From contig JAHIUN010000010.1 of NCBI GenBank assembly GCA_018817125.1, positions 1 to 36,766 of the forward strand: a DNA stretch of 36,766 nt, in the 5' to 3' direction. The notes beneath the pieces were generated by a model that saw only the letters and a list, made by a program, of their open reading frames with translations, was not told the DNA's origin and searched no databases. This document shows positions 1 through 36,766 of this stretch, piece after piece; the stretch's first letter is position 1; each line of letters starts with the position of its first letter. The translations under genes were made by a program, and so were the position numbers. Source of the DNA: Patescibacteria group bacterium (GTDB taxonomy: Bacteria > Patescibacteriota > Gracilibacteria > UM-FILTER-43-11).

Positions 1-48
1 AACTTCGGAGTAGCAAAAGCCCCGGGGGATCATGAACCGTAACTCCCG

Positions 49-426
49 TCATGGTCTCCTTATATCAGCGTGTCTAACGGTCATGCTCCCCCGGACCCCC
101 TGTGCCTTATGTCTTTGCTCTGCCATGAAAACGTCGGGGCTATATTGCCGTACCGACACCTGGCGGTAGTCACGGCCTTCGGCCGTGCTTAACCACAAGG
201 GCTCGCTGTTCCTGTACAGCACAGACCCCTTGAATGCACCGCAGAAGTTCAGAGGCCAAAGGGGGTCTGGGGGCCCACGCTTTGCCCGGCGATAGATTAA
301 AAGTACAAAGCCGGGTTTGGTTCGTGGGACCCCCAGCGGTTTTTTTGCTTCATTTTTTTGACGCCAAAAAAATGAAGAAGCATGGGTGAGACAGCTCATC
401 AGCGCATAGAAGCAGGAAGTCAGCAC
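49..426 (-). CDS. Doubtful hypothetical protein inside the repeat
   Basis: An open frame of 125 codons with a GTG start lies inside the repeat and is rich in Arg, Pro and Trp. I recognise no domain. For coding: the right-hand copy keeps the same frame over its first 23 codons, and its two differences from the left copy (TCC to TCA, CTC to CTT) are both synonymous. Against coding: the frame is made largely of strong hairpins, has no ribosome-binding site, has unusual composition, and ends in TGA, a stop used by none of the other genes here. It may be a structured DNA or RNA element with an accidental reading frame. Confidence 0.2.
   Translation of the reverse strand: MLTSCFYALMSCLTHASSFFWRQKNEAKKPLGVPRTKPGFVLLIYRRAKRGPPDPLWPLNFCGAFKGSVLYRNSEPLWLSTAEGRDYRQVSVRQYSPDVFMAEQRHKAQGVRGSMTVRHADIRRP
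348..377. repeat. Perfect 13-bp inverted repeat where the contig breaks
   Basis: CTTCATTTTTTTG (348-360) pairs perfectly with 365-377 around the loop ACGC. The inverted copy at the right end stops inside this loop, so the contig ends at the palindrome centre. This fits an assembly break at a foldback within a multicopy repeat. Confidence 0.7.
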
Positions 427-529
427 AAAAGTAAGTCGCGGCCTTTGCCGCTGCCGCTAAAAATAAGATCCTGATGATCCGGTAAAGTGGTTATTGTACG
501 AATAACAAAAAAACAGGTAAAATACAATC

Positions 530-1015
530 ATGAAAATTTCTTATGTTAAGGGCATCAGTTTTGGTCTCACCTCCGGCATCATCACCACGTTGGGAATGAT
601 GGTGGGCCTGCATGCAGGCACTCATTCGAAACTGGCGGTGCTGGGCGGGGTTCTAACCATCGCGATTGCAGACGCTTTTTCAGACGCGTTGGGTATTCAT
701 ATTTCCGAAGAATCCGAAAACCAGCACACCGCCAAGGAGATTTGGGAATCAACATTGGCGACCTTTGCGGCCAAATTTGTTTTTGCCTTAACCTTTGTGA
801 TCCCCATCTTACTTCTTGAACTCAATCAAGCAATATGGGTAAGTATCATTTGGGGAATGCTTGTACTCGGATGCATCAGCTGCTGGATGGCTCGTGACCA
901 AAAAGCTCCCATATGGCATGTAGTCGGTGAGCATTGGGGAATCGCTGTTGTAGTGATTGTGATTACTCACTATGTTGGCGAATGGATTTCGATGACATTC
1001 GGGGGGTTCGCCTAA
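530..1015 (+). CDS. VIT/CCC1-like membrane protein (possible iron or manganese transporter)
   Basis: A protein of 161 residues with about five hydrophobic segments. The first pair, around residues 9-30 and 36-56 with SFGLTSGIITTLGMMVGL and an acidic SDALGIHISEESE stretch, resembles the first two helices of the VIT1/CCC1 family, which moves Fe2+ or Mn2+ across membranes. It is shorter than usual (about 230 residues). The soluble helical metal-binding section normally found between helices 2 and 3 is nearly absent here, being only a short loop with EESENQH. The ATG at 530 is preceded by AATC and no clear Shine-Dalgarno. It converges with the DUF202 gene, 6 bases away. The family call is moderately sure; the substrate is inferred. 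Confidence 0.6.
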   Translation: MKISYVKGISFGLTSGIITTLGMMVGLHAGTHSKLAVLGGVLTIAIADAFSDALGIHISEESENQHTAKEIWESTLATFAAKFVFALTFVIPILLLELNQAIWVSIIWGMLVLGCISCWMARDQKAPIWHVVGEHWGIAVVVIVITHYVGEWISMTFGGFA

Positions 1016-1021
1016 ATATTT

Positions 1022-1318
1022 TTAATTTTTATCTTTCCTGTGTTTGATATCATGGATCATTTGGCGAACGCTGATATATTTCCAGAATCCAATAATAAGA
1101 CAGGCAATGCCGATTGGAACAAAAGTCCAACCGATGATTTGAAGGATTTGGGATTTGAAAAATTGAATAAATGAGACCCCAGCCACAAAAAGTGTTAAAG
1201 CTGTCCGCACGTAAGCGAGCCAGGTCCGGTCATTGGCTAGCAGGGTTCGGTGAGTGCCTAAATAATCCGCCAAAGTCAGATTTCCTTTCTTATAATGGCT
1301 GTGCATATTATTCAGCAT
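1022..1318 (-). CDS. DUF202 (YidH-like) small membrane protein
   Basis: A 98-residue protein. Residues 16-45 carry the signature LADYLGTHRTLLANDRTWLAYVRTALTLF, which is typical of DUF202: a charged N-terminal helix with NDRTWLAYVRT just before the first membrane segment. Two hydrophobic segments follow (about 40-57 and 61-80). The biochemical function of the family is unknown. It is the last gene of a leftward run that begins with transketolase. The 48-base gap to the preceding gene holds nothing I recognise. Confidence 0.8.
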   Translation of the reverse strand: MLNNMHSHYKKGNLTLADYLGTHRTLLANDRTWLAYVRTALTLFVAGVSFIQFFKSQILQIIGWTFVPIGIACLIIGFWKYISVRQMIHDIKHRKDKN

Positions 1319-1366
1319 GATTTTTATTTTAAATTCTAATAATTTGAGTATACCAAAATTTTTTCA

Positions 1367-1687
1367 TTAAATCGAAAGGTAGGCAAATACGATAAAAATC
1401 ACTACTGCCATCCCGGCTAAAAAGCTCAATAAAATGGACCAGCCAAAAACCATATATAAAAAGGCAGATATAATCACAATAGAAACAAAAATCGTAAAGA
1501 TCTTCCAGTAAAAGGGTGCGATATAAATCAGGACAGTGGTTAAAAAGGCAATCCAAGCCCCCAGCCAAAGGTGGAAAGAGTCAAATCCGATTTCAAAAAA
1601 CCAGCCGATTAACATTGTGGCCGCAAAAACAACGAGAGCAATAATAGATAAAATAAAGAGCCTTAGAAAAAAACGATCATAATCCAT
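1367..1687 (-). CDS. Small membrane protein with four predicted helices
   Basis: A 106-residue, almost entirely hydrophobic protein. Segments at about 8-31, 34-58, 60-82 and 83-105 look like four membrane helices. The only charged part is the N-terminus (MDYDRFFLR). I recognise no family. It starts 6 bases after the stop of the LOG-family gene, so it is almost certainly co-transcribed with it. Another reading frame over the same DNA (1329-1568) looks like a shadow: it lacks the regular helix pattern and overlaps the neighbouring gap. Confidence 0.65.
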   Translation of the reverse strand: MDYDRFFLRLFILSIIALVVFAATMLIGWFFEIGFDSFHLWLGAWIAFLTTVLIYIAPFYWKIFTIFVSIVIISAFLYMVFGWSILLSFLAGMAVVIFIVFAYLSI

Positions 1688-1693
1688 AATTCA

Positions 1694-2338
1694 TTAAATT
1701 TTATACTTTTGATAGTTTTTACAGAAATCAACACCACCCTTTTCATATTCTTTGTGGGTCTTTTTGATAATCCGCATGGCTTCCGAACAATGTTCAGCCA
1801 GAAAGATGAAATTAAGATCTCCTTTATCCAAAAACCCCTTTTTTAATGGCCATTTTTCTATCCATTTAATCAGATCGGGCCACATCTCTCCCATAAAAAT
1901 AATCGGAATATTGCAAATATGTTTCACTTGTATCAGTTGCCATGTATAAAAGAATTCCAATAGCGTTCCTACACCACCTGGGGCAACCACCACCACATTA
2001 GAAAGAGTCATGAATTGATCCAGCCGATCTGAAAAATGTGTGTAATCTTTCTTAATATCTAAATGTTTATTGCTCATTTGCTCTTTGGGGAGTTCGATGG
2101 TCAGTCCGAACGAATGAACATTTCGTTCTTCCTTCCGCCCGTCTTTATGCCCCTTATTAGCTGCCTCCATAATGCCCGGCCCTCCGCCGGTTACCACGTC
2201 AAAACCTGCGGCCGCAATTCGACGCGCTAAAGAATAAACCTGTTTATAACGAGGATCATTTTCTTTAATTCGTGCGGAGCCAAAAATAGCCACCCGAAAA
2301 TGTCCAACATCAATATATTCGGGGATTTGTTTTTTCAT
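1694..2338 (-). CDS. LOG-family (TIGR00730-like) nucleoside 5'-monophosphate phosphoribohydrolase
   Basis: A 214-residue cytosolic protein with a Rossmann-like fold. It has both LOG-family signatures: GGGPGIMEAANKG at about 52-64 and PGGVGTLLEFFYTWQ at about 120-134 (PGGxGTxxE). Family members cleave nucleoside monophosphates to free base and ribose 5-phosphate. They were long annotated as lysine decarboxylases, without good reason. An internal SFGLTIELPKEQ segment precedes the second motif, as in longer bacterial members. The gene lies 13 bases downstream of transketolase on the same strand. Ribose 5-phosphate is a transketolase substrate, so a shared pentose salvage role is plausible but inferred. 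No Shine-Dalgarno is seen before the ATG. Confidence 0.8.
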   Translation of the reverse strand: MKKQIPEYIDVGHFRVAIFGSARIKENDPRYKQVYSLARRIAAAGFDVVTGGGPGIMEAANKGHKDGRKEERNVHSFGLTIELPKEQMSNKHLDIKKDYTHFSDRLDQFMTLSNVVVVAPGGVGTLLEFFYTWQLIQVKHICNIPIIFMGEMWPDLIKWIEKWPLKKGFLDKGDLNFIFLAEHCSEAMRIIKKTHKEYEKGGVDFCKNYQKYKI

Positions 2339-2351
2339 AAAGTTTTTTTGG

Positions 2352-4271
2352 TTACAGATTCAGACACGTTTTTTTTAAATCTTCAGGTCCAATACCAGCT
2401 GCGTCATACAGCTCAAGCGGCTTACCGGAGAGTTGGTATTTTTCTACAGCCATATTTTTGATTTTGACCGAAAGTCCTTCTTCCGCCACCACCTTATTGA
2501 TCTGAGAAGCCCATCCATTATGCGGGTTGTGGTCTTCAATGGTGATGAGCTTGCCAGTCTTATTTAATGAAGTTATCAGAGCTTCACGGTCGATTTGCTT
2601 AAGCGCGCTCATCGCCAGCACTTCAACACTTAAGTCATTTTTCAGCTGATCCGCTACGCCAACAGCAATAGACACCATCGAACCGGCAGCGATCACCGTT
2701 ACATCGGTTCCGGTGCGGATTAAATCCGCCTTACCATACTCAAATTCGTAACCTTCTCCATAAAAAGGTGTGCCGTCTTTTTTTAAAATCACTTCAAACT
2801 TATGGCGACCCATACGCACGTAAAAATTGCCGTAATGAGAGGCGATATAGCGGATAATCCGGTCGGTCTGGTTCGCGTCCGCAGGTTCCAGAACATGCGT
2901 GTTGAACATGCCTAAAAATGAACCCATATCATCAATGGCCTGATGGGTCGGTCCGTCTTCACCAACAGAAAGACCGCAGTGAGTAGAGACCATTTTTACA
3001 TTAGTTACATTGATATCATTCACCCGTGCCTGATCCTTGGCGCGGCTGGACATAAATACGCCAAAAGTGGAGGCGAAAGGCACAAATCCACTCAGGCTCA
3101 AACCTCCCGCCAGGCTTACCATATGCTGTTCCGCGATTCCCACTTCAAACACACGTTCAGGGAATTCTTTTCCCATCACATTGGTTTTTACAGAACCTCC
3201 CAAATCTGCTGTCATGGCCACGATATTTTCATTTTCTTTAGCCAGATTCAAAAGCGCCTTACCATACGCCCCCCTGCAATCCGCTTTCGTGCCGGCCGGC
3301 AGGATATTGGGCGTCCCAGTTTTGACCCCAGGCATGGGCGCCAATTGTTCTGTAAAATACTGCGATGAATCTTTTGGTTTCCATTTCACCTCTTTCCGAA
3401 ACGCATCTAGCAATTCAATTTCCCCTTTCTCCATTTTAAGCGGGCCGGCAAGCTCGGCTTCCGCCTGCTCGGGTTTGGGCGGAATGCCATGCCAGGTAGA
3501 CAAATGATCCTGCCCGTCTGGCTCCATAAAACTCACACCCTTGCCCATCACTGTATGTCCTAAAATCACAGTCGGTTTAATAGAATCATAGCTATCACCA
3601 ATCGCTTTCCACATGGCTTCAAAATCATGGCCGTCTATTTCCATCACATTCCAGTCTGCCGACTCAAAAATCTGTTTGAGGTTGATCGGCATCACTTTTT
3701 TCAGGCTGTCCGTCAGTTGAACCTGATTGTAGTCTATAAACAATGTGTAATTATCCAGTTTGTATTTATTGGCGTAATGCATCATTTCATACACCTGTCC
3801 TTCATCGCATTCCCCATCACCCGCGACTGCGAACACGCGTCGGTTTTTGCCATTTAGTTTTTCGGATTGAGCTATCCCGCATGCCACTGACACGCCGACC
3901 CCTAATGGGCCTGTGCCGTAATGGATTCCTGGCACATGGCGCGTGATATGTCCTTCAAAAACCGAACCGTTTTTCCGGAAATCCCGCACCACTTCCTCGC
4001 GCGAGATATAACCCATTTCCGCCAGGATCGAATAAGCCGCCGGAGACACATGCCCGTTGCTTATCACCAAATCTTCCCCGGTCTGACTAATAATAAAAGC
4101 ATACAGAAGCGCCAGATAATCGATGACTGAACACGATCCGCCGGGATGCCCGGACTGGGAGTTCGCCACCATGGCGACAATGGCGTTCCGGCAGCTTCTG
4201 GATAAGATTTTTAAAAAGTCGACATGTTCCTCAGAAAGAGGCTGTCCGATTTGGGGGAAAGTTTTGAACAT
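2352..4271 (-). CDS. tkt: Transketolase
   Basis: A full-length 639-residue thiamine-diphosphate enzyme that moves two-carbon units between ketose and aldose phosphates (non-oxidative pentose phosphate pathway). The N-terminal half has SGHPGGSCS near residue 40 and the TPP/metal motif GDGECDEGQ with the downstream YNQVQ near 155-185. The second half begins near 320 and has the pyrimidine-binding segment with EVGIAEQHM and the signature GEDGPTHQ. Both halves are fused, unlike the split archaeal and some bacterial forms. It leads a leftward run with the LOG-family, membrane and DUF202 genes. The ATG has no Shine-Dalgarno, and the stop is TAA. Confidence 0.95.
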   Translation of the reverse strand: MFKTFPQIGQPLSEEHVDFLKILSRSCRNAIVAMVANSQSGHPGGSCSVIDYLALLYAFIISQTGEDLVISNGHVSPAAYSILAEMGYISREEVVRDFRKNGSVFEGHITRHVPGIHYGTGPLGVGVSVACGIAQSEKLNGKNRRVFAVAGDGECDEGQVYEMMHYANKYKLDNYTLFIDYNQVQLTDSLKKVMPINLKQIFESADWNVMEIDGHDFEAMWKAIGDSYDSIKPTVILGHTVMGKGVSFMEPDGQDHLSTWHGIPPKPEQAEAELAGPLKMEKGEIELLDAFRKEVKWKPKDSSQYFTEQLAPMPGVKTGTPNILPAGTKADCRGAYGKALLNLAKENENIVAMTADLGGSVKTNVMGKEFPERVFEVGIAEQHMVSLAGGLSLSGFVPFASTFGVFMSSRAKDQARVNDINVTNVKMVSTHCGLSVGEDGPTHQAIDDMGSFLGMFNTHVLEPADANQTDRIIRYIASHYGNFYVRMGRHKFEVILKKDGTPFYGEGYEFEYGKADLIRTGTDVTVIAAGSMVSIAVGVADQLKNDLSVEVLAMSALKQIDREALITSLNKTGKLITIEDHNPHNGWASQINKVVAEEGLSVKIKNMAVEKYQLSGKPLELYDAAGIGPEDLKKTCLNL

Positions 4272-4307
4272 TTTTTGGTTAGTAGTTAGGTGTCAAATGT
4301 TAAACCC

Positions 4308-4337
4308 AAGATACACTGAAACAGGGGCGTCAGGCAA
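4308..4337 (-). promoter_or_regulatory. Possible promoter for the transketolase run
   Basis: On the minus strand, TTGCCT (4337-4332) and TATCTT (4313-4308) are 18 bases apart, giving a leader of about 30 bases. Each box matches 4 of 6 consensus bases, so this is a weak call. Confidence 0.3.
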
Positions 4338-4356
4338 ATTGTTTAGAGGGAAATAA

Positions 4357-4386
4357 TTGACTTATAAATTATTTTCATTTTATAAT
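4357..4386 (+). promoter_or_regulatory. Sigma-70-type promoter for the ankyrin gene
   Basis: TTGACT (4357-4362) and a perfect TATAAT (4381-4386) are separated by 18 AT-rich bases. Transcription would start near 4393, leaving a leader of about 64 bases before the ATG at 4457. Confidence 0.7.
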
Positions 4387-4443
4387 CATAAACTAAAATG
4401 ATCTTTTAAATCTTTAAGGTTGGGTTCTAATTAATCCTTTAAC

Positions 4444-4449
4444 AGGAGG
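4444..4449 (+). promoter_or_regulatory. Consensus Shine-Dalgarno of the ankyrin gene
   Basis: A full AGGAGG lies 7 bases before the ATG at 4457 and fixes that start. It stands out because nearly all other genes in the window have no recognisable ribosome-binding site. Confidence 0.85.
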
Positions 4450-4456
4450 AAATGCT

Positions 4457-4990
4457 ATGTTTCGGGTGCTTATTGTTTTGGTTCTTATGATTCCATCCGT
4501 GGTTTTTGCCGCAGATAAGGAGGAAAAAAATCTGTTACGTGCCGCAAAAAATGGCGGCATTCAGATGGTCAAAATGTTAGTCGGCAAGGTGGATATAGAC
4601 ATTCAGGATGAAAAGGGGATGACTCCGCTGGCTCATGCCGCCTGGCATGGACATAAAGAGGTCGTTCTTTTCCTTGTCGAGCAAGGTGCGGATGTCAACA
4701 TTGCATCCAAAGACGGTAATACCCCCCTGATGCGCACCATCCAGTTCTGCCGTTATCACATGTTCCGCCCTATTTTATTAAAAGGGGCGAACGTAAATGC
4801 AATTCGTAATGATGGCAACACGCCGCTACATTTGGCTGCGCGGAATGGATGCGTGGACATCACCAAAATGCTCCTTGAGAATGGAGCAGATCGGGATGTC
4901 AAAAACGACCGTGATCAAACACCTCTGGATTTGGCTAAAAAGGCCAATCACAGGAACATCATCAAGCTCTTCAAACCGCCCAACCCGTAG
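4457..4990 (+). CDS. Secreted or periplasmic ankyrin-repeat protein
   Basis: A 177-residue protein. Residues 1-18 are a signal peptide ending VVFA before AD. About five ankyrin repeats follow: near 22-51, 53-84 (GMTPLAHAAWHGHKEVV), 86-118 (GNTPLMRT), 120-151 (GNTPLHLAARNG) and a partial one to 177 (QTPLDLAKKA). Ankyrin repeats bind proteins, and a signal peptide puts this copy outside the cytoplasm, so a surface or envelope partner is likely but unknown. It has its own strong promoter and a consensus Shine-Dalgarno, unlike its neighbours, which may mean recent transfer or high expression. It ends in TAG. Confidence 0.85.
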   Translation: MFRVLIVLVLMIPSVVFAADKEEKNLLRAAKNGGIQMVKMLVGKVDIDIQDEKGMTPLAHAAWHGHKEVVLFLVEQGADVNIASKDGNTPLMRTIQFCRYHMFRPILLKGANVNAIRNDGNTPLHLAARNGCVDITKMLLENGADRDVKNDRDQTPLDLAKKANHRNIIKLFKPPNP

Positions 4991-5027
4991 TAACAGTCGC
5001 CCAGTGCGGCTTAACTCAAATAACTGT

Positions 5028-5067
5028 GGTCCGATCCTTCGAAGCCTTGTGCGAAGAAGGACGGACC
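5028..5067. repeat. Foldback in the ankyrin 3' gap
   Basis: GGTCCG plus TCCTTCG pairs with CGAAG plus AGGACGGACC across a loop of about 10 bases, with small bulges. No T-run follows on the plus strand, so it is not a standard intrinsic terminator. The rest of the 4991-5218 gap holds the promoter listed next and an AT-rich leader. Confidence 0.6.
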
Positions 5068-5097
5068 CAGCCTTAAGGATTTAATTTAGGGATTATC

Positions 5098-5126
5098 TTG
5101 ACTTTTATACACATTTTTGTTCTAAT
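5098..5126 (+). promoter_or_regulatory. Promoter for the small repeat protein
   Basis: TTGACT (5098-5103) and TCTAAT (5121-5126, 5 of 6 consensus bases) are 17 bases apart. Transcription would begin near 5133, about 85 bases before the ATG at 5219. Confidence 0.6.
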
Positions 5127-5218
5127 ATATAACCAATTGATTTTTAATTTATTATCCCCCTCCCATAGCTAAAAAGAGTCTTGAAAAAACCAATGTTTTA
5201 AGAGAAACAGGTGAAGTA

Positions 5219-5470
5219 ATGCCAGAAAAAGCATTACTTGAATTAGCTAAGTTAAATAGGGATGTGTTAAAGGAAATTATAAACCCTTCAGAAGAAGTAC
5301 AATTCACCGCAGTGGAAAGGAATGGCAATGCGATTCGGTATATCGAAAACCCTTCAAGGGCAGTGCAATTAGTTGCAATACGGCAAAATCCCGATGTACT
5401 TCGCCATATCGAAAATCCAGTGGCTGAAGCTGTTGCCTTAGCAGGAGAGTTGATGGATAAGGCATCCTAA
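5219..5470 (+). CDS. Small helical-repeat protein (DUF4116/variant HEAT-like pattern)
   Basis: An 83-residue soluble protein made of about three 20-22-residue helical repeats with a shared pattern. Examples are NPSEEVQFTAVERNGNAIRYI, NPSRAVQLVAIRQNPDVLRHI and NPVAEAVALAGELM, each opening with NP and carrying an (A/V)xxxNxxxxxxI core. The pattern recalls the DUF4116-type and variant leucine/HEAT repeats used as protein-binding scaffolds, but it is too short for a firm family call. AGGTGA lies 5 bases before the ATG, making this one of only two genes with a plausible Shine-Dalgarno. Its TAA overlaps the TAG of the convergent radical SAM gene by 4 bases in total. Partners are unknown. Confidence 0.65.
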   Translation: MPEKALLELAKLNRDVLKEIINPSEEVQFTAVERNGNAIRYIENPSRAVQLVAIRQNPDVLRHIENPVAEAVALAGELMDKAS

Positions 5471-7185
5471 GAATACTGCTTCTTCATCTCCTCAAACTTC
5501 TCCGCTCCGATCTCCTTTTTCAGTTTTTCCTGCATCGCTTTTACGACTGGTGGGGCGTCGTCGCCAGCGGTGATGACCACCCTCATCATCTCCGCCGGAT
5601 CCATATTTGCCATGCCCTGAGTCCGTTTTTTGGGCTGTAACATTTCTTTTAAAGCGATGGTCATCGCCCGTTTTACTTTATTCGGAATATTCGGATTATT
5701 CGGAATCTCCGTCTCTAAAAGCTGTCGGGCTGTCGCTTCGGAATCAATCACATATTTGCCAAGTCTTGGCGGTCGGTTTTTAAGAACGCGGGCGTTGGAC
5801 TGCCGGATAAACGCGTCCAGTTCCGCGGACCGCGGATTAGGTGTTTTGTTCACAACCGCATACGCCTCCAGTTCCGGCGCCAGATTTCCCGTGATCGGAA
5901 TCAGGTCATAATCACTCAAATCCAGATTCATGGTCGGCAGTTTGGTGTTCGGGTAAAATTTAAGCTGGTAGTTCCGGCATTCAATATCATTATCCGAAAA
6001 ATACTTAAACGCCTGTTCGATAACATCCAGATCTTCTCCCGGCACACCGGTAATATAATCTACCGTCAGTTCCTGTTTGGCTTGGCGGGTTTTATCGCGG
6101 ATTATTTCCGTCAGTTTTTTAGTATTAAGTGGACGCATAAAAAGTTTTAAGATTTTTTCTTCAAAACTCTGTATTCCGAATACAATCGTGTCCGAACCGG
6201 CTTTGCGCATCAGGTTATAATCACTCACATCTAATTTGCCGATAATGCTGGGGTGATGATAAGCCGTCCAATTAATATAATTATCCATCCCTCGTCCGAT
6301 CACTTCCCGGCAGAATTCCCGAATCCACTCCTCATTCAAAAACATAATGTTGGAATTGGTGAAAGTGAACATAAAAAATCCAGCTTCTTTGGCTAAATAT
6401 TCCAGCTCATCCACGACCCGCTTTGGCGAAAAGGTCATCAATTTCTCCTCATATTGCGGAACACTGCAATAGGTACAATTGAAGGGGCATCCCCGATTCA
6501 CTTCCAGTCCCTGCGAAGCAAAAATAAGCCCCATATCAAATACTCCTAAATCCTCAGATTCAATAACCGGTTTATAGTAATTTTGGTAAAACGTGTTATG
6601 TTCCAGGTCTAAAAAAGGAAGCGCTTCAAGTTCATCCGAAGTCAATGTCACCTTATGGCCTTTTTGCAGTTCACCATTTTCATAAGCCCACAATCCATCA
6701 ATGCCATGGAGTTGGTTTTTCGAGAGGATTTCGTCCGTGATCTTCTCGCCCAACCCCTGAACCACTCCAAAATCCGTTAAGCCTTTTTCAATCAATAATT
6801 CCGTCAGCTTCAGCGGTTCGGAGCTCGGAAGTGGCCCGCCAAAAAGGAGTTTTTTATCTTTCAAAACCGTTCGCGCTTTATCCAAAGTTCGCAAAATGTG
6901 ATTTATATTCCAGGAATTCACATGAAATCCAATTGTCCGATACCCGTCCGCATGGTCCGTAAGCCAATCTCCCAATTCCTCCGGTCCATTCGTCGACTCC
7001 GGCCGGCCGGTGGTATCGATTATCTGACTTGTCTTACCTTTTTGCTTCAAATATCCCGCAATCCGATTCAGTCCCAAATGGTTTTCCGGAGCACTGAAAA
7101 CCCCCATCTCATTCTTCGAGAAGTCGGGATTGATTAAAAGGATGTCGGTGGATTCGGTCGTATTTGGGGTTGGTTGGAAATCCAT
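5467..7185 (-). CDS. B12-binding-type radical SAM enzyme
   Basis: A 572-residue protein with the layout of cobalamin-type radical SAM enzymes. An N-terminal Rossmann-like domain (about 12-165, beginning DILLINPDFS) resembles the B12-binding domain but lacks the DxHxxG motif, so corrinoid may bind base-off or not at all. The radical SAM barrel carries the cluster motif with C233, C237 and C240 (NRGCPFNCTYC). A C-terminal helical section of about 150 residues runs to the end. Members methylate or rearrange unreactive carbons in cofactors, lipids or natural products; the substrate here cannot be told. The neighbouring MFS transporter is upstream on the same strand, 103 bases away. The nearby NrdJ and corrinoid adenosyltransferase genes suggest cobalamin is available. 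Confidence 0.8.
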   Translation of the reverse strand: MDFQPTPNTTESTDILLINPDFSKNEMGVFSAPENHLGLNRIAGYLKQKGKTSQIIDTTGRPESTNGPEELGDWLTDHADGYRTIGFHVNSWNINHILRTLDKARTVLKDKKLLFGGPLPSSEPLKLTELLIEKGLTDFGVVQGLGEKITDEILSKNQLHGIDGLWAYENGELQKGHKVTLTSDELEALPFLDLEHNTFYQNYYKPVIESEDLGVFDMGLIFASQGLEVNRGCPFNCTYCSVPQYEEKLMTFSPKRVVDELEYLAKEAGFFMFTFTNSNIMFLNEEWIREFCREVIGRGMDNYINWTAYHHPSIIGKLDVSDYNLMRKAGSDTIVFGIQSFEEKILKLFMRPLNTKKLTEIIRDKTRQAKQELTVDYITGVPGEDLDVIEQAFKYFSDNDIECRNYQLKFYPNTKLPTMNLDLSDYDLIPITGNLAPELEAYAVVNKTPNPRSAELDAFIRQSNARVLKNRPPRLGKYVIDSEATARQLLETEIPNNPNIPNKVKRAMTIALKEMLQPKKRTQGMANMDPAEMMRVVITAGDDAPPVVKAMQEKLKKEIGAEKFEEMKKQYS

Positions 7186-7288
7186 AGTATCTTCAGCTTA
7201 TGAACCTCATGAAGTGAACAGACCAATAACCTCCGGGCATCTGATTAGGATTGAATGAATCAGGTGTCCTGAAGGGAAATAAAATTAA

Positions 7289-8809
7289 TTATTTTTCATG
7301 CGCCATATGCTCCGTCTTGATCCATGGCAGAACCAACAAGGCGATTAGTGACGTCAGCGCCCCCAGCCAAACGGTGATCTGAAGCCCGTTCATCCCAAGC
7401 AATCCACCCTGAATGTTTTCATAAATAACTCCGCCGGAAACAGAACCAAACACGAGACCGAAATTCATAATGGAAGCAAATACCGCAAAGTTCGTTCCTT
7501 CCAGGTTCCTGGGTGTGGAAAGTGCCACAAATTTAAGCAGGGCAAGAAACGACATCATATACAAAATGCCGAGGAAGAAGTCGAGGAAGAAATTTAAAAA
7601 CACAATGCCGTCGTATTGCATCAGATGGTTCCAAAAGCTACCCCCTTGTGCAATCAGATAAACCGGTGTGGCAATCAGCGCACCAACATATTTGACCAAG
7701 GGAAAACTGCCCATTGAATTGGCTAATTCCAAATTGGTCAGTCCCAACTGGCTCATTCCTAAAATCGAGCTCACCACAATCGTCCACAAAAGCACTTTTT
7801 TGATTTTGTATTTATCCAGCCATTTGGCGAACAGGATCGCCCCGATCAGCCAGCCCACATAATTCACCACTCCGAAATAACCAAAAGTCTCCTGATCGAT
7901 GCCGATCTGGTTTAAAAAGTAATCCTGCCAGGGGGCGCCAAAGCTCGGCGTAAAACGCCAAAGGAAGACAAAAATAGCGGCTGCAAAGATTGCTTTTCCG
8001 ATTATTTTCAAATCCATCAAATGCTTAAAATAACCGGCAAACCATATAAACCACACGCCGATCACGCTTAGGGAAGCGAGGGTCATATCCTGCCCTTCAC
8101 GGGGGTAGAGCAGGGCAATAGTGATCAGAAAGGCGAGCACAGAAGTGTAGATATAAACGGGGCTGATGGCTTTGTGCGTCTGAAGTTCGCTCCGGTCACT
8201 GATACGCCGTTCTTTGATTAAGAAAGACAGGCCGAAAGTAATAAGCGGCATCATGGCCGTGAGAAAAAACATATCCCGGATTGTTAAAATCTCCCGTCCC
8301 AGTAACATTCCCGAAAGGAAGGTGGTCACAATCGCTCCCACCGTCAGCGAACCCCAGCAAATGGACTGGTATCGTCCGGCGGTTTTCTCATCCGACTGCT
8401 GGACTACCAGACCGTCACAGATCACATCCGTAAACCCAAGTCCGATATTGGCGATCATGATCGGAATGGCGTAACTGATAAAACTATCCGCGTACTGCCA
8501 CAGCCATAGCCAGCTGAGCATGGTTACAAGCGGCATAATATGAAGATAAGTCCGCCGCCGGTAGCCTCGAATCGGCACCAGATCTGTCAAAAACCCATAA
8601 ATCGGTTTGATGCTCCACGAAATCGTCGGGAGCGCCGCCAAGATCCCCAATTGTACAAAATCCAGCCCCAGCTCATTGCGTGTAAAAAGGAACTGGGCCA
8701 GTGCGGAAATTCCCACGGCCGCCTGCACAAAATAAACCGCCGCGAAAAACAATTCGTTTTTGGTAAATGGGAAACGGAGCGTCATGACATTTGGATTAAT
8801 TAACGTCAT
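7289..8809 (-). CDS. MFS transporter, BT1 (folate/biopterin transporter)-like
   Basis: A 506-residue inner-membrane protein with about 12 hydrophobic segments. The first third has SIKPIYGFLTDLVPIRGYRRR, close to the conserved KPLYG(x)SD..PI.GxRR stretch of the BT1 family, which includes pteridine and folate carriers of parasites and plastids and many uncharacterised bacterial relatives. The substrate is unknown. Because the gene sits between a B12-type radical SAM enzyme and B12-dependent ribonucleotide reductase, a pterin, folate or corrinoid-related substrate is conceivable, but nothing in the sequence proves it. A second in-frame ATG at codon 9 (8785) is an alternative start. It is separated from nrdJ by a strong terminator, so it has its own promoter. 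Confidence 0.75.
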   Translation of the reverse strand: MTLINPNVMTLRFPFTKNELFFAAVYFVQAAVGISALAQFLFTRNELGLDFVQLGILAALPTISWSIKPIYGFLTDLVPIRGYRRRTYLHIMPLVTMLSWLWLWQYADSFISYAIPIMIANIGLGFTDVICDGLVVQQSDEKTAGRYQSICWGSLTVGAIVTTFLSGMLLGREILTIRDMFFLTAMMPLITFGLSFLIKERRISDRSELQTHKAISPVYIYTSVLAFLITIALLYPREGQDMTLASLSVIGVWFIWFAGYFKHLMDLKIIGKAIFAAAIFVFLWRFTPSFGAPWQDYFLNQIGIDQETFGYFGVVNYVGWLIGAILFAKWLDKYKIKKVLLWTIVVSSILGMSQLGLTNLELANSMGSFPLVKYVGALIATPVYLIAQGGSFWNHLMQYDGIVFLNFFLDFFLGILYMMSFLALLKFVALSTPRNLEGTNFAVFASIMNFGLVFGSVSGGVIYENIQGGLLGMNGLQITVWLGALTSLIALLVLPWIKTEHMAHEK

Positions 8810-8823
8810 TTTAACATAATTAA

Positions 8824-8889
8824 AAAACCCCTACACCTTCCCCCTTATTTAGGGGGAACCCGACTTGTCGGGTTGGGGGTAGGGGTTTT
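8824..8889 (-). terminator. Branched terminator after nrdJ
   Basis: AAAACCCCTAC (8824-8834) pairs perfectly with 8879-8889. Inside are two further perfect hairpins, CCCCC/GGGGG (8840-8844 with 8852-8856) and AACCCGAC/GTCGGGTT (8857-8864 with 8867-8874). The whole is a three-way-junction fold. On the minus strand it ends in a T-run, as expected of an intrinsic terminator for nrdJ. The plus-strand side is also followed by T-rich sequence. Confidence 0.8.
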
Positions 8890-8902
8890 CTTTTTTGTTT
8901 TT

Positions 8903-11900
8903 CTAACTACAACCGGATGTCTCTCCGCAATCCAGGCACTTGTAACAGGTGCCGTTACGGATCATGGTCGCTCCGCAGTTGTGGCACATGGGAGCGTCAT
9001 CATTCTGGAAAGCGTGAGGGGTTCCATGAGCGGCGCTGCCACCAATGGTAACCACCATCTTTTTCTCTTTAATTTTTGTTTTTTCCAAAGCGGCAATAAG
9101 CTTGGATTCTACATTCATATCTTCTTTGATTTGAGGTTCGCTGACAGAGATGATTCGGCGCATATTCGGAAGCGCACCATTTGCGGACATCGTTCCTTCG
9201 CTATAGGCCCTATCGATCAACTGGCCGTTGTGATACTTTTTGGCAACCTCTTTGTCGAGGAATTTTACCGCCAGCCACCGCCCGAGGTAATCCATGATGG
9301 ATTTAACGATGGGGATTTCTTTGTTGATGGTCATACCGGAAGGCTCAAAACGGGTATGGGTGAACTTAGAGATGAGCACTTCGAGCGGCACCCCATACTG
9401 GAGGTTCAGTGAAATAGAAAGGGCGAGGGCATCCATAATGCCGGAAAGCGTAGAACCTTCCTTACTTATTTTGATAAAGAGCTCACCGGGTGTGCCATCA
9501 TCATATAGGCCGACCGTGAAGTAGCCTTCATGTCCGGCAATGGCGAATTTATGGGTAATAGACTGACGTTCTTCACTAAGCTTTTTCCGAAGTGCCTTTT
9601 TGGTGATTTCCACTTCCCTGATCTCTACTTTGGTATCCTGATTGCTTTTTTTCGTTTCGGAAGAGGTATTAAGAGGCTGAGAAAGCTTACAGCCGTCACG
9701 GTAAATAGCATTAGCTTTAAGAGCGAGTTTCCAGCTTTGATGATAGGCTTCCAGCACCTCGTCTTCGTTGGTCTCGTTTGGCATGTTGATGGTTTTGCTG
9801 ATGGCGCCGGAAATGAAAGGCTGAGCTGCCGCGAGCATTTTAATATGCCCCATATGATGGATAAAACGCTTGCCCTTGGTGCCACAGCGGTTTGCACAGT
9901 CAAAAACGGGCAGATGCTCTTCTTTGATATGCGGAGCACCTTCAATAGTCATGGCACCGCAAACGTATTCATTTGCCTCCTCAATTTCTTTGTCGGTGTA
10001 ACCGATCTCTTTGAGGAAAACAAAACTGGCATCATTATAAACATCCGGATCGATCTTCAGGCGTTCCATCACTTCTTCCCCCAAGGAATGTTTGTTGAAA
10101 GCCATATGGATATCGAAGACAGCAGAGAGGGTTTTTTCAATTTTTTCGAGATCTTTTTCGGTCAGCCCTTTCTTTTTCAGGGTTTTCCAGTTGATATGAG
10201 GGGCTTCGATCAGGGAGCCTTTACCCACTATATAGGCCAGAATATCGTTAATCTGCTTTTGTGAATAATCAAGATTTCTTAAGGCGGGCGGAACCGATTG
10301 GTTAACGATTTTCATGTAACCGCCTCCTGCTAACTTTTTAAATTTGACTAAAGCAAAATCCGGTTCGATTCCTGTCGTGTCACAATCCATCAAAAGGCCG
10401 ATGGTACCTGTGGGTGCCAGTACGGTGACTTGGGCGTTCCGGAAACCGTATTGTTCGCCTTTTTCCAAAGCCTTGTCCCAGATTTCGTGGGCGACTTTGA
10501 GCAAATAAGACGGGGCGGTTTTCTGGTCGATTCCGACCGGATGATTTTCGAGTTGTTCGTAGTCGCTTGCGTTATAGACTGCCCGGCGATGATTACGGAT
10601 TACACGAAGCATATCTGCTTTATTGGATTCATAACGATCGAAAGAACCGAGCGCTTCGGCAAGTTCCGCAGAGGTTTCGTAGGAACCACCGGTCAGAATG
10701 GCAGTAATAGCCCCTGTAATAGTCCGGGCCTCGTCGCTGTCATACGGAATGCCTAAATGCATAAGAAGAGTACCGATATTGGCATAGCCCAGGCCGAGCG
10801 TGCGGTATTCATAACTTTTTTTAGCGATTTCGTAGCTGGGATACTGAGCCATCAGGACGCTGATTTCCAGTGTAATCGTCCATAAGCGGATGGCGTGCTG
10901 CATGGCTTTGATATTGATTTTAGAGGTTTCGATATCAAAAAACTTTATCAGATTAAGAGACGCAAGGTTGCAGGCGGTGTCATCCAGAAACATATATTCA
11001 CTGCAGGGATTTGAGGCATTGATGCGACCGTCTTTGGGGCAGGTGTGCCATTCGTTAATAGTAGTGTCGAACTGAACACCTGGGTCAGCGCAGGCCCAGG
11101 CCGCAAAACCGAGCTTCTTCCATAAATCCCGCGCACACAGTTTTTTGTGAGATTTACCGTCTAAGCGGCGCGTTAGGTGAAAGTCTTCATTATTATCCAC
11201 TGACTTTAAAAATTTATTCGTAAGGCGAACAGAATTGTTCGAATTCTGCCCTGATACAGTAGCGTAGGCATCTCCGTTAAAATCACTATCGTATCCGGCC
11301 GCGATAAGAGCAGCTACTTTCTTTTCTTCTTCTACTTTCCAGTCGATAAAATCCTCGATCTCAGGGTGATCAATATCCAGACAGACCATTTTAGCGGCCC
11401 GGCGAGTAGTGCCGCCGGATTTGATGGCGCCGGCCGCGCGGTCACCTATTTTGAGGAAGGACATCAGGCCGGATGAATGACCGCCGCCGGAAAGTGACTC
11501 CCCGCGTCCGCGGATTTTGGAAAAATTAGTGCCGGTTCCGGAACCGTATTTAAAAAGGCGGGCTTCACGGATCCACAGATCCATAATACCCCCCTCATTG
11601 ACCATATCGTCTTTTACCGATTGAATAAAACAGGCATGTGGCTGAGGGTGAGTGTAGGAATCTTCAGACTTTTTAACTTCTCCAGTCTCTGGTTCCGCGT
11701 AAAAGTGGCCCTGAGCTGGCCCATTGATATCGTAAGCCAAATTAAGCCCGGTATTAAACCATTGAGGAGAATTAGGCGCTGCCATTTGATGGATGAGCAT
11801 ATGGTTCATTTCATTCTCATAGGCATCAGCTGATTCCTTGTCGGCAAAATAACCGTATTTTTCACCCCAGTGCCGCCAGCACTGACCCAGTCGGCCCACC

Positions 11901-12190
11901 ACTTGCTTGGCGCTTTTTTCTGGGCCAAGTACAGGATTACCATCCTTATCTTCGATTCGTTTACCCTCACTGTCGTATTGAGGGACACCGGCTTTACGGG
12001 CATATTTAGAGATCATGATGTCTCCGGCATTTTGTGACCAGCTTTTGGGGATTTCGAAATCTTCCATTTCAAAAACCACCGATCCGTCTGTTTTTGTAAT
12101 CTTGCAGTTACGCTTTTCACAGGGGACGATATCGAGTGGATTGACACCAATTTTAGTGAATAAACGGTTTATTTTGAGCCCTTTTTTCAT
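8903..12190 (-). CDS. nrdJ: Adenosylcobalamin-dependent (class II) ribonucleotide reductase
   Basis: A 1095-residue enzyme that reduces ribonucleotides to deoxyribonucleotides with an adenosylcobalamin-generated thiyl radical, needing neither oxygen nor a metal-radical subunit. Visible catalytic residues are the first redox cysteine C187 (HACFIQS), the thiyl C396 with E398 (NPCSE) and the second redox cysteine C407 (CNLASLNL). GSGTGTNFSKIRGRGE near 216-231 is a typical class II stretch. The C-terminus is a zinc-ribbon-like tail with paired cysteines (CHNCGATM...CYKCLDCG) and a terminal Cys pair that could shuttle reducing equivalents. The corrinoid adenosyltransferase gene is divergent upstream, and NrdR-type boxes lie between the two. 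The start is ATG with no Shine-Dalgarno, and the stop is TAG. Confidence 0.97.
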   Translation of the reverse strand: MKKGLKINRLFTKIGVNPLDIVPCEKRNCKITKTDGSVVFEMEDFEIPKSWSQNAGDIMISKYARKAGVPQYDSEGKRIEDKDGNPVLGPEKSAKQVVGRLGQCWRHWGEKYGYFADKESADAYENEMNHMLIHQMAAPNSPQWFNTGLNLAYDINGPAQGHFYAEPETGEVKKSEDSYTHPQPHACFIQSVKDDMVNEGGIMDLWIREARLFKYGSGTGTNFSKIRGRGESLSGGGHSSGLMSFLKIGDRAAGAIKSGGTTRRAAKMVCLDIDHPEIEDFIDWKVEEEKKVAALIAAGYDSDFNGDAYATVSGQNSNNSVRLTNKFLKSVDNNEDFHLTRRLDGKSHKKLCARDLWKKLGFAAWACADPGVQFDTTINEWHTCPKDGRINASNPCSEYMFLDDTACNLASLNLIKFFDIETSKINIKAMQHAIRLWTITLEISVLMAQYPSYEIAKKSYEYRTLGLGYANIGTLLMHLGIPYDSDEARTITGAITAILTGGSYETSAELAEALGSFDRYESNKADMLRVIRNHRRAVYNASDYEQLENHPVGIDQKTAPSYLLKVAHEIWDKALEKGEQYGFRNAQVTVLAPTGTIGLLMDCDTTGIEPDFALVKFKKLAGGGYMKIVNQSVPPALRNLDYSQKQINDILAYIVGKGSLIEAPHINWKTLKKKGLTEKDLEKIEKTLSAVFDIHMAFNKHSLGEEVMERLKIDPDVYNDASFVFLKEIGYTDKEIEEANEYVCGAMTIEGAPHIKEEHLPVFDCANRCGTKGKRFIHHMGHIKMLAAAQPFISGAISKTINMPNETNEDEVLEAYHQSWKLALKANAIYRDGCKLSQPLNTSSETKKSNQDTKVEIREVEITKKALRKKLSEERQSITHKFAIAGHEGYFTVGLYDDGTPGELFIKISKEGSTLSGIMDALALSISLNLQYGVPLEVLISKFTHTRFEPSGMTINKEIPIVKSIMDYLGRWLAVKFLDKEVAKKYHNGQLIDRAYSEGTMSANGALPNMRRIISVSEPQIKEDMNVESKLIAALEKTKIKEKKMVVTIGGSAAHGTPHAFQNDDAPMCHNCGATMIRNGTCYKCLDCGETSGCS

Positions 12191-12238
12191 TCTATTTTTA
12201 GATTTAAAAGATAAATTTTAAGATAAGAAACGACCGCG

Positions 12239-12324
12239 AGAAGATTTTTAAAAGACCCATCTTCTGGTTTTATCAGCTTTTTTAAGTAAAGTGGAGGGCA
12301 ACTAGAAGGGGGGATGACCCCCTT
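12239..12324 (-). other. Structured nrdJ leader (two hairpins)
   Basis: Two perfect 7-bp stems lie in the inferred leader of about 155 bases: AGAAGAT (12239-12245) with ATCTTCT (12259-12265), and AAGGGGG (12306-12312) with CCCCCTT (12318-12324). There is no B12-box-like GCCACTG, so I do not call this a cobalamin riboswitch. Confidence 0.4.
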
Positions 12325-12351
12325 TAAAATTTATTTTTGTCTGCAGGTCTC

Positions 12352-12380
12352 AATCTAATAAAGCGGAGGTTTGATGTCAA
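12352..12380 (-). promoter_or_regulatory. Promoter of nrdJ
   Basis: On the minus strand, a perfect TTGACA (12380-12375) and TAGATT (12357-12352, 4 of 6 bases) are 17 bases apart. Transcription would start near 12345. The NrdR-type boxes begin about 20 bases upstream of the -35. Confidence 0.65.
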
Positions 12381-12398
12381 ATAAATATTCTTGACGAC

Positions 12399-12446
12399 CC
12401 CCTACATATTGTATCAGAATTACGTTGAACCTACTACATATAGTAC
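12399..12446. promoter_or_regulatory. Pair of NrdR-type boxes between nrdJ and the adenosyltransferase
   Basis: CTACATATTG (12402-12411) and CTACATATAG (12434-12443) each match 9 of 10 core positions of the NrdR box (CWATATATWG) and differ from each other at one base. Their centres are 32 bp apart, about three helical turns, which is the usual arrangement of paired NrdR boxes. NrdR is the ATP-cone repressor of ribonucleotide reductase genes. Its own gene is not in this window. The boxes lie upstream of nrdJ and immediately upstream of the true adenosyltransferase start, so they could control both genes. Confidence 0.75.
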
Positions 12447-12453
12447 TTTTATC

Positions 12454-12975
12454 ATGCTACTTGTAATTACCGGAAACGGCAAAGGAAAGACCACTTCGGC
12501 TATTGGAACCGCGATTCGTGGCTTAGGATGGGGAAAAAAGGTGGCCTTGATCCATTTTGACAAGGGCGGAAGCCATTATGGTGAACACCATGTTTTGGAA
12601 AAACTGCAAGATTTGGATGTGTTTCGTTTTGGCAAAAAACGATTTGACGAAGCCGCCAAAAAATTTCGTTTTGAAAATACGGATGAAGATAAAAGGGAAG
12701 CTGAGCTCGCCATCCAAAAAATCCACAACCTATATCATAAGGAATACTTTCTTATAATCGCTGATGAACTCATCAATTGCCTTAATCTCGGGTTAGCCGA
12801 TGAGTCATCCGTCCGGGAATTGATCAACAAATGCCCCAAAGAGACACATCTTATATTAACAGGCCGAAACGCTCCCGAATGGATGATCGAAAAAGCTGAT
12901 CTGGTGTCCGAAATTCAGGAGACAAAACATTACTTTAAGTCCGGCAAGCAAGACATTAAGGGGTTGGATTACTAA
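12454..12975 (+). CDS. cobO: Corrinoid (cob(I)alamin) adenosyltransferase, CobA/BtuR family
   Basis: A 174-residue cytosolic P-loop enzyme that transfers adenosyl from ATP to cob(I)alamin, making the cofactor of class II ribonucleotide reductase. The P-loop GNGKGKTT is at residues 7-14, right after the N-terminal strand, as in the CobA/CobO/BtuR family. The segment LIIADELINCLNLGL and the later HLILTGRNAPEWMIEKADLVSEI, with the LTGRNAP motif, are also typical. The frame is open back to a TTG at 12391, but that extension would encode the NrdR-type boxes and push the P-loop away from the N-terminus, so I choose the ATG at 12454. No other cobalamin synthesis gene is present, which suggests salvage of imported corrinoid. 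Confidence 0.9.
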   Translation: MLLVITGNGKGKTTSAIGTAIRGLGWGKKVALIHFDKGGSHYGEHHVLEKLQDLDVFRFGKKRFDEAAKKFRFENTDEDKREAELAIQKIHNLYHKEYFLIIADELINCLNLGLADESSVRELINKCPKETHLILTGRNAPEWMIEKADLVSEIQETKHYFKSGKQDIKGLDY

Positions 12976-12979
12976 TTTT

Positions 12980-13060
12980 AGATTTGAGATTTCTGATTCA
13001 ATTTAAGATTTATAAATCCGAAATGCAACATTTGATTCTGAAATCAGAAATGTGAAATCC
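12980..13060. repeat. Locus-specific imperfect palindrome
   Basis: ATTTCTGATT (12989-12998) is exactly complementary to 13042-13051, and the flanks GATTTgAg/GGATTTCAc extend the pairing imperfectly. The loop contains more words of the same kind (AAATCCG, AAATGC). It fills most of the gap between the adenosyltransferase and the DsbA-like gene and has no terminal T-run. Confidence 0.65.
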
Positions 13061-13144
13061 GAAATAAGGTTGGGTTGCCTTTTTAAGCACATCTGATTAT
13101 GCTAAGTGGGCAATTTTAAGAATATCCATTAACTTTTAATCATC

Positions 13145-13879
13145 ATGCCAAAAGGACAACAGAAAGTCATGGCGACCACCTTGGTTCTATCCATTGCCGC
13201 CTTACTCATTTCCGCTTTTACCTTATATAAGATCAATGATGCTCCATTGGGCGAAGAACAGTTTATGGCGAGTGTGGAAAAGGGGATTGAAGCCTATATC
13301 GAAAAACAGCGTCAGCTTCAGGAAGGCCCTCCGACGGCGGGTGAACCTATAGACGTCAGCATTGACGATGACGCTATGAAAGGCGATAAAAATGCTCCGG
13401 TTACCATTGTAGAATTCTCAGATTTCGAATGTCCGTTCTGCTCTCGTTTTTACCGCGACACACTTCCTGACATTTTGTCTGAATACGTGGATCAGGGAAA
13501 GGTTCGTTTCGTTTATCGTGATTTTCCCTTGGGTTTTCATCAGAACGCCCGCTCTGCTTCAATAGCTGCGGAATGTATGAAGGATCAAGGCAACGACAAG
13601 CTTTACTATAAAATGCACGATAAGATTTATGAGAATCAGACCGCTCTTAGCGTAGATAATCTGAAAAAATGGGCGGTTGAATTAGGGGCTGACGCTGGTG
13701 AGTTCAATACATGTCTGGATACAGAAAAGTTCGCGGATGAGATCAATAAAGACTTTGAAGATGGCCAAGGGTACGGAGTGACTGGTACGCCAGCTTTCTT
13801 TATCAATGGCCGTCTGGTTTCCGGAGCTCAGCCTTTCTCAGTATTCAAAGGAATCATTGATGAAGAATTGGCACAGTAG
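13145..13879 (+). CDS. Membrane-anchored DsbA-like thioredoxin-fold oxidoreductase
   Basis: A 244-residue protein with one N-terminal membrane anchor (about 9-28) and an extracytoplasmic thioredoxin-fold domain of the DsbA/Thioredoxin_4 type. The active site is C96-P-F-C99 in FSDFECPFCSRF, and the cis-proline loop is GVTGTPAFFINGRLVSGAQP near 212-231. Such proteins make, break or isomerise disulfides in exported proteins. No DsbB or VKOR partner is next to it. The linker from 30 to 80 is acidic and Pro-rich. The start ATG is preceded by AATCATC and no Shine-Dalgarno. An internal Cys pair (near C158 and C189) lies in the inserted helical domain. Confidence 0.9.
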   Translation: MPKGQQKVMATTLVLSIAALLISAFTLYKINDAPLGEEQFMASVEKGIEAYIEKQRQLQEGPPTAGEPIDVSIDDDAMKGDKNAPVTIVEFSDFECPFCSRFYRDTLPDILSEYVDQGKVRFVYRDFPLGFHQNARSASIAAECMKDQGNDKLYYKMHDKIYENQTALSVDNLKKWAVELGADAGEFNTCLDTEKFADEINKDFEDGQGYGVTGTPAFFINGRLVSGAQPFSVFKGIIDEELAQ

Positions 13880-13908
13880 CATTCTAAACCAGTAAATTTG
13901 ATAATCTA

Positions 13909-13960
13909 ATGGCTGACGCATTGCTAACGAACTCCGATTCGAAGGCGATTCGTCAGCCAT
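13909..13960. repeat. Hairpin between the DsbA-like gene and the next gene
   Basis: ATGGCTGACG (13909-13918) pairs perfectly with CGTCAGCCAT (13951-13960). The 32-base loop has two copies of CGATTCG. It is not a tRNA. It may act as a weak terminator or an mRNA 3' end structure. Confidence 0.65.
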
Positions 13961-13977
13961 CTGCAACTTTGTAATAT

Positions 13978-15558
13978 ATGGCAGTGTCCGCTGAACAATT
14001 AGTCACACCGGAGAACAGAGAGGTGAATGAAAACGGCGATGTGATCCGCAGCAAAATCGGCCGGCTTTTAGAAAACCCTTATTTTCAGCGGACGCTCGAT
14101 AAAGAGGCGTTAAAAAATTATCGGGATCTGGCTGAAAAAAAGGGTCACATTGACCCGAACGACACCGAAAATCTCAGTAAATTTTATGAGTTCATGGCCG
14201 ATCATTTTAAAGAAGCTGAAGTCTCCAAAAAACGCATCACTGGGCATGTAGAACAGGCGATTCAGGATAAGGTCATTACGGAAAAAGACAGGGTATTTTA
14301 CAAAAAGAACATGAAAGCCAATGTGGTGAGCGGGGAACAGATTGTTACCAAAGAAGCGTTGGAGCAGGCGGAAAAAGATATTCTGGAAAGCCTGGAAAAT
14401 CGCCGGAAAGAACGCAAAGAATATGATAATCTGGTCAGCAGCCCTTTGATTGAATCCGGTTTTTTACTGATTGATAAAAACAAAAAAATCCCTTTCCCGG
14501 ATGAGACGGGTTATTTGAACATGTCCGTTCCGGAACGCCGTAAGTGGCTTAAAGAAATTCGAAAGACTATTCCTCAGGCTAAAGAATATGCTGACAATCG
14601 TGAGAAAAAGGAAACAGAGGAGCTGGAAAAAGAATACGATATATTACTTCAGGCGGCCAAAAAGGAGGGGGTCATCGGAAATAAAACCCTTGAAAAATTC
14701 AAAGAATGGTTTAAGGGCCAGGAGGTGAAAGCGAAAACTTATGCCATTAGTCAATTCACCAAAGAAATGAACCGTTACAGAGTTTTGTGGAAAGACATTC
14801 GGAAGAACCTGAAGGGCAGTGCGCTTAGCCGTCTGGAGGCTCTGAGAGACAAAATGGGCTATACCGAATTGCGGAGCGAATTCATGAAAGAACAATATGG
14901 TGAAAAATCAGATCCTTCCCTTAAAATACTGAGTACGATTACCAACACAACTGTCAGAAAAGAAATCCTTCACGCCAAAAAATCGTTAAACCGAGGCGAG
15001 AAGAAAACATTTGTTGAGCGCCTGACCCATTATTTTTCCAGTAAACAGTCCGACCGGCAAGACGCCGTTTCGTATCAGGATAACGTCCGCGCCGCCCGTA
15101 AAAAGCATGATACGGCTTATGGGCAGAAGATCGCGGAAAATGCAGAGGCGTCTGACGAGAACAGAGGGTTGGAAGGCAGTCGCCAGAATCTTCAGATCCA
15201 TGATGTGGATGAAAACGCCGTTGAAAGAGCTCAGCCTGACACCCTCAGAAAATCTCACCCATCCCAGCCAACTAAGTCCCCTGAAATCCGGATTAAAAAG
15301 AGCACTGATCGGGCCTATCAGCGCAATACATTTGTGGATGAAAAAGGGCAAAAACGACGTGTGATCCGGGTCGGAGGTACCAAGGAAGGGGTACAGGCCT
15401 TTAATAATGAAGGGCTTTTAAATCGGGATAAAGACGAGCTGTCCATTATGGCCAAAGACGGCAGTAATATCGTAGAAATGAAGATGCGGGAGATCCGTGT
15501 GATGAAGGATGTGCTGAAGAAGAGCTTGGAGGAAGATAGCGTTGAAACAAATAAATAA
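13978..15558 (+). CDS. Unknown large charged, helical protein
   Basis: A 526-residue soluble protein that I do not recognise. It has no signal peptide and no membrane segment, is very rich in Lys, Glu and Arg, and most of residues 30-370 look alpha-helical, with several coiled-coil-like stretches (for example EQAEKDILESLENRRKERKE near 125). Residues 375-450 are low-complexity and polar, probably disordered. A small basic segment follows (DEKGQKRRVIRVGGTKEG near 455-475), then a terminal helix. A scaffold or nucleic-acid-associated role would fit but is speculation. The ATG follows GTAATAT with no Shine-Dalgarno. It converges with the GH15 gene across a foldback. Confidence 0.75.
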   Translation: MAVSAEQLVTPENREVNENGDVIRSKIGRLLENPYFQRTLDKEALKNYRDLAEKKGHIDPNDTENLSKFYEFMADHFKEAEVSKKRITGHVEQAIQDKVITEKDRVFYKKNMKANVVSGEQIVTKEALEQAEKDILESLENRRKERKEYDNLVSSPLIESGFLLIDKNKKIPFPDETGYLNMSVPERRKWLKEIRKTIPQAKEYADNREKKETEELEKEYDILLQAAKKEGVIGNKTLEKFKEWFKGQEVKAKTYAISQFTKEMNRYRVLWKDIRKNLKGSALSRLEALRDKMGYTELRSEFMKEQYGEKSDPSLKILSTITNTTVRKEILHAKKSLNRGEKKTFVERLTHYFSSKQSDRQDAVSYQDNVRAARKKHDTAYGQKIAENAEASDENRGLEGSRQNLQIHDVDENAVERAQPDTLRKSHPSQPTKSPEIRIKKSTDRAYQRNTFVDEKGQKRRVIRVGGTKEGVQAFNNEGLLNRDKDELSIMAKDGSNIVEMKMREIRVMKDVLKKSLEEDSVETNK

Positions 15559-15569
15559 TCCAAAAACTG

Positions 15570-15658
15570 ATTGGTGACCTTATTGGCGGCCTAATTGAGG
15601 TATACACCTATTAGGTCTCCCATCAGGCCTCCTTCGCCACAGGCGAAAGATCACCAAT
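15570..15658. repeat. Imperfect palindrome between convergent genes
   Basis: ATTGGTGA (15570-15577) pairs with TCACCAAT (15651-15658). Inside, CCTAAT..AGGT pairs with ACCTATTAGG, and TTCGCC pairs with GGCGAA across ACA. The sequence is a patchwork of CTAATTGG and GGTGA-like words in both directions and overlaps the GH15 stop. It may terminate both convergent transcripts. Confidence 0.65.
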
Positions 15659-17679
15659 TAGGAAAGTCCCTCAGGCTTTTCATTTTCACTACTCCAGAAT
15701 TTAATCCTTAAGAACTCCTTAAGCTTTTCATCATACTGCAATACCGTATCCACAAAGGTTGAATGACTCCATGTCAACGGGGCTACAGACAGATGCTCAC
15801 CACTAAAAGGATTCAGCTGTTCCGGCAGAATTCCGGCAGAATTCATATGGCTCATAGTCCATTGCATGGCTTTTTCTGCAGCTTCGAGATCTTTTTTATT
15901 TTTTGCTAATTTTAAAAGCCACTGAGCGTGCCAAAGAGTGGTAATGATCCATGGATTGCCTGGAATGTTACCGTAATCACCATTGACCCGCTGGTAATCA
16001 TCCTGTTCATAACGAGTTAAACCGCCCACTTCGGTTGGCACAGATAACGCTTCAAAAACCGCTTGATTGGTGGCCACGATTCGCTTGTCATCAGGAGGAA
16101 GTACGCCAAACATCCATAAGCCATGCAGGCTGGCATCAATAATAAAATCTTTTTTCATTTCTCCTGTTTCTTCATCGATTTCCAAACGCTTTAGAAATCG
16201 CTTTTCCTTCTCATCATACAAATGTTCTAAAATAGCCTCCTTGATCTTGCCGGCCGCTTTCTCGTAACGGCGATGATGATGAAAATGTCCCAGGATTTCC
16301 GACAGATGGGCCGCGGCCATCAGACCGGCATAAACCGATGAGGCCGTATAAGCCGACACACCGCGTTCCCGCTCCCATAAATCATAACTTGGCAATGGTA
16401 AGCCGGTTTTTGAGTCGGTGTAATTCATCATAAAATTACCCGCCTCCCGGATCAGCGGCTCATACATCTTTTGCACAAACTCAATATCACCGAAATGGTG
16501 ATAATGCTGATATAGAGCATGGATCACAATGGCGGTTTCATCCTCCTGAATCGGCAATTGTTTACCGCCTTTTTTGTACCACGGATGCCACGAAGATCCT
16601 TCACTTTCATCCGGATTGTATTTTGGCATTAAATACCCCTCTTTAGTGATTGCGTGGGCGCAGAATTCAAAAAATCGCTTACTCACCTCTCCATATCCCG
16701 CTCGGTCTAAAGCCATCGCGACCCAGGCTCCATCGCGGGGCCACATATAAGTGTAGGTGTCTTTGTTGAATTTCATAATGTCCGAATCATTGGCCGCGAT
16801 GATCGCTCCGCGATTGTCGATCTGAGTACGGATGATCAGCAGGCTCTGCTTGTAAGCATTTTGAAATTCCGAGGGCACTGATGCGGTTTTTTGATCCTCC
16901 TTATTCACCCAGCTCTGCCAGTAGTTAATGGTGTTTTCCAGTAGTTTTTCCGGTGTTTCATCCAAAATAAATTTATGGAGCCGGGTCACTTCTTCCATGT
17001 CCTTCCCCGCGCAGATCCAGAAATACAAAACAATTTTTTCCTTACGTTTCACCTCCAGATTAAATTGGACGGTCGAATCCACAGAACCTTGTTCAATGGC
17101 GTTTTCATGCAAAGAGCCATCTTCCGCGTCCCGCCAGGTTCCTTCCAGTCCCCGATACTCACTTTTACCAGTTGTGAACGAATCGACCCCCTCTTTTCCC
17201 TTTTCCGTCATCCCGCTGAACCAAAAGTAACGGCGTTTCCGATAGTGGATCATGGCTTTGTGTTCGGGTTCATAAAAAGCCGTATCTTGCTGTTTATCAC
17301 CGTACAAATGAAGATCCTGCGCAAAAAAGAGCCGGATGTGCCGGTCGTGGTCCGCTTCATTGTGAATCGTTATTTTCCGCACCAGAACATCCTCGGTGGG
17401 ATAAACAAAATCATTAAAATGAATGGTAAGCTGTAAATTATCATTTTTAGCCGATGAGTCCGTGACCACAGTGTTTTTTACATAGTGAATCGTGTGTTGC
17501 CAGTCCTGATTATGGAGCCAGGAAAAATGATGGTCCGTATATACCCCTATCCGATGCAGATGCTGATAAGCGATCTGGTCTTCCATGCCGACATACGGAA
17601 AATACAGGTCCCGAAGCATATTTTTTGAATCGAGCGCTACCAGCAGGTTGCCGTTGCCTGTAACGAGTGAACGGGGCAT
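15658..17679 (-). CDS. GH15 glucoamylase-family glycoside hydrolase
   Basis: A 673-residue protein with no signal peptide, so it is probably cytosolic. An N-terminal beta-sandwich domain (about 1-250) precedes the (alpha/alpha)6 barrel of family GH15. YMWPRDGAWVAMALDRAGY near 311-329 and the QEDETAIV substrate-site stretch near 378-385 are typical. The likely general acid is E436 in DLWERERG, and the likely base is E620 in LPEQLNPFSGEH. Family members release glucose from starch, glycogen or isomalto-oligosaccharides, and some are trehalases, so the exact substrate is open. It is the last gene of a leftward GT4-GH57-GH15 run, which supports an alpha-glucan role. Confidence 0.92.
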   Translation of the reverse strand: MPRSLVTGNGNLLVALDSKNMLRDLYFPYVGMEDQIAYQHLHRIGVYTDHHFSWLHNQDWQHTIHYVKNTVVTDSSAKNDNLQLTIHFNDFVYPTEDVLVRKITIHNEADHDRHIRLFFAQDLHLYGDKQQDTAFYEPEHKAMIHYRKRRYFWFSGMTEKGKEGVDSFTTGKSEYRGLEGTWRDAEDGSLHENAIEQGSVDSTVQFNLEVKRKEKIVLYFWICAGKDMEEVTRLHKFILDETPEKLLENTINYWQSWVNKEDQKTASVPSEFQNAYKQSLLIIRTQIDNRGAIIAANDSDIMKFNKDTYTYMWPRDGAWVAMALDRAGYGEVSKRFFEFCAHAITKEGYLMPKYNPDESEGSSWHPWYKKGGKQLPIQEDETAIVIHALYQHYHHFGDIEFVQKMYEPLIREAGNFMMNYTDSKTGLPLPSYDLWERERGVSAYTASSVYAGLMAAAHLSEILGHFHHHRRYEKAAGKIKEAILEHLYDEKEKRFLKRLEIDEETGEMKKDFIIDASLHGLWMFGVLPPDDKRIVATNQAVFEALSVPTEVGGLTRYEQDDYQRVNGDYGNIPGNPWIITTLWHAQWLLKLAKNKKDLEAAEKAMQWTMSHMNSAGILPEQLNPFSGEHLSVAPLTWSHSTFVDTVLQYDEKLKEFLRIKFWSSENEKPEGLS

Positions 17680-17704
17680 GTGTTAGTTAGGGGTTATTTA
17701 AGTT

Positions 17705-17724
17705 GCGGTCGCCATGGCGACCGC
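17705..17724. repeat. Perfect 20-bp palindrome
   Basis: GCGGTCGCCATGGCGACCGC reads the same on both strands. It abuts the first copy of the GC-rich hairpin element and lies in the GH57-GH15 gap. Confidence 0.85.
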
Positions 17725-17752
17725 AGGCGCGACGTCGGCGTCGCGCTTTCAG
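17720..17752 (-). repeat. GC-rich hairpin element, copy 1
   Basis: GCGCGACG (17727-17734) pairs with CGTCGCGC (17739-17746). On the minus strand the element reads CTGAAAGCGCG, then a variable loop, then CGCGCCTGCGGT. The same borders appear at 17776-17822 and 30173-30203. Confidence 0.7.
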
Positions 17753-17775
17753 AGATTGGAGAGGTCGTCATTTTA

Positions 17776-17822
17776 ACCGCAGGCGCGATGTCCTGAGTTT
17801 AATCGAAGGATCGCGCTTTCAG
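17776..17822 (-). repeat. GC-rich hairpin element, copy 2 (overlaps the GH57 stop)
   Basis: The 17 bases at 17776-17792 match copy 1 with one change, and TCGCGCTTTCAG (17811-17822) matches exactly. The loop is longer and includes TCCTTCGA. The element encodes the last GH57 residues (LKARSFD) and its stop. Confidence 0.7.
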
Positions 17823-19097
17823 GGTTAGTGAGTCAGCTATTCTTTGTTCAAAATCCGTCAGCGTATTCATGTAAGTAATAAACGCGTCGTATGGCGATTC
17901 ATACGGCGAAAAATAAGCATGCACATCACCGTCGTTCCAGTATTTGGTGCACATGTAATAAAAGTGATCGGATGTCTGTAATTTTCGCCAGTCATGCAGA
18001 AGGTCTTCCCGAATAACATCCTTATTGGCTTTAAGTTCATGCTCAATATCGAAAATCCGTTTCAAGGCGGATTCCTGTAATTGATTACTGCACCAGGCCG
18101 ATAAATCCCGCTCCATATCCGCCCACGACATCAGATGCGGTACATCCACGGCGCCCACAGGCTTATAGGCCTTGATGGTTTCGGAAGGGGTTTTAAATCC
18201 GATGTTCTGCTTCAGGCATTCGGCGGGCAGATGGCGCAGGAATTCAAAAATACCCGTGTCTTCCCACTGATGTTCGCCAAACGTCTCATAGTCCATAAAC
18301 AGGTTGATCGTCTCCCCATCCGTTGCCCTCAGCCACGACACATATTTATCCACATTTAAAGGCCATTCACTCCATCCCCGATTGCTGAACCGGAAAGCGA
18401 TGTCATCCGACAGTTTGTAATTTTTAAGCAGGAGTTTAAAGTCTTTCGGCAGGGTTTTCCGCATACGGTTTTTCCGGGCGATTTTACGGTCTTCCGGGTG
18501 CAGATCGACTTTATGAGGTTGGTACAGAAAATTAGGGCTTCGCCAGTCGAGGTAATAATCCCAGCCTTCGGCCAGAATTCCTTTATACCCCATCTCCCGG
18601 ATGAATTCCGCGATTTCATTATTATAAATCAGCTCCGTATTTCTGAATATTGTCGGCTTTTTGTGAAAAAGTTTGTGAACCAGCTGGCTGTGTTTGTGAA
18701 TCTGCTGAGCAAATTCGTCTTTCGAAAACAGCCAGGCGAGCGAATGATAATAAGTCTCACTCAGCACTTCTGCCTGCCCGGTTTTAAAAATAGCTTTAAA
18801 CGAATCCAGCACCTGTTTGCCGATTTCTCCGTACTCCAAACACTGTTCCATAAATACGCCAGACAAACTATAACTCACCCGGAATTCAGGGTGTTTATTC
18901 AAAAGCTCCAGCATCAGCTTGTTGGTTGACAGATAGGATTTGTTCGCCACTTTTTCGAAGACTTTTTTGTTCTGATAATCCGTAGGTCCTTCAAAATAAT
19001 CCTGTTTCTGACCCACTTCAAACACATTGCACTTGCTCAGCCGGTAGGGCTGGTGGACTTCGAAGTAAAAACAGATGGTTTTATTGTGATTTTTCAC
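17799..19097 (-). CDS. GH57 alpha-amylase-family glycoside hydrolase
   Basis: A 432-residue cytosolic enzyme of family GH57. Conserved region 1 is the N-terminal FEVHQPYRL (H15). Region 3, with FRNTELIYNNEIAEF, carries the probable nucleophile E155. Region 4 is FMDYETFGEHQWED, with D269 as the probable acid. GH57 enzymes cleave alpha-1,4-glucans or make branches; the short length and missing C-terminal domain suit an alpha-amylase rather than a branching enzyme. The start is a GTG with poor upstream context. It follows the GT4 gene on the same strand, and its last codons lie in a repeat element, which suggests the original C-terminus was altered. Confidence 0.92.
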   Translation of the reverse strand: MKNHNKTICFYFEVHQPYRLSKCNVFEVGQKQDYFEGPTDYQNKKVFEKVANKSYLSTNKLMLELLNKHPEFRVSYSLSGVFMEQCLEYGEIGKQVLDSFKAIFKTGQAEVLSETYYHSLAWLFSKDEFAQQIHKHSQLVHKLFHKKPTIFRNTELIYNNEIAEFIREMGYKGILAEGWDYYLDWRSPNFLYQPHKVDLHPEDRKIARKNRMRKTLPKDFKLLLKNYKLSDDIAFRFSNRGWSEWPLNVDKYVSWLRATDGETINLFMDYETFGEHQWEDTGIFEFLRHLPAECLKQNIGFKTPSETIKAYKPVGAVDVPHLMSWADMERDLSAWCSNQLQESALKRIFDIEHELKANKDVIREDLLHDWRKLQTSDHFYYMCTKYWNDGDVHAYFSPYESPYDAFITYMNTLTDFEQRIADSLTLKARSFD

Positions 19098-19114
19098 CTT
19101 CTAAGTTTTATTTT

Positions 19115-19202
19115 TTAATTTGTAATTTTTAATCAATTTTTATTGTCTAAGCTTTAAAATTAGATAGGTAATAAAAATTTAAAACTAAAAATTATAAATT
19201 AA
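19115..19202. repeat. AT-rich imperfect palindrome with 30-base arms
   Basis: The arm 19115-19144 pairs with 19170-19202 at about 27 of 30 positions with one 3-base gap. Both arms consist of TTAATTT, TAATTTTTA and ATTTTTATT words. The loop is 25 bases. It fills the gap between GH57 and GT4 and overlaps the GT4 stop. The high A+T content makes part of the match less surprising than in the other palindromes. Confidence 0.55.
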
Positions 19203-20419
19203 GTAGTTGCTTTTTTATATGAAGTAATAATATGTTTCGCCTGATCGTGCCAGCTCATCCGCTTAACCTCTTCCTCCCCCCTTTCTCTTAGTGTGGAATG
19301 CAGTTCAGGATAATCTAAAACCGCGATCACCTTGCTGGCCATTTCATCTACATCCCAAAAATCAACTCGAAGGGCGTTTTTAATGACTTCCGAAATACCG
19401 GATTGTTTAGAAATAAGCACAGGTGCACCATGCTGAATAGCTTCTAATGGTGCAATGCCAAACGGCTCAGAAACGGAGGGCATTACATACAGATCGGCCG
19501 AGCTGTAAGCACGGGCGACTTCATCACCTTTTAAAAAGCCGGAAAACAAAACATTGCGCTCAATTCCCAAATCAACGGCCATGTGAATGACCTGCTGCAT
19601 CATATCGCCATCTCCCGCCATCACGAATTTAACTTTACCTCTTTTATCGATTACTTTTTTAGCCATTTGAAGAAAGTAGTCGGGTCCTTTTTGCATGGTC
19701 ATACGGCCTAAAAACAGCACCACCTTATCTGTCGGATTGAGGTGATGGCTTTTGTGGTAAGTGCTGAAATTCGGTTTAACGGCGTTGTGTACTACGTCGA
19801 TTTTAAATTCAGGCACTCCATAATGTTTCATGATCATCTGCTTAGTCCTTTCACTTACCGCAATCACCCGGTCGGCATGCTCCATACCCCTCCGCTCCAT
19901 GTCATACACCTGTTGGTTGGGGTTTTCGCCGCTTCTGTCAAATTCCGTGGCGTGCACGTGCATGACATGCGGTTTGTCTGAATGCGCCTTAGCCTGAATA
20001 CCCGCTTCGGCCGTCAGCCAGTCGTGAGTATGAATAACATCATGCGGTACGCTTTTGGCATATTGAGAGGCCTGGGCGGCGTAACGGTAGACTTCTTCAA
20101 ATAGACTTTCTCCGTAAAGGGCTTTTGCATCCTTGTTTTTGAGTTTTTTCAAAAAGTCGCTGTAATTTTGCTGATTCAGATAAGGAGAATAAAGCCCGGA
20201 GGGGATTTTAATAGTCTCAATGGAGACATCTGAATCATTCGCGTCCAGAAGCTGTAAAGCGCCTGCCCCAAGTCCCTGCATTTCATCCGTTACTTTCGGG
20301 AGCACCAAAAAAACACGTTGCCCGTTTCCAATCAGTCCTTCGACGATTCCATGACAGGCAACTCCCAAACCTCCGCTGTTCATCGGGGGGAACTCCCACC
20401 CGAACATCAATATCTCCAT
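19199..20419 (-). CDS. GT4-family glycosyltransferase (glycogen-synthase-like)
   Basis: A 406-residue GT-B fold enzyme. The N-terminal domain opens MFGWEFPPMNSGGLGV, the glycine-rich acceptor loop shared by glycogen-synthase-like GT4/GT5 enzymes. It also has HDVIHTHDWLTAEA near 142-156. The C-terminal nucleotide-sugar domain has VLFLGRMTMQKGPDYF near 225-240 and the EX7E motif (E318 to E326 in SEPFGIAPLE). It probably adds glucose from an activated donor onto an alpha-glucan or related polymer, but the donor and product are not provable here. It leads the leftward run with GH57 and GH15, a combination seen in many bacteria and archaea with intracellular alpha-glucan turnover. Confidence 0.88.
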   Translation of the reverse strand: MEILMFGWEFPPMNSGGLGVACHGIVEGLIGNGQRVFLVLPKVTDEMQGLGAGALQLLDANDSDVSIETIKIPSGLYSPYLNQQNYSDFLKKLKNKDAKALYGESLFEEVYRYAAQASQYAKSVPHDVIHTHDWLTAEAGIQAKAHSDKPHVMHVHATEFDRSGENPNQQVYDMERRGMEHADRVIAVSERTKQMIMKHYGVPEFKIDVVHNAVKPNFSTYHKSHHLNPTDKVVLFLGRMTMQKGPDYFLQMAKKVIDKRGKVKFVMAGDGDMMQQVIHMAVDLGIERNVLFSGFLKGDEVARAYSSADLYVMPSVSEPFGIAPLEAIQHGAPVLISKQSGISEVIKNALRVDFWDVDEMASKVIAVLDYPELHSTLRERGEEEVKRMSWHDQAKHIITSYKKATT

Positions 20420-20460
20420 TTTGTTTAAATTTTTCTGATTTGGCGCTTTTGAACTTTCAG

Positions 20461-20562
20461 GACCATTACGATGATTGTGATTATTACGACTATTAAAGTG
20501 AGTTAAATATGAATATTTATCTTAATAGTCTTTACAATCATAAAAGTCCTAAAAATCGTAAT
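20461..20562. repeat. Nested palindrome upstream of GT4
   Basis: Three exact arm pairs nest around one centre: GACTATTAA (20488-20496) with 20522-20530, ATGATTGT (20471-20478) with 20534-20541, and ATTACGAT (20465-20472) with 20555-20562. The left arm also repeats ATTACGA twice. This is the main content of the 342-base gap 20420-20761. The remainder is AT-rich and holds the sigma-factor promoter. Confidence 0.75.
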
Positions 20563-20693
20563 TAATAAATCTTTACATTATAGCATAAACAAGCCAAAAA
20601 CTCAATCTTCATAAGTTGACGAAAGTAGTAAAAAAGTCATAGTTATAGAACTGTGTCTGAAGGTTGGCAGAATTGTTACTGATTTTAAAAAAA

Positions 20694-20722
20694 TTGCTTA
20701 AAAAAAGTTTTTGTTTTACAAT
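20694..20722 (+). promoter_or_regulatory. Promoter of the sigma-factor gene
   Basis: TTGCTT (20694-20699) and TACAAT (20717-20722, 5 of 6 bases) are 17 bases apart. Transcription would begin near 20729. A second, weaker candidate is TTGACG (20616-20621) with TAGTTA (20640-20645), 18 bases apart. Confidence 0.55.
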
Positions 20723-20761
20723 AAACAACCTGTTTCAGAATCTCTCCTTTTTGTAACAATC

Positions 20762-21292
20762 GTGGATAATACACAATCTCAACATAATCGGTTTATCGCG
20801 CATTACCATGAGCACAAAGATAAGCTCTTTAATTACCTCATGGCGCGTCTGAATTTTGATCGCCAGCAGTCAGAAGATCTTTTGATGGACGTGGTGCTGA
20901 AAGCATATGAGAAATTTCATACCTTTGATCCGGAAAAAGGCGCCTTCCAGACGTGGATTTTTACCCTGGCGCATAATCATCTGGTCAACTTTTGGCGAAG
21001 TAACAAAAAACTCGTTTCATTGGATGAGTTGGATGAAAAAGGCATTTATCCGGCAACTGCGAAATCCTGTGAGCAGGTAAGCCGGCAACTTGAAACACAA
21101 AAAATCCATCATATTTTATCGCTTATGAAAGAGGGGGAAAGAGAAATCATTACTCTTCGTTACCTACAAGATTTGGATTACGCGGAAATCGCTCAGATCA
21201 CCGGTAAAAAAGAAGGCGCTATCCGCACAGGCCTGTCCCGCGCCCTTAGCCGCTTCACTGAGCTTTACCATAAAATTTATTCTTCCTCTTAA
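20762..21292 (+). CDS. ECF-type sigma-70 family RNA polymerase sigma factor
   Basis: A protein of about 176 residues with only regions 2 and 4, the ECF architecture. Region 2 runs from FIAHYHEHKDKLFNYL through EDLLMDVVLKAYEKFHTF to FQTWIFTLAHNHLVNFWR. Region 4 is a helix-turn-helix with EREIITLRYLQDLDYAEIAQITGKKEGAIRTGLSRAL. The frame opens back to a TTG at 20711, but that lies inside the best promoter, so I take the in-frame GTG at 20762, before DNTQSQ. The adjacent downstream gene encodes a one-pass membrane protein with a cytosolic N-terminus, the classic sigma/anti-sigma arrangement. Its regulon is unknown. Confidence 0.9.
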   Translation: MDNTQSQHNRFIAHYHEHKDKLFNYLMARLNFDRQQSEDLLMDVVLKAYEKFHTFDPEKGAFQTWIFTLAHNHLVNFWRSNKKLVSLDELDEKGIYPATAKSCEQVSRQLETQKIHHILSLMKEGEREIITLRYLQDLDYAEIAQITGKKEGAIRTGLSRALSRFTELYHKIYSSS

Positions 21293-21347
21293 ATTTTAAT
21301 GTAACAAAATTTTCATGGCTGTGTATTTAATAGCGTAACCCACTCGC

Positions 21348-22643
21348 ATGAAGTCCGAAGTTAAATTCATCAAAGGCCTGTTTAAAAAGGTAAAACCTTT
21401 TAGGCTCAGTCCCGAACAGGACGAGCGTATTTTAAAGGCTATTGATAATAGTCGGGCAGAAGGTGAGTTTGTTGCCTTGAAAAATAAACCCTCCATTTTT
21501 AATTTTTTAACACAAATAACCATGAATACGTTTAAAAAATACGTCGCGTCCGCAGTAGCGGTCGTGGTCGTGATCGCAGGAATGATGTATTTCAACCAGA
21601 ATTCCTACGCGTATCACCTTAATAAAGCCAAAGTTGCTCTGGCTCAGCTCGAAGCCGTTCTTGAGGGCAATCCTAACCAATTATCTCTCATTCCGGCCGC
21701 TTACGCGGAAGATGAAGAGGTTGTTGTTGATGAAGAGGCGGTAGAAGAACTGGTCGAAGAGATTGTCGATGAAACGGAAGAGGCTATTGAAGCCGCCGAA
21801 GACCTTACTGATCCTGAAGAACTTCAGGACGCTTTGGAGGATATCAGTGAAGTCCAGGAAGAAGAGGTCGATGTGCTTTCCGACGCAGCGGAAGTGGTTG
21901 AAGGCGAAGAAGTGGCTGAAGCCGTCGCTGACGCGCTTGAAACGACTGCCGAACAGCAAGAGTTGGTAGAAGAGGCCATCGAATTTGTGGAGGAGGCTAC
22001 CGAAAATGGCGAGGAAGAAGTCGCTATCGACATCGAGACCACTAAAGACAAAGAGACCGCCGAAGAAGAGTGTGCTGAAGGAGAAGATTGTGAGGAGGAG
22101 GCCGACGAAAAATTAGCCGAGGCACAAAAACGTTTTGAAGAAGCCCAGCAGGTCATGGAACAGCTGCGAGCCGGCGAGCACGATGGGGAAGCGCTCGCTA
22201 AACTGGAGATGAAAATGGAAAAAGTCCAGGCCGCTTTAGAACAAGGAAAAGTCGGTCGTGTTCATGGTCTGACCACCGCGGTTCAGGCGAAAGCCCGCAA
22301 TATGGAACGGAAGGTAGAAAAGGCCCAAAAGAAGGGTGAAGATGCCGATGAGCAGGATGAAGAAGAAGTGTCTGACGAAGACGTAGCAGATGAATCCGAA
22401 TCATCCGATGAATCCGTAGAGACGCAGGATTCTGCGTCTCAGGATGAAGAAGAGGTAGTTGCAGAAGAAGCCGAAGACCTTAAGGGCAAAAAAGATGAAG
22501 CGAAGATAAAAGGAAATAAGGTCGATGAATCTAATGAAGATGAATTGGAAGAAGATGGGGATGAAGATGGAGGTGCTTTTGACCTACGAGCCCCTAAGGG
22601 AAATCAAGAAGACAAGGAAAATCAGGGGAATAAAAAAGATTAA
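21348..22643 (+). CDS. Probable membrane anti-sigma factor with a DUF5667-like segment and acidic tail
   Basis: A 431-residue protein. A basic N-terminal stretch of about 60 residues (KFIKGLFKKVKPFRLSPEQDERIL) would face the cytosol and could hold the sigma factor. One membrane helix spans about 64-83 (YVASAVAVVVVIAGMMYF). The helix just outside, YHLNKAKVALAQLEAVLE, resembles DUF5667, a domain common in proteins encoded beside ECF sigma genes. From about residue 120 to the end it is extremely rich in Glu, Asp and Ala, with a more basic helical patch near 255-325 (AEAQKRFEEAQQVMEQL). The acidic extracytoplasmic tail could sense cations, wall polymers or pH, which is inference only. It lies 55 bases after the sigma gene. 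Confidence 0.7.
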   Translation: MKSEVKFIKGLFKKVKPFRLSPEQDERILKAIDNSRAEGEFVALKNKPSIFNFLTQITMNTFKKYVASAVAVVVVIAGMMYFNQNSYAYHLNKAKVALAQLEAVLEGNPNQLSLIPAAYAEDEEVVVDEEAVEELVEEIVDETEEAIEAAEDLTDPEELQDALEDISEVQEEEVDVLSDAAEVVEGEEVAEAVADALETTAEQQELVEEAIEFVEEATENGEEEVAIDIETTKDKETAEEECAEGEDCEEEADEKLAEAQKRFEEAQQVMEQLRAGEHDGEALAKLEMKMEKVQAALEQGKVGRVHGLTTAVQAKARNMERKVEKAQKKGEDADEQDEEEVSDEDVADESESSDESVETQDSASQDEEEVVAEEAEDLKGKKDEAKIKGNKVDESNEDELEEDGDEDGGAFDLRAPKGNQEDKENQGNKKD

Positions 22644-22666
22644 ATCCCCTTAACCTTTAAAGTTTT

Positions 22667-22714
22667 AAAAAAGCCCTCATCCTACGCTGAAGCTACGGAT
22701 GACAGGGCTTTTTT
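22667..22714. terminator. Bidirectional intrinsic terminator
   Basis: AAAAAAGCCCT (22667-22677) pairs perfectly with AGGGCTTTTTT (22704-22714), and CATCC pairs with GGATG inside. It has T-runs on both strands, serves the convergent anti-sigma and ROK genes, and overlaps the ROK stop. Confidence 0.92.
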
Positions 22715-23522
22715 AGTGGATAAGAAGTCGTACCACCCCCTTCGCCACCGACGTCCGGCTGCCGGCATCAAGAAGCTTGGGCACCTGTTTAGCGAGCGAA
22801 TGTTGTCGGATGATCGTCACTAACTGCCGTTTTTTATCTGCCAGATGATGACAATAAACCGACCCGCCCAAAACAATCACCTCCGGATTGAAAATCAGGT
22901 TTAAATTGGAAAGTCCGATACCAAAATTCTCAACTAAATCCTTTTTAAGGCGCGGATATTTTTTTAAATAATAACCGCTGGTATTTTGTTCAAAGGTTTT
23001 CAGTTTTTTATCCGATTGTCTGATCACCATATGACCGAATTCGCCGGCAAAACCATCCTTTCCGTACACCAATTTACCATCAGTAATAGCCGCTCCGCCT
23101 AAACCTGTTCCCACCATCACCGCGAGGATGTTTTTGGATTTTTTGAGTGTTGTCTTTTGGCTTTCTTCAGCCAAAAAACCGTTAATATCATTGTCCACGT
23201 AAATGTCCACTTTATACCGCTTTTTAAGTAACATTTTAAGCTTTAAATCTTTACCGGTCGGCAAATGCGGTGCGTGAACCAGCACTCCTTTTTTCCAATC
23301 CACAATACCCGGCACCGCCACACCGATTCCCTTTATCGATTGGTCAAAAAACGCATCGATCAGACTGTATAATTGCCTCAAAAATCCCACTTTTCCATGC
23401 AGGACATCGGTTTTTATTTGTTTTTCGTTGAATTTATTCAGTTTGGCGTCAAACGTCTGGATCAGTATTTTACTGCCGCCAATATCAATGCCGATGTATT
23501 TTGTTTTTGTATTTGGTCGCAT
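22713..23522 (-). CDS. ROK-family sugar kinase
   Basis: A 269-residue ASKHA-fold protein. The phosphate motif GIDIGGSKILIQTFD is at 11-25, VAVPGIVDWKKG is near 68-79, DNDINGFLAEE is near 108-118, and VGTGLGGAAITDGKLVYG is followed by GEFGHMV. ROK kinases usually carry a zinc cluster of the CxCGxxGC type soon after the GH motif. Here the GH is present but the cysteines are absent and the segment is shortened. That makes substrate assignment to glucose uncertain; a glucokinase or N-acetylmannosamine kinase role is possible. The EEP gene lies 11 bases upstream on the same strand. It may phosphorylate glucose released by the GH15 enzyme. Confidence 0.82.
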   Translation of the reverse strand: MRPNTKTKYIGIDIGGSKILIQTFDAKLNKFNEKQIKTDVLHGKVGFLRQLYSLIDAFFDQSIKGIGVAVPGIVDWKKGVLVHAPHLPTGKDLKLKMLLKKRYKVDIYVDNDINGFLAEESQKTTLKKSKNILAVMVGTGLGGAAITDGKLVYGKDGFAGEFGHMVIRQSDKKLKTFEQNTSGYYLKKYPRLKKDLVENFGIGLSNLNLIFNPEVIVLGGSVYCHHLADKKRQLVTIIRQHSLAKQVPKLLDAGSRTSVAKGVVRLLIH

Positions 23523-23533
23523 AGTTATTTCGT

Positions 23534-24268
23534 CTAATTATCAATTTCCACATATACCGGTAAATGGTCAGAAAAAAGCGAGTTAATCACACCGGACGTT
23601 TTCACTTTAATCGATTCACAGACCATAATAAGATCAAGTGGACGACACGGATTAAAGGCGGGAAAAGTGGGATTTTTCTGGACCAGTTTTAAGTGAGTTT
23701 CTTTTAGGAATTCCCGCACTTCCTCCAGACCGTTATAAATATTAAAATCTCCGCATACCAAATGGGCCCGCGGACATTTTTTAAGTATCTCTGTGATTTC
23801 TTTCATTTGGACTTTGCGCAGTTTTTTTCGCAATACCCCCAAATGAACCGTAAAAATACTGATGTTATTTACAATGAATTCCTGTACCAGGGTGTCCATG
23901 CCATTTTTTAAATAATGCTGGATTACTTTGCCTGACCGTCGGCTTAAAATAGCATCGTGATGTTTGGCGAGAAAAGGCAGTTTACAATACCAGGAGCCAG
24001 GATGATATTTGGAGGAAGTCTTCCAAAAATTATAACGAAGCTTGCGCATAATCGCCTGAGTCTGACTTTTAAAACGGCTTCGGAAGGAGCCAGCATCCGT
24101 TTCCAGTAAACAGACGACATCAGCCCGTTCGGTTTTAAGGAATTTGGCGATTTTGTGAATATGCCCTTTGGGCACGCGAAAATAGCGCCAGAACTTCAGA
24201 AAATACTCTTTAAAAGAGCCTTTTAGCCCCGTACTATAGCCGATGTTATAAAGCAATATCTTCATCAT
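23534..24268 (-). CDS. Endonuclease/exonuclease/phosphatase (EEP) family hydrolase
   Basis: A 244-residue metal-dependent hydrolase with the EEP active-site pattern: Asn in LLYNIGY near residue 7, Glu in VVCLLETDAG near 56, the GDFNIYNG motif near 173, LDLIMV near 210 and SDHLPVYVEI near 233-242. The family includes DNA endonucleases, sphingomyelinases and inositol phosphatases, and the motifs do not separate these. No signal peptide is evident. Basic residues are frequent in the N-terminal half, which would suit a nucleic-acid or phospholipid substrate. It leads a two-gene run with the ROK kinase. The 86-base gap to the divergent FnIII gene is AT-rich and holds no clear promoter. Confidence 0.85.
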   Translation of the reverse strand: MMKILLYNIGYSTGLKGSFKEYFLKFWRYFRVPKGHIHKIAKFLKTERADVVCLLETDAGSFRSRFKSQTQAIMRKLRYNFWKTSSKYHPGSWYCKLPFLAKHHDAILSRRSGKVIQHYLKNGMDTLVQEFIVNNISIFTVHLGVLRKKLRKVQMKEITEILKKCPRAHLVCGDFNIYNGLEEVREFLKETHLKLVQKNPTFPAFNPCRPLDLIMVCESIKVKTSGVINSLFSDHLPVYVEIDN

Positions 24269-24354
24269 TTATGATTATACGTCTTTTTTGCTGTCAATCA
24301 ATTAAAACCCCATTAAAAACGTGATAAACTGCAACAGAATTAACATTATCCATC

Positions 24355-25515
24355 ATGAAAATCGTCAGCCGATTACTCATTATTATTTTTATCCTGTCCA
24401 CCGTTGCTATTCCATCCGTCAGTGCGGATCGGAGTGAAAAAGCCAAAGTCATCAAATTCGATAAAATTCATCACGACTTGATCGTGGAACGTCAGGATGG
24501 CAAACGATGGCTCATTCAGCACAACCGCGTTTGCGGGTCGATGAACACAGAATTCCCCGTCACGCTGGTTACGGACAATGAGGGGAACGTGAAGCAGTTA
24601 AAAGTAGCGGCGAATGAGATCTGCACTGTTTATAATGCCGTTCCTTATTCTGGAGAGGGGAAAGTGACCAAGCTGATTCGCAGTGAAAACCTGATTGTGC
24701 GCGATCATGAGGCAGAACTGGTGTGGTACAACAAAAAATACTTTATCGATTACGACAGCGCCCGTTGCCCGTTTTTACGGGATTATCTGAATGAACGGAT
24801 TTATTTATATCTGCCCGAAGATGAATTAAAAGGCGGTTATATCGTCTTGCCGGGCAATCGTGGCCAGTGCCGGATCAATTTCGTTCGGGAACTGGAAACG
24901 TTGGAAGCCGATGAGGGTGAGGTATCGCTAAAACTCAATGTCGATTCGCAAAACCAAAATAACCAGGTTTATTTTTACTGGGACGAACCGCAAAGCGATG
25001 AACGTTTGCTTTATCTCATCAGTTATAGCCGGTATCGTCTGAATCTTGCGGATTATGATTACTGGGAAATGCCGAATTTAAAACGAACCCGCGAGCATTC
25101 CTACACCATTACCGCGCTTGAAAATGGCCGGACTTATTACTTTTACGTCGCCGCCCTGAACGAATCGAGGCAGGTGAGTGAATGGACGGAGATCGTCGGC
25201 GAGCCAGTCGGTACAGGCGGGTTTAAGAATAATCCGGATCCGGATACTTTTGAGATTGAAATGGAAGAGGCAGATGACGGCTTTCGGCTGTATTGGCCCC
25301 GAAGGGATGATGCCTACAAATATTGGGTTTATTTTTACGTTAACGGCAGAGAAAACTTTTTTAAATACCTCCCGGCTGATGAAAACGAAATCATTATTCC
25401 CAAAAATCCGGAATACCTGAATAAACGTCTGCGCCTCACAGTTCGGGTTACTCCGTTAGAATCGCATAATCTTGTGTATTACGACGGACATTTCTGGTCT
25501 TATAAAGAGCAATAA
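24355..25515 (+). CDS. Secreted protein with fibronectin type III-like domains
   Basis: A 386-residue protein. A signal peptide spans about 1-24 (IIIFILSTVAIPSVSA). The N-terminal half, to about residue 190, is beta-rich with four cysteines (C60, C90, C139, C172 approximately) that could form disulfides. I do not recognise it. A fibronectin type III-like domain follows at about 205-285 (VYFYWDEP...YTITALENGRTYYFYVAALNESRQVSEW), and a second, weaker one at about 300-386. It probably acts in the envelope or outside the cell, in binding or adhesion. The DsbA-like protein in this window could form its disulfides, which is inference. The ATG follows TCCATC without a Shine-Dalgarno. Confidence 0.75.
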   Translation: MKIVSRLLIIIFILSTVAIPSVSADRSEKAKVIKFDKIHHDLIVERQDGKRWLIQHNRVCGSMNTEFPVTLVTDNEGNVKQLKVAANEICTVYNAVPYSGEGKVTKLIRSENLIVRDHEAELVWYNKKYFIDYDSARCPFLRDYLNERIYLYLPEDELKGGYIVLPGNRGQCRINFVRELETLEADEGEVSLKLNVDSQNQNNQVYFYWDEPQSDERLLYLISYSRYRLNLADYDYWEMPNLKRTREHSYTITALENGRTYYFYVAALNESRQVSEWTEIVGEPVGTGGFKNNPDPDTFEIEMEEADDGFRLYWPRRDDAYKYWVYFYVNGRENFFKYLPADENEIIIPKNPEYLNKRLRLTVRVTPLESHNLVYYDGHFWSYKEQ

Positions 25516-25516
25516 A

Positions 25517-25546
25517 AAAGCCCCACTCCGTTGGGAATGAGGCTTT
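25517..25546 (-). terminator. Intrinsic terminator between convergent genes
   Basis: AAAGCC (25517-25522) pairs with GGCTTT (25541-25546), extended by CTCC/GGA pairing around GTTG. On the minus strand a run of six T follows, so it best terminates the leftward acidic-protein run. Confidence 0.85.
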
Positions 25547-25565
25547 AACAAATTGAAATTATTTA

Positions 25566-26699
25566 TTATGGGCGGGGTTTGCGTGTGGATTCCCCAGCTA
25601 TCCGTGTTTTTTTAGCGAGGATTTCTTGTCTTAATTCCTCCGCTTCTTCAGCAGGTGTTTTTTTAGGCGTTTTTTCCGGTCCCCATTCTTCATCACTCTC
25701 GAAACCGCCTGTCCATTCTTTCACGAAAGCATCTGAAACCTGTACAGGCTTTTCTTCACCCGCTTCAGCTACGTAAACAGCCTCTTTTCCTGCTGCCTGG
25801 GCTGGGAAGTCTGCGATAAGATTATCGATTTCGTTTTTAATGGCCCCTTTTTCAATGGCGAGATAATCCGTCCCCAGCTTCTCCGCGGCCTCTTGGGATC
25901 GGGTCCTGTCCCGCACGCGCTGGTCGATTTGGGATTCAAAAGCTTCAATTTCTTCCTGATCGCCAGCGGCATGAAGCTCGATTACTTTTTTTACGAGGGA
26001 ATTCAATTCATCGCCTTCCTGAAGGACTTTTACATATTTCATTGTGTCCTCCGGGCTGGTTCCCATTTCATTCTGCTGATAAGCGCGGCCAAAAAGGATG
26101 TCATTAGCTATTTTTAAATCCTTCGGATTGAAATCTTTTAAGGCCGAACGCAGATAATTATAATATTTTTTGGATATTTCCCTGCTGACCTCTTTGCCTT
26201 TTGCCGCCTCATCCCTCTCGATCTTTGCGTATTCTGCTCGCGCCGGAAGAGGACTCTTATCAGGTTCAGCAGCAGTCGGCGTAACATCACTTGCCCTGGC
26301 CTTCTTGGCATCCAGCGCTTTAGACGCGCCTTTTTCTTCAAAATCCAAAATTTGTTTTTCCTCATTCGTAAATTCCGGTTTTTTTGGTTCAGGTTTTTCT
26401 TCAAAATCCAGAATCCTTTTTTCTTCCTCACTAAGCTCACGCATTTTCAGTTTTTCCATTTTTTTAAGACCGACTTTTGCTTTTGCGGTAAGCTGACCCC
26501 CCTTTTTCATTTCTTCCCAGGGGGAAGGCTCTTCCGTCGATCCGGACATATCCGGTGCCTTTTGTCCAAAAGGGACTTCCATAGGGTCTATTTTTGAATC
26601 ATCCGGTTCGGGCATATCCAGCGCCTCATCCACATTCGCCAGCCGGCTTTCTTTGCCGAAATTAAAGAGATTAGATAATTTGTTAAATAGCTCCTTCAT
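25566..26699 (-). CDS. Unknown acidic protein, double-tagged paralogue A
   Basis: A 377-residue soluble protein that I do not recognise. It opens MKELFNKLSNLFNFGKESRL and ends AGESTRKPRP. Its neighbour 26725-27468 opens and ends almost identically, although the middles differ. The N-terminal tag would form an amphipathic helix. Residues 20-165 are acidic and probably disordered, and contain a short repeat (EEKRILDFEEK then EEKQILDFEEK). Residues 175-300 look helical (SREISKKYYNYLRSALKDFNPKDLKIANDILFG). It is the last gene of a leftward three-gene run and ends at a strong terminator. The shared tags may direct both proteins to the same place or partner. Confidence 0.75.
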   Translation of the reverse strand: MKELFNKLSNLFNFGKESRLANVDEALDMPEPDDSKIDPMEVPFGQKAPDMSGSTEEPSPWEEMKKGGQLTAKAKVGLKKMEKLKMRELSEEEKRILDFEEKPEPKKPEFTNEEKQILDFEEKGASKALDAKKARASDVTPTAAEPDKSPLPARAEYAKIERDEAAKGKEVSREISKKYYNYLRSALKDFNPKDLKIANDILFGRAYQQNEMGTSPEDTMKYVKVLQEGDELNSLVKKVIELHAAGDQEEIEAFESQIDQRVRDRTRSQEAAEKLGTDYLAIEKGAIKNEIDNLIADFPAQAAGKEAVYVAEAGEEKPVQVSDAFVKEWTGGFESDEEWGPEKTPKKTPAEEAEELRQEILAKKTRIAGESTRKPRP

Positions 26700-26724
26700 A
26701 ACTCTTGCGTTAGGTAATTATTTT

Positions 26725-27468
26725 TTATTTTTTAAGGTTTCTGGTTGATTCACCGGCGACCTGAGTTGTTTCACCCTCGTCAGAAAGATCCATTGGTTCA
26801 AAAGGACTCTCAGCCTCTGCTTCAACACCTGCTTTATGGGCAGCCGTCATGAGCGCCTCGTCCGTTTTTTGCCCTTCACCTTCCCCCTCTTCCATCATTT
26901 GGGTCACTTCTTTTTCGGTAAAGGCCATTTCTTTTTCCCCTTCTTCAGAAAGGTCTAATGGTTCGAAAGGTCCCATTTCTTCTGTTTTGGCAACAGCCGT
27001 TTTTTCTTCACCGGCTTTACCCATAAATTCTTTACCCAGCTCGGCGAGGCCTTCGCGGGTTTTACTTTTTTCTTTCGCGTTTTTCATGGAAGCCATAGCA
27101 GCATCCTCTAAAGTCTTTTTAGCCTTTTCTGTCGTGCCACGTGACTCCATCGGGCTTTCAGGCAGATCGGCTTTTGCCCCTTTAAATGCCTCGTCGGCGT
27201 CTTTGTCTATTTTTCCTTCGCTAAATACATCTTTTACAGCTTCTTCTTTTGCTCCTGTTAACCAGGAAAGGGCTTTTTCAGCTTTTTCAGACCCTTCGTG
27301 TTCCGCTTTTTCGACCTTTTCTTCAGAGGTTTTTGGAGATTCTTTTTCTGCCCCCTGTACTTCCTGTATTTTTTCAACTGGCTTTAGGGCCTCTTCCCCT
27401 TCGTTTATCAGGCGATGCTCCTTGCCGAAGCTGAACAGATTAGATAATTTATTGAATAATTCTTTCAT
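26725..27468 (-). CDS. Unknown acidic protein, double-tagged paralogue B
   Basis: A 247-residue protein that I do not recognise. It opens MKELFNKLSNLFSFGKEHRL, 17 of 20 residues the same as paralogue A, and ends AGESTRNLKK. The rest is very rich in Glu, Lys and Ala and is probably disordered. It contains its own repeated motif, PFEPLDLSEEGE near 165 and PFEPMDLSDEGE near 225. No cysteine, signal peptide or membrane segment is seen. It lies 25 bases upstream of paralogue A on the same strand. The tags could be a membrane-touching helix and a C-terminal sorting or binding motif; that is inference. Confidence 0.75.
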   Translation of the reverse strand: MKELFNKLSNLFSFGKEHRLINEGEEALKPVEKIQEVQGAEKESPKTSEEKVEKAEHEGSEKAEKALSWLTGAKEEAVKDVFSEGKIDKDADEAFKGAKADLPESPMESRGTTEKAKKTLEDAAMASMKNAKEKSKTREGLAELGKEFMGKAGEEKTAVAKTEEMGPFEPLDLSEEGEKEMAFTEKEVTQMMEEGEGEGQKTDEALMTAAHKAGVEAEAESPFEPMDLSDEGETTQVAGESTRNLKK

Positions 27469-27514
27469 GGTTCTAAAGTTATGGATTTAAAGAAATTAAA
27501 TTTTTAAAAGATAA

Positions 27515-27862
27515 TTATAATTTTGCGAGTTCCGCCTCCAGGTCCATGGCGCTTTCTTCGATCTTGTTCTGGATTTCCTCCAGCTTTTTCCGCGCCTCGG
27601 CATTGTTCTGGTTGATAGCCGTCTTTAGTTGGTTCAGCGCTTCGTCGAGTTCTTTTTGCTCGGCCGTCAGGATCTCTTTTCGTTTTTCTTCATCTGATTC
27701 ATCGATTTGGCCTAATTGCTCTTTAGCCTTGGCCCCGATAGCTTCGCAATGCTTGTTGAAGGCTTCATGCAGGCGGTTCAGGTAATCGCGATGGTAATCG
27801 ATTGTGTCCTGATAGAACTTGGAGAGCGTGTTTTTGTCGGTGGGGAGGTTCTGTTCGGCCAT
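27515..27862 (-). CDS. Small coiled-coil protein
   Basis: A 115-residue soluble protein predicted to be almost entirely alpha-helical. It is rich in Glu, Lys, Gln and Asn with heptad-like spacing (NRLHEAFNKHCEAIGAKAKEQLGQIDESDEEKRKEILTAEQ, then ALNQLKTAINQNNAEARKKLEEIQNKIEESAMDLEAELAKL). One cysteine is present. I recognise no family. It is first in the leftward run that contains the tagged pair, so the three products may form one complex. The ATG has no Shine-Dalgarno. Confidence 0.75.
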   Translation of the reverse strand: MAEQNLPTDKNTLSKFYQDTIDYHRDYLNRLHEAFNKHCEAIGAKAKEQLGQIDESDEEKRKEILTAEQKELDEALNQLKTAINQNNAEARKKLEEIQNKIEESAMDLEAELAKL

Positions 27863-27911
27863 TTTTTAAAGTTATCAAAGTATTATAGCACAATTGGGAG
27901 TAAAAAACAAT

Positions 27912-27989
27912 ACTTAATAGTGCAAGTGCAAGTTTCAAGTGCAAGTGTATTTTTCCAATTTCTTCATCCTTGCACTTGCACTTAATAAG
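27912..27989. repeat. Palindrome built from AGTGCA/AAGTGC words
   Basis: AGTGCAAGTGCAAG (27919-27932) pairs perfectly with 27969-27982, and ACTTA outside both arms also pairs. A third partial copy lies at 27936-27947. It occupies the first part of the 306-base gap 27863-28168. Confidence 0.8.
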
Positions 27990-27999
27990 TAAAAAAACC

Positions 28000-28028
28000 T
28001 TGCCATAAATAAAAAACCCCTATAAAAT
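28000..28028 (+). promoter_or_regulatory. Promoter of rpmA
   Basis: TTGCCA (28000-28005) and TAAAAT (28023-28028) are 17 bases apart, each 5 of 6 matches. Transcription would start near 28035, just before the palindrome at 28044, leaving a leader of about 134 bases. Confidence 0.6.
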
Positions 28029-28043
28029 CTATCCGCTCTTGTA

Positions 28044-28152
28044 CTGATTGATATCTAATTGACCTCTGATGAACATCTAATGGATTGCTAATGGACCAAG
28101 TCAATCGGCAATCAACCAGCTGTCAATTAGCAATCTATTAGAAATCAATCAG
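28044..28152 (+). repeat. Double palindrome in the rpmA leader
   Basis: CTGATTGATATCTAATTGA (28044-28062) pairs with 28134-28152 at 17 of 19 positions, and CTAATGGATTGCTAATGGA (28077-28095) pairs with 28123-28141 at 17 of 19. The two pairings share part of their right arm (28134-28141), so they are alternatives and the leader could switch between two folds. The same short words (CTAAT, GATTG) recur in both directions. Confidence 0.75.
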
Positions 28153-28168
28153 ATAACTATCAGAAACC

Positions 28169-28447
28169 ATGTCACATAAGAAAGCCGGTGGATCCACCAA
28201 AAACGGTCGCGATTCACAAGCCAAACGATTAGGAGTTAAATTATACGCGGGGCAAACCGTGAAAGCCGGTAATATTCTGGTGCGTCAGAAAGGCACCAAG
28301 TTCCACGCCGGTGAAAACGTCGGAATTGGCAAAGATTTTACCTTATTTGCCCTGAAAAACGGTGTGGTTAAATTCACGGAAAAGCGCGCGAAAAAATACG
28401 ATGGTCGCATCTTTAAAGACCGATTGGTCCACATCGTTCCCGCCTAG
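28169..28447 (+). CDS. rpmA: Large-subunit ribosomal protein bL27
   Basis: A 92-residue ribosomal protein. It begins directly with [16 protein letters not shown], the conserved N-terminal tail that reaches toward the peptidyl-transferase centre. It therefore has no cleaved extension of the Firmicutes type. [39 protein letters not shown] is the core of bL27. The usual partner rplU (bL21) is not next to it, so it is transcribed alone from a promoter with a long structured leader. The start ATG has no Shine-Dalgarno; AAACC precedes it. Confidence 0.97.
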
Positions 28448-28500
28448 GGCAAGAATTCATTTATTTTCAACCAAAAAGCATGTTAATATCTATTTACATG

Positions 28501-28560
28501 TGACATTTGACATGTGACTTGAAAACAGGTGTCAATGGTCAAATGTCAATGGTCAAATGT
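28501..28560. repeat. Palindrome with a tandem 14-bp repeat
   Basis: GTCAATGGTCAAAT occurs twice in tandem (28531-28544 and 28545-28558). The upstream TGACATTTGACATGTGAC (28501-28518) pairs imperfectly with 28531-28548. It fills most of the gap between rpmA and the next gene. Confidence 0.75.
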
Positions 28561-28579
28561 TATTTAAGTTAATGAGATT

Positions 28580-29257
28580 ATGTCTGAACAAGGCGATGCC
28601 GAATTATTCACCGGTCCGGCCCCCTCCGAAAAGAAGGAGATGGGCGATGAACAATTTCATGATGAGATGAAGCGCACTCAGCAGGCGCTTAAACAGCTTC
28701 AGCAGGAAGAAGGGCAGGCTAAAGGGTACGACAACAGCCTGGCCACTATTATTGTCCATTTTTTAAGCCAGCCACAGAATACAGATTTATTCTTATTGGT
28801 GTCCCGCACCGTGGCCCAGAATCTTCCGTCCGAACTGATTATTGCGATTCTTTCATTGGTCGACAAGAAAGCGGCGAAAGAGGTCAAAGGATTATTAGAA
28901 GAGGGTGAAGTATCCAGCAAACATAAAGGAAAAGCTCTTATTCTTCATCAAAAAGGCGATTTTCAAACGCTTGCCCCCGAACACAAAAAAGCCATCGATC
29001 ACTGGACTCAAAACATGTTTCAGGTGGCATCCAAAAAACCACACCGCATTTTGGAATCAATCGTAATCCCCAGTCTGGAGCGGAAACTTTCACCGATGCC
29101 CATTCAGCTATCTGCTTTTATTCTGCGGAATTATCTTGCAGACCACCAAATCGATATCGATTTCCAGCTTTTACGCGACTTCATGCAAGGGGTCTTTGTG
29201 GAAATTGTGAAGAACCTCGAAAGCCAGATAGGGGAACAGAAGCACCTCAAAAAATAG
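28580..29257 (+). CDS. Unknown helical protein
   Basis: A 225-residue protein that I do not recognise. Residues 1-48 are acidic and Gln-rich and probably disordered or coiled (DEMKRTQQALKQLQQEEGQ). From about 50 it is helical with amphipathic segments (LATIIVHFLSQPQNTDLFLLVSRTVAQNLPSELIIAILSLV, then FILRNYLADHQIDIDFQLLRDFMQGVFVEIVKNLES). These are too polar to be clear membrane helices. It follows rpmA by 132 bases on the same strand, across a palindrome, and converges with the STAS gene. A cytosolic role is likely. It ends in TAG and has no Shine-Dalgarno. Confidence 0.7.
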   Translation: MSEQGDAELFTGPAPSEKKEMGDEQFHDEMKRTQQALKQLQQEEGQAKGYDNSLATIIVHFLSQPQNTDLFLLVSRTVAQNLPSELIIAILSLVDKKAAKEVKGLLEEGEVSSKHKGKALILHQKGDFQTLAPEHKKAIDHWTQNMFQVASKKPHRILESIVIPSLERKLSPMPIQLSAFILRNYLADHQIDIDFQLLRDFMQGVFVEIVKNLESQIGEQKHLKK

Positions 29258-29261
29258 TAAT

Positions 29262-29323
29262 TAGTTTGTAGGTTGTAGTGAGTAGAAAAAAACTACAAAC
29301 TACGTACTGCAATCTACAAACTA
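29262..29323. repeat. Palindrome of GTAGTTTGTAG words between convergent genes
   Basis: TAGTTTGTAG (29262-29271) pairs perfectly with CTACAAACTA (29314-29323), and GTAGGTTGTAGT (29268-29279) pairs with a second CTACAAACTAC-type copy near 29292-29303. It overlaps the STAS stop and may end both transcripts. Confidence 0.75.
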
Positions 29324-29677
29324 CTTGAGCGAAGCAGTTGCGCTTTCCGCATCCAGGAAGATTTTTAGCACGGTGGAGATCCCAACGATATTAAAAATAT
29401 CTTCCACATTTTTGCTGGGGCTGGCGATGATGAGCTGACCACCATTTTTAATCAAATGATTATGCCAGGCGACTAATTGTCCAATGGCATAGCTGTTTAA
29501 ATAATCCAGACTTTTAAAATCAAAGATCATCGTTGTTTTTTCGGTGCTTCCCATAACCAGTTTCTCCACTGCCTCCAAAGGTTCTTTAACTCCGCCATCA
29601 AACGCGCCCTGAAAATGAGCGATATATGTATTCTGAAGTTCCGCGATGGGCTCAATAGTGATTTCTAAAGTTTGCAT
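29321..29677 (-). CDS. STAS-domain protein (anti-sigma-factor antagonist type)
   Basis: A 118-residue single-domain protein with the STAS fold: an N-terminal beta-hairpin with IAHFQGAFDGG, a strand TTMIFDFKSLDYLNSYAIGQL with the usual phospho-serine position (NSYAIG, about S62), and helices with ATASLK at the end. Such proteins bind anti-sigma or switch kinases and are turned off by serine phosphorylation. No kinase or partner gene is adjacent. It starts 4 bases after the ribH stop, so it belongs to the lepA-ribE-ribH-STAS leftward run. A link to the sigma factor at 20762 is possible but unproven. Confidence 0.85.
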   Translation of the reverse strand: MQTLEITIEPIAELQNTYIAHFQGAFDGGVKEPLEAVEKLVMGSTEKTTMIFDFKSLDYLNSYAIGQLVAWHNHLIKNGGQLIIASPSKNVEDIFNIVGISTVLKIFLDAESATASLK

Positions 29678-29681
29678 AGAT

Positions 29682-30155
29682 TTAGGTGTTTAAGTGAATC
29701 ATTTTTAAAGCAGTGAGAGCGGATTCAACCCCTTTGTCCCCCCGATTTCCCCCCCGAATGCGGGCTTTGGCCTGCTTGAGGTTCTCGGTCGTCAGGATGC
29801 CGAAAACGACAGGTATCTCATGTTTTAAACCGACTTCCATTATACCGTGAGTGGCGGCAAAGGCAATATAATCAAAGTGCGGCGTTTCGCCGCGGATCAC
29901 AGCCCCTAGGGCGATAATGGCATGGAATTTGCCAGATTCTGCCAACTGTTTGCATACATAGGGCAGTTCAAAAGACCCTGGAGCATTGACCACATAAATA
30001 TCCTTTGCTAACACACCTCTTAATATCAGTTCTTCCTGACAGCTTTGTAGAAGTGGATGGGTGATTTCTGAGTTGTATTCGCTTACGGCAATGGCGATTT
30101 TAGTGCCTTTGGGCGCTTTAACGTCCGAATGCAAATTGGTTTTCATATCGCTCAT
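29682..30155 (-). CDS. ribH: 6,7-dimethyl-8-ribityllumazine synthase
   Basis: A protein of about 157 residues that condenses the ribityl pyrimidine with dihydroxybutanone phosphate, the penultimate riboflavin step. Visible motifs are IAIAVSEYNSEITHPLL, VNAPGSFELPYVCKQL, AIIALGAVIRGETPHFDYIA with the catalytic-type His, and VFGILTTENLKQAKAR. The frame is open to an ATG at 30191, but that start overlaps the ribE end and lies in a repeat element. The ATG at 30155 (MSDMKT) or 30146 (MKTNLH) gives the normal length. It follows ribE with a 13-base gap and precedes the STAS gene. The rest of the riboflavin pathway is not in the window. Confidence 0.93.
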   Translation of the reverse strand: MSDMKTNLHSDVKAPKGTKIAIAVSEYNSEITHPLLQSCQEELILRGVLAKDIYVVNAPGSFELPYVCKQLAESGKFHAIIALGAVIRGETPHFDYIAFAATHGIMEVGLKHEIPVVFGILTTENLKQAKARIRGGNRGDKGVESALTALKMIHLNT

Positions 30156-30168
30156 AATCAGTTGGAAA

Positions 30169-30771
30169 TTATTGTAGGCGCGGATGACCATCCGCGCTTT
30201 CAGAAATAAGTTTCTCGATATATTTGGCGAGAATATCAGTTTCTAAATTTACCTGATCGCCTGTTTTAAGCAAGCTTAAATTTGTTACATCCCATGTATG
30301 AGGAATGATGCTCACCGTGAAATCATTATCCGAAACACTGACGACTGTTAAGCTGATGCCGTTGATAGTAACAGAGCCTTTTTTAACCACGTATTTCATC
30401 AGTTCATCTGATGCCCGGAGGATCAGAACATAAGCATTTCCATCCAATCGGATATCCGTTACTTCGCCTACACCTTCCACATGGCCGGTAACCATATGTC
30501 CTTCAAATCGCCCATCGGCAGACATAGGCAATTCCAGATTGACCCGACTCCCTTCTTTGTAATTTCCGATAATGGTTTTTTGAACCGTTTCCGGCATAAA
30601 ATCAGCCGAAAAACCACTGCCCGAAAACTCTGTAACCGTTAGGCAGGCTCCATCCACCGCAACACTGCTTCCTTTTTTCAGATTCGCCACAATCTCAGGC
30701 ACTTTAATGCTGATTTGATTATCGGTTTTTTCGATAACTTTGCCTGTGATTTCTATTATTCCTGTGAACAT
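30169..30771 (-). CDS. ribE: Riboflavin synthase alpha subunit
   Basis: A 200-residue enzyme that dismutates two lumazine molecules to riboflavin. It has the two lumazine-binding barrels: repeat 1 begins MFTGIIEITGKV, with SVAVDGACLTV near 35-45 and NLELPMSADGRFEGHMVTGHVEG near 77-99. Repeat 2 has VTINGISLTVVSVSDNDFTVSIIPHT near 133-158 and ends with QVNLETDILAKYIEKL. The last residues (about SESADGHPRLQ) are encoded by a GC-rich hairpin element also found near the GH57 gene, which suggests the C-terminus was replaced or extended by an inserted repeat. It is followed by ribH. The ATG has no Shine-Dalgarno. Confidence 0.95.
   Translation of the reverse strand: MFTGIIEITGKVIEKTDNQISIKVPEIVANLKKGSSVAVDGACLTVTEFSGSGFSADFMPETVQKTIIGNYKEGSRVNLELPMSADGRFEGHMVTGHVEGVGEVTDIRLDGNAYVLILRASDELMKYVVKKGSVTINGISLTVVSVSDNDFTVSIIPHTWDVTNLSLLKTGDQVNLETDILAKYIEKLISESADGHPRLQ
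30173..30203 (-). repeat. GC-rich hairpin element, copy 3 (inside the ribE end)
   Basis: GCGCGGAT (30178-30185) pairs perfectly with ATCCGCGC (30190-30197) across GACC. On the minus strand the borders CTGAAAGCGCG and CGCGCCT match the two copies at 17720-17822. The element lies inside the reading frame and contributes about ten codons. Confidence 0.7.
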
Positions 30772-30775
30772 AGAT

Positions 30776-30856
30776 AAGGATTGCTTATTAAGAATTGCTC
30801 AAGGATTGCTTCGGAATAACTTATGCAATTCTTTAAGCTATTCTTAGGCAATTCTT
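30776..30856. repeat. Palindrome of AAGAATTGC words
   Basis: AAGGATTGC, AAGAATTGC and AAGGATTGC (30776-30784, 30790-30798, 30801-30809) face two GCAATTCTT copies (30825-30833 and 30848-30856). The arms pair over about 33 bases with mismatches. It fills the lepA-ribE gap. Confidence 0.7.
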
Positions 30857-30858
30857 TG

Positions 30859-32670
30859 TTAATCTTTTTTAAGAATAGCCTGAAAGGCATCTTGCGGCAA
30901 AGAGACATTGCCCATTTGTTTCATACGCTTTTTCCCCTTTTTCTGCTTTTTGAGGAGCTTGTTTTTGCGGGTAACATCTCCGCCATACAGTCCTGCCGTC
31001 ACGTCTTTTCGATAGGCTGAAATCGTTTCGCGGGCGATGATCTTTCCGCCAATGGCGGCCTGGATTGCAATAGCGAAATTAGCGCGTGGGATGATCCCCT
31101 TAAGCTTTTTGCAGAGGCTTCCTCCTAAATTTTGAGCTTCATTTTTATGGCACATAACGCTCAAGCCCTCCACGACGTCGCCGGCAACGAGAATATCCAT
31201 CTTAACCAGTTGGTCTTCACGGTATTCCATAAAATTATAATTCATGGAAGCGTAACCGGAGCTCACCGATTTGAGAGCGTCGTAAAAATCGATGATGAGT
31301 GTAGCAAGCGGCATTTCAAAAAGAACAAGAGTCCGGTCGGCATCCATGTAGGTGATGTTTTTATGAAAACCGCGACGGTCCTGAACAATCTTCATCACAT
31401 CACCAACCATATTTTTGGGGCAGACGATTTCCAGCTTTACCCAGGGCTCTGCGATTGTTTCAATACTGCTTCTGTCTGGCAATTCAGTAGGGGAGGAAAT
31501 AGTGATTGCCTGCCCGTCTTTCATTTTTATGATGTAGGAAACCGATGGAGCGGTCACAATAATATCCATGTCATATTCACGTTCCAGACGCTCTTGCACA
31601 ATATCCATGTGCAAAAGTCCTAAAAATCCGCATCGAAAACCGGAACCAAGCGCCTGAGACTGATTGGGTTCGTAGGTAAGAGCCGCGTCATTCAGGCTCA
31701 GCTTTTCCATCGCGTCCCGGAGCTGAGGATAATCATCGCCTTCCATGCAATAGATTCCGGCATAGACCATTGGTATTACCTTTTTATAGCCGGGCAACGG
31801 TTTTGCTGTAGAGGCATCTTTTCCTTTCCAAAGGGTGTCACCAACCCTTGCCTCCCCAACAGACTTTAAACCGGTGACAATAAAACCCACTTCACCAGGC
31901 TTCAATTCCTTTTGAGACTCGTAAGTGGGGCGGAAATAACCGATGTCGGAAATTTCAATCTCAGTTTTGGCGTTTAAAAAACGGAGTTTATCTCCCTTAC
32001 TAAAGATTCCGCTTACCATCCGAACATAGGTCACGACTCCACGGTAGGTATCGTAAACAGAGTCAAAAATCAGAGCTTTCGCCTCATCATCCGACTGAAT
32101 ATCCAGCTGTTGCTGCTGTAGTCCGCCTTCGGTGGGCGAAGGAACTTTTTCGATGACAGCTTCCAGTAACGCTTCCACATTTTCTCCTGTTTTGGCGCTC
32201 ACTTCGATGACCTCTTCACGGGGGATTGCCAGCATGTTTTCAATTTCATCCTTTACGCGCTTCGGGTCGGCTGCCGGCATATCGATCTTATTGATAACGG
32301 GGATGATTTTTAAATCATGTTCCATGGCCATATATAGGTTGGCGAGTGTTTGCGCCTGAATGCCTTGAGTAGCATCGACAACCAAAATCGCCCCCTCACA
32401 AGCAGCGAGTGAACGGGATACTTCATAGGAAAAATCTACATGACCGGGGGTATCTATCAGATTCAGGATATAACCCTTATAGTCCATTCGCACTGGCTGA
32501 AGTTTAATGGTGATTCCGCGTTCCTGTTCTAATTCCATCGTATCCAAATGCTGGCCGTGTTTCATATCCCGTTTATCCACTGTTCCGGTCAGCTCTAAAA
32601 ACCGATCCGCTAATGTGGATTTTCCGTGGTCGATATGTGCGATGATGCAGAAGTTTCGAATATTCTTCAT
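30859..32670 (-). CDS. lepA: Elongation factor 4 (LepA), ribosome back-translocase-type GTPase
   Basis: A full-length 603-residue translational GTPase. G1 is AHIDHGKST near 10-18, G2 is RGITIK near 51, G3 is DTPGH near 74-78 and G4 is NKID near 128-131. The LepA-specific C-terminal region begins near 400 and includes FMEYREDQLVKMDILVAG and GGKIIARETISAYRKDVTAGLYGGDVTRKNKLL with the basic tail. LepA acts on stalled or assembling ribosomes under stress. It leads the leftward run with ribE, ribH and the STAS gene, although an 88-base palindrome separates it from ribE. The ATG is preceded by AAAAAAT and no Shine-Dalgarno. The 91-base gap to the divergent ATPase gene is AT-rich, with no convincing promoter. 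Confidence 0.97.
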   Translation of the reverse strand: MKNIRNFCIIAHIDHGKSTLADRFLELTGTVDKRDMKHGQHLDTMELEQERGITIKLQPVRMDYKGYILNLIDTPGHVDFSYEVSRSLAACEGAILVVDATQGIQAQTLANLYMAMEHDLKIIPVINKIDMPAADPKRVKDEIENMLAIPREEVIEVSAKTGENVEALLEAVIEKVPSPTEGGLQQQQLDIQSDDEAKALIFDSVYDTYRGVVTYVRMVSGIFSKGDKLRFLNAKTEIEISDIGYFRPTYESQKELKPGEVGFIVTGLKSVGEARVGDTLWKGKDASTAKPLPGYKKVIPMVYAGIYCMEGDDYPQLRDAMEKLSLNDAALTYEPNQSQALGSGFRCGFLGLLHMDIVQERLEREYDMDIIVTAPSVSYIIKMKDGQAITISSPTELPDRSSIETIAEPWVKLEIVCPKNMVGDVMKIVQDRRGFHKNITYMDADRTLVLFEMPLATLIIDFYDALKSVSSGYASMNYNFMEYREDQLVKMDILVAGDVVEGLSVMCHKNEAQNLGGSLCKKLKGIIPRANFAIAIQAAIGGKIIARETISAYRKDVTAGLYGGDVTRKNKLLKKQKKGKKRMKQMGNVSLPQDAFQAILKKD

Positions 32671-32761
32671 ATTTTTTAAGCAGAGTCAGTTTATCGGAAA
32701 ACCCATTACCATTCAACACCCAGATTGTGATAAAATTGACTTTGATAAATAAACAATAAAT

Positions 32762-35518
32762 ATGTCAAAAAAATCGACAGGCCAAAAATTTTTTTACCAG
32801 ATGTCAGCTCAGGAGGTGGTGGCCGTTTTAAAGACAGATCCCAAAAACGGTCTTTCCGAACGGGAAGCTCAGCAGCGTTTCCAAAAATATGGCTCCAATA
32901 AATTAGAGGAAGGTAAAAAGCGCCCCATAATCTTCCGGTTTTTCGACCAATTCAAAGATCTGATGATTATCGTACTTATCATCGCTGCTTTTTTAGCTTA
33001 TTACCTCGGTGACTTCCGGGGCGGCACCATCTTGCTTATTATCGTATCAGCAAATGCAGTTATCGGGTTTTATCAGGAATTTAAGGCAGAAAAAATCCTG
33101 GAATCTCTTAAAAAAATAATTCAGTCCAAGGCGACGGTTATTCGGGACGGACTGAAGCGCGAGGTGGGTCAGGAAGAGCTGGTGCCGGGAGACCTTATAT
33201 ATATAGAAGAGGGAAGCGCCATACCAGCCGATGTCAGATTAATAGAAACAACAAACTTCAGCACAAATGATTTTATTCTGACCGGCGAATCAGCCCCTCA
33301 GGAAAAATGGGCAGATTTGGTGATTAAAAAGGAAACAACGCTGACCAATCAGGATAACTGCGTATTTTTGGGGATAACGGTTGCGAAAGGCAATGCGTAT
33401 GGCGTGGTGTATGGAACCGGGATGAATACAGCCATTGGCCGTATCGCTAAGACCAGTGAATCCATTGAACATGACCTCTCCCCCCTGCAAAAGGAAATGA
33501 ATATCCTCGCCAAAACGCTGACGAAGATCGCGGGCGTGATCGCGCTGGGTCTTTTTTTGATTAACCTCGCTTTAAATATAGGAGGGGAAGAAGGTCTGAA
33601 GCTTACCATTCAATTAAGCGTCCTGTTTGCCATTGGTGTGGCTGCCGCTTGTGTGCCTCAGGGGTTGCCGGCTCAGGTGTCGGTAGCGCTTAGTTTAGGC
33701 GTTGGCCGAATGGCGAAGCGCAAGGCCGTTGTCCGCAAATTGTCTGCCGTAGAAACTCTGGGTTCGACCATGGTGATCTGTTCGGATAAGACCGGCACGC
33801 TGACTAAAAACGAAATGACCATTACCCATTGCTTTGTTAATGGCCGGGAATTTGAAGTGACTGGCGACGGGTATGAATCAAAGGGTTTTATTTTGGAAGA
33901 CGGGAACAAGGTCTCCCGGATCAGTCTTTCTAAAATAAAACAATTTTTTGAAGACGGTTTTCTGGCCAGTAATGGTCGCGTAAATCCGCCCGATAGGGAA
34001 CACAGAGGGTGGTATGCTATCGGCGATCCCACAGAAGCCGCCTTTACTCCGCTTTGCATGAAAGCGGGGCTGGATCCGGCAGATCTGGAAAAGCGTTTCG
34101 CATTGGTCCACGAACTACCATTCGACAGTGATCGTAAGCGCATGACCATCATCCGCAAGCACAAAGGTAAACTTATAGGTTATATGAAAGGAGGTTTGCT
34201 GAGTGTGCTTTCCTGCTGTACACATATCAACCATGCCGGTACGGTCACCGTTTTGACGGATAAAGAAAAAAAACAGATTCTGGAAAAGGGGCAAATGTTT
34301 GCCAGCCAGGCACTTCGTGTCATTGCTCTGGCCTATCGCGATTTTCCGAAATCCACTAAACAATACTCCATCAAAAAAAGCGAAAAGAGTTTTGTTTTTT
34401 CCGGTTTTGTCGCCATGATCGACCCACCTCGTCTTGGGGTAAAAGAGGCTATTAAAGCTGCCTATGATGCCCACATCCGCGTGATGATGATCACAGGGGA
34501 TGGCCCCATTACCGCCAAAGCCATTGCAGACCGGATCGGTATGCAGAAAAATGGAGCATTGGAGGTCTACAGCGGCGATCAGATAAAACGGATAAACGAC
34601 ACCAGGCTCAAAAAAATCCTCAAATCCCAGTCCGTTGTCTTCTCACGTGTGTCCCCGCAGGACAAATACCGTATCGTCACTTTATTAAAAAGAATGGGAG
34701 AAGTCGTTGCTGTCACGGGCGATGGAGTGAACGACACACTGAGTCTCAAAAAATCCGATATTGGCGTGGCGATGGGAAAAATGGGATCTGAGGTCGCCAA
34801 AGAAGCCTCAGAGATCGTGCTTTTAGACGATAACTTTCGCACGCTCATCGCCGCGATCAGTGAAGGACGGACGATTTTTAAGAACCTCAAAAAGACCATC
34901 ATGGCGTCTATTACTTCCAATAACGGAGAGCTTACCTGCGTACTACTTGGGTTTATTGGAGTGGCCTTTGGTTTGCCCGCGCCCATCACGGCGGTTCAGA
35001 TTTTAGCCGTCGACCTCATCGGTGAAATGTTGCCGCTCACGGCGCTCACATTCGATCCGCCCGAAAAAGATATTCTTAATGAGTCGCCACGAAATCTTGA
35101 TGAGCACATCATCAATAAAAAAAGTCTCCTCAACCTTATTTTTTACGGTTTCTGGATGGGGGCGGCGGGGTTCTTTTCATTCGTCATGGTTTACCACGTC
35201 ACGGGCGGGTCGGTCGAAATGGGGCGGGCGGCGGCCTACGCTGGTATTATTCTCTGCCAATACGTCAACATTCTTTCACGGCGTACTGAGCATACGATCT
35301 TCACCCGTTACCTGTTTACGAATCCTCAATTATGGGGCTCATTCCTCATATCTCTTATCGCGGTCATGATTTTGATTTATCCACCAAGCATTTCTATTTG
35401 GTTCGGATTTGAAGCGCTGACTTTAGGATACTGGATGTATCCGATGATTGGTGCTTTGGTATTCTTGTTTTGGCATGAGGGCCGAAAATTGTTAGTATTA
35501 TTACGTCAATCTAATTAA
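32762..35518 (+). CDS. P2-type cation-transporting ATPase with an altered ion site
   Basis: A 918-residue membrane pump: N-terminal cation-ATPase domain, TGES at 174-177 (actuator), phosphorylated D342 in SDKTGTLT, nucleotide domain, a GDGVND hinge near 660, and about ten membrane helices. Helix 4 has VPQGLPAQ instead of the usual (I/V)PEGLP, with Q300 in place of the ion-binding Glu. Helix 5 keeps NNGE (E723). Helix 6 has VDLIGE (D751, G754, E755) where SERCA has VNLVTD. The fold is that of Ca2+ and Na+/K+ pumps, but these changes mean the transported ion should not be assumed to be Ca2+. It is followed 6 bases later by the AI-2E permease. Confidence 0.9.
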   Translation: MSKKSTGQKFFYQMSAQEVVAVLKTDPKNGLSEREAQQRFQKYGSNKLEEGKKRPIIFRFFDQFKDLMIIVLIIAAFLAYYLGDFRGGTILLIIVSANAVIGFYQEFKAEKILESLKKIIQSKATVIRDGLKREVGQEELVPGDLIYIEEGSAIPADVRLIETTNFSTNDFILTGESAPQEKWADLVIKKETTLTNQDNCVFLGITVAKGNAYGVVYGTGMNTAIGRIAKTSESIEHDLSPLQKEMNILAKTLTKIAGVIALGLFLINLALNIGGEEGLKLTIQLSVLFAIGVAAACVPQGLPAQVSVALSLGVGRMAKRKAVVRKLSAVETLGSTMVICSDKTGTLTKNEMTITHCFVNGREFEVTGDGYESKGFILEDGNKVSRISLSKIKQFFEDGFLASNGRVNPPDREHRGWYAIGDPTEAAFTPLCMKAGLDPADLEKRFALVHELPFDSDRKRMTIIRKHKGKLIGYMKGGLLSVLSCCTHINHAGTVTVLTDKEKKQILEKGQMFASQALRVIALAYRDFPKSTKQYSIKKSEKSFVFSGFVAMIDPPRLGVKEAIKAAYDAHIRVMMITGDGPITAKAIADRIGMQKNGALEVYSGDQIKRINDTRLKKILKSQSVVFSRVSPQDKYRIVTLLKRMGEVVAVTGDGVNDTLSLKKSDIGVAMGKMGSEVAKEASEIVLLDDNFRTLIAAISEGRTIFKNLKKTIMASITSNNGELTCVLLGFIGVAFGLPAPITAVQILAVDLIGEMLPLTALTFDPPEKDILNESPRNLDEHIINKKSLLNLIFYGFWMGAAGFFSFVMVYHVTGGSVEMGRAAAYAGIILCQYVNILSRRTEHTIFTRYLFTNPQLWGSFLISLIAVMILIYPPSISIWFGFEALTLGYWMYPMIGALVFLFWHEGRKLLVLLRQSN

Positions 35519-35524
35519 AAACAA

Positions 35525-36625
35525 ATGACAACTAAAGCCAATCACATGGTGGACATCCAGAAATACTTTCTTTTGGGTGGTCTGCTGGTGCTCATCATTA
35601 CTTTACTTATCTTCATGTCCTCATTCCTGGGGACTCTCCTGATTGCTGCAGTGATCGTTACAGGGGTCTATCCAGTGCATCGCATGCTCAATAAGAAGCT
35701 CAGGGTCCCTTCGACGATTTCCGCCTTTTTCTCATTGATTCTGGTCGCCGTTATTATTCTTGTACCTTTGATTCTTTTATTTTTTCTGGTAGCCAATGAA
35801 GCGACAGGCGCGTACAACGTCATCAGTGCCAAAATAAATACCCTGTCACAAAAAGAGATCCAGCTGATTCCGGAATTGCTGAAAAAAGGATTTTTGGAAC
35901 AGTGGATAAATAAAATCAGTGAATACGCGCCGATCACCCCAGCCGATGTCATTACCACCGCTAAAGATATAGTCGAAAAAATCAGCTCAATCATTCTGGG
36001 GCAGGCCACCAATATCCTCAAAAACCTTTCTCTGTTTGTCGTTCACGCCATCGTATTTTTATTGGCCATGTTTTATTTTCTGCGGGATGGCGGGAAGTTG
36101 ATCGACTATATCAATTCTATGCTTCCGTTGTCTGAAAAATACCAAATCGAACTTTTTAAAAAATTATCACGCCTTAGCTACGGCATTATTTACGGAATTT
36201 TTGGCGCTGCCATCGTGCAGGGGTTTTTGGTGGGAGTCGGTCTGGCGGTTGTGGACGTAAAAAACGCGGCTTTCTGGGGAGCTATTGCCGCTCTGTTCTC
36301 TCCTTTGCCCTATATAGGAACCGCGGTAATCTGGGTGCCGGTCGTGATCACATTGGCGGTGACTGGCCATTGGATATCCGCTGTGTTTTTATTGGTTTGG
36401 GGAGTTTTGCTTGTCAGTATGGCCGACAATATCGTCAAGCCCTATCTCATCGGATCTTCAACAGCTCTGCATCCATTGGCAGTGCTTTTGGTACTGCTTG
36501 GCGGGGCGTTTGCTTTTGGAATCAAAGGATTGCTTTTTGGGCCTTTCGTCCTCACTCTTACTCTCGCCTTTTTACACATTTATAAACTGGAATATAAGAG
36601 TGTATTAAGGAAAAAGAAGACTTAA
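35525..36625 (+). CDS. AI-2E family (PF01594-type) membrane permease
   Basis: A 366-residue protein with about eight hydrophobic segments: a hairpin of two at 13-55, one at 62-84, a helical extracytoplasmic or cytosolic stretch at about 90-150, then segments at about 155-180, 215-235, 240-275 and 285-360. The long central helix, GIYGAA-type turns (GIIYGIFGAAIVQGFLVGVG) and the closing DNIVKPYLIGSSTALHPLAVLLVLLGGAFAFGIKGLLFGP are typical of the family. Members have been linked to autoinducer-2 export, Na+/H+ antiport and other efflux, so no substrate is assigned. It is co-transcribed with the P-type ATPase, 6 bases upstream. It ends in TAA just before the right repeat. Confidence 0.88.
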   Translation: MTTKANHMVDIQKYFLLGGLLVLIITLLIFMSSFLGTLLIAAVIVTGVYPVHRMLNKKLRVPSTISAFFSLILVAVIILVPLILLFFLVANEATGAYNVISAKINTLSQKEIQLIPELLKKGFLEQWINKISEYAPITPADVITTAKDIVEKISSIILGQATNILKNLSLFVVHAIVFLLAMFYFLRDGGKLIDYINSMLPLSEKYQIELFKKLSRLSYGIIYGIFGAAIVQGFLVGVGLAVVDVKNAAFWGAIAALFSPLPYIGTAVIWVPVVITLAVTGHWISAVFLLVWGVLLVSMADNIVKPYLIGSSTALHPLAVLLVLLGGAFAFGIKGLLFGPFVLTLTLAFLHIYKLEYKSVLRKKKT

Positions 36626-36632
36626 CCCCGCC

Positions 36633-36766
36633 CAATAACCACTTTACCGGATCATCAGGATCTTATTTTTAGCGGCAGCGGCAAAGGCCGCGACTTACTT
36701 TTGTGCTGACTTCATGCTTCTATGCGCTGATGAGCTGTCTTACCCATGCTTCTTCATTTTTTTGGC
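36633..36766 (+). repeat. Dispersed repeat, right copy (inverted, truncated by the window end)
   Basis: This is the reverse complement of 363-496 with two substitutions and no gaps. It includes the start and first 23 codons of the frame described at 49-426. The window stops inside the loop of a perfect hairpin, so the rest of this copy is missing. Confidence 0.85.

Follow-up and report, generated by a model that had tools for sequence, protein, structure and literature searches.

The double-glycine leaders of peptidase-ABC exporters are short, modular, non-Sec leaders at the N-termini of unrelated cargos. T7SSb LXG effectors contain an LXG domain of ~200 aa and have small helical Lap/WXG100 partners, the targeting peptides of microcompartments and encapsulins consist of an amphipathic helix and a linker, and T4SS substrates bear a positively charged C-terminal signal. 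The T6SS effector-marker domains RIX and WHIX represent a shared module carried by polymorphic, otherwise unrelated effectors (PMC10435454, PMC12135965). The tag analyzed here resembles double-glycine leaders in being a short, modular, non-Sec leader at the N-termini of unrelated cargos, but differs from them in its core, R-(L/F)-(V/I)-F, and in cargos of up to 3349 aa; moreover, a Gly-Gly pair lies within +4..+11 of the core arginine in only 9 out of 60 tags. As in T7SSb LXG systems, the gene for a larger, variable protein is directly preceded by one for a small helical-hairpin protein, but the tag comprises ~15–30 residues rather than a 200-aa domain, and no Pfam match to LXG or WXG100 was found in the cargos or in the coiled-coil partner. 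The tag is a shared module like RIX and WHIX, but takes the form of a short, linear motif at the N-termini of Patescibacteria proteins, and would only putatively mark secreted proteins. The tags of our locus share the helix and linker of microcompartment and encapsulin peptides. The Patescibacteria T4SS (PMC12102498) is a candidate export machine sometimes encoded next to tagged genes, but it occurs with or without the tag. A search of open-access full texts, with subscription papers and preprints mostly outside its reach, returned no title or abstract describing such a tag.

The 36.8-kb window, that is, the whole stretch of DNA analyzed (36,766 nucleotides), is one entire contig (C16) within a 1.03-Mb Candidatus Peregrinibacteria genome (G000), whose nearest named GTDB relatives are Candidatus Peregrinibacteria MAGs. 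Its minus strand encodes two adjacent acidic proteins, protein b of 377 aa (25566..26699; net charge -17) and protein a of 247 aa (26725..27468; net charge -23), both free of cysteine and both without a match among Pfam and PHROG families. Their start sequences, MKELFNKLSNLFNFGKESRL and MKELFNKLSNLFSFGKEHRL, share the pattern MKELFNKLSNLF(N/S)FGKE(S/H)RL. The N-terminal tag is MKELFNKLSNLFNFGKESRLAN in protein b (26634..26699, minus strand; HMM E 6e-20 with our first profile, A1; with A5, a more diverse one, 8e-10) and MKELFNKLSNLFSFGKEHRLIN in protein a (27403..27468, minus strand; 7e-21 and 4e-11, respectively). Close to their C-termini both proteins have AGESTR (25581..25598 in protein b and 26740..26757 in protein a, minus strand), followed by KPRP in the 377-aa protein and NLKK in the 247-aa protein. 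Between these ends, protein b has two ILDFEEK repeats (26394..26414 and 26331–26351, minus strand), and protein a has PFEPLDLS (26947..26970) and PFEPMDLS (26782–26805) on the same strand. Both ORFs, their shared ends and the repeats, from which an earlier note on this DNA had started, are thus real. The note's description of the middles as different holds for the internal repeats, but a weak low-complexity similarity continues downstream of the tag (27% across 195 aa; E 4e-10, uncorrected for composition). Because this similarity reaches beyond the tag, the two proteins are likely distant paralogues. When one of the proteins was used to search the entire genome, the sole match besides itself was the N-terminus of the other; together with the recurrence of the two-gene arrangement in relatives (see below), this exceeds what chance would give. 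No relatives of the 247-aa protein were found in viral contigs. For the 377-aa protein, AlphaFold gave mostly low-confidence helices and disorder (pLDDT 52); a helix is predicted at residues 2–21, and the remainder of the model was rejected for interpretation. The window tags are amphipathic, with a moment of 0.45–0.49 (P 0.01–0.02 versus shuffles). Convergent with the pair lies a gene for an exported protein with an fn3 match (24355..25515, plus strand), which is syntenic beside the tagged genes in several relatives and is regarded as context of the pair, a functional link being putative. Two further ORFs of the window, 13978–15558 (526 aa) and 21348–22643 (431 aa), have no Pfam match at 1e-5.

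Comparison of sequences across genomes identifies the shared N-terminus of the pair as a lineage-specific form of a class-wide modular N-terminal tag. Profiles were made stepwise from N-termini (A1, A3, A5, A6 and A7), reaching ever more families of the class; A1 matches with E above ~0.01 in short frames were mostly noise. The A7 profile, which has 28 positions, matches 88 out of 353 genomes of the class at the genome match cutoff of E <= 0.005. A sample of 287 genomes from the phylum gave 11 positives, every one of them a member of the class, and none was found among ~260 genomes of other classes. As a held-out set, we used 60 fetched matches, none of which had contributed to profile building. 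All 60 begin at most 41 codons from the start of their open frames (100–3349 codons), with start codons assigned mechanically; the search covers six whole frames, so the N-terminal position is not built in. The bodies of the held-out proteins are mostly without mutual BLAST matches, and the motif stands at the N-terminus of such unrelated bodies in 60/60 cases. The core, ‘LFKENRLVF..GPE.P’, is located near the very start of dozens of otherwise unrelated, cysteine-poor proteins. Aligned on its invariant arginine, the consensus reads N-L-F-K-(E/P)-(N/K)-R-(L/F)-(V/I)-F-x-(A/G)-(G/P)-(P/E), its core being summarized as (L/F)-F-K-(E/P)-N-R-(L/F)-(V/I)-F-x-(A/G)-(G/P), and the region downstream is enriched in Pro, Glu and Gly, forming a disordered Pro/Glu-rich linker. 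A strict core regular expression matched 47 of the 60 held-out N-termini but had no match in the 42,336 internal residues; in 174 neighbouring ORFs it matched three N-termini and one internal site in 32,797 residues, and at least two of these three N-termini evidently belong to further tagged genes.

In the window's genome, a third tagged gene is unlinked to the pair (contig C10, 569 aa, MEFLKNTYRELLENWNFSKENRLVFEEAPKPEPE). In most relatives that were read, one to several genes adjoining the coiled-coil gene share looser N-termini, for example MKNLFHLLSVTLGTLRENRLVFAGPE or MKNLFKNFIDLLFNKRFAFFAGPE. Minimal tags, MFKENRLIFLGDPEG and MKPKRLVFRNPEGG, start almost at the methionine; because of this, the amphipathic helix of the window pair is a lineage-specific extension of the tag. 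Families f3, f7, f10, f14 and f16 yielded no tag at E <= 0.005. In f10 and f14, VirB4 genes have many in-frame TGA codons, which suggests that UGA is recoded there, and this may hide tag matches. A weak HMM match, internal at position ~60, in DNA polymerase III delta-like proteins (contig C7 of the window's genome and orthologues) was treated as chance.

In codons 2–20, the two genes of the pair differ by 10 synonymous versus 2 non-synonymous codon differences. Furthermore, the first 158 nt of the 377-aa gene are 84% identical to those of its counterpart in a sister species, the proteins being only ~33% identical; the N-terminus is thus held by purifying selection while the body changes. A sister species of the same genus (G001) has the same three-gene order, the coiled-coil gene followed by two tagged genes; a genome from a different genus of this family (G005) keeps the order with extra genes inserted. 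The earlier note had proposed that both ends serve as targeting or assembly tags and had called for a search for further proteins bearing them. For the N-terminus, this proposal is supported in that it behaves as a modular tag of the targeting type: it is under purifying selection, is found widely and starts many unrelated proteins throughout the class. AGESTR, on the other hand, has not kept its place as a second tag of equal standing. Its counterparts in the sister species are loose only (ISTRQPK and PTRKPRQ) and further out are absent, and a C-terminal tag was rejected beyond the genus; by these comparisons AGESTR is a genus-level element only.

Composition was analyzed for 55 tagged proteins, each 150 aa or longer. 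The hydrophobic segment expected at the N-terminus of Sec-exported proteins reached the cutoff in 0/55, a TM-like window is present in 2%, and the window proteins have no cysteine for a lipobox. Pooled cysteine amounts to 0.23% in tagged proteins versus 0.87% in neighbours (P 6e-7), an approximately four-fold depletion, and to 1.14% in hydrophobicity-matched neighbours. Among 59 held-out proteins, GDSL was recognized in two, lysozyme in one and GGDEF in one, most bodies having no recognisable domain. An 853-aa tagged protein (G050) combines Phage_lysozyme2 and GDSL lipase domains, the matches being modest (E ~1e-7), and another (G061) has a metallophosphoesterase match; PDB searches for the lysozyme and metallophosphoesterase cargos added nothing. 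Because the lysozyme and lipase domains sit in proteins without a Sec signal, they point to a possible alternative exit. The GGDEF cargo (G339:C5, L294; 1653 aa) has a diguanylate-cyclase domain (GGEEF), which would fit a role in the cytoplasm or, alternatively, transfer into the cytosol of a different cell.

Upstream of the tagged pair is the gene for a 115-aa coiled-coil protein (27515..27862, minus strand), predicted by AlphaFold to be an alpha-helical hairpin (helices 10–51 and 58–114; pLDDT 88). A foldseek search with this model gave no significant homologue, the best hits being generic helical hairpins (E 0.46). Within the family, 16 out of 18 genomes have a homologue, as against 0 of 40 other class genomes sampled, and in most stretches read, tagged genes are located beside them. 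In addition, in a genome of a different family (G332), a tagged gene is immediately preceded by a distant homologue, which matched at E 8e-12 when a small set of targets was searched. Small co-directional ORFs are moderately enriched directly upstream of tagged genes (23/70 versus 20/126 control genes, P 0.007), and several of the small helical ORFs upstream of other tagged genes are mutually similar. Thus, of the earlier suggestion that the coiled-coil gene and the pair form a run and encode a complex, the linked partner stands, but a single closed three-gene complex finds no support, because the tag is common to many unlinked genes, including the one on contig C10. The small helical-hairpin proteins may instead act as chaperones or adaptors.

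Our preferred reading, in which we place about even confidence, is that the tag is a class-wide protein-level address, that is, a non-Sec export or surface-delivery signal with a putative class-specific receptor. Tagged proteins begin with a short amphipathic or aromatic stretch and the core, continue with a Pro/Glu-rich linker that is disordered, and then differ in unrelated bodies; the tag would sort envelope, surface or effector-like proteins. A receptor specific to the class would read it, and small partners that form helical hairpins, the 115-aa coiled-coil protein among them, would assist some cargos as chaperones or adaptors. The cargos would evolve fast, contain little cysteine and act on the cell envelope or outside it, some of them on a bacterial host. 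This reading draws on the position of the tag, its restriction to the class, its conservation next to divergent bodies, the lack of Sec and membrane signals, the cysteine depletion, the linked small helical ORFs and the wall or lipid hydrolase domains of a few cargos. Counting against export, the GGDEF cargo, with its cytoplasmic-type domain, fits only if it is delivered into the cytosol of another cell, and cysteine depletion is also found in cytoplasmic structural proteins. More tentatively, and with doubts prevailing, Peregrinibacteria and related families of the class may have an undescribed export route with its own FKENRLVF signal, its own adaptors of the helical-hairpin type and dozens of cargos that are restricted to the lineage and poor in cysteine. 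Of these cargos, some (wall hydrolases, lipases, a diguanylate cyclase) would be delivered into or onto host bacteria.

Export competes with a reading close to the idea of the earlier note, according to which the tag serves localisation or assembly inside the cell, its N-terminal helix binding the inner membrane face, a pole or a scaffold and gathering unrelated cytoplasmic proteins into a structure. The amphipathicity and the predicted helix of the window tags, the many coiled-coil bodies and the GGDEF cargo, which would work in the cytoplasm, all agree with it. However, conservation does not lie in the amphipathic part, which is missing from the minimal tags, and cysteine depletion together with wall and lipid hydrolase domains better fits an extracytoplasmic fate; we consider an intracellular motif rather improbable, yet deserving attention. 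Loading of cargo into a protein compartment is a related idea, since a short amphipathic helix, a disordered linker and unrelated cargo recall encapsulation peptides. Nevertheless, neither the BMC shell family PF00936 (0/58) nor the encapsulin family PF04454 (0/58) was found in the 58 relatives, although positive controls matched, and targeting to these two shell types was rejected; loading into some other, undescribed shell type is possible, and encapsulation as such is very improbable. Least probable of all, to a degree that we consider negligible, is that the similarity of the pair reflects chance or a recent tandem duplication without a functional tag. The genes are indeed in tandem and weakly similar past the tag, but the predominance of synonymous differences in the tag codons and the occurrence of the tag on unrelated proteins across the class rule this out, so the recent duplication that the earlier note had named as a possible refutation of its own proposal does not explain the shared N-terminus.

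The tag might also be a substrate signal specifically of the Patescibacteria type IV secretion system of the MPF_FATA type. In part of the family, coiled-coil or tagged genes adjoin VirB4 and TrbL/VirB6-like genes (these and other neighbour names were given by eye from sequence, VirB4-like conservation alone having been measured class-wide). However, VirB4 was found in 50/50 genomes tested, tag-bearing or not, and being universal, its co-occurrence with the tag is uninformative. Moreover, the linkage to T4SS genes is not general, and the charge of the C-terminal 20 residues equals that of neighbours (P 0.44). According to PMC12102498, nearly all members of the phylum have the system, which lacks relaxases through loss and is without known substrates; this leaves room for such a signal, but the same phylum-wide presence contrasts with the absence of the tag outside the class. 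Overall, we regard a signal specific to this machine as unlikely. It is partly a special case of the export reading, and the likelihoods given here apply to the statements as worded. Class genomes have 2 to 6 VirB4-like matches each.

Among the major questions about Patescibacteria is the nature of their interaction with hosts, and the members of this class are tiny, probably host-dependent bacteria. Giant surface proteins are suspected to take part in host attachment in the related Absconditabacteria (Vampirococcus; PMC8080830), and metaproteomics of Gracilibacteria (PMC11452946) provides related context. Being defined by sequence, the tag allows candidate surface or effector proteins, most of them without a recognisable domain, to be listed for an entire uncultured class on the basis of genomes only, and together with the small partners it offers a handle for finding the machine that reads it.

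Two further arrangements of tagged genes were also observed. In a conserved locus, at L185, L186, L187, L188 and L189 (in G041, G112, G089, G072 and G108, respectively), a triosephosphate-isomerase-like gene is followed by a gene for a giant tagged protein and one for an apparently Sec-exported protein. The giant proteins of this locus have 1484–2418 aa, with 3344 aa reached in G104 (L260), and most of the Sec-exported proteins have an F(P/S)Y.(S/T)FNNF-type motif, with no Pfam match where tested. The other arrangement, at L113 (G007:C13:15000-22100), is an alternation of tagged genes with paralogous genes on the opposite strand, which encode lipoprotein-like products (231–259 aa, GC-x-HGAA type); it is reminiscent of effector/immunity arrangements.
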